From contig JABLUY010000040.1 in assembly GCA_013306675.1 (NCBI GenBank), positions 116,376 to 180,375 on the forward strand: a stretch of 64,000 nt of DNA, in the 5' to 3' direction. Shown here in pieces: positions 1 to 64,000 of the stretch. Below the pieces are notes generated by a model. It saw only the letters and a list, made by a program, of their open reading frames with translations. It had not been told where the DNA came from and searched no databases. The stretch's first letter is position 1. Each line of letters starts with the position of its first letter. The position numbers were made by a program, and so were the translations under genes. The stretch comes from Thraustochytrium sp. TN22 (taxonomy: Eukaryota; Sar; Bigyra; Thraustochytrida; Thraustochytriidae).

Positions 1-389
1 CAACGCATGCAGTGGTAGCAGTGCGCCGTGCGGTACGCACCTCCAAGCTTGGCCGTCCAGACGCGCACGTCTTTCATATGTCCGGTAGCCCTTGAGCTGC
101 TGGGTTGTGTTCTCTGATCATTTTGGGTGTAAAATGTACCGACCCAGCCGTGCAACCGCCCAAGATTGAGGTTGCAAAAGAAAGAGAAAAAACGCGCACA
201 CGCACACGCACACGCACACGCACACGCACACGCACACGCTGCAGAGGAGAGAAGAACGACGGCGCGAAGGCGGCGGCGGCGGCGGCGGCCTTGATACGCG
301 CGCGCGCGCAAGCTCGCTTCGCATCACTTCGCAGCGACACATCGCGCAGGGCATCGCAAGCGCTGGGGCCAAGGCTCGCGCGCTGTGCG
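1..389. other. upstream region with no supported gene
   Basis: No coding signal. The open frame that runs through it into the gene starting at 390 consists of a translated hexanucleotide repeat and an alanine run, so I treat it as 5' untranslated or promoter DNA. Confidence 0.5.
193..239. repeat. (ACGCAC)n microsatellite
   Basis: About seven copies of a six-base unit read ACGCAC, 150 bases before the chosen start of the first gene. It gives a Thr-Arg run when translated, which argues against the longer start. Confidence 0.9.
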
Positions 390-1436
390 ATGGAGGCCCC
401 GGGCAAGGAGAGTCTTCTGGCGCAGGGCGGTGCGCAGGCGTTCCCGAGGTACTCGACGTCGCAGCTGGCCATGAGGGAAGGCAGGCCGAGCGTCGCACAG
501 GATCCGCGCGGCATGACGGTGGGCCCTCGACAGAGGCTGCTGCAAAAGCACTTTTTGGAGGACGCCGTGCGCGAGGAGGAGGAGAAGCGCCGCGACGCGC
601 ACGCGCGCGTCACGGAGGTGCAGACGCCCTTTGAAACCTCGGCGCAGCGCGCCTTTGGGTGCGGGGGCACCATCTCATACACGCGGGCCGACGACGAGGC
701 CAAGGACGCCGCCGAGGCGGCCATGGACATGGACGCGCCCATCTCCTTCTATACGCAGCGCCTCGTGGAGGGTAGCTTCTTCGTGACGCCGACGACGAGC
801 TCAAACCCGTTCGCGCGCAACACGGGCTTCTCGAACGAGGTGGCCGCGGCCGACAAGTTCCACCTGAACTGCGAGGACGGCAACGACTTTGCTGCCAAGC
901 GCGAGCAGTCAAGCTGCCTGCGCCCGCACAACGGCGCGCACGTGACACAGCGGCAGTTGCTCAAGGACGTGCAGGCCTTTATCCACGATGCGCTCGTGTC
1001 GCCCAACCACGTGCATGAGATCGTGGCGGCGCAGGTGTCCGGCCACCACGTCACGGACCGCCAGGTGATGCGCATCCTCAACGACCTCCGCGTTCCGCTC
1101 AGTGACCGCGAGAAGCTGGCGCTGGCCAAGTTTTGCGTCGGCCTCACGCCGGAAGACCTAGTGCACGACCTGCTCGCGCTGCCGGCGGGCGCCGCGCTCG
1201 CGTCACCCAAGAGTCCAGGTGCCGGCGCGGCCGGCCTTGCCACGGACGCTCTGTACTACGAGGCCCTCATTGTGCGCGCGCACCGGCCCGCGCAGGAGCG
1301 TGTGCAGTTTGGCATCCCCAAGCGTCTCCTCGCGCAGCCGCTCTCCTTCCCCCATGACGTGCCCGTGGTCAAGGCGGTTCTGCGCAAGCAGGGCATTGTC
1401 GTCGGTCGCGTGCTCTCGCTGCGTGCGCTCGAGTAG
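390..1436 (+). CDS. uncharacterised protein, possible axonemal (microtubule-inner) protein
   Basis: A 348-residue protein if translation begins at the ATG at 390; an in-frame ATG at 105 would add repeat-derived sequence and is less likely. The central part contains a segment with NPFARNTGFSN, preceded by a glycine/phenylalanine stretch and followed by a charged helix. Short 'NPF-R-N--FSN' motifs occur in ciliary microtubule-inner proteins such as the SPAG8 group, so an axonemal role is a guess from motif resemblance only. The C-terminal half has predicted helices and a conserved-looking FGIPKRLL segment. No enzyme motif, signal peptide or membrane span is visible. Third positions are strongly G/C, supporting real coding. 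A kinesin-2 gene elsewhere in the window indicates that the organism has cilia. Confidence 0.6.
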   Translation: MEAPGKESLLAQGGAQAFPRYSTSQLAMREGRPSVAQDPRGMTVGPRQRLLQKHFLEDAVREEEEKRRDAHARVTEVQTPFETSAQRAFGCGGTISYTRADDEAKDAAEAAMDMDAPISFYTQRLVEGSFFVTPTTSSNPFARNTGFSNEVAAADKFHLNCEDGNDFAAKREQSSCLRPHNGAHVTQRQLLKDVQAFIHDALVSPNHVHEIVAAQVSGHHVTDRQVMRILNDLRVPLSDREKLALAKFCVGLTPEDLVHDLLALPAGAALASPKSPGAGAAGLATDALYYEALIVRAHRPAQERVQFGIPKRLLAQPLSFPHDVPVVKAVLRKQGIVVGRVLSLRALE

Positions 1437-1721
1437 AATCAAGCCAAGTGTCTGTGTGTCTGTGTCTGTGTGTCCACCAAAAGCGAGCTCTGCTCGTACT
1501 GTAAGCAGCAAAAGACCCGTTCGGGAGACAGGCTTGCCACCTTCTGCTGCGAAATGGCTGCGACATATTCTGCGGAGGGAAATAGATCATGAGCGGTTGA
1601 ACCGATAGACTACAAAGGGAAAGGGTTGGGAGTCCCCACCTTCATCTCGAGCTAGCTACTAGCTCGAGCTACTAGCTAGAGCTAGAGCACGCTCGAGCTA
1701 GCTCGAGGTCTAGCTTACTTA
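1437..1721. other. convergent intergenic gap with CTAG-rich block
   Basis: Short gap between the stop codons of two convergent genes. It contains the CTAG/CTCGAG palindrome cluster listed separately and a TGTGTCTG microsatellite around 1449-1472. No gene is seen. Confidence 0.6.
1649..1716. repeat. CTAG/CTCGAG palindromic cluster
   Basis: Nearly 70 bases made of overlapping GAGCTAGCT, ACTAGCTAG and CTCGAG words, largely self-complementary. Similar but shorter CTAGCTAG blocks recur in other gaps of this window. Confidence 0.75.
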
Positions 1722-2417
1722 CTAAGGTGAGGCTTTGTACACGTTCTGCTGTGGTGGCGTGGTCGAGACGAACCAGCCCCACTCGGGCGACGAGGGCTCA
1801 TCGCCTCCAGCGTTGGTCTTGCGGTCCAGTGCGAGCTCGGGGCGCTTGGCCGCCGGCGCCGGCGCGCGGTCGTCGGCGCCGAGCGCCGCGGACGCCGACT
1901 CGAACTCGTCCGAGACGTCGCGCACCAGCACGCCAGGGCGCCCCTTGGGCACCGCCTTGGGGCGCCGGCCGGGCGCTTCCTCCTCCCCAGGCCGCTGCTC
2001 GGTGCGGAGTGCGTCCGCCTTGGCCTCCTTTTCCTCTCGCTCCTCTTCATCCTCCGACTCGCCGTCTCGCGCCTCCTCGGCCTCGCCGTCCACGTCCTCC
2101 GCGAGGAGCATGTCAGCCTCCTTGCGGCGCCCGTCGGCCTTGTCCTCAGCCGCCTCCTCGTTGGCGTCGCCCATGAAATGCGCGAGCTTGCCGCCGCGCT
2201 CGTCCATCCACGAGATGCTCCTGGAGTGCTCCTTGCGCGCGCCGCCGACGCCCGCCGCCGCGGCCTCGCCGCCCGCGTCCTCGCGCACGCCGGCCGCCTC
2301 GCCGCCGGCGAAGGTCGCCACCGAGTACGCCGCCGCCGCCGCCGCCGCGCCGGCCGACACCAGCGGGTGCTCGCGCAGCCACTTGAGCGTCACCAGGTCG
2401 CCCACCGCCTGGAACAT
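1722..2417 (-). CDS. uncharacterised Glu/Ala-rich protein with C-terminal WGWFVSTTPP motif
   Basis: A 231-residue protein starting at the ATG at 2417; the frame stays open upstream to 2990 but that part is low-complexity Arg/Pro/Ser and is discounted. Visible features are an N-terminal amphipathic segment (VTLKWLREHPLV), a short motif around SISWMDERGGKLAHF, a long acidic Glu/Asp/Ala-rich stretch that should be disordered or coiled, and a C-terminal WGWFVSTTPP. From memory, similar 'SWxDExGG...L' and 'WGWYVSxTPP' motif pairs occur in uncharacterised protist proteins, but I cannot name a family. The paired motifs and the G/C-biased third positions support a real gene. The function is unknown. 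Confidence 0.55.
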   Translation of the reverse strand: MFQAVGDLVTLKWLREHPLVSAGAAAAAAAYSVATFAGGEAAGVREDAGGEAAAAGVGGARKEHSRSISWMDERGGKLAHFMGDANEEAAEDKADGRRKEADMLLAEDVDGEAEEARDGESEDEEEREEKEAKADALRTEQRPGEEEAPGRRPKAVPKGRPGVLVRDVSDEFESASAALGADDRAPAPAAKRPELALDRKTNAGGDEPSSPEWGWFVSTTPPQQNVYKASP

Positions 2418-3389
2418 CGCGCCGCGCGCCGCGCGCCGCGCGCCGCCGCCCGCGCGCGCGCGCGCGCGCGCGCCGCCGCCGCGACGATGGACCGCCCGCC
2501 GCCGGCGCCTCGTCGCGCCGCGGCGCCGCCGGCCGCGCCCCGGGACCGGGCGGCGGCCGCGCGGGCACGCGAGCCGCGCGGGTCGGGTCTGCCGCGCGCG
2601 CGCCGGGCGGCGCGGGCGCGAGCGCGCGAGCGGAGCGCGCAACCGGCCTGCCGGCGGAGGCGGCGCGGGGCGGCAGCCTGGGCTCAGCCGGCGCGAGGCG
2701 CGCGACCGAAGAGAACGAACGCCGGAAGAACGGCGCGCCGCCGAGACGTGCAGGGAGGGGCGCGGCGAGGCCCGGGGAAGCAGGGGCCGCCGCCGGCAAG
2801 GGGGGCGGAGGGGGAGTCCGCGGGAGAGCGGAGTTTCTCCGCGGGATGGGCAGCGATTACAGCGATTGCAATGCGAGATGCGAGGGAAGGAGGGGGAGAT
2901 GGAGGAGGAGGAGGAGGAGGAGGAGGAGAGGATTGATGTGAGCAGAAAAGGCGATGAAGCTTCTCGCCTCATCGCCGTCCCAAGGGTCATCGCCTTCCCT
3001 GCTCACAGTCAAAGGGCGAAGTGGAGGTGAAGGGGAAGCGCAAGGCGAGAGCTGATGGAGGTTGATGCGCGGCGATGCGGAGGAGGAGGGGCAGTTGGCG
3101 GGTGTGCTTGAGCCTCGCGCGCGGAGAAGGTCGAGAGTGAGCGGAAAGTAAAGCTGGTGGAGCGTGAGAGAGCATGCGGACGTGGAGTGGAGGTGGAACG
3201 CATTTTGGAGCGCCTACGCATGAACGGAGAAGTGGACGCTGATGAAGCGCCCAGGGACTTCAGGTTGAACGGAGAGTCGGTCGGTAGTGGTGGCAAGGCG
3301 GTAGTGGTGGCAAGGAACGAAGATTGGCAAGGAACGAAGATCAATTTGCGCAATGTAGCGTAGAGGATGTGTTCGTGGGGTCCCGGCAG
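2418..3389. other. gap with no supported gene
   Basis: Very GC-rich up to about 2830, then more balanced. It contains a (GGA)n run at 2899-2933 and short direct repeats at 3283-3346 (GGTAGTGGTGGCAAG and TTGGCAAGGAACGAAG, two copies each). Open frames here are low-complexity shadows. Confidence 0.5.
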
Positions 3390-3920
3390 TCAAGGCAGCG
3401 TGCCCTTAATGAGCAGGTAAACGGCACGGATGATGGCAAACACACCGATGTTGAAGCCGGCGTTGGCCGTGCGGTTGACGAGGGTGCCGGCGGCCGTGAA
3501 GCCGCGCGTCGAGTACAGGGCGCAGAGGAAGGAGGCGATGGAGTTGCCGTAGGCGGTCAGGATCATGGCCGTGCTGAGGCCGCGCACCTCGTTGATCTTG
3601 AGTTTCTTGAGCACGGGCATGACGCTCGCCACGAGCAGCATGCACATACCGTTGAGCAGGCCCTCCAAGTGTGCCATCTTCCAGGCGCGCTCAGTGCCTG
3701 GGGTCGCCATGGCCCAGCTCATGAGCGCCGTGCCCTTGAGGGAGTTCTGCTCCGACAGGTCCCAATCCTTGGCATACTCGCGCAGAATGATTCCCGTGTA
3801 CGGCACGCCTGCCAGCAGCCCGATGGCGAAGTTCACGGCGCCGTGCAGAATCGTGCGGCGCTGCGCTTCCTCCACGCCAGCCGCGCGCTCATCGCCGGTC
3901 GGCTCGGCGTCCGCCGCCAT
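3390..3920 (-). CDS. small four-helix membrane protein resembling styrene-oxide isomerase (StyC-like)
   Basis: A 176-residue protein; the ATG at 3920 is preferred because the 58 residues the frame would add upstream are Arg/Gly/Pro-rich. Four hydrophobic segments are visible at about 25-45, 88-105, 114-135 and 150-172, the size and topology of bacterial styrene-oxide isomerase, about 170 residues. The segment AWKMAHLEGLLNG (His84, Asn90) matches the family's His-x5-Asn pair, known to sit at the heme b of StyC, and TAYGN (Tyr124) resembles the region of its active-site tyrosine. In StyC the heme iron acts as a Lewis acid for epoxide-to-aldehyde rearrangement. Which epoxide a protist enzyme would use is unknown, and a non-catalytic heme or membrane role is possible. 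The family call rests on remembered motifs. Confidence 0.62.
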   Translation of the reverse strand: MAADAEPTGDERAAGVEEAQRRTILHGAVNFAIGLLAGVPYTGIILREYAKDWDLSEQNSLKGTALMSWAMATPGTERAWKMAHLEGLLNGMCMLLVASVMPVLKKLKINEVRGLSTAMILTAYGNSIASFLCALYSTRGFTAAGTLVNRTANAGFNIGVFAIIRAVYLLIKGTLP

Positions 3921-4353
3921 GGTCTGCTCACGGCACGCTCGCTCGCTCACTCGCAGCGGCTCCGTTAGAGCTCTACCGCGCCGCGCGCCGCGCCGCCTCG
4001 GTCCACCGGCGGTGGCGGGCTCGGTCTCGATCTCGCGTCCCCGCGCGCTCGTCCCCCAGCCTGACCAGCTTCGAGACCCGCCTGTCAAGGCCAAAGTTCT
4101 TGGCTACTTGGGCCTGACGCGGACAACGAGCGGTGTTGCCGGCCCGCGCGACGCCCGCGCTCCGCACAAGAGGCAGGCCCTTCGCGCTCGGCGCCCTTCG
4201 CGCTCGGTCAGGGTCGCCGTCGCGCTCGAGCACGCCGTCGCCGCCGCCGTTGCGGCCCACGCCGCGCGCGCGAGCATCTCGTAGTCTGCCGCCAGGTTCC
4301 GGTTCTGTGGGATGGTACCCTTGGTAGTACCACGCACCGTACGCCAGACTGCT

Positions 4354-4705
4354 GGCGGCGTCCGAGTCCAAGTGAAAAAACAATCGTCTCGACGTTCATG
4401 CAAATCAAAATTGGACAGCAGGAGCGTTGGTGGCGACCGGGCGCACTACGAGCACGGTCAGTTGTTGTCGTTGTCGTCGTTGTCGTGGCGACCAGGCGCA
4501 CTTCGAGCACGGACAGTTGTTGCTGATAGCGGCGGCGTCCGAGTCCAAGTGAAAAAACAATCGTCGCGACGTTCATGCAAATCAAAATTGGCAGCAGGAG
4601 CATTGGTGGCGACCGGGCGAACTACGAGCACGGTCAGTTGTTGTCGTTGTCGTCGTTGTCGTGGCGACCAGGCGCACTACGAGCACGGCCAGTTGTTGTC
4701 GTTGT
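4354..4705. repeat. tandem duplication, period 177 bp
   Basis: The block beginning GGCGTCCGAGTCCAAGTGAA at 4357 recurs at 4534 with few differences. Each copy contains two smaller modules with CGAGCACGG[TAC]CAGTTGTTG; the same word spans the stop codon of the RecD2-like gene at 4874-4891. Confidence 0.85.
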
Positions 4706-4817
4706 CGTTGTTGTTGTCGTCGTCGTCGTCGTCTTCGTCTTGTCGTCTTCGTCTTGGTCTTGGTCTTGGTCTTAGTCTTGTCATCTTGTCATCTTCGTCT
4801 TCGTCTTCGTCGTCGTT

Positions 4818-4858
<41 letters not shown>

Positions 4859-4860
4859 AT
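4693..4860. repeat. GTC/GTT/CTT triplet and hexamer microsatellites
   Basis: Runs of GTCGTT, GTCGTC, CTTGGT and CTTCGT occupy almost the whole interval immediately downstream of the RecD2-like gene, whose own last codons are a poly-Asp run from the same triplet. Confidence 0.9.
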
Positions 4861-4882
4861 CGTGACGACCAGGCGAGCACGG

Positions 4883-7800
4883 TCAGTTGTTCTTGTCGTC
4901 GTCGTCGTCGTCCCGGGCCGCAAAACGATACATGGGGTTGTTGAGGATGCGGTGGAGGTCGTGGGCGGCCTTGGTGTCTCGCGTCGCCTCGTCCAGGAGC
5001 GGCGCGAGTAGGGAGAAGCGCTCATGCGTATTGGAGTGCACGGCGCTGCGGATGACGTCCGGCTCGCCGAAGAGCAGCAGGTGCTGGGACGCGCGCGTCA
5101 TGGCGGTGTAGAGCAAGTTGCGGTTGAGCACGAAGCCGTGGTGACGAAAGATGGGCACCACGACGAGGGGGAACTGCGAGCCCTGCGCCTTGTGCACCGT
5201 GGTGGCGTACGCTAGGTCGAGCTCTGCCCGCGCCATGTCAATGGAGTACGGGTGCACGGAGACCTCGTTGGCGTCGCCATCCCCACCGCGCAGGTCAAGC
5301 GCGTCCTCCATGAAGCTCGCCAGGAGCCGCGTGGTGTTGTTGATCTCCGTCTTGGGCGGCTTGATGGGCTGAAGCTTGAAGTCCTCGATGCGGCCCATGT
5401 TGCCGTTGAAGACATGCTTCTTGTAGCAGTTCTTGTTTTGGATGACCTTGTCGCCCGGCCACATGCCGAGCTTGTCGGCCAGGTCGCGCGCCAGGTTGAA
5501 CTCGTCCTTGGGCCGGTTCTCGATGGAGCGCAGGTAGTTCTCGAGCGGGTTCAGATTGAGCTGCAGCGTTTTATTCAGGTCCTTCACGGCGCCGACGTTG
5601 CCCTTGCGGCGCGGGGTGATGACCTGCATGTCCTCCGTCGGGTCCAGGCCGTGCGCGCGCGCAAAGCGCGGCGCCACGTCCAGCACCATGCGCTCGACAT
5701 CCTCCGTTGTCGGTGCGCAGCGCACAAAGTAGGACTTGCCCGAGCCGTCCTCGGGCGCGGCGAGGCTCGCCGCCGCGTCTTGCGCGTGGTGCGCCGCGTA
5801 GGCGGCTGCGCTGGCCAGTAGTGCCTCAGGGTCCGTCACAGTGTCCAGCGAGGTCGGCGGCTCGCCGTACCGGACCAGCGTCGCGTCGCGCAGAACCTCA
5901 TTGTCCGCGCCCTTTTGGCGAAAGACTTGCGTCAGGCCGCCCGACGGCACGCAGCTGCAGCGCTCCAGGTCGTGCAGGAGATTGCCCTCGCGCACGGACT
6001 GAAGCTGCGCTGGATCCCCCACGAAAATGATCGAGCTTCCATCGGCGACTGCTTCCAACAGGCTGCTTGCTACGCGCAGGTCCAGCATCGACGCCTCGTC
6101 CACAATGATGGTGTTGTACTCGAGAGGCATATTCTTGTTCCGGGAGAACCGGAAGGTCCCATCCAGGAGCTTTGGCTCCAGGAGCCGATGCACGGTGGCC
6201 GCCGGCAGGCCCGTCGACAGGTTCAGGCGCTGCGCGGCACGGCCCGTGGGTGCCGCCACCGCCACGTTGCGACCCTCCGCGATGAGGCGTCGGGCGAGCT
6301 CGCGCATGATGTATGTCTTGCCCGTACCGGCAAAGCCTGTCAGCACGGCGACCTTGGCAGTCATGAGTCTCCCGAGGATCTCCTCCTGCTCGGGAGAAAG
6401 CCCGTGTGCCGGCGGCCCAATACTGTGGATCGGCAGGGAGGTGCGTTCCTCCGGGCGAGCGAGCGGCGCATCGATGATGTCCAAAAGCCGCACGATGACC
6501 TTGGCCTCATTGTAATACAACGCCGCGTCATACACGAAGGTCTCCTCATTCCACGTGCGCGTTGCGAGACGGTACCTATCCTTATACTCCTCGAGTAAAG
6601 CCTCCAGCTCGCCGGGCTCCTCGCCGAGGAGGTGCCGCGCGCCGCGTGCCGCGATGCTCAGCGGGAGACACGAGTGACCCGACGCCTTGGTCCCGTCGCG
6701 CACGGCCTGAGTCACCGCGGCGACAATTCTCGAGTGCCGCAGACGTTCCTCCCCAGGTGCGCATGCGTCGACGCTCCGAAAGCCCACGATCCGTTCCGCA
6801 ACGAGCGAGTACGGGTCGGTCTTGAGGCGGTCCATGAGGTCGTATTCCGTGTAGAGGTCCCGCTTCTTCTTGACGCGCCTGTGAAAGGTGCGAAAGTCTG
6901 TGAAGAGGATGTCACGCTCTACGAGAAAGTCCACGAGCGCGGAGCTCTTCGTGACCTGCCACTCTGCCCGAAGCACATTCGCGAGCTTCGGGCTCAGGCC
7001 CTTGACGGCCTCCGCCAGCCTCTCGGCCGCGGACACGTCACCTTCAAGGATGCTCTGCAGGTCCGTCCCCACCCCGTCCACGATCCGCTTGGCAAGCCCC
7101 GGGCCAAAGCGCTCGAATCGACCAGCCTCCAGGAGCTCTTTCGCCTTGTTCGTCCACCTCTCCGGCGTCACCGGCGTCAGGCTGGTGAGGAGCCGCCGCT
7201 TGGACATTTCGCCTGCCGAGGCCATCTCGTCTCGCTCCGCCGCGAGGATGACTTTGGAAAATGTGCTGGGCGCCCAGGTCGGGTCGTCCTCGGCCCACCA
7301 CTCGGGCAGCTGACCCTCTTGGAGGTCGTCGCCCGCAAAGATAGCCGAAGGCTGCGCGGCGACCGCCGAAGTCATCGCCGGCGCCGCGTTCGAGGTGACG
7401 GTGTCCGCAGCGCCACCACTTGCCGCCTCGGACGCTCCCTGCAGAGTCCCCTTGAACTGTCGCCCAAACTTGGGGTGGTCCACCCAGGTGCCCACAATGC
7501 CGATGGCTTCGCCGGCGTCGGGAATGCGCGTTCCGGCAGAAAACTGTGCCACGAAGTTCACCTTGGTCGCACGCGGCTCCGCGATGTCCAAGGATCCGAT
7601 GATCACAGTGTCTGCGCGGAAGAAGATGCGTCCGATGCTCCCGTCGAGCAACACACTTGATGGGGGCGCCAAGGTCGCCACGGGCTCAGCGCTGGGCTGC
7701 GACTCGGGTGGAGAGGCGACGGCAGCGGGATCTTCTGGCTTCGCCTTGTCGCGCTTGGCCGTCGGCTCGGCCGTCCCGGTCGACGCGTCGACCTCAGGCT

Positions 7801-8272
7801 TGGCTTCCGGCTTGGCCTTGGCCTTGGCCGTGGCCTTGGCCGTGGCCTTGCCGCGTTTCCTCGCATCGACCTCAGGTTCGATGTTTGGCTCGGCCTTGGC
7901 CTTGCCGCGCTTCGCCGCGTCGCCCTCAGGCCTGGCCTCCGTCTCGGCCTTGGCCTTGGCCTTGCCGCGCTTCGTCGCTGCCTTGGTTTGACGCGGGGCT
8001 GCTGCCACCACCTCGGGCTCTTGCGTGGGCAGCTTCTTCTCAGTGGTCAAGGTCGGGGACGTGGTCGCGGCCTTCTTCTTCCTCTTGGTCTTCGTGACGA
8101 CCTTTTGCCTGGCGACGCCCTCGCCCAGGCGCTGGAGGCGCTCCGCCTCGAGCGAGTGGGCGCGCGCGGCCAACTGTGAGCGCATGGCCTTGAAGCAGAA
8201 TGGCCTCGCCTGCGAGCGCATCGCCGCCACGCTCGGTCGCACGCCGGCCGCGGCAGCGGCTGCGAGCAGCAT
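4883..8272 (-). CDS. RecD2-like superfamily 1B DNA helicase, probably organelle-targeted
   Basis: A 1,129-residue protein. All SF1B helicase motifs are present in order: Walker A GFAGTGKT near residue 644, DEASMLD (motif II), FVGDPAQLQSV (motif III), ITPRRKGNVG, GDKVIQNKNCYKKHVFNGNMG, ATTVHKAQGSQF (motif V) and LYTAMTRASQHLLLFGE (motif VI). Before them lies an OB-like segment (VGTWVDHPKFGRQFKG) and a helix-hairpin-helix-like region typical of bacterial RecD2, a 5'-3' helicase of about 750 residues. The N-terminus is Ala/Arg/Ser-rich without acidic residues, like a mitochondrial or plastid presequence, followed by a Lys/Ala/Pro/Glu-repeat linker. In-frame ATGs at 8356 and 8503 are alternatives. 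The C-terminus ends in six aspartates and KNN, drawn from the adjacent triplet array. A bacterial or organellar origin is inferred. Confidence 0.88.
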   Translation of the reverse strand: MLLAAAAAAGVRPSVAAMRSQARPFCFKAMRSQLAARAHSLEAERLQRLGEGVARQKVVTKTKRKKKAATTSPTLTTEKKLPTQEPEVVAAAPRQTKAATKRGKAKAKAETEARPEGDAAKRGKAKAEPNIEPEVDARKRGKATAKATAKAKAKPEAKPEVDASTGTAEPTAKRDKAKPEDPAAVASPPESQPSAEPVATLAPPSSVLLDGSIGRIFFRADTVIIGSLDIAEPRATKVNFVAQFSAGTRIPDAGEAIGIVGTWVDHPKFGRQFKGTLQGASEAASGGAADTVTSNAAPAMTSAVAAQPSAIFAGDDLQEGQLPEWWAEDDPTWAPSTFSKVILAAERDEMASAGEMSKRRLLTSLTPVTPERWTNKAKELLEAGRFERFGPGLAKRIVDGVGTDLQSILEGDVSAAERLAEAVKGLSPKLANVLRAEWQVTKSSALVDFLVERDILFTDFRTFHRRVKKKRDLYTEYDLMDRLKTDPYSLVAERIVGFRSVDACAPGEERLRHSRIVAAVTQAVRDGTKASGHSCLPLSIAARGARHLLGEEPGELEALLEEYKDRYRLATRTWNEETFVYDAALYYNEAKVIVRLLDIIDAPLARPEERTSLPIHSIGPPAHGLSPEQEEILGRLMTAKVAVLTGFAGTGKTYIMRELARRLIAEGRNVAVAAPTGRAAQRLNLSTGLPAATVHRLLEPKLLDGTFRFSRNKNMPLEYNTIIVDEASMLDLRVASSLLEAVADGSSIIFVGDPAQLQSVREGNLLHDLERCSCVPSGGLTQVFRQKGADNEVLRDATLVRYGEPPTSLDTVTDPEALLASAAAYAAHHAQDAAASLAAPEDGSGKSYFVRCAPTTEDVERMVLDVAPRFARAHGLDPTEDMQVITPRRKGNVGAVKDLNKTLQLNLNPLENYLRSIENRPKDEFNLARDLADKLGMWPGDKVIQNKNCYKKHVFNGNMGRIEDFKLQPIKPPKTEINNTTRLLASFMEDALDLRGGDGDANEVSVHPYSIDMARAELDLAYATTVHKAQGSQFPLVVVPIFRHHGFVLNRNLLYTAMTRASQHLLLFGEPDVIRSAVHSNTHERFSLLAPLLDEATRDTKAAHDLHRILNNPMYRFAARDDDDDDKNN

Positions 8273-8606
8273 GGTGGGTGCTGCCGCTACAGGCAGCCGC
8301 GCGAGGTGGCGCAAGGGTCGCTCGGCGATCGAATGTGATTTGCATTTCTTCGTCATCGAGGCGGAAGAGCGCTTCGTCAAACTCGTGCACGATCCCGCGT
8401 TCAACCACCACCACCTCCTCCTCGTCTTCTTGCCAATCGCCCAGAACCACGCCACGACGAGCCAAAAAGGCGCCAGGTCACACTCACCGTCAAGACCAAG
8501 CACGGTCTCTCGATCGACAACTGGTGGCCAAACATACGTCGCAAGGCGCTGTTGCTCATTCGCTTGATCTTTTCTAACTTATAACTTGAGCTTTGAGCTT
8601 CGTAGG

Positions 8607-11054
8607 TTACGGCGCGGCGTCGGGCATGTCGTGGTCCCCATCGGCATGGCCGAGGTCGCGAGCCATGGCGTTGAGGTCACTCTCGGTGAGCATGTTGGAC
8701 ACGCGGCGCGCCGGGTCGATGGGCTGCGCAAGCTCGCGCAGGAAGGAGCGGCAGACCGCGACGGCCTCCTCCGTGGAGAGGTTGAGGTTGGACTCGCGCA
8801 GAAACTGCGTGACCCAGCCGGGCAGCTTGCTGCGCTTGCTGGCGTTGTTGTAGCGCTTGTCGGCGAAGATCATGAGGCCGTAGTCGGCCTTGCTGCGAAT
8901 GACGCGACCGATGCACTGCGAGGCCTGGCGCAGCGCGTCAAAGGCGAGGAACTCCTCCTCGCGGATCTGGAACTTGACGCGCAGGTACTCGAGGCGCGCG
9001 ATGAGAATGTGCGACTTGGTGTACTGGAAGGGGATGCCGTAGAGGATGACGCAGCGGCCGTAATGACGGTCAAAGTCAATGCCCTCGGAGACCTTCCCGC
9101 GGGCGACGGAGAGAAAGATGGCACCGCGGCCGCAGTCGCAAGCGCGGCGGAAGTTGTCGAGCGCCAGCGTGGTCTCCACAATGTCCTTGGTCTCGATGAA
9201 GAGCAGCTTGTGGTCCAGAATGCGGTTGAGAATCTGCAGCTCGGCCCAGGCGCTCACGACGTTCTCCATGTACTCGTAGCTGGTGAAGAAGCAGACGATG
9301 CCGTCCGGCACGGTCTTCGCGACCTCGATGAGGAGCGCGCCGAAGTTGATGATGACGGACTTGTCGGCGCGCGCGCTAAAGGCCGAAGTGATGGGCGTCT
9401 GGTCGCTACCGCGCGTCACGACCATGGGGCAAATGCCGGGCCGGATGATACTCATGTTGAGCGAGCGCGAGACGACTGGCTTGAAGTCGAGCAGCTTCGG
9501 GTACAGGTCAATGGGCGACAGCGTGCCGCTGGTGATGACCACGGTCGCAAAGCGCTCCAGCACCGGCTTGATGGCCAGCGAGGCGTCCAAGCAGGTGAAC
9601 TGGATGATGGGGTCGCGGAACTGCGGCGTGCGCTGATCGTAAGGCTCGATCACCAGCATGAAGCCGTCCTTGTACTTGGGCGTGGCCACAAGCGTCAAAA
9701 AGTCGGCCACCTGCGACACCGGCACAAAGCGCTCCAGGTCCACCACCTTGAGCGTGCGCATGAGGCTCGACAGCCGGGTGTAGGCGAACTGCAGCGTCTT
9801 GGCGTCCAGCTGCAGCTTGTCCTGCACCTCGTGCAGAAACGCCACGGGCGTCTCCTTGACCACGCGCTCCACGCGCATGCGCGTCTTGAGGTGCTTGACG
9901 ATGAGATCGAGCAGTTTCACAAAGTGCTCCGCCTTGCGGATGTTGCCCGGGACCGCCTCGTTCAGAATCTCCTCCGGCAGGTGGATCGGGTTCGCCACCA
10001 CGTCCGTGTTGTTGGCGTCCAGCACGCCCGTGTCGGCCAGGCCCTGCACGAGCCGGTCGTACTCAGCGCGCAAGCGCTCCGCGTCCGTCTCCTTGACGCG
10101 GCTAATCATGCTGTCCAGCTCGCGAATGTTGGACGAGGCCGCCTCGAGCGAGCGCCGGTTAAAGAAGACGCTCAGCGCCTCAATACACACGTTGTCGATG
10201 TTATGCGCCTCGTCAAAGACCACGATGGAGTCGCGCGTGATCTCCTTGGACACCATCGTCGACACCTTGGGGTCCAGCATGTACTGATAGTTGTAAACCA
10301 CCACGTTGGCAAAGGACAGCACGTGCCGTGTCACAAAGTACGGGCACCAGTTGTTTTGCTTGCCCAGCTCCTGCATCTCCTCGATCGTGTAAATGCCGTT
10401 GCTCAGCGGCACGTCCGAGCCTTGCGCCGTGTACCGCTCGTAGTACGAGCACAGGCCCTGGTTCTCAATGTCCTCGATGTCGCCCAGCTCGATGGGCACC
10501 GCGCCGCCCTTGGTTTCCTCCTCCTCTGCCCCGCCCCCGGCCGCGTCCTCGCCGTCGCCATCCCCAGCGCCGGCCGGCCGCCGCCCGCGCACGCGCGCCT
10601 TCTCGCGCACCCACGGCGCGATCTTCTTGCGGCAAAGCGAGTCCACCTGCTCGCGGTCGCTCTCCGCCATCACCGTCGGGTGCACGCACATGTTGCGCCG
10701 CGAACTCAGGCATACGCCCAGGAATGGCGGCGCGTTGTCCTCGCCGCCCAGCAGCTCCGTGCGATGCGCGATCACGCGCTTCAGCTCCTCCATCGTCTTG
10801 CGCATCTCCGGAACCGTGCGCGTGCAATACACCAGCTTGCCCGTCTCCGGGTGCGCGTACTGGTACGAGGTGATGAGCGCCAGCAAGGACACCGTCTTGC
10901 CCGTGCCCGTCGGCATCTCCAGCAGACAGCCGCCCTTGGCGTCCAACGCGCGCTTGAGCTCCAGCATGTAGTCGTACTGCTCAGGATACAGCGTCGGGTA
11001 CGGCCAGAACACCGTCAGCGGCGACGCCGACCCGGCGTCCAGCGTGAACTTCAT
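8607..11054 (-). CDS. ERCC2: TFIIH helicase subunit XPD/ERCC2 (Rad3)
   Basis: An 815-residue 5'-3' iron-sulfur helicase of TFIIH, acting in nucleotide excision repair and transcription initiation in the nucleus. The start at 11054 gives the conserved N-terminus with FWPYPTLYPEQY. Walker A is EMPTGTGKT (46-54), then VYCTRTVPEM (Ia) and VVFDEAHNIDN with DEAH at 281-284. The four cluster cysteines are C123 (NMC), C141 (SLC), C202 (GLCSYYE) and C237 (NWCPYF). Motif VI is QASQCIGRVIRSKADYG near the C-terminus. An insertion of about 40 Gly/Glu/Ala-rich residues lies between the second and third cysteines, where human XPD (760 residues) is short. It lies 334 bp upstream of the RecD2-like gene on the same strand, each presumably with its own promoter. 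Confidence 0.96.
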   Translation of the reverse strand: MKFTLDAGSASPLTVFWPYPTLYPEQYDYMLELKRALDAKGGCLLEMPTGTGKTVSLLALITSYQYAHPETGKLVYCTRTVPEMRKTMEELKRVIAHRTELLGGEDNAPPFLGVCLSSRRNMCVHPTVMAESDREQVDSLCRKKIAPWVREKARVRGRRPAGAGDGDGEDAAGGGAEEEETKGGAVPIELGDIEDIENQGLCSYYERYTAQGSDVPLSNGIYTIEEMQELGKQNNWCPYFVTRHVLSFANVVVYNYQYMLDPKVSTMVSKEITRDSIVVFDEAHNIDNVCIEALSVFFNRRSLEAASSNIRELDSMISRVKETDAERLRAEYDRLVQGLADTGVLDANNTDVVANPIHLPEEILNEAVPGNIRKAEHFVKLLDLIVKHLKTRMRVERVVKETPVAFLHEVQDKLQLDAKTLQFAYTRLSSLMRTLKVVDLERFVPVSQVADFLTLVATPKYKDGFMLVIEPYDQRTPQFRDPIIQFTCLDASLAIKPVLERFATVVITSGTLSPIDLYPKLLDFKPVVSRSLNMSIIRPGICPMVVTRGSDQTPITSAFSARADKSVIINFGALLIEVAKTVPDGIVCFFTSYEYMENVVSAWAELQILNRILDHKLLFIETKDIVETTLALDNFRRACDCGRGAIFLSVARGKVSEGIDFDRHYGRCVILYGIPFQYTKSHILIARLEYLRVKFQIREEEFLAFDALRQASQCIGRVIRSKADYGLMIFADKRYNNASKRSKLPGWVTQFLRESNLNLSTEEAVAVCRSFLRELAQPIDPARRVSNMLTESDLNAMARDLGHADGDHDMPDAAP

Positions 11055-12100
11055 CTTGCCCGCGTCCGGCGCTGCGACGGCCGGCGAGCGCCTCGCCTCG
11101 CTGTCGCTGCTCTCGACACGTCCCGCCTCGCCTCGCGTCGCCTCGACCCGAGCTCGACTCTCTACTCCGCCAGCCGCTGGCCGCCGGCCGCTGGCCGCTG
11201 GCCGCCGGCCGCCGGCCTCGGCCCCGGCCGCCGCCGCCGGGCCGCGCCGCGCCGCGCCGCGTCTCCCCGCGCCGCGCCGCCGTGCGCCTCGAGGAGGATG
11301 GGGTTCTGCTCCTTGGTGGTGGCGGCCTCTGGCTTCGGCGCAGTAGAAGACGTGGTGATGTACAAGTCGATGTTCGTGACGAAGCTGGCCGCAGCGCGGG
11401 CCACGCGACGACCATGTGACGTAACATGCGAGGCGGAGGAACAAGAAAACGTGCTCGCGCTGCACGCACACTGCAAGAGGCTGCGCTGTGCTGCACTGTG
11501 CTGCGCTGCAGAGATGACCGTGATCATTTGAGGTCGCATGGTGCAGTGGGCCTTGGTGCAGCCTGTCTGAGCCGATCTCGAGGAGCCGCCTGCGAGCGGA
11601 CGATCTCCTCTGCCAGTGTTGGACATGGAGAGCCAAACATGATACCCCACCATCGCGACGAGGACTCGAAAAAGGCGAATGGATCACGGCAGGGGCTCGA
11701 GACTCCTCTCGCCTCCAGCGTTTCAAGCAGGGAAAGCCGACAGCCGACGAGGATCGATGGTCTTCATGCTACCAAATTATAAATCAGCACAGCTTCGCGA
11801 GGCAGGCGAGGCAGGCACTAACTGCTTGCCAAGCTTGCTCGGCTTTTGTGAGTAAACATGGAGAAAAGCAGGGGTAACACGGGTAACCCAGCGCGAGCAG
11901 GAGAAGCTTCGCGCCTTGGAGGCGGCAGACTACTACTACTTGCTCCGCGGCGGAGGTCGCGCGCGCGCAGGGCGTCGGCAGCGGCGAGGAGGGCGGCTGC
12001 CCCTGCCGGGCGGGCTGCGGCGGTCGGGCGCTTCGTCGGGGCGCGGCGAGGCGCGGCGGCAGCGGCCGTTGGGATCCATCCATCCTCGCGCACCAGGAGG
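11055..12100. other. divergent intergenic region between XPD and DSS1
   Basis: Shared upstream region of two divergent genes. It contains a minisatellite of GCCGCTGGCC/GCCGCCGGCC words at 11168-11222 and GCGCCGC runs to about 11280. No further gene is supported; the long frames through it are extensions of XPD or DSS1. Confidence 0.55.
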
Positions 12101-12379
12101 ATGCTGAGGTCGAAGAAGAAGACGGAGGCCAAGGGCGCGGCGGCGGCGCCCGCGCACGCGGAGGCCGGCAAGGACGGCAAGAAGTCGCTGCTGATGACGC
12201 TGGAGGACGACGACAGCTTCCCCGAGTTCGAGACGGAGGAGACGAGCTTCCAGCACGCGGTCAAGGAGGACAAGGACGAGCTCGCGGCGCAGGCCGGCCA
12301 GCAGTGGGTGGAGGACTGGGACACGGACCTCGCCATGGACGACTTTATCGGCCAGCTGCGCAAGGAGCTCAAGATGTAA
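12101..12379 (+). CDS. SEM1: 26S proteasome lid subunit DSS1/Sem1
   Basis: A 92-residue acidic protein beginning at the ATG at 12101; upstream in-frame ATGs would add only Arg/Ala-rich sequence. The conserved core is visible: the DDDSFPEFETEE acidic/aromatic site, then WVEDWDTDLAMDDFIGQLRKEL, the W-x-D-W plus C-terminal helix signature of the family (human DSS1 is 70 residues). Sem1 stabilises the proteasome lid and also joins TREX-2 and BRCA2-type complexes. A basic Lys/Ala-rich N-terminal extension of about 30 residues is additional to the human protein. It is divergent from XPD. Confidence 0.93.
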   Translation: MLRSKKKTEAKGAAAAPAHAEAGKDGKKSLLMTLEDDDSFPEFETEETSFQHAVKEDKDELAAQAGQQWVEDWDTDLAMDDFIGQLRKELKM

Positions 12380-12533
12380 GTCCAGGCAAGGGCGAGTAAC
12401 TCTTAGTTTTATCAAGCAAATGTGAACCAGAACCCGGAACAGGCCCTATTGCTTAGGCCTTAGTGGATTGGCTTGTGCCGTTCCTCTCCTTTCTTCATCA
12501 TACATACGCGAACTGCATGGTACCTATCGACGC

Positions 12534-15500
12534 TCACGTCGGCTGGAGGCCATCGTAAGGGCTGAGGTTGTACACGTTGGTGAGGTCGTCGCGAGCGCCG
12601 GCACCCTCTGTGGCGTCGGCAAGCCAGGCGCCGAGCTCGTAAAAGCCGTAGGCCATGGCGTAGTGCAGCGCCGTCTGGCCGGCGGCGTTCTGATGGTCGA
12701 CGTAGCTGCCCTTGTCGATGAGCAGCTTGGCCACCTTGATGCGACCATTCTGGGCCGCAATGCTGAACAGCGTGTTGCCGTGCTCGTCCGGCTTGTTGAT
12801 GTGCCACTGGAGGCGATCCAGCTCGAGGGAGTACCGCGTGCCAAGTCCCTCTGCGTATTGCTCCTTGACGTCGGCCGGGTCGAAGCGGCGGTCCGGGAGG
12901 CCCTGCAGCGCCTCGCGCATCTCACTGAGCTTGCCGTGGCGCGCCATGGACATGAGCTTGTCCGGATGCGCGCCAATGCCGCCCGCTCCTCCTCCCCCGC
13001 CGCCGCCGCCGCCGCCCGCGTCCGCCGCGTCTAGCACGGTGCCACTGCTGTCGATGGACGGCATCGGCATCGTGGTCCCGCTGCCTGTCGCGTTGCCGGC
13101 CGAGTTGCGCGCCGCCTGGATGCTGAGCAGGCTGCTCCCCGAGATGCTCGTGTTGGCGATGGACTGCGCACCGCGCGCCTCCTCTGTGCGCCGCAGCTTG
13201 GTGATGGAGTTGAGAATCTTCTTGCGGTGCAGGTTGTGCTCGATGCCCAGCGTGTTGCGCAGGTCGTCATCGTTGAGATCGTAAAGGAAGGCGCCGTCGA
13301 TCGCCGCGTCCGCGAAGCTCGTGCGGTACTGCTGCAGCTTGAGCGTACCAAGCCAGTCGCCAACGTCCTCCACGGTCCAAGACGAAACATTCAGCGCGTC
13401 CTGGTCCTCCGGCATCTGGCCCTTTTGGAATCCCGGCCGGAAGTGGCCCTCGGCTGCCATCGCGCCGCCCTGGCCGACATCGCCGGCCTGAGCGGCGCCT
13501 CCGGGGCCTCCGGGGCCGCCAGGGCCACCGCCACCGCCACCGCCCCCGCCACCGCCGGCCGCGCCAGAGAGAAGCGCCTGCAGGTCGCCCTGGCCTGCGC
13601 TCGTCCCGGCTGGCCCGTTCAGCACGGTGTTGAGCGCGCCCACCTTGCGCATGGCGCGCACCATGTTGAGGCTGCTAAAGTACGTGAGCGACATGCTCAT
13701 AAAGCCGAACTTCATGAGCGACTCCGTGGACTGCATCAGGTTGTTGGCCTGCTGCTGCTGCTGCGGCGTAGGGCCGGCGTACGGCGAGCCGCCCATGCCC
13801 GCGGCGCCCGCGCCCGGCCCGCCCGCACCCGGCCCACCCGCCGCGGCCAGCGCCGTGGCCGCCGTCTCCGGCAGCACGAGCTCGCCACGGGTCTGCTGGC
13901 GGCGCTTGATTTGATCCAGCTCCTGCTGCTGCTCCTCGAGCAGGACGACCAGCTTGCGCTCCAGGTCGCGCAGCTCCTCCTCCTTGCCCTGGCGCGTGCG
14001 GTCGATAGCCTGCAGCTTCACCTCGAGCGTCTTGAGGCGCTCCTTGCGGTCCGCGATCTTGCCGAGCATGATGCCAAACTCGTGGTCCAGGCGCATCTTC
14101 TGCTCACGCAGCTCGATGCGCGCCTCCTCGTCCAGCACGCCCTTGGCCTCGGTCTCCACGGCCGTCAGCTCGTGCATCTCCTTCTCCAACGCGCGCACGC
14201 CCTTGTCGAACTCGGCGATCTCGCTCAGCAGCGCCTCCACCTTCTCCTCCGTCTCCACCTTCTCGCGCGTCAGCACGGAGACCTCACTCTGTAGCCGCGT
14301 GCCGTGCAGCTTGTGCTCCAGCAGCATCTGGCGCCCAAAGTCGATGCCCTGCGACTGCGCCTTGCTGAAGAGGTACTTGTCGCGCTCCAGCGAGGCGCGC
14401 CCACGCCCGCGGTGACCGCGGTACACGCGCTGGATATCCACGGCCGCATTGCGCTGTCGCCGCAGCTTCCAGGTCAGCTTGCGGGCGATGTGCGAGCGCA
14501 CCATGTTCTGGATTGCCATGGCGGCGCGGCGCCGCTTGAACTTGATGTCCTCCACGCGTCGCTTGCCCTGCCGCCCGCGGAAGATGCGCTGCATATGCTT
14601 GGCCGCCGTCACCTGCTGGCGGCGCTCGCGAAACAGGTCGCGGCCGGCCTTGCCACGCCAGCACCTCTGCACAAGCCGCGCGGCCCACTCCTCTTGCCGT
14701 CGCTGCTCCAGCTCGTCCCTGGCCAGCTTCGCGCGCCACTTGGACTGGATCATCAGCGCGGCGCGCGTCGTGCGCAGCTTCTCCGCCAGCGTGCGTGCCA
14801 GGAACGCCCGCCACGCGCGCTGGATCACCGAGGCGGCGCGCACCAGCTTGGCGAGCCGCTTGCGGTTCCTCGCGATGCGCCACTGCATGTACTCGCGCAC
14901 CTCGGGCACCTCCACGGGCTGAAGCACGAGCTTCTGGTTGTTGCCGCCCCCGCTGGCGCCGCCGAAGCGCCCGTCCGCAGCGTCTTCCTCGTCGCTGTCC
15001 GGGTGAAGGCCCTTGCGCCGCTTTTGCGCCCAGTCGAAGTTGCGCATCGTCGGGTCGAACGAGATGGCCTGCTGGTGCTGCTCCTGTTCCGAGGCGCCGC
15101 CCTTGTGGTGCGCCGCCGCCGCCGCCGAGCCCGAATTGGCGCCCTGCTGCTTGCGGTGGTGCGACACGGCGTCACGCGCACTGCGCCCGGTCTCCTCACG
15201 GAAGCGCTGCCAGCGGGCGTGTTCCGCGCGTGGGTTCTCCGCAGGGTCCTCACTCTCGTTCAGGCGGTCCACCTCGCTCGCCGTGGACTCGCGCGATGCG
15301 GGCCGCCCCGCCGCACCGTGCGCCCCGCGATGCGCCGGCGCGTACGGGTTGGGCTCCACCGTGCCCTCCTGGCGCACCTTGTCCAGAGTGCCCAGCACGT
15401 TGTCGATGAAGCGGTCCTCGAAGAACTGCTGCGGCTGCTGCTGCGTGTTGTCGCCCTCGCGCCCGCCGCGCCGGTTGCCGCGCTGGCGTCGCGCCCGCGC

Positions 15501-18500
15501 CGGCGACTTGGCCGAGGTGCTGTCTTCGTCCTGCGTGGGCAGAAACGCCACGTCATGGTTCTCGTGGTAGCCCGTGCAGAGCTGCTCCACGAGGTCCGAG
15601 ACCGGGCGGCGGCACTCCTGGAAGAGCTCATGGCCTCCGCGCAGCCACACCACGCAGGGCCGCGCGCGGTCCTTGAGACACTGCCGAATCGAACGCACCT
15701 CGCCGCCTCGCGACTTGACGAAGGGCTCCACGTGCAGTGGCTTCACCAGGCCGCCCTGCGATGACTGCACGAGGATGAGCGGCTTGTCCATGCGCGCTGC
15801 CTGCTGCCGCAGGTCTGCGTGAGCCAGCGACCCCTTGCAGATCTGCATACGGCCCTCAATCGTGATGGGATTATGAACCGCCGTGTACAGGTTGAGCGCC
15901 AACGGCGTGGAGACCTTGCTCAGGTAAGCCGAGGAGAAGAGGAAGCGCGTGTAAAAGTACACGGGCAGATCGGGCCGCGTCGCCGGCGAGCACGAGAACA
16001 CGTTCATGCAGTCATGGAGGACGCCGGCCAGGTGCGGGTCTACGTGGGTGAAGCCGTTCAGACTCAGCAGCGCGCGCATCTTGGGTGGCTTGCAACGCGA
16101 CGCGTAGTGCAGCGCAATGTTGGCACCGTTACCAAACCCCATGAGGTAAAAGGGCGCCGCATACGGCCCGCGCGTCTCGAACTCGCGAGTTCCATTGTAG
16201 TCCACGTGCCGCAAGAGGGCGTCCACGCACGGGTCGTAGTACTCGTTGTTGAGCACCACGTCGCGCCGCCACTCCGTAAATGCCTGGCCCGGCAGATTGA
16301 ACAGCAAAACCTGCAGACCCGGATACTTGGTCACGATCGGCCGGAAGAAGATCTGCATCGTCTCGTACGTGTCGAAGAAGTCATGCACCACGACGATGTT
16401 GAAGAGCCGCGAGCCCTGCCGCTTGCTGCCCAGCACCATGTACGGAAAGGCCGTGTCGGCGTCCATCTGAAAGACTCCCGTCGTGGGAGCGTCTTCCTCG
16501 AGGTTGTTGCGCGGCACCGGCAGCGTCATCTTGACAATGTCCGAGGACGTCGTCAGACCGCTCGTGGCGGGCCGCATCGAAGGCAGCTCGCTCTCGTAGC
16601 CCGCGCGCCGGCGCCGCGCAGCCTCCTTGGATAGCTGCTGCAGCGCCTCGGGCGAGGGCTGGTGTTGTGGGACGGCGGCGCGCACCGTGTTGAGCAAGGA
16701 AGTCTCGTCGACCGGCTTGCTCACGCAGCCGTCGAAGCCCACCTCCATGTACATACGAAGGTCCTCTGGGGAGGTTTCCTCGGAGAAGGCGATGAGTGGG
16801 ATGCGCCGCGCGTCCGGATCGCCCTTCTTTTCACGCTTGCGAAGTAGCTTCGCCACCTCGACGCCGCTCAGCGTGGGCAGGAGGGTAGACGCGATGAGCA
16901 AGTCGTACGGCGCGGCGCCGCTCAGCTCAAGCGCCTCGGGGCCGTCCGCTACGGCTGTCACCTCGTACTCCGCGTCGCGCAGCATGCCACAGACCAGCTC
17001 GCGCAGGTCTTCGTCGTCCTCCGCCAGGAGGATGCGGCCCTTGTATCCTGTGTCCTCCTGGCCGCGACGCCCGGGCCCATGGCGGCCACGCTTTTTATTG
17101 GCCTGGCGCTGCTGCTCCTGCTGCTGCTGCTGCTGTTGCTGCCGCTGCTTCTTGCCGCGCGACGGGCTCCAAGGCGCCTCCAGCGAGTCTGGTTGCATGT
17201 TGTACTTGCGCTCGCGCGTGCCGCGCAGATAGCTCTCGAGGTCGGCGAACTTGGCAAGACTCTCGTGTTCCTCGCGCAGGCGCGTGGCCTCGGCGCGAGT
17301 GCATGTGGCTCCGTCGCTCGCCTTAATGACGGCGTTCGCCACATTGCGCGTCGCCTCGGCGACCTTGCGCTCCTCTTCGGCGCGCAGGGTCTCCTTGGTT
17401 GGCAGCGTCGGCGTCGATTTGCGGTGCGGCAAGATCTCCGGCATCTCCTGCATGTAGCGGCGCGCGGACCGAATTGGGGACGGCGTTCTCGTGCGCTCCG
17501 GCACCGCATGAGAATCCTCGCCGCTTGACTCGCGCGATCGGGAGGCGCGGTCCAGCTCACGCCGCCGCTGGCCCTTGACCGAGAGCCGCTCGATGAGCTT
17601 GTCTCGCGCCGTGGCGCTCTCGTGGTGCTTGCGGCCCGCAGGCCGCAGCGTTTCGCTGGCGAGCAGCTCGCGCGCGCGGTCGAGCGTGCAATAGATGCGG
17701 TAGCAGTTCGGGCAGACGGTGATGTGCTCGTAGTAGTGGCTGAGCGGGACGCCGCCGTGCTCCTCGAGAAGGTGGTCGCGCGGCTCAAGGCCGTCGATCC
17801 CGCGGTCCTTGGGCCTTGCGAAGGACTTGGCGCCCGGGGCGCGCTCACGCTCCAGGCGCGCCATCTGCTCGGCCGAGGCGCCCTTGATGCCCATGCGCTG
17901 GATGAAGCCGCGCTTCTCCTTGCGCGCCATGGCGATGGATTTCATCGGTAGCCGGTAGCTCTCCAGCTGCGGCTTCGCGTGGTGCTGGATGCGAAGCGTG
18001 ACCTCGGGCCGCGGACCAGTCGCCTCGAGGCGGCGCGCCAATGCGCGCAGCGCCTCCTCATGACTTTGCGGCGTCGACGTGTTCAGGCCCAGCTTGAGCG
18101 CCATGGCCTCCAGCTCGCTGCCGGAGAACAACCGGCGCACGAGCGCCTGGCTTCCGCCGCCCGCCGCCAATGCCGTAGGTTCGCCGTCCTCGCCCAGCGT
18201 CAATGGTTCCTGGACGGGAAAGTCGCAGAAGTCGCCGCGGCAGTTGAACGGGTTCGGGTAGTGCTGGTCGATGACGGGCGGCGCACTCGCGCTCACCTGG
18301 CCCTGCTCATTGAGCGCCGCGCCGCTCGTTCCGATGATGGAGAAGTTACTGCCGGCCACCACCCGCGAGCGCGCAGGTGCATGCGCTGCGGACGCTGCGG
18401 ACTCCTCAGCAACGGCGGAGACAGCTGCCGGGGTGCCTGCCCCTTCATCCTCTTCGCTTGCATTTTCGTGCCCGGCATTGGTGCCATCTGGGACGACGTC

Positions 18501-19460
18501 CTCCACCTTGACCGTGGCCTGGCCGACCTGGACACCCATTGCCACGGCGTCCGTTGCCGTGGCGCGGGGCGACCCGAAGCGCGTGCGGTCTTCAGACCGT
18601 CGTCGCCGTGGCCGGCGCGGTCCGCCGCTCGTAGAGGGCGAGCCAATCATTCCATCGGCGCCGAACGCGAGCAAATCCACTGGCCCATCCTCGCCAGCGG
18701 CGGCGACACCCAGCTGCAGACGCGCTGGCCTGGGCGCCTCCTCGTCGTCGGTGCCGCGACGGCCGGAGATGGCCGCCTGGTCGATCCATGTGAGCCAGGG
18801 CTGCTCGTTTCGATCCATGAGGAAGTCGACCTGCAGCTCATGTACGGTGACCCCGTGCTGCTGCTCCAGGTAGCGCACGATGGTCAGGATGCTGTCGTGC
18901 AGCAAGTTGCGGAGCGACTGCGCGCGACACCGGTTGGGCTCGCCGAGGCGGCGATCGCCCGAAGCCGGGTCCCAGGTGAGCGGCCGCGCGTGCGCCTCCA
19001 AGGCGCCCTTGTCGGCCGGACCTGGCGCGGTGCGGCGCCACTCGCACACGTAGAGGTTGCGAACGCGCTGCGTGCCGTACGGAATGAAGGTCTGCAGCGC
19101 CGTGGCGGAGCTGAGCTCAAAGTCCGTGCCGAGAGCCGCGAGCGGAACGAGCCTCTTGGCGCCGGAGCGTAGATAGGCTATGCACGAGACCTCTTGCGCG
19201 TTGTGAGCGCGCCCGAAGCGGCTCAAGAGCATCTCCACGTTGGTGGCACGCTTCTTGACGACCTCGCCGGTCTTGGAGGTGAGCAGCCAGCGGTCGACCT
19301 CGCCCGTGGTCTTCATGAGCACGGTCTCGGCCACGTGCAGCTGGCACTTGCTCTGCGCGTGCAGCGACCATAGCTGCCGCAGCGCCCAGGTGCCCGCCTC
19401 GCGCGTCATGGCGGCGTCCGCGGCCATCCTGTTGCTGCTGCCGTCCGCGCCGCTGCTCAT
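12534..19460 (-). CDS. giant scaffold: degenerate receiver, alpha/beta-hydrolase-like, IQ, coiled coil, SAM and ankyrin domains
   Basis: A 2,308-residue protein with no intron needed; the start at 19460 (MSSGADGSSN) is chosen over 19799, which adds a Cys/Arg-rich stretch. Domains in order: an N-terminal globular region (about 20-230) of unknown type; a CPNCYRIYC motif near 580; a receiver domain at about 805-927 with its acidic cluster (AEDDED) and lysine (VSKPVD), but Ser858 where the phosphoacceptor Asp should be (DLLIASTLLP); an NDRG-like alpha/beta-hydrolase fold at about 1007-1300 with GFGNGAN, Asn1111 replacing the nucleophile Ser; about six IQ motifs at 1543-1687 for calmodulin; a coiled coil at 1697-1853; Gly-rich linkers; a SAM domain at 2022-2090; and ankyrin repeats at 2213-2307. 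Both catalytic domains look inactive, suggesting a Ca/calmodulin-linked scaffold. The role is unknown. It is divergent from kinesin-2. Confidence 0.85.
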   Translation of the reverse strand: MSSGADGSSNRMAADAAMTREAGTWALRQLWSLHAQSKCQLHVAETVLMKTTGEVDRWLLTSKTGEVVKKRATNVEMLLSRFGRAHNAQEVSCIAYLRSGAKRLVPLAALGTDFELSSATALQTFIPYGTQRVRNLYVCEWRRTAPGPADKGALEAHARPLTWDPASGDRRLGEPNRCRAQSLRNLLHDSILTIVRYLEQQHGVTVHELQVDFLMDRNEQPWLTWIDQAAISGRRGTDDEEAPRPARLQLGVAAAGEDGPVDLLAFGADGMIGSPSTSGGPRRPRRRRSEDRTRFGSPRATATDAVAMGVQVGQATVKVEDVVPDGTNAGHENASEEDEGAGTPAAVSAVAEESAASAAHAPARSRVVAGSNFSIIGTSGAALNEQGQVSASAPPVIDQHYPNPFNCRGDFCDFPVQEPLTLGEDGEPTALAAGGGSQALVRRLFSGSELEAMALKLGLNTSTPQSHEEALRALARRLEATGPRPEVTLRIQHHAKPQLESYRLPMKSIAMARKEKRGFIQRMGIKGASAEQMARLERERAPGAKSFARPKDRGIDGLEPRDHLLEEHGGVPLSHYYEHITVCPNCYRIYCTLDRARELLASETLRPAGRKHHESATARDKLIERLSVKGQRRRELDRASRSRESSGEDSHAVPERTRTPSPIRSARRYMQEMPEILPHRKSTPTLPTKETLRAEEERKVAEATRNVANAVIKASDGATCTRAEATRLREEHESLAKFADLESYLRGTRERKYNMQPDSLEAPWSPSRGKKQRQQQQQQQQEQQRQANKKRGRHGPGRRGQEDTGYKGRILLAEDDEDLRELVCGMLRDAEYEVTAVADGPEALELSGAAPYDLLIASTLLPTLSGVEVAKLLRKREKKGDPDARRIPLIAFSEETSPEDLRMYMEVGFDGCVSKPVDETSLLNTVRAAVPQHQPSPEALQQLSKEAARRRRAGYESELPSMRPATSGLTTSSDIVKMTLPVPRNNLEEDAPTTGVFQMDADTAFPYMVLGSKRQGSRLFNIVVVHDFFDTYETMQIFFRPIVTKYPGLQVLLFNLPGQAFTEWRRDVVLNNEYYDPCVDALLRHVDYNGTREFETRGPYAAPFYLMGFGNGANIALHYASRCKPPKMRALLSLNGFTHVDPHLAGVLHDCMNVFSCSPATRPDLPVYFYTRFLFSSAYLSKVSTPLALNLYTAVHNPITIEGRMQICKGSLAHADLRQQAARMDKPLILVQSSQGGLVKPLHVEPFVKSRGGEVRSIRQCLKDRARPCVVWLRGGHELFQECRRPVSDLVEQLCTGYHENHDVAFLPTQDEDSTSAKSPARARRQRGNRRGGREGDNTQQQPQQFFEDRFIDNVLGTLDKVRQEGTVEPNPYAPAHRGAHGAAGRPASRESTASEVDRLNESEDPAENPRAEHARWQRFREETGRSARDAVSHHRKQQGANSGSAAAAAHHKGGASEQEQHQQAISFDPTMRNFDWAQKRRKGLHPDSDEEDAADGRFGGASGGGNNQKLVLQPVEVPEVREYMQWRIARNRKRLAKLVRAASVIQRAWRAFLARTLAEKLRTTRAALMIQSKWRAKLARDELEQRRQEEWAARLVQRCWRGKAGRDLFRERRQQVTAAKHMQRIFRGRQGKRRVEDIKFKRRRAAMAIQNMVRSHIARKLTWKLRRQRNAAVDIQRVYRGHRGRGRASLERDKYLFSKAQSQGIDFGRQMLLEHKLHGTRLQSEVSVLTREKVETEEKVEALLSEIAEFDKGVRALEKEMHELTAVETEAKGVLDEEARIELREQKMRLDHEFGIMLGKIADRKERLKTLEVKLQAIDRTRQGKEEELRDLERKLVVLLEEQQQELDQIKRRQQTRGELVLPETAATALAAAGGPGAGGPGAGAAGMGGSPYAGPTPQQQQQANNLMQSTESLMKFGFMSMSLTYFSSLNMVRAMRKVGALNTVLNGPAGTSAGQGDLQALLSGAAGGGGGGGGGGGPGGPGGPGGAAQAGDVGQGGAMAAEGHFRPGFQKGQMPEDQDALNVSSWTVEDVGDWLGTLKLQQYRTSFADAAIDGAFLYDLNDDDLRNTLGIEHNLHRKKILNSITKLRRTEEARGAQSIANTSISGSSLLSIQAARNSAGNATGSGTTMPMPSIDSSGTVLDAADAGGGGGGGGGGAGGIGAHPDKLMSMARHGKLSEMREALQGLPDRRFDPADVKEQYAEGLGTRYSLELDRLQWHINKPDEHGNTLFSIAAQNGRIKVAKLLIDKGSYVDHQNAAGQTALHYAMAYGFYELGAWLADATEGAGARDDLTNVYNLSPYDGLQPT

Positions 19461-20118
19461 GCCGCGCCGCAGCCTCGCAGGCACGCAGCCGCCGGCGCAA
19501 AGCCAATGCCCAGAGAGCGCGCCGCCAAAAGAGCGCGCGCACGCGCCGCTCAGGCACCGCGCACACTTGGCGCTGAAAGACCGGTCGAGTCCGCAGTTCC
19601 GTGTCCGTTGAAAGCGAGCGATTTCCCGAACCACCGTGAGGTTCTCCAGCCTGCCCGCTACTCGGAGAAAAGCGCCGCGCGACCGGTTGCACGCAGCGCC
19701 ACACGACGCCGAGCGGCCTGGCGGCGCGCAGGACCCAGTTGGCCAGGCCAGCTGGTTTATTTGATCGACTGCCCCGCGCGCAGCCGGCTTGGGCGTCAAC
19801 GTCCACTCGCCCAGCGCAACGGGACACTTGGCCGCGCTCCCCTTGCGTCAAGAGTGCGTGCGTGCGTGCGCGCAGCAGCCTGAGCGAGCAGACAGCAGGC
19901 AGACTCTGATCGAAACCGTCGCGGCGGCGGAGGCGGTGCAGTGGCGGCTGCAGCAGTGACAGGCGCGGCAGGCGCGGTCGGCGGGAGGCAGCCTCGCTTG
20001 CCTCGCTTGCCTCGCTTGCCTCGCTTGCCTCGCTTGCGTGCGGCCCGTCGCTGCGTGTCCGGACGAGTCTTGCGTGCGACGGAGGCAAGGACGGGGAGAG
20101 GCTTTGCGCGCGGGCAAC
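19461..20118. other. divergent promoter region of the scaffold gene and kinesin-2
   Basis: A 658-bp region between two divergent start codons. It holds five copies of CCTCGCTTGC at 19990-20037, about 80 bases before the kinesin start. No other gene is seen. Confidence 0.55.
19990..20037. repeat. 10-bp tandem repeat (CCTCGCTTGC)5
   Basis: Five near-perfect copies directly upstream of the kinesin-2 coding region. Confidence 0.9.
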
Positions 20119-22632
20119 ATGGCGGGCGGGGAGTCCAAGTCCGCGGAAAAGTATGCGCGCGACCTGGCGCGGGGCAAGGCCGGCGAGTGCGTGCGCGTGG
20201 TCGTGCGCGTGCGGCCGCTCAACAGCACGGAGAAGCAGGAGGGCTACGAGGCCGTGGCGATTGTGGACGACCAGCGCGCGTCCATTAGCCTGAAGAACCC
20301 GAACGCCGCGGCGTCGGAGCCGCCCAAGGTGTTCACCTTCGACCAGGTGTACGGGCCGACTGCGCAGCAGAAGCAGATCTACGACCGCACGGCGGCAGCG
20401 ATCGTGGAGAGCGTGTGCGAGGGCTACAATGGCACCATCTTCGCGTATGGTCAGACGGGCGCAGGTAAGACGCACACGATGGAGGGCTGCCGCGACCCGC
20501 CCGAGCTCAAGGGCATCATCCCGAACTCCTTCAAGCACATCTTCGACAAGATCGCCTCGGAGGGCTCGGACAAGAAGCAGTTCCTGGTGCGCGCGAGCTA
20601 TCTGGAGATCTACAAGGAGGAGTGCCGCGACCTGCTGGCGCACAACTCGAAGAACAAGCTGGAGCTCAAGGAAAGCATGGACTCGGGCGTGTACGTCAAG
20701 GACCAGCGCGTGGAAATCGTCAAGAGCGTGGCGGAGATCGACCGGCTCATGCAGGAGGGCAACGGCAAGCGTAAGGTGGGCGCAACTCGCATGAACCAGA
20801 CGTCTTCGCGCTCGCACTCCATCTTCAGCATCATCGTGGAGACCAGCGAGCTGGACGAGTCGTCCGGGGAGGCGAAGATCCGCGTGGGCAAGCTGAACCT
20901 GGTCGATTTGGCGGGTTCCGAGCGGCAGTCCAAGACGGGCGCCACGGGCGAGCGGCTGGAGGAGGCGACGAACATTAACCTGTCGCTGTCGGCGCTGGGC
21001 AACGTCATCTCGGCGCTGGTGGAGTCCAAGTCGCAGCACATTCCGTATCGCGACTCGAAGCTGACGCGCCTGCTGCAGGACTCGCTGGGCGGTAACACGA
21101 AGACTGTGATGATTGCGAACTGCGGGCCGGCGGACTTCAACTACGACGAGACGCTGTCGACGCTGCGGTACGCGAACCGCGCCAAGAAGATCAAGAACAA
21201 GCCCAAGATCAACGAGGACCCGAAGGACGCGATGCTGCGCGAGTTTCAGGAGGAGATCATGCGGCTCAAGGCGCAGCTGGCGGCCGCAGCGAACGGGCAG
21301 CCGCTGGACCCGAGCATGCTGGACGGCGCGGCGGCCGCGGCGGCCGGGGGCAGCGGCGGCGGCGGCAAAGCGGCTCTGGACTCGCGCCATATTGACGACA
21401 TTCGCGAGGAGGTGAAGATGGAGATGCAGCGGCAGGCGGAGGAGGACCGGCAGCGCATTCAGCGCGAGGCGCAGGAGCAGCTGGACAAGATCACCGAGGA
21501 GAAGCGCATGTCTGAGAAGGAGCGCGCCGACCTCAAGGCACGCCTGGAGCGCGAGGGCCAGCAGGCGGCGCGCGCCAAGCAGGCCAAGGAGGCGCTGCAA
21601 AAGAAGCTCAAGATGATGGAGCAGCGCCTCTTGGTGGGTGGCATGATCATGGACAAAGCGGCCAAACAAGAGGAGGAGCTGCGCAAGGCGGAGATCGAGC
21701 TCGAGGAGCGCCGCGTCCAGGAGCGCATCCTGGCGCGCAAGGTGATCGAGAAGGAGGAGGAGATGATGCTCAAGGAGGAGCGCTACTCGTCGCTCCAGGA
21801 CGAGGTGGAGGTCAAGACCAAGAAGCTCAAGAAGCTGTGGCAAAAGTACCAGGGCGCCAAGACCGAGGTCAAGGACCTCGAGGAGAGCTTTCAGCAGGAG
21901 CGCGAGGATATGCTGCACACCATTCGGGAGCTCACGCGCCAGCTCAAGCTCAAGGAGCTCGTGATCGACCACTTCATCCCGACCGACGAGGCCGACAAGC
22001 TCAACGCGCGCGCGCACTGGGACGAGAAGCAGGACCAGTGGCGCATCTCGCGCCTCGAGTTCGCCGGCAACCAGCTGCGCCCGGCGCGGCCCATCAGCTC
22101 CTCGCGCGCGCGCCGCCCCGAGACCGAATACGCCGCGCACCGAAAGCAATACGACGACAACCCGCGCTACAAGGCGGAGAACGTTGTCGCGCTCGACCTC
22201 GACGTCACGGAGCGACAGACTGCCGACTATGAGGGCGCAGCGATGGGCCAGCGCGTGCAGGCTGCCCTCACTGCGGCTCTCGAGTCTGGCGAACCAGACG
22301 TCTCCTTTGGTGCCGCGCCGGAGAACTTGCCCACCTGCAATCCGTACCTGAGCTACAACCCGGACGACGCTGGCGCCACCGCGGGACCTGCGGCCACCAC
22401 TTCGTCCTCCTCCTCGCGCCGCTCGTCCAAATCGCGCGGCTCCGGCAAGCGCCCCGGCACGGCCTCCCGCGCCGGCCGCGACCGTCGCTCGACCTCGAAC
22501 CAGGAGGGCCCAACGATGAGTCTCTTGTCCCACCACCGCCACCGCGCTGCCCTGGACGACGACAACGACGACGACGAGTCCAAGGACGACCAGATGTATC
22601 CCTCGGCCCGCGGCCTGGTCAGCCGGGGCTGA
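20119..22632 (+). CDS. kinesin-2 family motor (KIF3/FLA10-like)
   Basis: An 837-residue N-terminal kinesin. The motor domain (about 20-360) has the P-loop GQTGAGKTHTM at about 111-121, switch I NQTSSRSHSIF and switch II LVDLAGSER, followed by the neck motif ANRAKKIKNKPKINEDPKDAMLREF in the form typical of kinesin-2. A coiled coil runs from about 440 to 650, then a basic, Ser-rich tail. Kinesin-2 drives anterograde intraflagellar transport, so the organism probably builds cilia. Heterotrimeric and homodimeric kinesin-2 cannot be told apart from this sequence. The start at 20119 gives MAGGESKSAEK; the frame is open 81 bases further upstream, but that stretch overlaps the 10-bp repeat zone. It is a single exon. 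Confidence 0.94.
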   Translation: MAGGESKSAEKYARDLARGKAGECVRVVVRVRPLNSTEKQEGYEAVAIVDDQRASISLKNPNAAASEPPKVFTFDQVYGPTAQQKQIYDRTAAAIVESVCEGYNGTIFAYGQTGAGKTHTMEGCRDPPELKGIIPNSFKHIFDKIASEGSDKKQFLVRASYLEIYKEECRDLLAHNSKNKLELKESMDSGVYVKDQRVEIVKSVAEIDRLMQEGNGKRKVGATRMNQTSSRSHSIFSIIVETSELDESSGEAKIRVGKLNLVDLAGSERQSKTGATGERLEEATNINLSLSALGNVISALVESKSQHIPYRDSKLTRLLQDSLGGNTKTVMIANCGPADFNYDETLSTLRYANRAKKIKNKPKINEDPKDAMLREFQEEIMRLKAQLAAAANGQPLDPSMLDGAAAAAAGGSGGGGKAALDSRHIDDIREEVKMEMQRQAEEDRQRIQREAQEQLDKITEEKRMSEKERADLKARLEREGQQAARAKQAKEALQKKLKMMEQRLLVGGMIMDKAAKQEEELRKAEIELEERRVQERILARKVIEKEEEMMLKEERYSSLQDEVEVKTKKLKKLWQKYQGAKTEVKDLEESFQQEREDMLHTIRELTRQLKLKELVIDHFIPTDEADKLNARAHWDEKQDQWRISRLEFAGNQLRPARPISSSRARRPETEYAAHRKQYDDNPRYKAENVVALDLDVTERQTADYEGAAMGQRVQAALTAALESGEPDVSFGAAPENLPTCNPYLSYNPDDAGATAGPAATTSSSSSRRSSKSRGSGKRPGTASRAGRDRRSTSNQEGPTMSLLSHHRHRAALDDDNDDDESKDDQMYPSARGLVSRG

Positions 22633-23133
22633 GCGAGAGCACGTGTCGAAAGGCGCGCGCAAGAAGAGAACCAACCAGCCTCCAGCCAGATCTGTGTCCC
22701 TGAGAAGAGGTCACGCTCTCTAGCTAGAGTAACAGGCGAAGAACAAAAAATGACGGCAAGAAGGCTTTGTGCGACGGTGACGTTTTGCACCAAGAAGGTG
22801 ACGCCGCGAGCAAAACAAAGACGCCGCGAGCAAGAAGCCATGAAGACGCCTCGATCGAAAGGACGCACAAGCCGGCTATTGTGCGTTGCCAACTACAAAT
22901 ACAGGGAAGAAGGCGAAGAACGCACTGGGCAAGAAGGCGAAGAACACACTGGGCAAGAAGACTCTTGAAATTTCACTCGCTGCTGAATTAGTAGCTAAGA
23001 ATCGTTGTGCTACCCACCGCCTTGCCCCTATCCCTCCCCAACCCCTTTCTTCAGGTCGGAAAGGAGCCAAAAGTCACATCTCACGTCGTGCACGTCGTGC
23101 ACTGCACGCAAACCCGGCTGGCTGGCCGAGCGC
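22633..23133. other. convergent gap with short minisatellite
   Basis: Between the stops of kinesin-2 and the truncated globin. It contains a CTCTAGCTAGAG palindrome near 22717-22728, two copies of GACGCCGCGAGCAA around 22800-22835 and a 27-bp tandem repeat at about 22908-22966. No gene is supported. Confidence 0.55.
22908..22966. repeat. 27-bp tandem repeat, about two copies
   Basis: The word AGAAGGCGAAGAACRCACTG followed by GGCA is repeated twice, ending in a partial third copy. Confidence 0.8.
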
Positions 23134-23700
23134 TCACTGCCGGCTCTGGCTCTCCGTCGTCGTCTCGGATTCGGCAGCCTCGGACTCCACCACGGACTCC
23201 TTGCTCTGCGCCTCGGCCTGCGCCATCTCCTTCTGCCGCTCGCGCGCCTTGCCGACGCCCAGGACGAGAAAGAAGGCCGTGTGCTTGAAGAAGGCCATCA
23301 TGCGGCGCCGCGAGTCCTCGTCGATGGCCGGCGTCTTATCCATGGCCGCCTCCATGTGCTCGATCCAGCGCCTGGCGCCCGCGTGCGTCATGCGAAACGG
23401 CATGTGCCGCCCGATGAGCGCCGGGTGGCCCTTGCGCTGCGAGAAGAGCGGCGGCCCGCCCATGCGCTGCACCAGGAACGTCCACTGGTTCACGATCGCC
23501 TCGTCCTTGTCGCTCGTCGCGAAGATGTCCTTGAACCACGGCGCCTCATCGTCCTCAAACACCGCGTTGTAGAAGTTCGTCGACAGCGTCTGGAACGCCT
23601 CCAGGCCCAGGCGCTCGTACAGGTTCACCTCGTCGATCACGAAGGCATCCTCCTGCGCCACGCCCGACAGCACGCACGCCTCGGCCTGCACGCCCTGCAT
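23134..23700 (-). CDS. group II truncated hemoglobin (plant GLB3/trHbO-like)
   Basis: A 188-residue protein from the ATG at 23700. It has the diagnostic trHb2 segment MGGPPLFSQRKGHPALIGRH, including the proximal heme-ligand His (F8, in IGRHMPF), Trp G8 in ARRWIEHM and Tyr B10 in FYNAVF. The match to plant-type GLB3 around F8 is very close. Such globins bind O2, NO or sulfide; the physiological role varies and is not shown here. The N-terminal 30 residues and a charged C-terminal tail of about 40 residues (KARERQKEMAQ onward) extend beyond a minimal 120-residue fold. The frame continues upstream to 23853, but that part coincides with a direct repeat and is not conserved-looking. Confidence 0.92.
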   Translation of the reverse strand: MQGVQAEACVLSGVAQEDAFVIDEVNLYERLGLEAFQTLSTNFYNAVFEDDEAPWFKDIFATSDKDEAIVNQWTFLVQRMGGPPLFSQRKGHPALIGRHMPFRMTHAGARRWIEHMEAAMDKTPAIDEDSRRRMMAFFKHTAFFLVLGVGKARERQKEMAQAEAQSKESVVESEAAESETTTESQSRQ

Positions 23701-23761
23701 CGCCTCGGTCTGCCCGCCCGCCTGCGCCGCCTCCTTGCGCCGCGCGCGCCAATCGGCTCTG

Positions 23762-24100
23762 CAGGTGCGCTTGGCAAGGCAGCTCGTCGCTCTCTCATCA
23801 AGGCAAGCGTCCGCGACGTTGGTCGTCAGCTTGGTCACCGTCAGTGAGACCACCTTTTCCTACTACACTGGCAGCGTCCGGCGGCCCGGCGGCGGGCCCA
23901 GGCACATCGATCGTGCAGCGGCGAAGCGACGGCAGAGCAGCCAGGTGCGCTTGGCAAGGCGACTCGTCGATTCAAGGCAAGCGTCCGCGTTGTTGGTGAG
24001 ATCAACCTGTTCCTTGACAGCGATTGTGCAGCGGCGATCATGGGCACCACAATCAAGAGCCAAGCGAACTCCAAGGCGAAGCGACGGCAAGGCAGCAGGC
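23762..24100. repeat. imperfect direct repeat, period about 180 bp
   Basis: CAGGTGCGCTTGGCAAGGC followed by CTCGTCG and AGGCAAGCGTCCGCG occurs at 23762-23820 and again at 23942-23990. A second shared block, GTGCAGCGGCGA plus GAAGCGACGGCA, occurs around 23913-23933 and 24027-24090. Confidence 0.8.
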
Positions 24101-24491
24101 CCTCGTCACAAGTGATGCCGATGCCAGCGCCGCGACCAGCTGGCCGCTGGAGACAAAGCATCGCGCGTCCTTGCCAGTCTCTTTTGCTTGCAGGAGCAGG
24201 CAGATGTAGCAATCTAAGATAAGTACGTCGCCAAAGCTGATGAGTTGTCACCTGCACAGGCCTGGCCGCAGAAAGCGACGCGCGAATAAAGCGCGTGAAG
24301 CGCGTGAAGGCTCGCGTGAAGGGGAATGGATTGGAGTCCTGCGAGGCAGCCTGAGCCGAGGGCATTGGCAGCGAGGGACAAGGTGTGACGCGGTGTGTAA
24401 GCAGCCTTGGTATGACCACCCGCCACCGAGCCTTCGGCGGGCCATCAAATCAAACCCACGTTCTACTACTCCGTTAGGTACGTGCGCGACG

Positions 24492-24493
24492 AC

Positions 24494-24525
<32 letters not shown>

Positions 24526-24603
24526 CGCCGCCAGCGTGCGTGGCTCGCGGCGCGCGGCGGCGGCGAGCTCGCGGCGGCGGCGCGGCGGCGGCGGCGGCGG
24601 CGT
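24492..24603. repeat. (GGC)n-rich microsatellite
   Basis: Two GGC/GCC triplet tracts about 170 bases upstream of the ATX1 start; the source of spurious Ala/Pro/Arg frames on both strands. Confidence 0.85.
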
Positions 24604-24773
24604 AGGGGCGAGCCAAGGCGGTAACTCGGCACCAAGTAGCTGTCCGCCGAGGCGCACGCCGCGAGCGAGGGCGAGGGCGCGTGGCGCCAGAGCACGGGCA
24701 GCGGCACTGACGGCGAGATGCGCAGCTAGCAGAAGAGAAGAACGCTCGCAGGAAGCCACTCGTAAAGAAGAAA

Positions 24774-25057
24774 ATGCCCTCGACGGTCTTCAACGTGGAG
24801 ATGAGCTGCAGCGGCTGCTCGAACGCGACGACGCGCATTCTGAGCAAGATCGACGGTACGTGAGGTGTGGCGATGGATCTGCGCGTTTGCGTGGGCGTTG
24901 ATGACTGACCGGTCACACAGGCGTGGAGAGCGTGGACGCGAGCCTGGAGAAGCAGACCATCACGGTCGAGCACAGCGACAGCGTGTCCACCGACACGATG
25001 CTGCAGGCGCTTCAAAACTGGGCCAAGAACTCTGGCAAGAAGGTGTCCCTCGCCTGA
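24774..25057 (+). CDS. ATX1: copper chaperone ATX1/ATOX1, two exons
   Basis: A 72-residue cytosolic Cu(I) chaperone made by joining 24774-24855 to 24921-25057. The metal site MSCSGCSN places Cys12 and Cys15 in the M-x-C-x-x-C motif of the HMA fold, and the C-terminal half (VDASLEKQTITVEHSD, then NSGKKVSLA) completes the beta-alpha-beta-beta-alpha-beta fold, including the Lys of the copper-binding loop. Such proteins hand copper to P-type ATPases of the secretory pathway. The unspliced sequence has a stop in the intron, so neither exon forms a complete gene on its own. The joined codon reads GGC (Gly) within IDGVES. Confidence 0.95.
24856..24920 (+). other. intron of the ATX1 gene
   Basis: 65 nt, phase 1, begins GTACGTG and ends CACACAG. 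Splicing restores the HMA-domain frame exactly. One of only two introns I can support in the window. Confidence 0.93.
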
Positions 25058-25138
25058 ATCCAGGAAGCAAGTGCGGCCCCATTAGCTTCGCCGCGAAGCC
25101 CAGTCAAGACGCGATCTGACTGAGTGCACAGGTCTAAC

Positions 25139-25729
25139 TCACCAAGGCATTTCACTCCATTTTCCACCGGATTTTAAAGCACAGCAACTTGGCCCACACC
25201 CTGTCCCTGCGCCTGTGCCCATTGCCCCGGCTGCACTAGGGGCTCTCGCGAGCTCGGCGCCCTCCGCGTCGGCCTCGTGGCGCTGCACATTGCACCACGC
25301 AATCTCCGCCAAGAAGCACGCGATGCGCTCAACGAAACCCGGCGGCGCCCTTTGGCCAGGCATGATGCGCCGCCCAGTCAGCAAATCCAGGGCGGCCGGC
25401 ATCTGCTCCGAGATCTGCATTTGCTCCGCGGCCGGAAATCCATCCACATGGTCACATCGTGGCGCATCGAGGTGCAGGCCGCAAACGCTAACCGCACGCG
25501 CCTCTCTGACCAGCATGGCCACGCCAGCCAAGGGCGACGGGCATCTGATCCGAAGCTGCATTTGATCCGCGGGCGGAATCTGCAGTGGCTCTGATCGTCG
25601 TGCGCGACTCCGGGGAGCAGGAGGACTTGAAGAAGAAGGAGAAGGAGAAGAGGAGAGGGAGAGGGAGAAGGAGGAGCAGGACGAAGCAGGAGCACCGGCG
25701 CTCACTGCCAGGACGCTAGCGAACGGCAC
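25139..25729 (-). CDS. doubtful hypothetical protein or gene remnant
   Basis: A 196-residue frame whose first third is a Ser/Pro/Arg translation of a GA-rich tract. The rest is more protein-like: two related segments, PPADQMQLR and PAAEQMQISEQMPAA, and a possible amphipathic helix GFVERIACFLAEIAWCNVQ. The related segments reflect a duplicated DNA block, so the apparent repeat may be mutational rather than selected. No family is recognised. It could be a decayed gene copy or chance. Confidence 0.2.
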   Translation of the reverse strand: MPFASVLAVSAGAPASSCSSFSLSLSSSPSPSSSSPPAPRSRARRSEPLQIPPADQMQLRIRCPSPLAGVAMLVREARAVSVCGLHLDAPRCDHVDGFPAAEQMQISEQMPAALDLLTGRRIMPGQRAPPGFVERIACFLAEIAWCNVQRHEADAEGAELARAPSAAGAMGTGAGTGCGPSCCALKSGGKWSEMPW

Positions 25730-25812
25730 GAATCTGCAGTGGCGCCTACCCAGATCGTCGTGCGCGACTCCGAGGAGGAGAAGGAGGAGGAGAAGGAGCA
25801 GGAGCAGGACGC
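25394..25812. repeat. two pairs of diverged direct repeats
   Basis: The block GGCATCTGMTCCGA...CTGCATTTGMTCCGCGG occurs at 25397-25435 and 25540-25578. The block GAATCTGCAGTGGC...AGATCGTCGTGCGCGACTCC, with a GAAGGAG-rich tail, occurs at 25574 and 25733. Confidence 0.8.
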
Positions 25813-25851
25813 AGAGCCCGATCCAGAGAGCGCGAGGCGCGGGCGCGGCGC

Positions 25852-25884
<33 letters not shown>

Positions 25885-26037
25885 CGGGCAGGCTGAGCGC
25901 GGCGCTCGGAGGCGCGGGCGCGGGGCGGCGGCCGACCTTGCCGCGCCTTCTGGCGGCGGCGTGGGCCTCGGCGGCGCGCGGCGCGCTCTTGCGCGGGCGG
26001 CGCGCGGCGGGCGCGCGGCGGAGGCCGCGGCGAGGCG

Positions 26038-28059
26038 ATGAGCCGCAAGGGCGCCGCGCGAAGCGGCATGCCGCGCGGCGGCAGCGCGCGCGACTTCGAG
26101 GAGGAGCTCGTGGAGACGGAGGAAGCGCGGAGACCCCGAAGCACCAGGCCGCGGCGCGGCGGGGGGCAGCAGCAGCGCGGCAGCGGCGGCAGGGGCGGCG
26201 GCGGAGGCAGCGGCGGGCAGCGGCGCGGGAGACGCAACGGGTCGTACGGCGCGGAGCAGGTGTCGCTGCCGTTCACACGCGAGGACTACGTCAAGGCGAA
26301 CTTCGGCTTCAGCCTTCATCCCCGGACTCACGCCACGTCGCTGCGTGGGCAGGACGGCCTGGAGTGGGACGAGGTGGAGTCGGTCTTCGTCAAGGCAGAG
26401 GAGGGCGTGACGTGCCCGCTGTGCCTGGACGAGGTGCGCGCGCCGCGCATTACGACGTGCGGGCACATTTTCTGCTGCGTGTGCCTGTATCGGCTGTTCA
26501 TGCACGCCTCAGAGACCTGGGAGCACTGCCCGCTGTGCCAGTCGTTCATCAGCGAAAAGGGCCTGCGTCGGGTGTCGGAGGTGACACGGCTGCAAAAGGT
26601 GGCGGCTGGCGACACGGTGAACTTGACGTTGCTGGCGCGGCCGCGCGCGGGCATCGTGCCGGTGGCCGTGCAGAGCAAGGGCGGCGACTTTGCGCAGCGG
26701 CGGTTGCCGAACGTGGCGACGCGGCGCGCCGCCTTCTCGCGGCTGGCCGTGGAGACCAAGGAGAACGTGAGCCGCGTCGCGCAGCGCGACTCGAGCGACC
26801 TGCACTACCTGTTGAACGAGGCTCAGGCCTTTGGCGACGCGCTGGGCGCTGAGATCATCCGGCGCGCGTACGCGGACGTGCAGCAGCTCGTGCGCCGCTG
26901 GGACGATCCCAAGGCGCTGCTGCTGGAGAGCCCGCGCGCCGACGTGGACGCCTCGGCGCCGGTGCCCATCGCAGGCGCCGCGGCGGCCTCGGCGTCGGCG
27001 TCGTCCCCCCCGTCTTCGGCCTCGGCGGCGGCAGGGTCGCCCAATCCGCTGGACAAGCCGGAGGACGACGTCTTCTTCTACCAGATCGCGGATGGGCGCT
27101 ACGTTTTCATGGACCCGTTTAATGTGCGGTGCCTGGCGCACCAGTTCGGGGCGGACAAGTCGGTCTTTCCGCCGTCGTTGGAGCAGGTGCGCGTGGTGAG
27201 CGTGGAGCAGGTGGTGCTGACTCCGGAGGTGGTGAAGCGCAACTCGTACCTGGTGCACGTGCCGATCCACGCAAATCTGTACTTTGTTGAGGTGGACCTG
27301 AGCGGCGTGCTCTCCGCGGAGACTTTGGAAGCCTTCCGCGAGGAGACTGCTCGCCGGGAGCGGCAGCGCGCCGCCAAGCTCAAGGCGGAGCGCCGCCACG
27401 AGAAGCAGATGCATGAACGGCTGCGGCGCCTGGGTCGAGATGCCATGCTGGACGGCGGCCTCGCGTACGGGGTGGACTACCGCGAGTACATGGACCGGCG
27501 GCAGCGTCAGGAGGAGGAGATTAAGCGCGAGCTCGCGCACGCCTTTGAGGCCTCACTTACAGGCGACATGGTCTCCGAGGCGGAGATCAATGCGTTGCTA
27601 GACGCGGCCAGCGCGCAGACTAGCTCCGGCATTTGGGGTTCCACGCCCTCGCACATTGGCTCCTTCGCCAGCATCGTCAACAACCACGGCCACTTCCCGG
27701 AGCTCTCCTCGTCGCCGTCTGCGACGGCCGCCCTGTCTACCTCGCCGCAGTCCACGCTCTCCTCGTCGCCGCCGGCGGGCGGTCGTGGCTGGGCCGTTCT
27801 GTCGGCGCCTCGGCAGCCGCAGGCCGGCGCGGCCGCGCCCGGCGTGGGTTCGCAGCTGTCCGCGACTGCGACGCCCTGGCCTGGCCTAGCTGCGCCGGCG
27901 ACGTCGGGCGGCGCGAGTGGCTCGGGCGCTGGGGCGGCGGCCGCCGAGCCCAAGGCCGAGGCGAAGACCGATGTCAAGAGTGGCAAGAGCAAGAAGCAGC
28001 AGTCGAGGGGCAAGAAGGCGGTCTTGCTGAGCACCGCCGGCCAGCGTAGCTACCGCTGA
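26038..28059 (+). CDS. RING-finger protein of the RNF10/Mag2 family (probable E3 ubiquitin ligase)
   Basis: A 673-residue protein. A basic, Gly/Arg-rich N-terminus (1-75) precedes the family signature LPFTREDYVKANFGF, then a C3HC4 RING at about 125-165 (CPLCLDEVRA, CGHIFCCVC, CPLCQSF). Downstream are FFYQIADGRYVFMDPFNVRCL, the 'YQ--DGQ-IFLHPLN' segment typical of RNF10, and a Glu/Arg-rich helical stretch, ending in a Ser/Ala/Pro-rich tail. RNF10/Mag2 proteins ubiquitinate 40S ribosomal proteins in initiation quality control; that substrate is inferred from the family. It is a single exon, and the start at 26038 is the first ATG after a GC-rich leader. Confidence 0.9.
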   Translation: MSRKGAARSGMPRGGSARDFEEELVETEEARRPRSTRPRRGGGQQQRGSGGRGGGGGSGGQRRGRRNGSYGAEQVSLPFTREDYVKANFGFSLHPRTHATSLRGQDGLEWDEVESVFVKAEEGVTCPLCLDEVRAPRITTCGHIFCCVCLYRLFMHASETWEHCPLCQSFISEKGLRRVSEVTRLQKVAAGDTVNLTLLARPRAGIVPVAVQSKGGDFAQRRLPNVATRRAAFSRLAVETKENVSRVAQRDSSDLHYLLNEAQAFGDALGAEIIRRAYADVQQLVRRWDDPKALLLESPRADVDASAPVPIAGAAAASASASSPPSSASAAAGSPNPLDKPEDDVFFYQIADGRYVFMDPFNVRCLAHQFGADKSVFPPSLEQVRVVSVEQVVLTPEVVKRNSYLVHVPIHANLYFVEVDLSGVLSAETLEAFREETARRERQRAAKLKAERRHEKQMHERLRRLGRDAMLDGGLAYGVDYREYMDRRQRQEEEIKRELAHAFEASLTGDMVSEAEINALLDAASAQTSSGIWGSTPSHIGSFASIVNNHGHFPELSSSPSATAALSTSPQSTLSSSPPAGGRGWAVLSAPRQPQAGAAAPGVGSQLSATATPWPGLAAPATSGGASGSGAGAAAAEPKAEAKTDVKSGKSKKQQSRGKKAVLLSTAGQRSYR

Positions 28060-28415
28060 GAAAGGTAATAGATGCCTCAAAGAACAAGCCATATGTATGT
28101 GAGCGTGCGTGTTGAGTTGAGTTGAGTTGAGTTGCGATGCGTTGCGATGTGATACGACTCGACTCGACTCGACTCGAATGCGGAGACAAGACAAGCGACT
28201 GCGCAAGAGCCGCCTCGGCGTCAACGCGAGCGAAAAGGCAAGCGCAATCGCAAATTTGGTGTTTGGAAATGCCGCAAGCTAACCGACCCTGAACTGCTTC
28301 CTTTCTCTCGCTGCTGCGTCCTGTCTAACGGGGTGGTTTCCGGATGACAATGGGCTGAGGCTGACGTTGCGCCGCGCGCTTCCCCCAAAGGCCTTGGTGA
28401 CAGCCAAGGTGGCGC
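28060..28415. other. convergent gap with microsatellites
   Basis: Between the RING gene and the Asp-rich gene. It contains (GAGTT)n at 28110-28133 and (GACTC)n at 28155-28178. No gene is seen. Confidence 0.55.
28110..28178. repeat. pentanucleotide microsatellites (GAGTT)n and (GACTC)n
   Basis: Two adjacent five-base arrays separated by a TTGCGATG/CGTTGCGATG doublet. Confidence 0.9.
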
Positions 28416-28982
28416 TTAGGCGTTCTTGGCACGCTTGGCGCGCGAGGAGGAGCCACGCGACTTGCGCTTGCCACCCTCGTCGTCGTCGTCGTCGTCGTCA
28501 TCGTCGTCATCGTCGTCGTCGTCGCCGCCGGCGTCCTCGTCGTCGTCGTCGCCGCCGTCGTCGTCCTCGTCGTCGTCGCCGCCGTCGAAGTCCTCGTCGT
28601 CCTCGTCGTCGTTGATGTCCTCATCGACGAGCGCCTTGGTGCCGAGGTTCTCGCCGTCCTCGTCGCCGTCCTCGTCGTCGTCGTCCTTGTCGTCCTTGGC
28701 GGCGTCCTCGTCGTCGTCGTCGTCGCCGCCGTCCTCGTCCTCGTCCTCGTTCGCGGCGGCCGGCTTGGCGTCGTCGTCGTCGCCGCCGTCGTCGTCGTCG
28801 TCGCCGCCGTCATCATCGTCGCCGCCGTCGTCGTCGCCGTCGCCGCCCTTGGCGTCGTCGTCGCCGTCGTCGTCGCCGCCGTCGTCGTCGTCGCCGCCGT
28901 CGTCCTCCTGGCCGTCGTCCTGCTCCTCCTCCTCCTCGCGCTCCTCCTCCTCCTCCTCGCGCCGGTCCTCGGGCTCGCTCAT
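28416..28982 (-). CDS. Asp-rich acidic protein with C-terminal basic tail
   Basis: A 188-residue protein starting at the ATG at 28982 (MSEPEDRRE). Almost the whole length is Asp/Glu/Gly, with short less repetitive inserts (NLGTKALVDEDIND; AKPAAANEDED). It ends in a basic tail, GGKRKSRGSSSRAKRAKNA, which looks like a nuclear localisation signal. Acidic stretches with such tails occur in histone chaperones and nucleolar proteins, but no fold is recognisable. Because GTC/GTC-type triplet repeats give open frames by themselves, this could be partly non-coding. The defined start, the non-repetitive inserts and the basic tail favour a real, fast-evolving gene. Confidence 0.5.
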   Translation of the reverse strand: MSEPEDRREEEEEEREEEEEQDDGQEDDGGDDDDGGDDDGDDDAKGGDGDDDGGDDDDGGDDDDDGGDDDDAKPAAANEDEDEDGGDDDDDEDAAKDDKDDDDEDGDEDGENLGTKALVDEDINDDEDDEDFDGGDDDEDDDGGDDDDEDAGGDDDDDDDDDDDDDDDEGGKRKSRGSSSRAKRAKNA

Positions 28983-30088
28983 CTTCCCTGCTGGCCTGCC
29001 TCGCCTCGCCTCGCCTCGCCTCGCCTCGCCTCGCCTCGCCTCGGCTGCACTCGCGGCGGCGCGGGCGCGCGGGGGCGGCCGGGCGCGGAGCGGAGCGGGC
29101 GGCGGCTGCGCGGCGGTCGCGCGTGCTCGGCGGGCGCTCGGGTCTGGCGCCGCGCCGCGCGCCCGCCTCCGCCTGCGGCGGGCGCCGCCGCCCGCCTGGC
29201 CTGGCAGCGCGGGGCCCTGGCGCGACCGGTTTTTCCCATCCATTCCGCGCTTGCGCGCGCCGGTTGCGCCCTTGCGCCGCCGCGCGCAAGTAGCGTATCC
29301 TGCCGCGCCACTGCGGCCTCGCGCGGGGAAGGCAGTCAACGCGTATCTTGTCTCGCTCGCCTCGAGGCCGCGCCCGGCCGAGGCGTCGCAGCAGCGCGCC
29401 GCGCCGCGCCGCGCCGCGCCGCGCCGCGCCTCGGCGCCGGGCGCCCGGCGACGCGCCGCGGCGCCGCGCCGCCGCCGCGCGCCGCCGCCGCGCGCCGCCG
29501 CCGCGAGCAGCCGCGCCGCGCCGCAGCGCCGGGCCCGTGCACGCGCGCGCCGCCGTGCAAAATACCGGGGCGGGTGCTGCGGGCGGCCAGCCTCACGTTG
29601 TCGTGGGCGTGGACGTGGGGATGATGGCGAGGATCGACGTCGAGGCCGTGCTGGCCGAGGTTAGGTTAAGGCTTCCTGAGGACAAACGCACGACCAACTC
29701 GGAGTCGGAGCGCGCGCTGAGCCGCGAGTGCTGGCCGGCTTGCAGCCTGCCAGGCGAACAAACTTCCTGCCTGTCTGTCAGTCAGAGCTTTCTTTCTCAG
29801 CTTTGACTGCAACGGAAGTGGATTGCCTCCTCGGGACACGGCGTGGTGCTAACGTTAGTTGAGCTGGGGCTCAGGCTGGCTCAGGCTGGCCGCTCGGCGC
29901 TCGGCCACCCTCGCGTCAGAGGCGCTGCAGCGCAAGCAGAGCTGGGCCGAGTTTGGCAAGAAGGAGAGAGCCTGCCTCGGAACGCGGCGGGCGGGCCACG
30001 TCGGGCTCGCTCGGGCTCTGACCTTTTCGTCATGGCATCAGGGTGTGAAAGACATGAGGCATTCCTTCAGTTCTTTACTTAGCCTAGC
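28983..30088. other. gap with GC arrays, no supported gene
   Basis: It contains (CCTCG)n at 28996-29043, GCGCCGC arrays at 29395-29530, and plainer DNA afterwards. A short + frame near 29580-29690 (HVVVGVDVG...) has some coding look but no support. Confidence 0.5.
28996..29043. repeat. (CCTCG)n microsatellite
   Basis: About nine copies of a five-base unit just upstream of the Asp-rich gene's start. Confidence 0.9.
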
Positions 30089-33070
30089 CTAGAGGTCGTC
30101 GTGGTCGTCGTCGTCAGCAGCGTCGTCCTCGTCGCCTTCGGCGATGGCATCTTCGCCGTCCTCGTCGCCCTCGCCGTCCTCGTCGCCCTCGACTATGTTG
30201 TCGTGGGCGTCGTGCGAAGAGGCGGCGGCGACCTGGTAGTGGTCGAGCATGGAGTCAATCTGGTGCACGGAGCGGATCCGGCCGAGCAGCTTGCTCTGGA
30301 GTTGCAGGTTGGTGGGGGAGCGGACGAGGCCTTCCGCGCCGCCGCCGTCGCTGCCATAGTCGTTGTCCATGTCGTCGCCGAAGGAGTCCTGGCGCCGCAT
30401 CGTGTTCAAGGGCTCAGCAGGGGCTGCCGCCTGGCGCTGGTGGCGCGGTGACGGCGGCGCTTGGCGGGGCTGGTCCTCGTCGCCGCCAGCATCCTCGACG
30501 TTCTCCTCCTCGTCGACCATGGTACCAAAGAGCGAGGGCTGTGCGTGGCCCGAGCCGCGGTCGAAGCTGCTCTGCTTGAAGACCGAGTAGGAGGAGACGC
30601 GGCTCAGAGGCACGCCGTTGATGTCGTGAACCGTGGGGCCGCAGCGCGCCGAGGCGCCGGCAGCCTCGATGTCGTCCGGGCCCAGGCCCTCGCGCGAGAC
30701 GGAGCCTGGGGAGCAGTCGAGCTCAGGTGGCGTCCGCACGCTGGAGATGGACGAGGACGAGGAGGCGTTCGCGCCATCCAGCGGCGCGTGCGGGCCAGCG
30801 GCACTGGAGGCGGAGGAGGCGGCGGAGGAGGACGAGGAGGAGGACGCGGCCATCGGGGCGCGGCGGCTGGTGCGCGAGAGGACGAGCTTGCGCTCGAGGC
30901 GCGCGATCTGCGCCTGCATGGCGTGCACGCAGTCGTCGAGCATGAACTCGACCATGCAGCGGCGGCGGATGCTCTGCAGCTTGGGCCAGGTCATGCGCTC
31001 ACCGTCGCGAATGGCCTGCTCGTACTCGCTCTCGGACGGGTTGCGCAGCAGCGTGAAAAAGTCCTTGGTGCGCACGCGCGGGTAAATGGTGATGTCGCCC
31101 GAGTACTTTTGCGTGAGCACCGGGATGAGCCCCTTGAGCGGGCCAAAGATGATGCTCTTGATACCAAAGCTGGCCGCGTGCTTGAGGTAGCTGCGGCTCT
31201 GGTCGCGCGCGAATTGCGTGAGGCGGCCCAGAAAGGCGAAGAAGCGCCGGTCCAGCGACGAGAGCTCCTCGAGGTCGCTGTGCTCGTGCGGGGCGAGAAT
31301 GGCGCCGTGCGGGTTCACCTGCGAGCAGATGGAGTGGTTCATGTTGAAGAGCTCGGCCAGGCGCTCCATGGGCAGGTCGGTCTCGAGCGAGCCGTCGATC
31401 CAGCGCAGGCCGGCCGGGTTGTACGGCTCGAGCGTGCCCTCGAGCGTCTTGACCATGAGCGTGACGGGCGCGAAGACGCCCGGGATGCAGCAGCTGGCGC
31501 ACGAGGCCGACCACAGCGTCACGTAGGGCGCCGTCAGGTAGTTGAGCAGGTTCGGCACCTCGCGGTCGCCGCCGTGCGGCGTGACGGTGATGTTGACGAT
31601 GCGGCCCGTGCGGTCAAAGGCCTCCTGGAAGGTCATGTCGCCCACGTGGTTGCGAATGGCCTGCTTGAGCACGTCGATGTCCAGCAGGGTCTTGGAGTCC
31701 ATCCAGCGCGGCAGCAGCTTGCGCAAAATCATAATGTACGACGGAAACGGCGGCGGCAGCAGCATGAGCAGCACGCCCAGCAGGCTGTTGCCGCCGTTTT
31801 CCTCGCCGGAAAAGGCCGCCAGCAGCGACTGCTTCAGGTACTCGGGCGGCTCGGTGCCCTGCAAAATGGCCTGCAGGCCGACGTCGATCGAGTCGGACCG
31901 CCCGAAGAAGCGCAGGTTCATCTGCTCCGGGTCGAAGAGCTGCGCGCGGATCTCGTCGTCCGTCTTGCACGCCAGCACGGCGGCAATGATGGAGCCGGCG
32001 GAGCTGCCGGAGATGACGCGCGGCAGCAGCCGGTGCTCCAGCAGCGTCTTGACGACGCCCACGTGGTAGAGCCCCATGCGCGCGCCGCCCGACAGCAGGA
32101 GTGCAGACCGCCCGAACGAGTGGCGCGTCTCGGCAAAAAAGTCCAGGCGGTTGCGCGCCAGCGCCAGCTTCTCCTGCGTCGATAGCTTGCGGCCGGCCTG
32201 CGCCTCGGCCGCCGAGGCGGCCGGTGAGCCGGACTCGGCGCGCACGGCCGGCCGCTTCACCGGGTCCGCCGCGCCATTCGCATCCACGTGCGGCCGCGCC
32301 GCCGTGTCGTCCTGCAGCACAAGGTCCTCCAGCTCGTCCGGCACCTGGCCCGTCGCGATCAGCCCGAACGCGCAGCACACGATGCTCACGTACCGCTGCA
32401 TGGCCTGGCGCACGAGCGGATGGAACTGGTCGTGGCCGAAGTGCTTCCGCAGCAGGTCGCTGCGCAGCTCGAACTGCAGCCGTCGCACGTCGTTGCGCTG
32501 GATGAACTGCCGGTAGCGCTCCACCTTGCCGTTCAGTTGCTCACAGATCTTCTTCTGCGACGCGTCCAGGGGCACCTCCGCCGACCCCAGCACGTCCAGG
32601 TACTCCTTCTCCGCCTTGCGGTAGTCGCCGTAGCACGTGGCGTTCGCCATGCGCTCGCGCAGGTCCGCGGCGCGCCGCCCGCGCTCCGTCAGCATCAGCA
32701 CGCGCGCGCGGGCGCGTTTGTACAGGTAGCCGCCCGCCTGGTACAGCGTCTGAAACGCGACGGCCACCGCCACGCTGCGGCATAAAATCTCAGGGTAGAA
32801 GGCCACCCTGAGCAGGTGCAGCACGTACAGCACGCCGCGCAGCCCGGCGTCCAGCACCACGTGACGCGCCGGGTTGCGCGCTGGCGGCAAGAGGTCCTTG
32901 ACCTGCAGCCCGCACAGCAAGAGCGTCGTCTTGACGTGCAGCCGTACCAGCGCCGACAGCGTGCGCACGATCGCCAGTAGCAGCTTTACGGGCGCCAGTG
33001 CGGACCCCACCGCGACCTTGGTCACGGCCTTGGCCGCGGCCGCCGCGCCTGCGTCCTGCGCCTCCTCCAT
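30089..33070 (-). CDS. SDP1/TGL-type patatin-domain triacylglycerol lipase
   Basis: A 993-residue protein from the ATG at 33070. An N-terminal region with hydrophobic helices (20-120) and the DUF3336-like segment (NATCYGDYRKAEKEYLDVLG onward) leads to the patatin domain. The nucleophile elbow is GSSAGS with Ser357, and the catalytic Asp559 lies in IDGSLETDLP; the oxyanion segment is LLLSGGARMGLYHVGVVKTL. This arrangement matches plant SDP1 and yeast Tgl3/4/5, which hydrolyse storage triacylglycerol at lipid droplets, with further lysophospholipid activity in some members. The last 250 residues are Ser-rich, ending in a Glu/Asp/Gly acidic tail. A single exon of this length with intact catalytic residues suggests an active enzyme. 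Confidence 0.92.
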   Translation of the reverse strand: MEEAQDAGAAAAAKAVTKVAVGSALAPVKLLLAIVRTLSALVRLHVKTTLLLCGLQVKDLLPPARNPARHVVLDAGLRGVLYVLHLLRVAFYPEILCRSVAVAVAFQTLYQAGGYLYKRARARVLMLTERGRRAADLRERMANATCYGDYRKAEKEYLDVLGSAEVPLDASQKKICEQLNGKVERYRQFIQRNDVRRLQFELRSDLLRKHFGHDQFHPLVRQAMQRYVSIVCCAFGLIATGQVPDELEDLVLQDDTAARPHVDANGAADPVKRPAVRAESGSPAASAAEAQAGRKLSTQEKLALARNRLDFFAETRHSFGRSALLLSGGARMGLYHVGVVKTLLEHRLLPRVISGSSAGSIIAAVLACKTDDEIRAQLFDPEQMNLRFFGRSDSIDVGLQAILQGTEPPEYLKQSLLAAFSGEENGGNSLLGVLLMLLPPPFPSYIMILRKLLPRWMDSKTLLDIDVLKQAIRNHVGDMTFQEAFDRTGRIVNITVTPHGGDREVPNLLNYLTAPYVTLWSASCASCCIPGVFAPVTLMVKTLEGTLEPYNPAGLRWIDGSLETDLPMERLAELFNMNHSICSQVNPHGAILAPHEHSDLEELSSLDRRFFAFLGRLTQFARDQSRSYLKHAASFGIKSIIFGPLKGLIPVLTQKYSGDITIYPRVRTKDFFTLLRNPSESEYEQAIRDGERMTWPKLQSIRRRCMVEFMLDDCVHAMQAQIARLERKLVLSRTSRRAPMAASSSSSSSAASSASSAAGPHAPLDGANASSSSSISSVRTPPELDCSPGSVSREGLGPDDIEAAGASARCGPTVHDINGVPLSRVSSYSVFKQSSFDRGSGHAQPSLFGTMVDEEENVEDAGGDEDQPRQAPPSPRHQRQAAAPAEPLNTMRRQDSFGDDMDNDYGSDGGGAEGLVRSPTNLQLQSKLLGRIRSVHQIDSMLDHYQVAAASSHDAHDNIVEGDEDGEGDEDGEDAIAEGDEDDAADDDDHDDL

Positions 33071-34009
33071 CCTGCAGCGCGCGCCGCGACGAGCAAGCGC
33101 GCTTGCGTGCAAACGAGAGCGAGCGAGCGAGCGAGCGAGCGAGCGAGCGTGCGTGCGAACGACCGCAGCCACGTGATTGTCCTCGCGTGCACTAGCTAGT
33201 ACTTGCGGGCTTTGCCTGCGGCAAGGCCAGCCGGGCGGCTGCGCGTCCTGCTCGACGGGACCCGACAACCTAAGGTTGCCGGCCCCGAGTCCTGGCGCCG
33301 CGAGACGCCCGCGCCAGGAGCGCGCGCCACGCGGCGCCTGCGACGAGCGCGAGCTCCTGCCGTGCCGACCCGACCCGACCCGAGCTGAGCCCAGCCGCCG
33401 CCGCGCGCGCCGCCTCGGCCAGCCCGCCCGGACTTTGGTGCTTGCAGAGCAGGCAGGCTGCCAGGCAAGAGAGGGCCGGAAATGTCATCATGATGTGTCT
33501 CGACATCTCTCCTCGCCGAAAACAGGGCTATCCTGCGCATCGCCCCGTTAGACCTCCTGTGCTCAGGCTGTGCTGCACGCTGTGCACGCCGTAGCGACCG
33601 ACCGAGGCGGCCTGCCTGAACGATGGCAGGCTTTGCATTTTACTGCACGTCCCGGTCGTGGTCGCAAAGCGGTCCGTCCTAGCCGATCGGCCGGCAGAAC
33701 TGGCTGCCCTGTGTTGAAACAGAACTGCACCGCGTCGCCAGTACTGCACCGCGACGCGAGAACTTGGACCTTGACTTCTTGGACGAGCAAATGCAAAGCG
33801 GAGCGAAGGTGTGCCAGGGCGGAGCTTGGGCGCTTCGCTCCCAGGCGCACCACACAAGAGCGGCCACTCTGTAGACTTCCACCTAAGCTAGCGGACATGG
33901 ACCGGCACAGTGGTGTGCACTGCAACGGTACGCGACAATGCGATCAATCGCGCTCAATCGCCCGCGAAGCGCAAACCAAGATTGGGGCGCGATCGATACA
34001 GCGACAGAT
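33071..34009. other. divergent region between the lipase and EF-hand genes
   Basis: It contains (GAGC)n at 33117-33148 and an ACTAGCTAGTACT palindrome at 33191-33203. No gene is supported. Confidence 0.55.
33117..33148. repeat. (GAGC)n microsatellite
   Basis: Eight or so four-base units directly upstream of the lipase start. Confidence 0.9.
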
Positions 34010-37000
34010 ATGCAGCCCCGACGGCCGCAGAGCGCGAGACCGACGGCGCGGCGGCGACGGCCATGCACGGCGCCACACTCGAGGGCCACGGGCGATGCGG
34101 GCCAGCCGTGGTGGATGACCCAGGACGAGGAGGACGAGGAGGACCAGGGCAACACCTACCACCACATCTTGGACGACGGTGGCAGCCCGCAAGAGCAAGC
34201 CGAGCATCGGCCACTGCAGCCTGAAGCAAGCCAGAGCTCGCTGCCGCAGCCGTATATCGGCGTTGAGATCGTCCGTGAGGCCACGCCCGTGATGGAGGAG
34301 GCGAGCCCGCCGACGGTGGCCGCGGCGCCCATGATGCCTCGGCTTGCAGCGGCGGCAAAGAGGAAACCCGCAGCGAGACGAACGCGGCCGCGGTCCGCCA
34401 TGGTGTCCAGCGCACGGGAACCGCCCTACCGCGTGGCACCAAGCGCAGAAGAGCGCGAGCCCATCTTGATGCGGATGACAAAGGCCGCGGTCCCGGTTGC
34501 TCAAAGAGAGACGGAAAACGCACAGCGCGCAGAAAACGGCGGCGACCCACGCGTGGAGCGAGGGCCGCCCGAGCGGGGCCACGAGCAATCGGGAGGGACG
34601 ATCGCGTTCCCGTACGCGAAGAAGCTGGGTCTGCAGTTCTGCAAGGTGCGCGAGATGCGCCAAAATGTGGCGCTACAGTCCGCTGTGCTGGCGCACCGGC
34701 ACAGGATCAAACACCCGGACGTGCGGCCTCAGCACGAGCTGAAGCGCGAGAGGCTGCGCACGCTAGAAGCGCAGACGCCGGCGCACCGCACGCAAGTGCT
34801 GGAAACCTTCTTGACGGACGAGGGCGAGGCGCAGCAGGACGGGGCCCGGGACGTTCTTGCAGCGGGGGAAGATCGTAACTCGCTGGCGTTTGGGTGGGAC
34901 GCTGTTTCGGGCGTGGAAACCGGGACGTCCGCGACGATCTGGGCCAACGTGGCAGAACACATGGACCTCTCCGTCCTCTTGCAGGAGGTGCACGATGCCA
35001 AGCCGGCGCAGCTGCCCGACGCGACGTCGACCCACAAGGCGCTGAGTCTGCTCAAGACGGCAGCCTCGCTCGTGGAGGACGAGCTCGTGGCGAGCGCGCT
35101 CGAGGTGGTGGGGACCGTGGTGGCCGCGGCGATCTTCTGCGAGCAGGACGCGGAGGCCGGCGGAGAGCCACACTTCGCGGTGCACGCGCGACTCGCGGCG
35201 GAGAACGAGGCCTTGCGCGCCCGCGTTGCAGTGCTGGAGGACAAGGCCACGATGCAGGAGGACCTGCTCCAGGAGCTGCAGCAGGCGAGCTCGAGCGAGC
35301 GGCGGCGGCGGCTGAGCGAGAGCAGCGGGCCGTCGGGCAAGAACTCGACGACGGATGCGGTCCAGAACGCGCTGGTGCGCATCGTACCGGACGAGAGCGA
35401 GCGTAGCGAGGTGTTCTTGGAGCTGCTGCGGTCCGGCGCGGTCCCGGTGGACGAGCTGACGGCCGTGGGCGTCTTCGAGGTCCTGGAGCAGGAGCAGGCG
35501 GAGGAGGCGCTGCGGCTCGTTGTGCGCGAGAGCGCGAGCCAGGAGGCGGCGGCCGCGGTGGTGTGCGCGGCGCTGACGCGCGTGGACGGCACGGCGGTGG
35601 CGACTCGGGCCCTGGAGCGCGAGCGCGGGCTGGAGCGCATGCTGTTCCTCGAGTCGCGGTCCCTGAGCCGGCGCATCTCGTTCTGGGAGTTGCACTGGGA
35701 TGCGCTTTGTGACATGCTGTGGCTTTCGTCGGAGCTACTGGGCACGATCGTGGAGCGCAGGCCAGAGTTGGCCGGCAAATTCTTGCGGCACTACTGCGAG
35801 TGGCTGAGTGCGCCAGGGAGGGCGCCAGTGATGTTTGAGAAGCACCGCACGGTGATGGAGGACATCTTAACGCAGGTGATGGACTTCGGCAACTCGTTTC
35901 TGGAGGGCGCTCTGCTGCGGAATCGGCAGGCGCTGCGCGAAGTGCTGGAGTCGGCGGAGGCGGGCGAGGACCTGCTGCAGACGCTGGCGGAGACGAGCGC
36001 GCGCATCGTGGGCACCGTCCTGGATCACAGCCACGCGACGCTGGCGCAGGCGCTACGCGACCGCAGCGCGCTGCTGGGACGCGTGACGGAGGAGAGCGGC
36101 GGCGGCTGGCTGCTGAAGTTTCTGCGCGAGAATTTGGGCATCGTGGCGCGCGCCGTGGGCAGCAGCGACCCGGAGTTGGTGGCGGCGCTGTGCGCGCAGT
36201 CGCCGGCGTTACTGGACGCGTTGGTGCGGTCTGAGGCGTGTGACGTGGCGTTTTACGTGGCGGGCCACGCGTCGGCGCTGGCGTCGGCGCTGGCGCTGGC
36301 GCCGCCCCAGGTCCTGGAGGACGAGGTGTTGCGCGGACGACCCGAGCTGCTGCTCGGGGACGAGGCGCGGCTCACGCGGCTGGGCTTGCGCAACCTGGAC
36401 CAGCACCGGGACGCGTGCCAAAACCAGGCGGCGCAGACGGACCCCCCACAGGCGGCGCCGGCCTCGGGCAGCGGCGCTCGCGCTCGCACGTTGGCAGAGA
36501 TCGCGGGAAAGCGCAAGGCGCGCGCGGACGCGTGGACCTTGGAGACCCTGGAGAACGCCGTGGCGGACATCGTGCAGGCCAAGGTGGACGCGGACCTGAT
36601 CGACGACCGCGCGGGCCATGCGCGCGAGCCGCTGTCGGAGGTGGCGTACGACCACTTTCTGAGCATCGAGGAGGACGTGGCGGCGACAAAGCGCGCGATG
36701 GCGGGCGTCGTGGCTGGGGTGCGCGCTTCGGCGGAATCTTCGAGCCTGGTGCGCCTCTTTGGCATCATGACGGGGGCGCTGGACCCGGAGCGGTACAACC
36801 CGCAGGCGGAGGCGGTGTTTCTGACACTGCTCACCAAGCTGGTCCCGACGGAGGATGTGGGCGACAGTCTGGAGCGCAGCAGCGGCGTCGCCCTCGTGCC
36901 GCTGGCCTCCTCGTTGGATGCCGTTGCGGACGTGGCCTCGCTGTACTGGTACGAGCAGTCAGACCGCGACGCGGTCTTGGACCGCGTACGCGAGCTCGTG

Positions 37001-37744
37001 CGCTACGACGTGGAGGCGCGCGACATGCTGGGCGAGCCGGACACCGGCAAGCTGTGGGTGAAGCGCGCGATCGCGAACGTGGGGGCGACGGCGGCGGCGG
37101 CGGCGGAGGAGGAGGAGGCGGAGGCGGAGGAGGGCGAGGAGGAGGAGGAGGTGGTGGTGGTGATGGCGGGTATCGGAGAGAAGAAGGAGGCGGAGCGAGT
37201 GGAGGCGGCTGACGCAGTTGCGGAGCTTGGCGCCCGTCCCAGCGCGCGCTTGGACGGGCCATCGCGCAACATGAGGTCTGTGGTGCAGTCGAAGCTGATG
37301 TCATCGAGCAAGCGGCTGGCGTCGGACATTCTGTCGCTTGTGGACAGCCGGCGTGTGACGAGCATGCGGCAAGGCTTGCGTACGGAGCGACCAACGGTGG
37401 AGTGCGTGGAGCTGCTTGAACTGCTGAGCGCAGTGATGCGCGCGTGGCTCGCGTTTGAGCGCAGCGAGTTCGACGCGCTTTGCGAGATCTTCAAATCTGG
37501 CGACGCGAACGGCGATGGCATCCTGGACATGGACGAATGGGAACTCCTGGTGCTGGTGGTGGACCCGCACGCCGATCCGCGCAGCGTGCGGCGCATGTTC
37601 AAGCTGACGGGCGAGGAGAATGAGGACGGCGAGCACATCATCACGCCGAGCGAATTTGTCGAGGTGATGCGCGCCAATCACTACACGGGACCCGCGCTGG
37701 CGCACCTGCGTCCGGACCAGCCGAAGGCAGGCAGCGTGATGTGA
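34010..37744 (+). CDS. large uncharacterised EF-hand protein
   Basis: A 1,244-residue protein from the ATG at 34010 (MQPRRPQSARP); an in-frame ATG at 33938 is possible. The first 200 residues are Arg/Pro-rich and disordered. A short coiled coil (LAAENEALRARVAVLEDKA) lies near 400-440. Then come about 500 residues of helical, Leu-rich segments. Near 860-960 is a module containing VDADLIDDRAG, YDHFLSIEED and VRLFGIMTGALDPERYNP, which I think recurs in uncharacterised flagellate and ciliate proteins, though I cannot name it. After a Glu-rich linker, a canonical EF-hand loop DANGDGILDMDE lies near 1165, with a second, degenerate partner after it. Calcium binding is likely; a flagellar role is only inferred from the 'RPQSARP'-type N-terminus and the module. 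No catalytic motif is seen. Confidence 0.75.
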   Translation: MQPRRPQSARPTARRRRPCTAPHSRATGDAGQPWWMTQDEEDEEDQGNTYHHILDDGGSPQEQAEHRPLQPEASQSSLPQPYIGVEIVREATPVMEEASPPTVAAAPMMPRLAAAAKRKPAARRTRPRSAMVSSAREPPYRVAPSAEEREPILMRMTKAAVPVAQRETENAQRAENGGDPRVERGPPERGHEQSGGTIAFPYAKKLGLQFCKVREMRQNVALQSAVLAHRHRIKHPDVRPQHELKRERLRTLEAQTPAHRTQVLETFLTDEGEAQQDGARDVLAAGEDRNSLAFGWDAVSGVETGTSATIWANVAEHMDLSVLLQEVHDAKPAQLPDATSTHKALSLLKTAASLVEDELVASALEVVGTVVAAAIFCEQDAEAGGEPHFAVHARLAAENEALRARVAVLEDKATMQEDLLQELQQASSSERRRRLSESSGPSGKNSTTDAVQNALVRIVPDESERSEVFLELLRSGAVPVDELTAVGVFEVLEQEQAEEALRLVVRESASQEAAAAVVCAALTRVDGTAVATRALERERGLERMLFLESRSLSRRISFWELHWDALCDMLWLSSELLGTIVERRPELAGKFLRHYCEWLSAPGRAPVMFEKHRTVMEDILTQVMDFGNSFLEGALLRNRQALREVLESAEAGEDLLQTLAETSARIVGTVLDHSHATLAQALRDRSALLGRVTEESGGGWLLKFLRENLGIVARAVGSSDPELVAALCAQSPALLDALVRSEACDVAFYVAGHASALASALALAPPQVLEDEVLRGRPELLLGDEARLTRLGLRNLDQHRDACQNQAAQTDPPQAAPASGSGARARTLAEIAGKRKARADAWTLETLENAVADIVQAKVDADLIDDRAGHAREPLSEVAYDHFLSIEEDVAATKRAMAGVVAGVRASAESSSLVRLFGIMTGALDPERYNPQAEAVFLTLLTKLVPTEDVGDSLERSSGVALVPLASSLDAVADVASLYWYEQSDRDAVLDRVRELVRYDVEARDMLGEPDTGKLWVKRAIANVGATAAAAAEEEEAEAEEGEEEEEVVVVMAGIGEKKEAERVEAADAVAELGARPSARLDGPSRNMRSVVQSKLMSSSKRLASDILSLVDSRRVTSMRQGLRTERPTVECVELLELLSAVMRAWLAFERSEFDALCEIFKSGDANGDGILDMDEWELLVLVVDPHADPRSVRRMFKLTGEENEDGEHIITPSEFVEVMRANHYTGPALAHLRPDQPKAGSVM

Positions 37745-37950
37745 TGGCTTGAAGAAGCCTGAGAAGAACGACAACTTGGGCCGGGCGACTTGCCGAGCGA
37801 GTTCGTCGAGGTGATGCGCGCCGGGACCCGCGCTGGCGCACCTGCTTGCTGCGTCCGGACCAGCCGAAGGCAGGCCGGCCGGCAAGGCAGTTGCCAGCAG
37901 CGTGATGTGTTGGCTTTGAAGAAGCCTGAGAAGAACGACGACACGGGCAA
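37640..37950. repeat. duplication of the EF-hand gene's 3' end
   Basis: The stretch from GAGTTCGTCGAGGTGATGCG through the stop codon and GAAGAAGCCTGAGAAGAACG at about 37648-37772 is repeated at 37800-37940 with small insertions. AATAAATAAG, a possible polyadenylation signal, follows at 37977. Confidence 0.9.
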
Positions 37951-38065
37951 AGCGACTGCGACTCGGACTCGGAGTGAATAAATAAGTGTATGTAACTAAG
38001 TAGAGGCTAAGAGGAAGCTAAGAGAAGAGGGAAACGCGGCCTGGCAGACCTGTGTCTGTGGCGTG

Positions 38066-39103
38066 TCAGGCGTAGTAGGCGGCGCCGCACTCGTGGTAGC
38101 CAAGGCAGGCCTTGGTGCTCGTCTTGGGGAAGGCGAGGTCGAGGACCTCGGGCTCGAGGGGGGCGAGGCCGCAGGCGCTGGCCCAGCCCGTGGGCGAATC
38201 CAGGTCGGCCAGGTAGGTGCGCGAGCGCGGCGCGTGCACGACGGCCGGGTGGATGTGCGAGGCGGCGTCGGTGAAGAGCGCGACGAAGGGGTTGGTGCCG
38301 CAGTATGCCCGGAGCTCGCGCAGGACCTGGGCGGTGAAGCGCTGACAGGCCGGGCGCGCGCGGGCCTCGTCGGTGGGCGCGTGTGGGCGCGCCGGGTCGA
38401 GCACGAGCGGGCCTTGCGGCAGGCCGAGTTCGTGGAAGAGCACGGCGCGCAGACAGGTGGCGCGCTCGAGCGAGAAGCGCGCCGAGACGTAGAGAAAGTC
38501 GAACGCGTTGGCGTGCACGCGCGCGAGCGAGGCGCGCGCCGCGGCGGCGCCGTCGGCGAAGCGCGAGGCTGCGACGATGGCGCCGGAGCCGGCGGCGTCA
38601 ACGTCCACAAAGGTATCGAGGTTGACGACCACGACGCGGCTGGACGCCTCAATGAGAAAGATGGCCGCGTCGAGGCTCATTTGCTGGCCGCCGCGCTGCC
38701 ACGAGTAGGTGAGCGCGTTGCGGCCGCGGCGCAGGTCGGCCTTGCGCAGCAGGCCCGGCAGGCGGCTGGTGGGCGAGGACGGCGGGCTGACCTCCTCGGG
38801 GCCGGCCCGCAGGCGCTTGGGCGCGCGCGGCGGCAGCAGCAGCAGCGGGCCGTCGAAGCTGGCGCGTCCGCGCCGCAGGTACACGGGATCGTCCAGCGTC
38901 TTGCCGTTCACGCTCAGGCGAAGGCCCTCGGCCTCGGCCAGGTCCTCGTCGTTGTTCCCCAGGTCCGCCAGAAAGGCCGTCGCCTCGAGCGTCCCTGCGC
39001 CGCGCAGCACGGCCACCACATCGCAAGCGCTGGGTGCCGTCCGCGCCGCCTCCGCTGAGTTCCAGCCTCGCAGCAGGCCGCCCACGAGCGCCGCGAGCGA
39101 CAT
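38066..39103 (-). CDS. lipin-like protein with degenerate catalytic motif
   Basis: A 345-residue protein. The N-terminus matches the lipin N-Lip pattern: a helix with WNSAEAART, CDVVAVLRGAGTLEATAF, LGNN, then LRLSVNGKTLD, corresponding to the lipin 'NPATLSG-IDVIVV', 'FHVRFGK' and 'VDIEINGE' elements. The C-terminal half resembles LNS2, the HAD-like lipin/Nir domain: RNALTYSW, VVVVNLDTFVDVD, FDFLYVSARFSLERATCLRAVLF and LGLPQGPLVL. Lipins are Mg-dependent phosphatidate phosphatases requiring D-x-D-x-T. Here that position reads N-L-D-T-F (Asn161, Asp163), so the nucleophile Asp is missing and phosphatase activity is not expected. PITP/Nir LNS2 domains are similarly inactive and bind phosphatidic acid, so a lipid-sensing role is plausible. 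The protein is short compared with lipins (about 850-900 residues). Confidence 0.68.
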   Translation of the reverse strand: MSLAALVGGLLRGWNSAEAARTAPSACDVVAVLRGAGTLEATAFLADLGNNDEDLAEAEGLRLSVNGKTLDDPVYLRRGRASFDGPLLLLPPRAPKRLRAGPEEVSPPSSPTSRLPGLLRKADLRRGRNALTYSWQRGGQQMSLDAAIFLIEASSRVVVVNLDTFVDVDAAGSGAIVAASRFADGAAAARASLARVHANAFDFLYVSARFSLERATCLRAVLFHELGLPQGPLVLDPARPHAPTDEARARPACQRFTAQVLRELRAYCGTNPFVALFTDAASHIHPAVVHAPRSRTYLADLDSPTGWASACGLAPLEPEVLDLAFPKTSTKACLGYHECGAAYYA

Positions 39104-40472
39104 CGCCGTGCCGTGCCGTGCCGTGCCGTGCCGTGCCTGCGCGCGTCTGCGCTCGCGGGATCCCGTTCTGTCCGCAGTGCGCCGCCACCGCTTTGATTCC
39201 GGCTCGCGACCCGCTCGCTCGCGTAGCCGCCTACGTCGAAGCAGGCACTGGTCCTGGCACTGCGCTGCAGGGCCTGGCCGCCGCGCGCGGTCCTGGTCCG
39301 GCTGCTACGCGCTCTCTCTCTCAGGCTACGTCTGCCTGTCTCTCTCCGGTCTGCAGGCGTCTGCAGTGGTCTCTCGGCGGCGGCGCGGCGTCTGCGGCCG
39401 CGCGGCGGCGCGGCGTCTCGGGGCGCGCAGGCGGCCGGCCCCGAGTCGCGGGCGCGGACCTCGGCTCGCTCGCTTGGCGTCCGAGTCCGCCATGGACCCG
39501 CCTGCCAGCGCGCCTGACGTCGTCGACCGACGGCGAGCTGCACGCGCCGGAGGCCGCTCATTCGCAGAGACGGTTGGCGGCGGCGGGCGGGCGGACGGGC
39601 GGGTGGCGGGCGGGCGGGCGGGCGGCAGCGCGGGGCGACGCTGGATGCGCGCCGACGCGCCGGCCGCCGCGGCGCAGTGCAGCGCAGTGCAGCGCAGCGC
39701 AGCGGCCGCGAGGTGCGGCGCAGATTCGAGGCGCGGAATCGCAGAATCGCGGATCCCGGCGGTGGACTCTGGCCACCACAATTCCGCGCACAGTGGGTCA
39801 CAGCGGCGGGCGCTGTGACACCACACGTCTGCCTCACTGGCATACGATGGTGACCTGCGGTCGGGGATGGCCTTCCGCACGGTGTGCGACGTCGCCGGGC
39901 CGAGTGCACCGTCCGGGTGACCCTCCTCTGCGCAAGCAGCAAGCAGCGCAGGGCAATCAAGGCGGCCACGCAGGCTGGCGCAGGTTGCCGCGGGCAGCCG
40001 CAGCGTCCGCGGCGCAAGGCCGCCCCCCGCGCCGAGCGCGGTCGGCAGAAGGCCGCCAGAGCGACGGGCAGGGCCCGTGTGCAGCGCAGCAGCCGAGCCT
40101 GATGCAGCCCGGTGCCCTCCCTGGAACTGCGCTGGCACGTCGATGATGGAAAGTCTCGATGAAAGTCGCCAGCTGCGGCCAAGGCTTGGCCGGGTGCAGC
40201 GAGGCAGGCAGGCAAGGCAGGCAAGGCTTGCAGGCAGGCAGACCGCAGCCAGCTGCCGCCACGGCCGCCCGCCCGCCTGCGCGGCGAGGCGGCGGGCGGG
40301 CGAGCGGAGCCTGAGCGGGTCGCGTGCTCTGTGCAGCGCCAGTGGGTGCGTGCGTGCTGGCACTGGCACTGGCAGCGGCCACGGCGCGGCGAGGTCCGTG
40401 CGGCGGCGGCGGGTGGCGGCGCGGCGCGGCGAGCCCAGCAGAGCCGTCGCTGCGCGCGGCGGGCGCGGCGGC
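39104..40472. other. divergent region with no supported gene
   Basis: It starts with (CCGTG)n at 39107-39138 and contains GGGC-rich tracts near 39590-39640 and GCAGGCAGGCAA repeats near 40203-40240. Long frames on both strands lack any recognisable domain and have skewed Arg/Ala/Pro composition. Confidence 0.5.
39107..39138. repeat. (CCGTG)n microsatellite
   Basis: Six copies of a five-base unit abutting the start codon of the lipin-like gene. Confidence 0.9.
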
Positions 40473-42165
40473 ATGGCGGGCGCGCGGGAGGCGGCGCGCG
40501 CGGAGACGGCCGGCCCCGGCGTGGCGCAGCTGGGCGGCGCGCTGCCGGCGCAGGCGCTGCTGCCCGGGCCGCCCCAGGAGGCGGCGAGGAGCGCCGTACT
40601 CCTGGCGTGCTCGCTCAAGGCGGAGCTGGCCGGCGAGGCGGGCGGCGAGGCGGGCGGCGAGGCGGCGGCGCTCGGGCCGCGGCTCACGGAGCTCGACCTG
40701 GTGCGCCTCTTCGAGCGGCTGGACAGCGACCACGATGGTACGTTACCGCTCTCGTTGTCGATTTCTTGTTGTTGGTCATGTTGTTGTTGTTGTTGTTGCT
40801 GCTGCTGCTGCTCCTGCACAAGCGAGATGGCTAACCATAGGATGTGCGCGCGCAGAGTACCTCTCGCGAGAGGAGGTGAACGCGGGCCTGGCGGCCCTGG
40901 GCCTGCCGTGTACGCAGGCGCTACTGGACGAGATCTTTTCCAAGGCGGACCTTGATCACAACGGGCAGTTGAGCGCCGCGGAGTTCAAGGCGTACGCGGC
41001 AGAGCGCGAGACGGAGCTCCGCGATGCCTTCGTGTACATTGACCGCAACCACGACGGCCTGATCGACGCGGCGGAGCTGCGGCTGTCCTTGGCAGAGCTC
41101 CATCTCAAGGCGTCGGACGGGCAGATCGACAAGCTGGTGCGGCGCATGAGCCGCGTGGACGCGAGCGAGGTGCGCTTCGGCGAGTTCAGGCGGTTCCTGC
41201 TGCTGCTGCCGAACAGTTCGCTGCGGCAAGTCTTCGACTCTTGGGCCAAGGACTCGTCCGTGGACGTCGGTCTGGGCGAGGACTTTGGCGTGCCGGACGA
41301 GGTGGAGGGCGGCAAGCCGGCACACCTGGTGAACTTTGTGGCGGGCGGCGTGGCGGGCGCCGTGTCGCGCACGCTGACAGCGCCGCTGGACCGGCTCAAG
41401 GTGCTGATGATGACGGGCGGCGTGTCCGGGTCGTCGGTGCTGCAGGGGCTCCGCGCCATCTACCGAGAGGGCGGCTTCGTGGCGTTCTACCGCGGCAACG
41501 GGTCCAACGTGGTGAAGATCATCCCGGAGTCTGCGATGAAGTTCTTCACGTACGAGCGGCTCAAGCTGGAGATTGCGGAGGACCCGGAGAACATTCGCAT
41601 TCGCGAGCGCTTCTTGGCCGGCGCTGGCGCCGGCATCGTGAGCCAGACGCTCATCTACCCGTTGGAGATTGCCAAGACACGCCTGGCCGTGGCGGCCAAG
41701 GGCGAGTACCGCGGTATCTTCCACTGCCTAAACCGCACGGTGCGCTACGAGGGCCTGCGAGCGCTGTACCGCGGGCTGGGCGCCTCGCTGGCCGGCGTCG
41801 CGCCCTACGCCGGCATCGACCTCATGGTCTTCATGACGCTCAAGGAGAGTTGGATCCGCGCGCACCCGCACGAGGTGGACGGCCCGGGCGCGCTCACGCT
41901 GCTGCTCTTCGGCGCCACCTCTTCCACCATTGGCGCCACCGTCGCCTACCCGTTGCAGTTCGTGCGTGTCAACCTGCAGGCGCAGGGGATGAATCGCAAC
42001 ATGCCTATTCTCTACCGCGGCCCGCTCGACTGCTTTGCGCAGACCATCAAGCGCCACGGCCCGCTCGGCCTCTACCGCGGCCTCTTGCCCAACCTCCTCA
42101 AGACGCTCCCTGCCGTCGCCACGTCCTACTTGGTTTACGAAGAAACTCGTAAGGCCTTGTCATGA
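40473..42165 (+). CDS. Ca-regulated mitochondrial ATP-Mg/Pi carrier (SCaMC, SLC25A23/24/25-like), two exons
   Basis: A 524-residue protein from 40473-40737 joined to 40856-42165. The N-terminal half carries four EF-hand units: DSDHDEYLSREE (spanning the splice junction), DLDHNGQLSAAE, DRNHDGLIDAAE and a degenerate fourth. An amphipathic linker follows, then three SLC25 repeats with signatures APLDRLKVL, YPLEIAKTR and YPLQFVRVN. This is the SCaMC layout: Ca binding in the intermembrane space gates exchange of ATP-Mg for phosphate across the inner membrane. The start at 40473 lies after a GC-rich leader; the first 60 residues are Ala/Gly-rich and not conserved. The intron interrupts the first EF-hand. 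Confidence 0.94.
40738..40855 (+). other. intron of the SCaMC gene
   Basis: 118 nt, phase 1, begins GTACGTTACC and ends GCGCGCAG. It contains a TTG/CTG triplet array. Splicing makes the EF-hand loop DSDHDEYLSREE; unspliced translation would add a hydrophobic Ser/Cys/Val run. Confidence 0.9.
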
Positions 42166-42290
42166 AGACCAGGCAGGCAGGCAGGCAAGCAGGCAAGCAG
42201 CGGTGGCGGAGCGAATACTGTGCATGCCGCGGCGCGTGCCGCGGCGCGGACGATGACGAGTCTCGCACTGCAAGGCCTTGTCATGAAGAC
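42151..42290. repeat. direct repeat copying the SCaMC stop region
   Basis: AAGGCCTTGTCATGAAGAC, which includes the stop codon, at 42151-42169 recurs exactly at 42272-42290. Between the copies is a GGCAGGCAAGCA array at 42172-42200. Confidence 0.9.
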
Positions 42291-43124
42291 ACTGGCCTTG
42301 ACGAGTGCGAGCGCAAGGAGGTCTGGACTGAAAGGGAGCCAAGGGAGCTGGCCCGAGTGCGTGTGCTTGTGCGCGCGCTCGAGAGCGCCGAGAGCGCGCA
42401 CGCGAAAAGCCAAGCTCCTCCGCAGCCAGGCGTGTGTTCATGTGTAGCAATCATAGAGATTTTCCCAAATCATGTTGACGTGTTGATGCTGGCATCCCAC
42501 CGTTCCTTTCTCATCAAGCCAGCGCCCGGCAAGCCGCGCGGTCCCCGCGTTTGTTTTTTTCTTTCATGAGCGCGCAGACAGCGCGCATCTTTGGCGAGCG
42601 CGCATCTTTGGCGGCTCCGGGAAGCTCGTCATGAACGCCGCCGCCGAGCGCCACTGACCCCAGCCACGGCAGCCAGCGACGGCCAGCCGACCACGCTCTC
42701 GCTGGCTAGCGAGCGAGGTCAGCGGCGCCGCAGCAAGCGAGCCTAGCTAGCTAGCCACGCGCGCGCCGTGACAGACAGACAGACGCACAGACAGACAACT
42801 TGAAGCAGCAGTCACCTGGTTGAAGGAGAAGGCCGCGGCGCGCAAGTGAGCGGCGAGGTCGAGCTCGGCGGCGGCAGCGAGCGTCCATCCGCTCTCCCGG
42901 CCGGCTGAGATCAGAACCGATTCCGCGCGACCCCGGCGGGCGGGCGGGCGGGCGGGCGGGCGGCGGCGGCGGCGCGGCGCGGCGCGGCGCGGCGCAGGTC
43001 GCGGGCCTCGCGCAGCTCCGGCGGCAGGCGGCAGCGAGCGAGCGAGCGAGCGAGCGGGAGACGCAGGCGGAGGCGCACGCGCACGCGCACGAGCACGAGC
43101 ACGTGCCGGGTGAGGAGGGCGGCG
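42166..43124. other. gap with GGGC arrays, no supported gene
   Basis: It contains the direct repeat above, a CTAGCTAGCTAG block at 42744-42755, (GGGC)n at 42935-42962, (GCGGC)n to 42995 and (GAGC)n at 43035-43055. No gene is seen. Confidence 0.55.
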
Positions 43125-44111
43125 ATGGGGCGGCGCGGGCGCGCGGCGCTGGCGCTGGTGCTGGCCGCGACGGTGAGCGTGGCGTGCGCGCAGTATGATG
43201 ACGAGGAGGAGGAGCGCGAGCACCGCGACGGCTTCGGCGGCAAGCTCGTCAAGAGCCTCGCGTTCGCGCTGCTGGCCGTGTCGGGCGGGTTCTTGGTGCT
43301 GTTCCCGGTGGAGTTTGTGCGGCGGAGCTCCGAGTACCAGCGCAACTACGCGGCATCGTCCGGCAACGCGATGGTGGCCATGGTACAGAGCTTTCCAAGG
43401 GTGATGCCGCGCATCCTGTCGCCGAACGCGCTCGAGTACCTGACGCAGAGTTTTTTGCTTTTCGCGCCGCGGCTGCTCATCAAGTTTGCGGTGTACGGGC
43501 TGGTGCGCGGCACGGGCGGGAGCAACCCCGTGCTCGTGCTGCTGGCGTCCATCGTGGCGGGCGTGGCCACGATGCTGTACGCGTACCCGTTCCGGCGCGT
43601 GCAGCAGGTGTACAAGTCTGACACGGGCACCTTTCAGGAGTTGACGGGCATGATCGCGCGCATGGCGCGCAAGCGCGGCTTCGCGTCGCTGTACGACGGC
43701 ATGTTCGCGGAGTTGCCGCACATGATCATCTACCACATTCTGCTCTTCATGACGATGGAGATCACGAGCGGCGTGGTCAAGCACAAGGCCGGCTTGAATT
43801 TGGTGGTGTCGGCGCCGCTGGCCGTGGTGGCGGCCGCGGCCTTTAGCATGCCGTTCGAGCAGCTGCGCCGCGTCATGGCCGAACACCCCTTCGAATACAG
43901 GGACTTTCTCTTTCGCACGACCTCGCGTGGCGACGTGGTCATGCGCTGGCCGCTGCAGTGGTGGCGCCTCTCCGAGTACATCACCTTCGTCTGGCATGCC
44001 TGGACCAAACACGGCTTCACCCCGATGCTTGGGCGCGTCGACCTCCGCGTCAGTAATACCGCGCTCGGCATCGCTCTCTTCATGGACCACACGCTCCTCG
44101 CAAGCGCCTAG
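43125..44111 (+). CDS. divergent mitochondrial-carrier-like membrane protein with signal-like N-terminus
   Basis: A 328-residue protein. The first 22 residues (GRRGRAALALVLAATVSVACA) look like a cleavable signal peptide, followed by an acidic stretch. The body has about six hydrophobic segments and three weak carrier-type repeats: LFPVEFVRRSSEYQRN, YPFRRVQQVYKSD and MPFEQLRRVMAEHPF, each resembling P-x-[DE]-x-x-[KR]. The consensus acidic residue is kept in the first and third repeats but is Arg in the second. This suggests an SLC25-like fold in another membrane: ER, or an outer plastid membrane if the cell has a secondary plastid. The substrate is unknown. An in-frame ATG 15 bases upstream (43110) is an alternative start. 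The stop codon lies in a CTAGCTAGC block. Confidence 0.72.
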   Translation: MGRRGRAALALVLAATVSVACAQYDDEEEEREHRDGFGGKLVKSLAFALLAVSGGFLVLFPVEFVRRSSEYQRNYAASSGNAMVAMVQSFPRVMPRILSPNALEYLTQSFLLFAPRLLIKFAVYGLVRGTGGSNPVLVLLASIVAGVATMLYAYPFRRVQQVYKSDTGTFQELTGMIARMARKRGFASLYDGMFAELPHMIIYHILLFMTMEITSGVVKHKAGLNLVVSAPLAVVAAAAFSMPFEQLRRVMAEHPFEYRDFLFRTTSRGDVVMRWPLQWWRLSEYITFVWHAWTKHGFTPMLGRVDLRVSNTALGIALFMDHTLLASA

Positions 44112-45749
44112 CTAGCCAGCTAGTGCGCCCCTAAAAAGCAAGTACCGTACTATTGTTTGTCAACTGTCCGAGGCGAGCGCTGCCAGTGCTGCTGGCTGAG
44201 CAGGCTGGCGTCACCCCCGGACGTCGTCAAGGCCAAGCCCTCAAGGCCTAGCGTTAACGTTAGCGTAGACGTGGCCGCGGCAGCGTAACTTAAAACGTTA
44301 CTGACAGTAGAGCGCTGCACTTGATTGATGCCATTTTCTTCGCCGTCGTGGCACTGCAGTGTACTCGTAGCTTGGCTCCGACAAGGTTGAAGCCGGCGAT
44401 CCATTGAGGCCAATGCCAAGCACATCTTGGACCGTTGCGCGCAGTAGCCAGCCTGGCTCAAGACTTGAGCTCGACCGTCCAGCCAAACGCCGCGAAGCCT
44501 GGATTTGGGTCGAGTGAGCGCTCGTGGTCGTCCATCGCGCAGCCCGATTCCACCACGGCGAAAGACTAGCGTCGCCGGCGAGCCTCCGGCCGAGTCCGGC
44601 GAGCCTCGAACTCGCCACGAGGCACAAAGCAACGGCGCAATTTCTCAAAGCACTGCAACGGCGCAACTTGAAGGCAGGCTTCCCGTGCACGCGCGCCGTG
44701 GACGGTCCCGACTTTGGCGGCGAAATTGGCGCCGCGCGAACCTCGGTCGCCGCGTCGGATCATGAGCGGCCGCCTTGTGACCGCGGCGCGAGCCCTGGAC
44801 CGTCAGCTGGTACCAACCAGCCCACGCCGACGGCGTGCGCGCGCCGCAGGGCGTGCGCCACTTCTGCCATCATGGCCAGTGGCTGGCCGCGCTGGGAGGC
44901 CGGCCAGACGCCGCTCCGCGCCGCCTCCGCGGCGCTGCAGTGCCAGTGCAGGCTCCGGCCGCGGTGGGAGGCGGCTGCGCCGCTGTGGTTGAAGCTGTGG
45001 TGCGGTTCACGGCCGTACGTCCAAAGCGCCACGCGCCAGGCTCTCTCTCGCGCTGGTCAGGGCAGCGCCTGGCCGGCCGGCGCGCTCGAGTTCGTTGCCC
45101 GCTCGGCGCTTGCGGGCAGCGGGCCGGCCGCAGCTGGCCGGCCGCAGCCTCTGCAGACGCGGTGCTCAGGACCAGGGTGCTGGCTGCCAGCGGCGGCGGC
45201 CGGGCCGGCCGAGGCCAAGGCTCGGCGAGCCTTGTCAAGAGTTGATCGTCCGGTCGTTTGCGTGAGCATTTGCATGCACAGGCCCGCGCGGCGGCGCCGA
45301 GCTGGCTGGCCGCCGAGCTGGCCGGAGATGGCTCCGAGAGTCAAGAGCGAGGCTCGCCACACAAGGCCCGCACTGGCAGCTACGCTTGCCAAGGGCGGAG
45401 GTGAGACACACCGGCGGCTGACGACGGACGGCGTGCGTCCCGAGATTCACAGCCCACCATGGCATTGGCCGCTAGGCGCCTGCACCTGGAGCTTGGCAGC
45501 CAACGCGCAGCGACGCGGCTTCCCTCTACGGCCGCCGGGGGCCTGCGGTGGCTAGCCTAGCTAGCTAGCTAGCTGGCTCGCGAGGAACGAGCGCAAGTCA
45601 GGTCAGAGGAATGAATGAACAGAGGAATGAAGGAAAGGAAAGGTGGTTTATTGGCAGGTAATTATCATCATGTGCAGAGCCAAGCTCAGAGACAGCAGCA
45701 AAAGGTCACAGGTCATAGTACAGAAGCGCGGCGCGGCGCGGCGCGGCGC
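44112..45749. other. convergent gap with no supported gene
   Basis: About 1.6 kb without a recognisable gene. It begins with CTAGCTAGCCAGCTAG and contains another CTAGCTAGCTAGCTAG block at 45558-45573. A minus-strand AATAAA at 45652-45647 is a plausible polyadenylation signal for the zinc-binding gene. Confidence 0.55.
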
Positions 45750-46856
45750 TTAGGCGTAGCCGGCCGGGTGCACAGCGAGGTGATGATCGCCGTGCATGCT
45801 GAGGCGCTTGGAGGCGGTCTCGGCCTCGGACTTGAGGGCGACCGAGGCCTTGCGCTTCTTGGCGGCTGGGGAGCCAACGACCTGAGCGTTCTTCATGGCA
45901 GCGATGACAGCCGGCACTGGTGCGATGGCCGTGGCCTGCGCCGCGGCCTCCTCGCCGAGAGCCACGACCTCGACAACCTCGTTATCGATGACCACCTTCT
46001 TGAGCTCGCCCTTGGAGTGCGCGATGCAAAGATCGCCCGAGCCGCGCGCTGCGGAATGGCAGTCCTGCACGACACAGAGGCGGCGCCACTGGCGGCCGTC
46101 CCAGCGCTTGGCGTCGCCATCCACCACGTAGACGACACCCTTGACACGGTGCTCCTTCTTGGGCGTGGCGTTGCACTCAACCACCTCGGCCTGCTTGGCG
46201 CGGTTTGACTTGATGGTCGAGAGCACCTTGCCGTACGGCTTGACGTTCTTACGCTTGCGGTTGTCCCGGTTCGCGCACGTGTCCTCGTTGGCGTGCTGGT
46301 GAGTGTGCGCGTGGGCGTACTGCTGGTGCTGGTGCTGCTGGTGCATGAAATGCATGTGCTGCTGGTGCTGCTGCTGCTGGTACTGCATGTGATGATGCAT
46401 CATGTGCTGCTGCTGCTGGACGTGCGGGTGCGTAGCCGGGTAGAGCGAGAGCGGGTCCACCGGCTGATGCTGGTGATGGTGCTGGTCCTGCTGGTGCTGG
46501 TGCTGATGGTGCTGGTGCTGGCCGGCGATACGCGCCTTGTCGCCCTTGGGACTGTGCGAGTGGCCGTGGAGGTCGGAGAAGGTCTCGGTCTGCGGCGTCG
46601 AGGGCGCGGTGGCGACCGATGCCTCCGATTCGAGGAGATCGGCGTCGCCCCACATGATATCCTGCGCCCCATCCTCCTCGTCGTCGTCGCAACCGACCGA
46701 GGCGAGGAGGTCCGGCGTCGAGTCGAGGTCGTCCACGCCAAAGACCTGGTTCAGATCGAGCTCCTCCTCATGATGCTGCTCGTGCACACCATCCTCCTCG
46801 ACCCCGAGGGGCTCGGCCACCCCTGCCCACGAGGCGTAGGGAGTCTCGGCCATCAT
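45750..46856 (-). CDS. His/Gln-rich protein with WRKY19-like zinc-binding motif
   Basis: A 368-residue protein from the ATG at 46856 (MMAETPYASW); the frame is open to 47210 but upstream sequence is low-complexity. The order is: an acidic N-terminus with LDLNQVFGVDDLDS, a long His/Gln run (about 130-205), a basic patch NRKRKNVKPYGK, then the conserved module VVYVVDGDAKRWDGRQWRRLC. Zinc-type residues follow as C-x4-C-x11-C-x2-H (CVVQDCHSAARGSGDLCIAH). This Trp-Arg-Arg-Leu-Cys plus CCCH arrangement is common in stramenopile regulatory proteins. A C-terminal AAKKRKAS may be a nuclear localisation signal. A nuclear DNA- or chromatin-associated role is inferred. The related module, repeated many times, appears in the gene at 54-56 kb. 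Confidence 0.75.
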   Translation of the reverse strand: MMAETPYASWAGVAEPLGVEEDGVHEQHHEEELDLNQVFGVDDLDSTPDLLASVGCDDDEEDGAQDIMWGDADLLESEASVATAPSTPQTETFSDLHGHSHSPKGDKARIAGQHQHHQHQHQQDQHHHQHQPVDPLSLYPATHPHVQQQQHMMHHHMQYQQQQHQQHMHFMHQQHQHQQYAHAHTHQHANEDTCANRDNRKRKNVKPYGKVLSTIKSNRAKQAEVVECNATPKKEHRVKGVVYVVDGDAKRWDGRQWRRLCVVQDCHSAARGSGDLCIAHSKGELKKVVIDNEVVEVVALGEEAAAQATAIAPVPAVIAAMKNAQVVGSPAAKKRKASVALKSEAETASKRLSMHGDHHLAVHPAGYA

Positions 46857-46879
46857 CTCTGTGTGCTCGCCGCCGCCGC

Positions 46880-46913
<34 letters not shown>

Positions 46914-49157
46914 GGGGCTGCTGGTCTGCTGGTGCACGTCCGCTTCTGCCCGCCCTGGTGGCAGCCGGGGATGCGGATGGGAGAGAGAGTCGATCGGTCG
47001 ATAGATACAGGACTGCTGCGGTCGGCGCTGTTGTTGTACCGCACCGTGAGGTTTGTGCTGGCAGAGTGGCAGGCCGGACGGCACGTGCCTCGCTTTACCT
47101 ACCTCCGCCGGAAATAGGCGTGCGCCCGCTGCGCTGCGCGCTCGCTTCCTCGGGCTAGAGCTGCTGCGGCGCCCGCGCCGCTGTGCTGTGGCCGCCCGGC
47201 GCGCGCGCACGGACCGTGAAGTCTCCTGGCAGACGCCGCGGCGCGGCCTTGGGGCCTGGCTCGCCTCGTGAAGGTACGGGCGCGAGGCCAGCCACGCGCC
47301 GCTTCTCGAGCCCCGAGCCCTCGGAGTTGAGGCGCGCGACGAGCGACGAGCACGACACGCGCGCTACGAAAGCGGGCGCGGGCGCGCGGCGCGCGGGCGG
47401 GCCGGCGGCGGGAAGGGAGGCGGGCGAGAAGGCCTGGCCACGCGCGAGGAGGAGACGAGACGAGACGAGACGAGCTCTCGGCAAGGCTGGAAGCTTGCTA
47501 GCTAGCTAGCTTGCTGAGCGGCCGGTGTGCGAAGGACGGCGACGCGCGCGCGCTCAGCAGGAGTAGGTGCGGCTCCGAGGCGAGAGATCGACGCCGAGGT
47601 CGGCGGGCGAGGCGACGGCGCGGCGCGAAGGCGATGCAGGTCTGCGGCGCGCGGCGCGGCAGCGCGGTGCGCGGCCGGCGGCGGCGGCTGACTGCTCGGC
47701 CGGTACTTGCCGTGCTCGGCCCACGGCGGGCGTTTCGTGCCTGTGCTCGACGGCGCCGAGGCTGTGCAGCAGGTGCTGGCTGTGCACACAATACACAGGA
47801 TTCGAATCAGCGGCCGGTGCTGCGTTGCGCTCAGGCTGCGCTGCGCTTCGAAGGCCTCGGAGCGATGAGCTTGCTCGTGGCTGGCTGGCTGGCTGGCAGG
47901 CACGCTGGGAGGCTCCGGCCTGTGCTGTGCTTTGCGGCCGTCGCAGCTGAGAAGAACTGCCTGGCCGGCACCTGTGGCTCGGCTCCGGCCTCGCTGCGCT
48001 GCTGTGCTAGCTCCTACGCTGCGATGCGCGCCTCGCTCGGACTCGGAGCCCTGGCTGCGGCGCTTGTGAAGATGGCGGTCGAACGAAGCGGGCCTTGACG
48101 GCGTGCACCGCGCGCTTGACGCCGAGGAGGCGCCCGCGGTCTGCCCTTTGTAGTCCCTGCGAAACCCGCACGTGCTGTGCGGAGGCGCCGGTCGTCGATC
48201 TCGGTCGTCTAGCGGCGCGCGGCTGCTCGTGCTGCTCGCGCGGCGGCGGCTGCTGCTGCTTGCTGTGCACGCGCGCGAGAAGAAGGTCGAGTGGCGCGCG
48301 CCCCGTTCCTGTCGCGCGCGTCCCGCTCCGTTTGAGGTTTGCGCGTTGCTGGTTTGCCTCGCCGCCGGCCGCGCGCCTGCCTGCCTGCCTTGTCTCGACT
48401 AGGAGCCCCTTGACTCTGACTGCAAGAATGGATTGTTGGCAGGCAGCCGAGCCTGGGCTGCTTGCGGCTTGGTGGCTTGGTGGCTGACCGGCGCCAGTGG
48501 TGGATGAGTCAAATTCAATCAAGGCGCGGATTCTGCAGGCGGCGGGCAGCCGCGGTGACGGCCAGGAGCGCGGCGCTTCCCGGACGGCCTGGCTGGCGGA
48601 CGTGATGGTCGCTGATTGATGCGTGCGCGAGGCGAATGCGCAAGACGCAAAAATGGCGGCTTCCATCTGGCCTCCAAGCTTGGCAAGCTTGGCAGCTAGG
48701 CAGCGAGCTGCACGGACCATGGTCGACCACGCAAAAACGCTCCAGCCCGCGCAACCCGATGTTGCCTCGGCCCGCGCGTGCGACGGCATGGCCGAGCGCA
48801 CTGCAGCGCACGCCCACTCCAGGACCAGGCCGCAGACCAGCCGCAGAAGCGCCCGCGGGCCGGCCCGCCGGCGGGCCCATCGGCCAGCCATCGGCCGGCC
48901 CGGAGCGAAGCGGCCACGCGGCGCGGCGCGGCGCAGCGCAGCGCGGCGCGGCCCAGCGCGGCCCAGCGCGGCGCACCATGCTGGCACACATGACAAAGGC
49001 CGTGGCCCCGGCCAGTGGACACGCGGTCCGCGCGGAGGGACAGTGGCGCGGAGTCCCCTCCGGCGGCGCGGCGCGCAATGGCAAAGTGGACGGCACTGGC
49101 GCCAGCTGTGGTTTGTTCTTCGTGACGGCGACGCCGCGACGCCGCGACGGGCCGAGC

Positions 49158-49201
49158 GGAGAGAGAGAGAGGGAGGGAGGGAGGGAGAGAGAGAGAGAGT
49201 C
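49158..49201. repeat. GA/GGGA microsatellite
   Basis: GAGAGAGA and GGGAGGGA runs in the gene-free 47-51 kb region. Confidence 0.9.
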
Positions 49202-51359
49202 AGAGTCGCGGCGCGCGCTACTCGTCGCGGCCGCTCTGCGGCGCAAGAGCGCGAGCTCGCCAGAGCGGAGCTTGGACGGCGTGCGTGCGCCCGGAATGCG
49301 TTCTTTCGAGGCCCGGTCTCGGTGCCGGGTCGAGCGGCCGACCCGGCCGCGGCTCGCCGCTCGAGTCGCCTTGCCTGCCTTGGAGTCGAGCCGCCTTGGA
49401 GGAGTCGCGCGTCGTGGTGCATCCATCAGGCTGCTCACCAATAGCTTGGCGGCGGCGTTGGCAAGAGATCGAGCGCTTACTTTGCCTGCGACATGAAGCG
49501 CAGGAGCCTCCTGCCTGCAACCTCCTGCGAACGATCTTGCTGGCGGGCTACTAGTTGCCAAAGGCCAAGGTGTTTCTCTGTCCTGACAAGAAATACTGCC
49601 AAGTGGATTGTCTTTTCGACTTGGGCCGACTTGTCCGCACAGTACACACCGTTTTGGCAAATGGACAGCGGAGCCCCTCGCAAGTGGTCGCAAGTGGGCC
49701 GAACGTGCAGGACGCTAGGGTCGTGACGCCCGCGGATTCCAGCCTCTAGCTATACCGCAAAATGCTTGCGTCGGAGAACCAGGAGCGCCTGCGCCCGCCT
49801 CCAGGCTACGGGCTGCATGCATCTGCACGACCCGGCGACTTGCCCCACCGCAAGCCTGCAGTCCACTTTTCATCTCTCTTCTGCGGGCCGTGGCACACTT
49901 CCTGGCGGATCAATTTCTGTGGCCCTGGCTGCGCGACCCGTGGAGCCCGTGCGAAGGGCCCGTGCGCGCGGCTGGCTGCCACCAGAGCGCCGGCTCAAGG
50001 CCTCCTGAAAAGCTTTCCTTGCGTGCAGGAAAGACGCGGGAAAGAATGGGAAGCATGACTAAATAAATGACGCCAGCGAGCGTCTCGACTTTCCAAGGAG
50101 AAGGCCAACAACGCTGAGATTTGCGACCACTGCGTGCGCTCGCAAGAGTTGCGACCATCGCTTGCGCTTTGTCAAGCGTCGTGTAGCAAATCGGGCGTCC
50201 GGCGAGTTGTCCCGGCCTGGCTCACCGCGAGAAGCGTACGGCGTGTCCAGACGAAGCGGCCCGCGCCAATGCCAGCCGACTCGTTCGAGTAGCCAGCTCG
50301 GGTGCTCTTGGCTGAGGCGCGACAAATCGGCCCGCCTGGCGTTTCCACCCCAAAGTGCGAACGGGCGATCTCGTTTCACACGCAAGCTTGTCGATGCCGG
50401 AGCGAGCCGTCCTCCGACGAGACCTGGCTGTCGCCACCCAGGCACGAGTAGAGAGTGAGTTCAAAAACGCCGGCCCGCGGCCGGCTGTTTTGCATCCATC
50501 ACACTGCGCGTCGCATGCGCTAGCCAACTCACGCGCTCACACTTAGAGACGGACTCACTCATACGCGCACGCACGCTCTCTAATCCGCGTGCAAACCTGG
50601 GCTGCACTTTTTTGTGGGCCGGTGGCCCAGGGCCGGCGATCTCCGATTCAACAAAGTGCAGATCGCTGCACCTTTTGGCAAAACTTAAGCGCGCGCCACT
50701 CAACCGACAATTCACACACTTGCAGGCATCATGGCAAGCACCACCTCTTCGCGGCACAGAGAGGATCGGTCCTGCCATAAACCGACCAGGATCCGCTGCG
50801 CTGCGATCCAACGCTCGCCAGCATGACTTCGACCGGACGGCGACGGCCCAGCTCCTGCACGCAGTCGTCAAGGCCCGTGCTTTGGTTGCTGCACGCTGCG
50901 CAAAGGAGGCGCACGCCAACCTTTCCCGCTGCCTGCACACTTGAACTTGGACAATGCTGTCCCAGCGCGCCTCGTCCGTGGGCCACTAGTGTGCTTCGCT
51001 CAAAAGAGAATCGCCGCGCGCACCGCCGGCTCACACTTCGCAAATGGCCTGCGGCGGCATCGTGCAGCCAATCTGGCGCGCGCAAGAGCAAAAAACCTGG
51101 CGCACGCTTCATTACACTCTGACTGCTTTTCGTGCGTGGTGACGCAAGTTAAGATCCGCATCCGACGCTCGTCGGACGGTCTCGGCTCTGTTCGCGGGCC
51201 TCTCGTGATGCGTGCGCCACTCGAATTCAAAGAATCTACGCGTGCAACTTGAAGCGCATGCTGGCTGCGAGCAGCGCTGGCTCCTCTAGAGCAGTGTGCG
51301 CGAGAGCGGAAGCTGGGCGCGCGCAAGCTCTTGCTTAGTGTAAACTTGGACAGCCCCAC

Positions 51360-51770
51360 GGGCCACTAGTGTGCACATGCACGAGCTCAAATGGACGGCG
51401 CTCCCCCAGGTGGGGCCACTTGAACGTGCGCGGTGGCGGTAATCAAGGCCGCCTCTGCAGCGGGCAAGCCATAGTGCGCGCGAGTGGAGTTGGACAAAAT
51501 GTCCAGCATGCACGAGCTCGCCAAATGGACGGCGCCTCCCAGATCGCCGTCCAGTTGGTCACTTCAACGTGCGCGGTGGCGGTCCTCGCGCGCGCGAGTG
51601 GAAACTGGGCGCGCGCACGTCTTGCGGCGCAGAGTTTCGAAAAATTGGACAAAATGTCCAGCCCGCCTCACGGGCATGCACGAGCTCGCCAAATGGACGG
51701 CGCTCCCCAGATCGCCGCCCAGCTGACCACTTGAACATGCGCGATGGCGATAAGCAAGGCACTGCCCATT
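51360..51770. repeat. three-copy diverged repeat with TGGACA...TGTCCA palindrome
   Basis: The core ATGCACGAGCTC...AAATGGACGGCGC...CCAGATCGCCG followed by ACTTGAACRTGCGCG occurs at about 51377, 51508 and 51676, with spacings of 131 and 168. TTGGACAAAATGTCCA precedes the second and third copies. A related GGGCCACTAGTGTGC word occurs at about 50979 and 51359. Confidence 0.85.
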
Positions 51771-51805
51771 GCAGGCAGGCCATTCGTATCTGCCGGACAC
51801 AACGC

Positions 51806-53368
51806 TTACACTTGAGACTTGCAGTGCAGTTGCTCCACAGACGTTGGCGCCGCCGCCGACGACGCCGCTGGCGCCGCCAACGCCGCCGCCGCCGACGCCG
51901 CCTGCTTTGCCTCGAGTTTGAGTTGCGGCCATGATCTAAAGGGCTCATGTTTTAGAAAGGCCGCGAGCCGCTCTTGGTGCTGCGAGCTGGCGGCGCGACG
52001 CTTGGCCGCTTCGTAAGTAGCCAAGCACCCGATACTTTCAGCGCTCAGGTCCTCCTTCGCCACGGACTGCGCCGCGCAATACAGCTCCAATAGCGCAGCC
52101 TTGCAGGTCAAAGGGCGCGGAGCCTGCCTGCCCTCGGTGCCTGCTGCGACCTGCGCGCTGCTCGTCGCAGTCGGGCGCCTCCGTTTCTTGCCCTTGGCGC
52201 CATGCGGCTCGCCCCGGGCCTGCACGATGGTCTGTGCAACGCCGCACTGGCGCTCGCCGCCACCGAGATCCAGGTCGGCCTGTCGCCCGTCTGATAAAGC
52301 ATCCACGTCGATAAATGAAGGCGTCCAAATCCACTGCAGGGCCAGCCCTGCTGCAGGTGGGCCATTTCCGCCACGCTTGCGCTTCTTGCCGTCGCCCGCA
52401 GCCGCGGTCGCGTCAGTCTGCGCAGCAAGGGCTTCGGCGCGCAGCCGCGACCTCGGGAAGCTGACCGCCGCGACGGCAACAGTCCACGGCTTGCTTGCGG
52501 CGCCCTCCGCGACGCGCTCGTGCGTTGCTCGCCAGCATGCTTCCATCTCCGCCTGCACCAGCGCCGACGTATTGTTGTCGTCATGGTCGCCGCCTTTCGT
52601 GCTCGTGCTTTTGATTCCCAAGAGATGCGGCGCTGCCTTGCCTGCCGCCTGCTCAGGCACCTTCTGCAGGCAGTCTGCACTCAGCACGATCCCACGCAGC
52701 GGCACGACACCGTCCACGAGGTCCGATACGAAGGAGCTTTGCAGGCCAACGGCGCGCCAGCGCGCAATCTTGTCGCTGCACGACATGCTCAGCGAGCGGT
52801 CCTCCGGCCGCAAGTTGCTTCTGCTGCTCTTGGCGCGTAGCTGGCCCGGAGCCTGCTCCGCCTCGCGCAAGCCGCGGTCCGCGACCAGCTTTGCGCCCGA
52901 GAAACGCTCGGGAGAGACCGAGCAGTCGCCGCACGGCAGCTCAGACACAAAGAGGTACAGCGAGAGGTCGCGGCGCAGAAGCCACTTGCGCCGCCGCGGC
53001 TCGACGGCCTGGTCCACGGTCTCCTCGTCCTCCCCGCGCTCCAGCAGGCCGTCCGCGCCGAGGTCCGGATTCGCGGCCCTGGCCTTGGCTTCTTGCAAGA
53101 GCAGCCAGTTCAGGCCGCGCCGCGCCAGCACCTCGGCGTGGCAGTCGTGCAGCACCTCGTCCTCCTTGTGCCGCGGCCGCAGGCACTTGCTCCCAGTGGC
53201 CATCGCCAGCACCGTCGCCGCGCCCGCCGCGTCCACGCCCACGATGGCCGCAAACACGGTCCACTCCGACGCTTGCGCCACCTGCCAGCGCGACTCCAGC
53301 CCCGCGTACGCGCGCATCGCGGAGCCTGCCGCCGCCGCCGCCGCTTCCGCCGCCGCTTCCGCCGCCAT
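51806..53368 (-). CDS. ADAT1: tRNA-specific adenosine deaminase ADAT1
   Basis: A 520-residue protein. The deaminase zinc site is complete: H77-A-E79 in DCHAEVLARR, Cys146 in PCGDC and Cys196 in SMSCSDKIARW, the ADAR/ADAT1 order rather than the ADAT2/3 order. ADAT1 converts A37 to inosine in tRNA-Ala, next to the anticodon. Inserts between the zinc ligands (about 100-130 and 150-190) and a Lys/Arg-rich insert near 340 make it somewhat longer than fungal Tad1 (400) and similar to human ADAT1 (502). The C-terminal Ala/Ser tail is low complexity. An Ala-rich N-terminus precedes the domain; the ATG at 53368 is the first plausible start. Confidence 0.94.
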   Translation of the reverse strand: MAAEAAAEAAAAAAGSAMRAYAGLESRWQVAQASEWTVFAAIVGVDAAGAATVLAMATGSKCLRPRHKEDEVLHDCHAEVLARRGLNWLLLQEAKARAANPDLGADGLLERGEDEETVDQAVEPRRRKWLLRRDLSLYLFVSELPCGDCSVSPERFSGAKLVADRGLREAEQAPGQLRAKSSRSNLRPEDRSLSMSCSDKIARWRAVGLQSSFVSDLVDGVVPLRGIVLSADCLQKVPEQAAGKAAPHLLGIKSTSTKGGDHDDNNTSALVQAEMEACWRATHERVAEGAASKPWTVAVAAVSFPRSRLRAEALAAQTDATAAAGDGKKRKRGGNGPPAAGLALQWIWTPSFIDVDALSDGRQADLDLGGGERQCGVAQTIVQARGEPHGAKGKKRRRPTATSSAQVAAGTEGRQAPRPLTCKAALLELYCAAQSVAKEDLSAESIGCLATYEAAKRRAASSQHQERLAAFLKHEPFRSWPQLKLEAKQAASAAAALAAPAASSAAAPTSVEQLHCKSQV

Positions 53369-54205
53369 GGCGAGGCTACGCGACGCGAGCGCGACGCGAC
53401 GCGAGGAGGACCTTTGGTCGCGGCGCGATCAGGGCCGCAGGGCGCGCCATGCTTGGGAAGGTTTGTCCACGGGTGGTAGTAGCCTCACGCGTCAACAGGA
53501 GCGCCCTGACTGAGCGAGCCTGAGGCTCCCGGCGACGCCGCCGCGCTCCTGTCGGTACACTGCCAGGGGCTTGCTGCATTGAAAATAATGTTGGCGCGGC
53601 TAAGCCACGGTCAGCTTGGAGGGCCAACCTGAAACAAGTTCACTGCAAGTTCTTGGCAGCGCGCGCCGTGCAGCTTCTCACTACACGGCGGTTCCGCCCT
53701 GCACCGGACCCGAGCTTCGGGCGCTGCTACTGGCGCCAATCGCCGGACAGTTGCTCCTGTCACTGCCTGCCTGTGAGCCCAGTCTGGCTCATCGACCAAA
53801 AGACGAAGGGCCAGCGGTTCTTAAGCACTTGGAGAACGCGGGCTTTGCACGAGAGCTACTTAGCTTCGCAGGACCTGTACGTTTGGCATGACGCTGCGGC
53901 CACGCGCAAAGCAGAAACTGGCGTGCTTGTCGACGACGGCCGTCCGCTCGCGAGAAGTCTCTCTGGCCCCTGGCCAGGGAGCGTCGCATAAGCCACTGCG
54001 CCCTGGCCGGGCCGGGATGGCTCAGACTCTCTTCGGCGAGCTCGCAGACGCGGGTAGCCCTCCCTCGCAGGGCCATCGCGTAGCTAGTGCAGCGGTTGTC
54101 TTGCAGTGCTGCCGCCAGCCCGCACGCCAGCCTGCTCCGTCATCGTGACCGGCATGGGAAAAATCCGGCAGGGGCTGCTGGCGTGGCCTGCAGATCATCA
54201 ACATC

Positions 54206-54250
<45 letters not shown>

Positions 54251-54372
54251 GCGGCAGCGGCGGTGGCGGCGGCAGCAGCGGCAGCGGGTGCGGCGGTGCG
54301 CTTCTGTCAGGAGCGGCACGAGCCTGGCGCGGCGAGCAGGCATTCCTGTGCAGACAAGGGAAAAAGAGGCGG
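53369..54372. other. divergent region upstream of the zinc-module gene
   Basis: No gene supported. A (GGC)n/(GGCAGC)n array lies at 54210-54295. It keeps the downstream frame open, so earlier starts at 54106 or 54154 are formally possible. Confidence 0.5.
54210..54295. repeat. (GGC)n/(GGCAGC)n microsatellite
   Basis: A triplet/hexamer array that would encode poly-Gly and Gly-Ser in the frame of the following gene. Confidence 0.85.
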
Positions 54373-55971
54373 ATGGCGCCGCCACCGGCCCCGGGCGCAC
54401 TCCTGGCATGGCTACGCCACGGCTCGCGGCAGGCGAGCGCGTCCGCGGCAGGCGCGCGAAAGAGGGACCGCCGCGGCCGGGTTGCGGAGCAGCACGAGGT
54501 CGTGGACCTGGCAAGCGAGTCAGATGAGGACTCGGAGAATCGGCCAGACGCGCGCGCGAAACGTGCCAAGATCGACCAGGACGCCGTCTCCGTCGGAGCA
54601 GCAGGCGAACTCGGTGATGTCTTGGGCGAGTTCCAGGCGAGCGCATCCTCCCGTCAAGATGATCCCATAAAGCTCGAACCACAAGGTCTTCCAAGCCATT
54701 TCGTTGAGGCGACCGAGCTGGACGACGAATATTGCAGCAACTTTGTCAAGATCGAGACGATTGTGACTGTCGACGACGCGCTGCAAAGGCTGAAGTCCAC
54801 GCTGCGCGACGCCTCGCGGAAGAGTGAGGGCAGCAGTACGTCTCGAAGGAAGGATGACTGGGGCCACGATTCGGATTTCGAGATGGACGGCCTGCAACCC
54901 CAAAAGCCACCCGTCCAAGGGCAGTGCAAGCATCAGGACAGTGCAAAATCAATCAGACATGACGCGGCCGCTGCAGGCAGCGCTCGTCTCTGTTGCGCAG
55001 CGCATGGAGGCGGAAAGCGGTGCGAGCATCTGGATTGCAAAAAGGGGGCCGTAGGAGGCCGTCTTCCCTTCTGCACGGCGCATGGAGGCGGAAAGCGCTG
55101 CGAGCACCCAGACTGTGAAAAGGCGGCCGCAAGCGGCGGTCTTCCTTTCTGTGCAGCGCATGGAGGCGGAAGGCGCTGCCAGCGCTCAAAATGCGAAAAG
55201 TACGTCCAAGGCGGCGGTCTTCCCTTTTGTGCAGCGCATGGAGGCGGAAAGCGCTGCGAGCACCCAGACTGTGAAAAGGCGGCCGCAAGCGGCGGTCTTT
55301 CCTTCTGTATAGCGCATGGAGGCGGAAAGCGCTGCGAGCACCCGGACTGTGAAAAGTCGGCCGCAAGCGGCGGTCTTTCCTTCTGTAAAGCGCATGGAGG
55401 CGGAAAGCGCTGCGAGCACCCAGACTGTGAAAAGGCGGCCGCAAGCGGCGGTCTTCCTTTCTGTGCAGCGCATGGAGGCGGAAGGCGCTGCCAGCGCTCA
55501 AAATGCGAAAAGTCCGTCTTAGGCGGCGGTCTTCCTTTTTGTGCAGCGCATGGAGGCGGAAAGCGCTGCGAGCACCCGGACTGTGAAAAGGCGGCCGCAA
55601 GCGGCGGTCTTTCCTTCTGTATAGCGCATGGAGGCGGAAAGCGCTGCGAGCACCCGGACTGTGAAAAGGCGGCCGCAAGCGGCGGTCTTTCCTTCTGTAA
55701 AGCGCATGGAGGCGGAAAGCGCTGCGAGCACCCAGACTGTGAAAAGGCGGCCGCAAGCGGCGGTCTTCCTTTCTGTGCAGCGCATGGAGGCGGAAGGCGC
55801 TGCGAGCACCCGGATTGCAACAAGAGGGCCGCAAGCGGCGGTCTTTCCTTCTGTAGAGCGCATGGAGGCGGAAGGCGCTGCCAGCACTCAAAGTGTGGCA
55901 AAGCCGCAAAAGGCGGCGGTCTTCCTTTCTGTATGGCGCATGGAGGCGGAATGCGCTGTGAGGCAGTGTGA
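54373..55971 (+). CDS. protein of 12-13 tandem zinc-type (WRKY19-like) modules
   Basis: A 532-residue protein from the ATG at 54373; starts at 54154 or 54106 would add a poly-Gly segment. The first 200 residues are charged and include a possible NLS (AKRAKI) and a helical segment VDDALQRLKSTLRDAS. Then 12 complete 26-residue units follow the pattern C-x-AHGGG[KR]RC-x4-C-x-K-x5-GG-x-x-F, plus a broken thirteenth. Each unit offers Cys/His ligands for a small zinc knuckle. Arrays of this kind are common in stramenopiles and are often labelled WRKY19-like; nucleic-acid binding is assumed, not shown. Units 3-6 and 7-10 are near-identical blocks. A 10-bp direct duplication ends the frame at 55971, while a matching last unit continues in another frame to 56044. 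Confidence 0.8.
   Translation: MAPPPAPGALLAWLRHGSRQASASAAGARKRDRRGRVAEQHEVVDLASESDEDSENRPDARAKRAKIDQDAVSVGAAGELGDVLGEFQASASSRQDDPIKLEPQGLPSHFVEATELDDEYCSNFVKIETIVTVDDALQRLKSTLRDASRKSEGSSTSRRKDDWGHDSDFEMDGLQPQKPPVQGQCKHQDSAKSIRHDAAAAGSARLCCAAHGGGKRCEHLDCKKGAVGGRLPFCTAHGGGKRCEHPDCEKAAASGGLPFCAAHGGGRRCQRSKCEKYVQGGGLPFCAAHGGGKRCEHPDCEKAAASGGLSFCIAHGGGKRCEHPDCEKSAASGGLSFCKAHGGGKRCEHPDCEKAAASGGLPFCAAHGGGRRCQRSKCEKSVLGGGLPFCAAHGGGKRCEHPDCEKAAASGGLSFCIAHGGGKRCEHPDCEKAAASGGLSFCKAHGGGKRCEHPDCEKAAASGGLPFCAAHGGGRRCEHPDCNKRAASGGLSFCRAHGGGRRCQHSKCGKAAKGGGLPFCMAHGGGMRCEAV
54990..55971. repeat. 78-bp coding minisatellite array
   Basis: Twelve to thirteen units of 78 bp, each with GCGCATGGAGGCGGAA. Since 78 is divisible by three, several frames on both strands remain open; only one plus frame gives the Cys/His module. 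The blocks 55141-55452 and 55453-55764 are close copies of each other. Confidence 0.95.
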
Positions 55972-56044
55972 GCACGCAGCATGTGAAAAGCTGGCATCAA
56001 GCGGCGGTCATACCCTGTGCCGAGCGCATAATACTCGTAAATAG
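55972..56044 (+). pseudogene. out-of-frame final zinc module
   Basis: After the stop at 55971, a second plus frame encodes a complete-looking last unit with CEHAACEKLASSGG, LCRAH and NTRK before a TAG at 56042-56044. It appears to be the original C-terminus, cut off by the 10-bp duplication at 55957-55972. Confidence 0.6.
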
Positions 56045-57010
56045 GACAGTGCTGAGCACCAAGTCTGCGACGCAAGCGCTGAGCACTCCACCTGTGACAC
56101 AAACGCTGAGCACTAAACTGCGACGCAGGTGCTGAGCACCAAGTCTGCGACCTGCGACGCGGTGCATCGTAGTGCGGCTGGTGCGCAGCGGAACCCGTCT
56201 TGAGCGATCGCATGCGCTGCGCCTGTCAAAGGGGGCTGATCAAGTCAAGTAACAAGAGATTTGGCTTCCGCGCCAGTGACGCCACGCCTTACACACTTGT
56301 TCGCACTTCGCGCTGCTCGCCAGCCATCGCTGTGGAAAGAAAGGAAGAGCAACCGGTGACACTGCGCCGCTGCGCGCCATGGCCACTCGTCTGCTGAGGT
56401 GCGCACGTGGACGGCGGGCCGTGGCGCCCCCTTCTCCACGCCACGGGCGTGCCTGCAATGAAGCATGGGCCGTGGCCTCCGCTCGGGCTCGCAGACCTGG
56501 CCCGCGCGGCGCGGCGGCGCGGCTCCGCGCACGGCGCGCAGCGTACGCGGCGCGGCGGCAGCGCAGTCAATCCAGGCTGCAGTGACAGGCGTGGCATCCC
56601 AGGATGGGGTGTGCGCCGGAGCCGGGTGACAAAATCGCGCGCGCCCTCCTCGCGATCAAGGCGCCGCAAGAAGGCCAGGCCCCGAGCGCGAGCAAGCAAA
56701 AGGCAATCAATCAAACATCCTTCGCGAGCAGGCGAGCAGGGGCCGCAGGCGCAGGCGAGCGCGAGCGGCGAAGGCCGGCAGGCCGCGCGCGGCGTGGCGG
56801 CGGCAGCGGCGCGCGGCGCGGCGCAGCGGCGACGCGACGCGACGCGACGCTGCTGGCTGGGCGTCACGGCGGCCAACGCGCCAGGCGCGGCCGCGAGGCT
56901 GACGGCCGGGACGGGCAAGGACAAGGACAAGGACAGGGACGAGGACAAGGACTGGAGCTACGCGCGGCCCGGAGTGAGCGCGAAAGCGAGCCGGGGCACG
57001 GCAGGAGATC
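56045..57010. other. gap with minisatellite, no supported gene
   Basis: It starts with the GCTGAGCAC minisatellite, then GC-rich DNA with GCGACGCGAC and GGACAAGGACAA repeats near 56830 and 56915-56950. No gene is supported before the transporter. Confidence 0.5.
56048..56165. repeat. GCTGAGCAC/CTGCGACGCA minisatellite
   Basis: Four imperfect units of about 30 bp containing GCTGAGCAC and TGCGAC, immediately after the zinc-module gene. Confidence 0.85.
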
Positions 57011-59014
57011 ATGAGCGCAAGGCAGCCGCTGCTGGAGGAGGATGCAGCGAATAGGAGCGACGGGAGCTCCGGGTTCGAGGGCGTCGAGGAGAGGCTGGAC
57101 GCCGAGGTGGACCGCAGCATGCCGCCGATCGGGTCGAGGCTGATGAGCGGCGCGGCGATGTTTGAGGGGCTGTCCACCTCGCCGAGGCTCGGCTCGCTGC
57201 GCGCACGGCGCGAGACGGCCGGATCGTTCGCGGCAGGGACGCCGCTGGCCAAGAGCCCGTTCGCGCACGTGCTGGACAGCACCAAGCTCGGGCGGCGGCC
57301 CGGGCGCACGTCGGCGTCCGCCAAGGCCATGTCCGGCACGGGCCGCGCCATGGCGTTCGGCTTCATCAACGGCGCGGTGATGATCCCGACCATGGTGGGC
57401 TTCGCGTCCATCATCTACAAGGACCCGTTCTACACGGACGAGGCACACAACTACCTGCCGCAGGCCATCAAGCTGGTGTTCCTAAGCTCGGCCATCCACC
57501 AGGTGTGCTTCGTGCTCTTCAGCACGCTGCCCTTTGCCGTGGGCCAGGTGCAAGACGCTGGCCTCATCTTCCTCTCGTCCATGGCGGTCACCATCGTGGC
57601 CAACATGACGGGCACGGGCGCCTCGCCCAAGGACATCATGACCACCACGGTGGTGAGCCTCTCGCTGTGCACCGTCGTGCTGGGCCTCCTGCTCATCCTC
57701 ACGGGCAAGCTCAAGCTGGCGCGCCTCGTGCAGTACCTGCCGCTGCCGGTGGTGGGCGGCTACCTGGCGTTCATCGGCCTCTTTTGCGGGTTGAGCGGCC
57801 TGCGCCTGACGACCGGCGCGCGCGTGGAGTCAGTCCTGCAGCTGCCCAAGCTGTTCACGGCGCACTACATGAAGCTGCTTGCGCCCTGCATTGTGGCGAC
57901 GGCGTGGCTCTTTTACATTGGCAAGTTCGCCAAGGGCAACAAGTTCGCGCTCCCCATGTCGCTGGCGGCCATGCCGCTGGGCTTTTACCTGGTGCTGCTC
58001 CTCTCCGGCCACGGCCTCGAGGACGCGCGCGAGGCGGGCTGGCTGGCCAAGCACACGGAGGTGCCGCCCTTTTACGAGGTCTTCACGCTCTTCGACTTGG
58101 GCCGCGTGCAGTGGGGCGCCGCCTTTCCGCAGGTGCTGCCCACTTTTTTCGCCATGTTTGCCGTGGTGGCCTTTGGCTCCTCGCTGGACGTGGCGGCCAT
58201 CCAGTTCGAGCTCGGCAAGCCGATGGACTATGACGGCGAGCTGGTCACGGTGGGCATCTCCAACGCCATCTCGGGCTGCATCGGCGGCTACACGGGCTCG
58301 TACATCTTCAGCCAGACCATCTTCACGCTGCGGAACGGCATCGAGCGCCGTGTGTGCGGCCTGGTCGTGGCGGCCGTGGAGCTGACGCTCTTCTTGCTTC
58401 CCATCGACCTGCTCAGCATTCTCCCCCGGTTCTTCTTCGGCGCCGTGCTGCTGTACGTGTCAGTGGACCTGCTGCTGGAGTGGCTCGTGCATTCGTACTT
58501 TAACATTGAGGTGCGCGAGTACGTCCTGGTGTGGCTGACTTTCTTTGCCATCAACATCTGGGGTCTCGAGGTCGGCATGACCATTGGCGTGATCTTCTCC
58601 GCGCTGCTCTTCGTGTACTCGTACAGCCGTTCGAGTCGCGTCGAGCATGTCGCGGCGCCCACGAGCCATGCGGTGCGTAGCTACCACGACCGCAAGATCC
58701 TCGCGCGCTACCGCGCGCGCATCGTGGCGTTGCGCGTGGTTGGCTACCAGTTCTTTGGCAACGTCATCGGCACCATCGTCAAGGTCCAGTCCCACGTCGC
58801 CGTGCGCAAACCGCAGCTCGCCAGCGCCGCCAATCGCCAGCAGCAGTCTGCGCAGGCTCGCGCGCTGGACCTGGCCGTGGCGCAGCAGCGCGCGCAACGC
58901 CTGCAGGACTCACTCGCCGTCGGAGCCTCGAACCAGAACTCGCCCTTTTCCACGCATTCGGTCTCCTCCGCGGACTCCTCTCAAAACCACCAGGGTGGCG
59001 GCAACGGCGCTGGT

Positions 59015-59050
<36 letters not shown>

Positions 59051-59950
59051 GGGCAGCATCGGGGCCTCGACGACGATGAGGCTGTCAACCGCAACAAACG
59101 CGCTCTCAAGACGCGCACGCACAGCCTAGACACAGGCGTGCGCACCCTTGAGCGATCCAACGGCGCCAATGCTGGCGGCGCCTCTTCCAAGGGCGAGCTG
59201 CAGCGCTTGTACGTGCCGGAGTACGCCGCGGACCTGCCGCCGCTCTCGGACGTGGAGACGCGCTACGTCGTGCTGGACATGACGCACGCCTCGGGCGTCG
59301 ACGCCACCTCGGCGCGCGCCTGCTTCCTCACCATCCTGCAGAGTCTCAACAACCACGACGTCCAGCTCGTCTTCGCCGGCCTGTCCTCGCATATGGAGTC
59401 CATTTTGCGCACCAACGGCGTGCTGGCGCCGCGCCTCACGCCGAGCGACGAGCATGTGGACCCGTTTGGCAGCGAGAATGCCAACGATACGGACGGCGAC
59501 TTTGCGCTGGCCTTTGAAACCTTCGACGATGCTGTGCAGCACTGCGAGGAGCGCATTCTGGGCGCCGTCATCGAGCGCCGCCGCGAGAAGCAGGCGGACT
59601 TCTTCGGTACCGCGCTGCTGCGCGAAGCGCGCGGCAAGTACTTTTCCCTCACGCGCATCGGGCCGGGCGAGTCGCTCTTTCAAAAGGGCCGGCGCGCCGA
59701 CGACCTCTTCGTGATCGAGTCCGGTCGCATCGGCCGCCGCGACATGGACCGCTTCTACTCGGGCGGTTCCATCGTTGGCATGGACGACTTCTTTTTGCGC
59801 CAGAACTACTCCTACACGGCGCAGTGTCTGGGCGCAGAGCCCGTCATTGCGCGCAAGCTAACGCGCGCCGAGTTTGACCGCATGTCCTCGACTGACCCTG
59901 CCATGGCTCTCGCGCTCCAGGACGCACTCATTCGCGCAGTCATTCGTTGA
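57011..59950 (+). CDS. SulP (SLC26-like) transporter with STAS and cyclic-nucleotide-binding-like domains
   Basis: A 979-residue protein. A 110-residue N-terminal tail leads to 10 or more membrane segments (about 115-545) with SulP features: LVQYLPLPVVGGYLAFIGLF, AFGSSLDVAAIQFELGKP and GISNAISGCIGGYTGSY. After a basic linker and a poly-Gln run comes a STAS domain with YVVLDMTHASGVDATSA (about 750-830). A cNMP-binding-like fold follows (YFSLTRIGPGESLFQKG, ADDLFVIESGRI) near 880-960. This SulP-STAS-cNMP order matches the fungal YGR125W/Vsb1 group, implicated in vacuolar basic amino acid uptake, more than animal sulfate or anion exchangers. The substrate is therefore uncertain. Ligand binding by the C-terminal fold is not assured. 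It is a single exon. Confidence 0.9.
59018..59050 (+). repeat. (CAG)n coding microsatellite
   Basis: About ten CAG codons encoding poly-Gln in the cytosolic linker of the SulP transporter. Confidence 0.95.
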
Positions 59951-60246
59951 TGCGGTTGCTTATAGTGTCCGTGCCATGCTTTTTGAACTACCCGTTGCAG
60001 CAAGCTTTCCTTTTCTGTCTTGGTTGCCAGAGGTCATCTCCCTGGCGGGACAGAGGACAAAATCTTAGTACGCTACGGTGTGAGCTGAGCGGCTTTGGCG
60101 CCACACTCGCGCGCTAGCTAGCTAGTCTCGTTGGAAAAAAGAATCATGATCATGGGCGGAGAGCGTAAGGAGAACATACAAAAAGAAGATGTGTACCACT
60201 TTTACCTTGGAACCCGGCCTCGGCCTCGCTCTTCTCTTGTCTGTTT
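59951..60246. other. convergent gap with CTAG block
   Basis: About 300 bp between the stops of the transporter and the phosphorylase. It contains GCGCTAGCTAGCTAGTC at 60110-60126. No gene is seen. Confidence 0.6.
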
Positions 60247-61314
60247 CTACTTGCACAGCTTCTTGAGCGCCGCGAGCTCGTTGAGGGCGGCCATCGGGGT
60301 CAGGGAGTCGAGGTCGAGCGACTGGATACGCTTGACGACGGACTCCGGCGAGCCGGCAGTGTGCGAGGAGGAGTCCGGGTTGCGGTCCGCGGCCTCGCCG
60401 GCCGAGCGCAGACGGTCCTCGTTCTGCGCGAAGGTGTCCTTGGAGAGCTTGCCGAGGACGGTGCGGACGAGCTGCTGGATCTGCTCGCCGCGCAGGTTGA
60501 CGGTGTCGAGCACCTCCTCGTGCGAGGCGACCGGGCCGTCGTCGCCGGGCAGGCGCACGGAGTTGGTGATGAGCGAGAGGCCGAGCACGCGCATGCCGCA
60601 GTGGCGCGCCACGACGACCTCCGGCACGGTGGACATGCCGACGGCGTCGCCGCCCATGGTCATGACCATGCGCGACTCGGCGCCGGACTCGTAGGTCGGG
60701 CCGGACACCATGACGTAGGTGCCGAAGCGGCGCATGAAGGAGCCCATGCCGAGCGCCTGCGCCGTCTCCCAGGTGAGCTGGCGCAGCACGACGTCATAGG
60801 CGTCCGACATGGGCGGGAAGCGCGCGCCGCCAAAGGTGTCGTCGTTGAGGCCCACAAGCGGGTGCTTGCCGGCCAGCAGCGGGAAGCCGATGTGGTCCGA
60901 GATGACCATGAGGTCGCCGACCTCGAAGCCGCGGTTGACGCCGCCGGCCGCGTTGGTGACGATGAGGAACTCGACGCCCAGGTGGCGCATGAGCTTGACC
61001 GGCAGCGTCACCGTCTGCATGGAGTGGCCCTCGTACGAGTGGAAGCGGCCGCGCATCAGCACGACGTTCACAGACTCCACCTTGCCAAAGACCAGCTCGC
61101 CCGTGTGGCCGGCAATGGTCGTCTCGGGGAAGTGCGGGATCTCCTCATACTGGACGACCAGCTTGTCGTCCAGCGCGTTCACCAGGCCGCTCAGGCCCGA
61201 GCCGCAGATCACGCCCACCGTCGGCTCGCGGCCCTTGGCCTTGTCCTTGAGGAACTCCGCCGCCTCGCGCAGGTGCGCCTTCTCCTCCTCGAGGGTCTGA
61301 GCCAGCGCCGACAT
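60247..61314 (-). CDS. purine nucleoside phosphorylase (trimeric type) with extra C-terminal tail
   Basis: A 355-residue enzyme that splits inosine/guanosine with phosphate into base and ribose-1-phosphate. The family's residues are visible: the phosphate loop GSGLSGL, RFHSYEGH, NAAGG, YESGAESRMVM with the purine-binding Glu, GGDAVGMSTVPE and SLITN with the base-contacting Asn. The fold ends near residue 280, the normal length. About 70 additional residues follow: a Ser/Asp-rich linker, then IQSLDLDSLTPMAALNELAALKKL at the very end. That last segment strongly resembles the C-terminal helix-loop-helix of bacterial MutS (LDPDSLTPRQAL-type), which mediates tetramerisation. Why it is on a phosphorylase is unknown. 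The start at 61314 gives MSALAQTLEEEK. Confidence 0.93.
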   Translation of the reverse strand: MSALAQTLEEEKAHLREAAEFLKDKAKGREPTVGVICGSGLSGLVNALDDKLVVQYEEIPHFPETTIAGHTGELVFGKVESVNVVLMRGRFHSYEGHSMQTVTLPVKLMRHLGVEFLIVTNAAGGVNRGFEVGDLMVISDHIGFPLLAGKHPLVGLNDDTFGGARFPPMSDAYDVVLRQLTWETAQALGMGSFMRRFGTYVMVSGPTYESGAESRMVMTMGGDAVGMSTVPEVVVARHCGMRVLGLSLITNSVRLPGDDGPVASHEEVLDTVNLRGEQIQQLVRTVLGKLSKDTFAQNEDRLRSAGEAADRNPDSSSHTAGSPESVVKRIQSLDLDSLTPMAALNELAALKKLCK

Positions 61315-61998
61315 TCTCGCTCGCTCGCTCGCACGCGCTGCGCTGCTGCTGCCTGTGCTGCTGCTTGTGCTGCTGCTTGTGCTTGTGCTGCTGCTGCTGC
61401 TCGCCCGCTGCTTGTCCTCGCGCCCGAAGCTGGTTTACCGCGCGCGCGGAGCCTCGCGTCCGAGTCAGCTCGGCCGCACCGGTCGGGCGGAAGATCTTGA
61501 GAAATGCGTTGCGCACGCGGTCCTGGGTGGCTGGCTGGGCGAGGGCGGCGCGCGCGAGTTGACTCGACTCACGCGGTGCTGGCTGGCCAGACTCCAGAGC
61601 CTTCGGTGCAGCAACTGCGCAGCGGCCTCGCTTGCGCGGCTTGAGCCTTGAGGCGAACCGGCCGCCGCCGAGATTGATGATGATGATGACGAGCGGCCAG
61701 CGGAGCGTGCGTTCGTGAACCAGCCGGGCGTCTGCTTGGAAGATGGCTGGTAGTACAGTCGAGCTCAGGAGCAGGAATGTCTGCTCGATCAACTCGATCG
61801 AAGCGCATCGGCGTTCCGAGCAAGGCGCGGACCGTGAAGCCTGCGAGCGAATGACCTGGGACGGCCGCTGCCGCCGCCTGCCAGTACCGACGGCACGTTT
61901 CCTTTCCACCTCGGCAGCCTGCACGCCTCGATGGGGATGACGGACGGTGCCAGCCAGCCAGTGGCATGCATAACGCGCTCGACTCGACTCGGAGAAAG
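61315..61998. other. divergent promoter region of PNP and TRM13
   Basis: It contains a GCTGCTTGTGCTGCTG array at 61338-61403, directly upstream of the phosphorylase start. No gene is supported. Confidence 0.55.
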
Positions 61999-63552
61999 AT
62001 GGCGGACGCCGGCGAGCAGGCGGACGCCGGCGAGCAGGCGGCGCTGGCCGAGCAGCGGCGGCTGCGCAAGGCAGCCAAGCGCAAGCTGCAACGCGAAGAG
62101 CGCGGCAAGAATGCCAAGCCCAAGCCGGGGCGCTGCGAGCACTCCCTTGCGAAAAAGCAGCGCTACTGCAGGTTCTTTCAGGCGGCCGGGTCGAAGTTCT
62201 GCGTCGAGCACGGCGGCGAGGCGGCGGACGACAAGCGTGGCGAGCGCAGGCCATGCCCGATCGACCCGACGCACAAGGTCTACGATGCGGACCTCCAAGG
62301 GCACCTGAAGAAGTGCCAGTCGATGCGCGTGAAGGCGCGGTGGACCTCGCAGCCCTTTCATGTGGCCCACGCAAATGCGGGCCCGGACGATGAGCAGGAG
62401 GACGCCGGGCAGGCGACCGCCCGCTCGGGCATGGGCGATTACTCCGAGGCGGAGCGCGAGGCGCTCATTGACCGGCTCGACGCGCTGGAGCGTGCCGTGC
62501 GCGAGCAGGTGCAGCCCAGCGAGGACCTGGAGCAGCTCGTAACGCCTGCGGCGAGCGCGGTCGAGGGCGAAACCATGGAGGAGGGCGGGGAGGACGAGGC
62601 CGAGGAGGACGACGAGGTCAGCAAACCGCAGCGTAAGCGTCTCAAGCGCGCGCGGCGCCACCAGGTGCAGGAGGCGCTGGTGCTCGGCGTCGTGGAGGCG
62701 GTCGCGGCGGGACGCGACAACAGCAGCGGAGGCGTACTGCCATCCCGGCTCTGTCTCGTGGATGCCGGCGCCGGCAAGGGTGCGCTCTCTCTGCATGCGC
62801 TGGAGCACTTTTCCAATCGCGTGCAGGAAATCTCGCATGTGCTCTTGGACCGCGGCACCTTCGCAAACAAGCGCGACAGGCACCTGGCGCCGCGCGCCAA
62901 GCGCTTCGAGCGCGTGCGCATGGACCTTCGTGACCTCGACGTGTGGCAGGTGCCAACGATGGCCGCGGCGGTCCAGGACAAGGCCCATCTGGTACTCATG
63001 GGCAAGCACGTGTGCGGCGTGGCCACGTGCTACTCGCTGCGCATGGCAGCCTCGCCCGAGCGTCACGAGGGCCGCGCGGTCGATTCGGTCGTCGTCGCGC
63101 TCTGCTGTCACAACGCTTGCACGTGGGATGGCTTTGCGGGTCGCTCCGTGCTGCGCACCGCCGGCATCTCGCGCGACGACTTCGACCTGCTCAGGCTCAT
63201 GGCCTCTTGGGCTGTCGACCACGACCGCGACGATGGCGGCTGTGACGGCGGCGACGACGACAACGACGGTGACGACGACGATGGAGGTTGCGACAACCAC
63301 AGCGTCCCGGACGTTGCGAGGCGTGCCACGACGGATCCAACCAAGCCCAAGGACGCTTCGGACGAGAACAGGGACAGCCAATCTCGCGCTGTGATCGGCC
63401 TCCAGTGCAAGCGCATCCTCAACCTCGCGCGCCTCAGGTACCTGCAAGACCACGGCTACGACGCCTGCCTCCTCCGCTACACCTCCTCGAGCTTGACCAA
63501 GGAAAACACGCTGCTCGTCGCTTCGCGCCACCCGGTGGCGGGCCGCAGCTGA
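61999..63552 (+). CDS. TRM13: tRNA 2'-O-methyltransferase TRM13
   Basis: A 517-residue protein from the ATG at 61999; the ATG at 61966 adds 11 residues and is not excluded. The N-terminal zinc regions are CEHSLAKKQRYC with FCVEH (about 45-73), and the CHHC finger CPIDPTHKVY with HLKKC (84-106). The methyltransferase half has VDAGAGKGALSLHAL (about 255-270) for S-adenosylmethionine, MGKHVCGVATCYSLR, ALCCHNACTWDGFAG (the conserved ALCCH motif) and a C-terminal CKRILNLARLRYLQDHGY. TRM13 methylates ribose at position 4 of certain tRNAs. A tandem ADAGEQ duplication from two 18-bp repeats lies at residues 2-13. An Asp-rich insert (63228-63297) interrupts the region before the C-terminal motif. Confidence 0.93.
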   Translation: MADAGEQADAGEQAALAEQRRLRKAAKRKLQREERGKNAKPKPGRCEHSLAKKQRYCRFFQAAGSKFCVEHGGEAADDKRGERRPCPIDPTHKVYDADLQGHLKKCQSMRVKARWTSQPFHVAHANAGPDDEQEDAGQATARSGMGDYSEAEREALIDRLDALERAVREQVQPSEDLEQLVTPAASAVEGETMEEGGEDEAEEDDEVSKPQRKRLKRARRHQVQEALVLGVVEAVAAGRDNSSGGVLPSRLCLVDAGAGKGALSLHALEHFSNRVQEISHVLLDRGTFANKRDRHLAPRAKRFERVRMDLRDLDVWQVPTMAAAVQDKAHLVLMGKHVCGVATCYSLRMAASPERHEGRAVDSVVVALCCHNACTWDGFAGRSVLRTAGISRDDFDLLRLMASWAVDHDRDDGGCDGGDDDNDGDDDDGGCDNHSVPDVARRATTDPTKPKDASDENRDSQSRAVIGLQCKRILNLARLRYLQDHGYDACLLRYTSSSLTKENTLLVASRHPVAGRS

Positions 63553-64000
63553 TGGAGGCAACTTCAAGTTGAAGCCGCAAGCGTCCCCCGGCCCACTACA
63601 CTAACAGTAAAGGCTGACGACCACGGCTGGCCGGCGGCCAACATGGCAGGCAAATAACTGACTGTGAGCAACAACGATCGAGTCGTTCGTCCCTTCAGGC
63701 AGCCAGGCTTGCTGCGCTGCAGTGGTGCCGACAAGCTGCTTACAAAAGTTGAGAACCCCGCCAGCCAGGCCTCCGAGCGCCCGACCGTGCTCTGCCCGCG
63801 ACGCCGCCTCCGAGTCCGCCGAGTCGCACGCCGTTGGCCCGTCACGAAGTGGCCGGAATCCGGTGCACGTGACGTGACCATTAGGCCGCTTGCGCGTTAC
63901 CCACGCGGTGGCGCGGCCCCCGCCGGCCGCCACCGGCCCCGCCGCCGCCGCCGCCGCGCGCGCGGGGTGCGGGGCGGCGCGGCTGCGCGGCGCGGCGCGG
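63553..64000. other. terminal gap with no supported gene
   Basis: No coding support. The last 90 bases are a GCC/GCGCGG-rich array that runs off the window. Confidence 0.5.

Follow-up and report, generated by a model that had tools for sequence, protein, structure and literature searches.

A predicted thraustochytrid scaffold protein with an aspartate-less receiver and a nucleophile-less hydrolase domain, and a paralogue with a dynein-type domain in the equivalent slot

We analysed a stretch of 64,000 nucleotides, hereafter the window, from the genome of Thraustochytrium sp. TN22 (G000:C343:116376-180375; genome of 37.9 Mb in 453 contigs). The GC content of the window lies between 0.62 and 0.74 when read in 2 kb steps, and its protein frames are long and uninterrupted. 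On the minus strand we found a single open frame of 2308 codons, here called the scaffold gene (Table 1), whose presumed start is the ATG at 19460, with the openness of the frame extending upstream to a TTG at 19799. A kinesin-2 type motor gene runs divergently from it; the presumed start codons of the two are 658 bases apart, and a bacterial-type promoter scan of the shared upstream stretch returned no promoter-like site. Tail to tail with the scaffold gene, 154 bases off, lies a gene of the DSS1/SEM1 family (11858-12379, plus strand). The window also holds a bacterial-like truncated globin (23134-23853, minus strand; Pfam Bac_globin E 2.1e-33) and a RecD/YrrC-like helicase with a long and basic N-terminal extension (4883-8503, minus strand). 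A PfaA-type polyunsaturated fatty acid synthase scored 2539.7 bits when its in-frame neighbours were included (cut-off 1010.1), and near it, on the opposite strand, is a second synthase-like frame of 2083 aa with matches below cut-off; this pairing of PfaA and a second synthase is an arrangement of thraustochytrids and, with the 18 full dynein stalk matches of the genome, suggests a flagellate labyrinthulomycete.

At the mean stop frequency of the window a run of 2308 codons should contain approximately 34 stops, a rough figure because that mean includes coding frames, and the GC3 of the scaffold frame stays between 0.75 and 0.93 in each 200-codon block. Antisense frames can also be long in DNA this rich in GC (e.g., 1185 aa at 19117-22674, minus strand), so homology is the decisive evidence for the gene. 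Our search of the same genome with the hydrolase region of the scaffold retrieved a frame in contig C22 (44% identity, E 9.5e-70; the search was repeated from the C22 side) and, as two pieces of one frame, another in contig C79 (E 9.2e-6 and 4.9e-5); we refer to them as paralogues A and B. In two-sequence BLASTP searches the scaffold aligned with paralogue A along the Cys module (E 2e-7), the hydrolase (37% over 428 columns, E 1e-73) and the half that contains the IQ motifs, coil, SAM and ankyrin parts (27% over 862 columns, E 8e-55). The initial annotation had described one continuous frame, and this is what we observed: the 2308 codons are open, GC3 is steady and paralogue A is collinear in a single frame. 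On the evidence of these alignments the scaffold gene is real and is predicted to encode a single protein. The sequence comes from a single assembly, and one could argue that at least two genes, or an assembly or sequencing error, mimic one protein and its lost catalytic residues. Such an artefact is very improbable given the continuous frame, the uniform GC3 and the flanking parts of paralogue A, which follow in the same order in one frame; moreover, at least two base changes are needed to turn Asp into Ser at residue 858 (the TCT codon is two changes off GAT and three off GAC), and the hydrolase nucleophile column is Gly in all three paralogues. The open frame, the GC3 and the paralogue A alignment led us to discard the two-gene or misassembly reading.

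Table 1. Position and basis of the features of the scaffold gene, its kinesin neighbour and its two paralogues (window coordinates unless a contig is given).
Feature	Position	Strand	Basis
Scaffold gene	12534..19460	minus	Single open frame, 2308 aa; paralogue alignment over several regions, order kept
N-terminal region, residues 19-230	18771..19406	minus	No Pfam match; apparently related to regions of two further proteins from this genome
CRGDFC, residues 407-412, first Cys pair of putative zinc site	18225..18242	minus	CxGDFC invariant 3/3
YYEHITVCPNCYRIY, residues 576-590, second Cys pair	17691..17735	minus	VCxxC and IY invariant 3/3
Pseudo-receiver, residues 809-930	16671..17036	minus	Pfam Response_reg and alignment of 24 own-genome matches
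Ser858 codon TCT at phosphoacceptor Asp column	16887..16889	minus	Receiver alignment
Pseudo alpha/beta-hydrolase, about residues 1000-1300	15561..16463	minus	Pfam Abhydrolase_1 scores and profile comparison
GFGNG, residues 1108-1112, Gly1110 at nucleophile position	16125..16139	minus	Profile and three-way alignments
Gly1236, probable catalytic acid position	15753..15755	minus	Asp in paralogue A, Ser in paralogue B
His1277, probable catalytic His position	15630..15632	minus	Kept in 3/3 paralogues; role judged from its position close to the C-terminus of the domain
Six IQ motifs, residues about 1541-1690	14391..14840	minus	Loose pattern; Pfam
Probable coiled coil, residues about 1700-1860	13881..14363	minus	By eye from sequence; aligned with paralogue A
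FGFMSMSLTYFSSLNM motif, residues about 1911-1940	13641..13730	minus	Related forms in both paralogues
SAM domain, residues 2027-2090	13191..13382	minus	Pfam E 1.2e-16
Ankyrin repeat tail, residues 2219-2306	12543..12806	minus	Pfam E 1.2e-8
Kinesin-2 type motor, divergent neighbour	20119..22632	plus	Best PDB match KIF3B, E 4.7e-144; Pfam Kinesin
Paralogue A	G000:C22, L037:429-8351	minus	P0003, 2640 aa
Paralogue B	G000:C79, L039:2602-9735	minus	P0004, 2377 aa

The N-terminal 600 residues of the scaffold match no Pfam family at E values up to 10, and they show 25% and 21% identity to paralogue A and to a coiled-coil protein of contig C358, respectively; the alignment of residues 19-230 with paralogue A covers 64 columns (E 0.001). 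This part of the protein contains two cysteine pairs, CxGDFC and VCxxC-IY, that likely form a zinc site (the Cys4 module). The C358 protein (L050 and L045), a long coiled-coil protein, carries the same module at its N-terminus, so the module occurs in proteins of different plan.

Next in the frame is a receiver-like domain, which matches the Pfam Response_reg family (PF00072) at residues 810-926 with 61.0 bits over a cut-off of 30.2 (E 1.4e-16). Our receiver search of the genome gave 24 matches, the scaffold gene among them; within the other 23, the receiver segments of L011 and L012 are identical and L031 and L032 are near copies. The initial annotation had placed Ser858 where a phosphorylatable Asp is expected, and the alignment confirmed it: Asp occupies this column in 23 of the 23 other own-genome matches and also in the seven bacterial relatives of the scaffold receiver (7/7). 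The retention of the acidic cluster and the lysine was borne out as well, since the acidic pair and the Lys are kept in 24/24 own-genome receivers, scaffold included, and the scaffold site retains E814, D815, S893 and K915. We then used a second alignment, of 22 own rows (the self locus and one copy were dropped) and seven bacterial rows, in which the T+1 residue is Glu in the scaffold and Ala, Gly or Thr in all 29 others. Small T+1 residues are tied to access to the phosphorylation site in the relevant passage of a pseudo-receiver review (PMC12632262), and the Glu thus argues against phosphate reaching the site of the scaffold receiver. A Cys at K-3 was also considered as a mark of inactivity and dropped, given that the aromatic residue is missing there in 15 of the 29 other receivers too. 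The same review, where it gives a definition, describes a pseudo-receiver as a domain identified as a receiver but without the residues needed for phosphotransfer (PMC12632262). Judged by its residues, the scaffold receiver is a pseudo-receiver, because Ser858 replaces the Asp and a Glu stands at T+1. According to the survey figures in that source, the Asp is missing in 2.0% (3,111/152,269) of sampled bacterial receivers (PMC12632262), so Asp-less receivers are a class already known.

The seven bacterial receivers came from a genome_contigs scan with the scaffold receiver and are 27-33% identical to it. In a tree of 30 rows the scaffold receiver grouped with these seven (96/84), but the rows had been preselected for similarity and the branch is long, so the tree does not settle the origin of the receiver. 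As for the identical receiver segments mentioned above, L011 and L012 (G000:C37:43990-44346, minus, and 56134-56490, plus) lie in equally long frames on opposite strands ~12 kb apart, which could reflect a recent duplication in inverted orientation or an artefact of assembly.

The domain that follows resembles an alpha/beta-hydrolase. The Abhydrolase_1 family (PF00561) scored 15.5 bits on the scaffold segment, below its cut-off of 25.8, while in paralogue A the segment reached 26.6 bits, just above the cut-off, and the whole protein 22.0, below it. We compared a profile of the three paralogues (A1) with a hydrolase-family profile made from eight frames (18 own-genome matches gave ten loci, of which nine were tried and eight were usable), and obtained a 94.2% probability (E 1.1e-7) over 87 columns only; in the controls, none of 60 column shuffles exceeded 0.5%, reversal of the profile gave 0.0% and a receiver profile 0.3%. 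A PDB sequence search with the scaffold hydrolase gave no significant match. AlphaFold2 without an alignment produced an unusable model of the hydrolase (pLDDT 34.9) and a low-confidence one of the receiver (pLDDT 44.7), so both folds rest on sequence profiles. By the profile comparison, the hydrolase domain appears to be real but diverged.

The profile alignment pairs GFGNG of the scaffold with GHDWG of a hydrolase-family protein, and hence the nucleophile column of GxSxG corresponds to Gly1110, with Asn1111 as the next residue. The initial annotation had given Asn1111 as the residue in place of the Ser; that residue proved to be the wrong one and was rejected as the lost nucleophile, although the wider claim of a hydrolase without its nucleophile holds, via Gly1110. 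The initial annotation also lacked the probable loss of the acid, the preserved His1277, the N-terminal Cys4 module and the paralogues. Since the column is Gly in the scaffold and in paralogues A and B alike, the inactivation probably is older than the duplications that gave rise to them. The catalytic acid of the scaffold is probably lost too, with the identity of its column resting on a weak D14 alignment (E 0.15); the 87-column profile match stops before the acid and His positions. Membership of the NDRG family, suggested by a motif, was considered and set aside, as the Pfam matches listed with E values of up to 10, where the HMMER filters drop most weak matches, do not include Ndr (PF03096).

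In the C-terminal half, a loose pattern matched IQ motifs seven times in all. Six matches form an array (starts at residues 1546, 1571, 1597, 1623, 1650 and 1676), and the seventh, at 1035, was set aside because it lies inside the hydrolase. Pfam alone counts three IQ stretches (E 6.9e-9), so the earlier estimate of about six motifs stands as six in the array by pattern and three by Pfam; the SAM domain and the ankyrin repeats of the initial annotation were both found by Pfam (Table 1). Ankyrin tails 48% and 47% identical to that of the scaffold are present in L040 (G000:C200) and L041 (G000:C88). Both proteins are large, WW domains occur in one and EF hands in the other, and the match to the scaffold is limited to the tail. 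SAM-like stretches were also observed in a 2696-residue frame with many near-identical repeats of the REGDRVEARYKGGSKYYKGK type (L043, G000:C104) and in a giant frame with many C2-type-like domains followed by EF-hand-like and SAM-like stretches (L044, G000:C398), the latter described by eye except for the SAM match.

Paralogue A shares with the scaffold the N-terminal region with its Cys4 module, the pseudo-hydrolase (with GVGNG, 44% identity), the IQ motifs, the coiled coil, the FMSMSL motif, the SAM domain and the ankyrin tail, all in one frame. It differs in having a dynein-type microtubule-binding domain where the scaffold has the receiver, in retaining the Asp at the probable catalytic acid position, and in a long extra charged coil, seen by eye, ahead of the IQ motifs. 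The dynein-type domain was identified as PF12777 at residues 729-839 (47.6 bits, cut-off 24; E 1.5e-12). As the match spans profile positions 93-208 of 344, we took this part to be the microtubule-binding head and not the long stalk coil. When compared with two dyneins of the same genome, the region gave E values of 3.7e-14 and 8.6e-12 (small database); the genome has 18 full dynein stalk (heavy-chain) matches. A hidden dynein-type domain in the scaffold was considered and rejected, since none was found with Pfam or in the comparison with the own dyneins (small database). Two non-dynein frames, L048 (C353) and L049 (C416), gave weak dynein-stalk matches below cut-off in the genome search; in the Pfam scan the C353 frame reached 19.3 bits against 24 and showed a WW domain above cut-off, and the C416 frame had no dynein-type match.

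Paralogue B shares the pseudo-hydrolase (with GVGVG, 27% identical across the aligned part), an FTMTLMYF motif and two IQ motifs, and it differs in that its IQ motifs are at the C-terminus and its coils, judged by eye, are very long. Receiver, SAM and ankyrin are all absent from its Pfam matches at E up to 10. Divergent from paralogue B lies a gene for a fusion of a PP2C phosphatase with a cyclic-nucleotide-binding domain (L038:7825-9900, plus strand, G000:C79).

Taking these results together, we propose, with about as much confidence for as against, that the gene encodes a single large non-enzymatic Ca2+/calmodulin scaffold with non-catalytic docking modules, perhaps placed on microtubules or in the flagellum. 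Calmodulin is predicted to load the IQ stretch and so make the scaffold Ca2+-responsive; the coiled coil and the SAM domain would multimerise it, and the ankyrin tail and both dead domains would hold partners. The slot, flanked by the Cys4 module and the pseudo-hydrolase, may act as an exchangeable docking head that sets the target: it would bind microtubules in paralogue A and a partner or ligand in the scaffold. The family would work on microtubules, most likely those of the flagellum of the swimming stage. The idea that two neutralised domains serve as binding or sensing modules was already part of the initial annotation: both do appear neutralised from their residues, and the most parsimonious view is that they are used for binding.

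In regard to the site, the microtubule or flagellar placement is backed by the head of paralogue A, the 18 dynein heavy-chain matches of the genome, the kinesin-2 neighbour and the depletion of IQ, EF-hand and dynein-stalk domains reported, in the part of the study that treats them, for downy mildews without zoospores (PMC6264045); these are oomycetes and so likewise stramenopiles. We consider the chances of this placement roughly even, because these supports do not test the scaffold itself; as flagellar evidence, the kinesin neighbour and the domain-class correlation are circumstantial. The same scaffold could instead sit away from the flagellum in a labyrinthulomycete cell, for instance at the cortex, or at the bothrosome and the ectoplasmic net, under Ca2+/calmodulin control and with no microtubule role. 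Nothing in the scaffold itself indicates microtubule binding, as checked for the dynein-type domain only, and IQ, SAM and ankyrin modules are no hallmark of flagellar proteins. Thraustochytrid-like cells, moreover, build ectoplasmic nets (PMC12221091). Nevertheless, we regard a non-flagellar site as rather unlikely in view of the dynein-type microtubule-binding domain in the equivalent slot of paralogue A and of IQ-domain genes that, in the comparison presented in PMC6264045, track flagella in oomycetes.

The dead domains might still sense, which would make the scaffold a ligand or phospho-sensor: a Ser/Thr kinase could phosphorylate Ser858, or a metal could still bind to the acidic pair, and a small molecule could occupy the pocket of the pseudo-hydrolase, in which the His is retained. 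The preserved E814, D815, S893 and K915 of the receiver site and the conservation of His1277 in 3/3 paralogues are consistent with such a role, as is a weak profile similarity to hydrolase-type strigolactone receptors that is not significant (E 0.15). On the other hand, the Glu at T+1, against Ala, Gly or Thr in each of the 29 others, and the nucleophile missing from all three paralogues, with the probable acid lost in two of the three, make a sensor a doubtful prospect, of the same low rank as the non-flagellar site; it overlaps with the other readings, and the odds given to them are not exclusive. Returning to the docking scaffold, its most specific form is a flagellar Ca2+/calmodulin scaffold family built on a dead hydrolase core, in which an exchangeable slot holds either a dynein-type domain or an Asp-less receiver as docking head. 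We put this forward tentatively, at somewhat less than an even chance; if true, components of motors and of two-component systems would each have been taken up at one and the same structural position.

Relatives and precedents were also searched for elsewhere. The viral_contigs scans with the hydrolase alignment, the whole scaffold and the receiver yielded no relatives, and a full-text literature search, mostly of open-access papers, found no paper on the scaffold architecture; PMC10072465 had no bearing on it, and ankyrin, IQ motif, SAM domain, dynein, calmodulin and response regulator are all absent from the main text of PMC12221091. Taken singly, the parts of the scaffold are of known kinds; we met their combination nowhere in the literature searched. 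The initial annotation knew of no described protein with this exact order and allowed that stramenopiles may have related ones; paralogue A has the same plan minus the receiver, so the order of the scaffold is not unique. In the review cited above, the switching of pseudo-receivers is at one point termed a mystery (PMC12632262). An Asp-less receiver in a calmodulin scaffold that has a slot-swapped paralogue offers a concrete and testable case of a signalling domain reused for docking. Our results also add a family of hydrolase-like proteins in which loss of the nucleophile probably came ahead of the duplications and, in paralogue A, a non-dynein protein that bears a dynein-type microtubule-binding domain.

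Three known systems help to place the scaffold. The NDRG proteins have a hydrolase fold with Gly at the nucleophile position. The scaffold family is like them in this Gly, and unlike them it retains a His at the probable catalytic position, with Ndr not among the Pfam matches listed. The microtubule-binding domain of dynein heavy chains (PF12777) appears in the slot of paralogue A that is equivalent to the receiver, and not in the scaffold. Finally, PleD is the best PDB match of the scaffold receiver, and its second receiver, a dimerisation adaptor, aligns with it too. This second receiver is an example of the aspartate-less receivers, which are receivers by sequence without the phosphoacceptor Asp, just like that of the scaffold. 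Unlike that of PleD, the receiver described here belongs to a eukaryotic scaffold and shares its chain with hydrolase, IQ, SAM and ankyrin modules.
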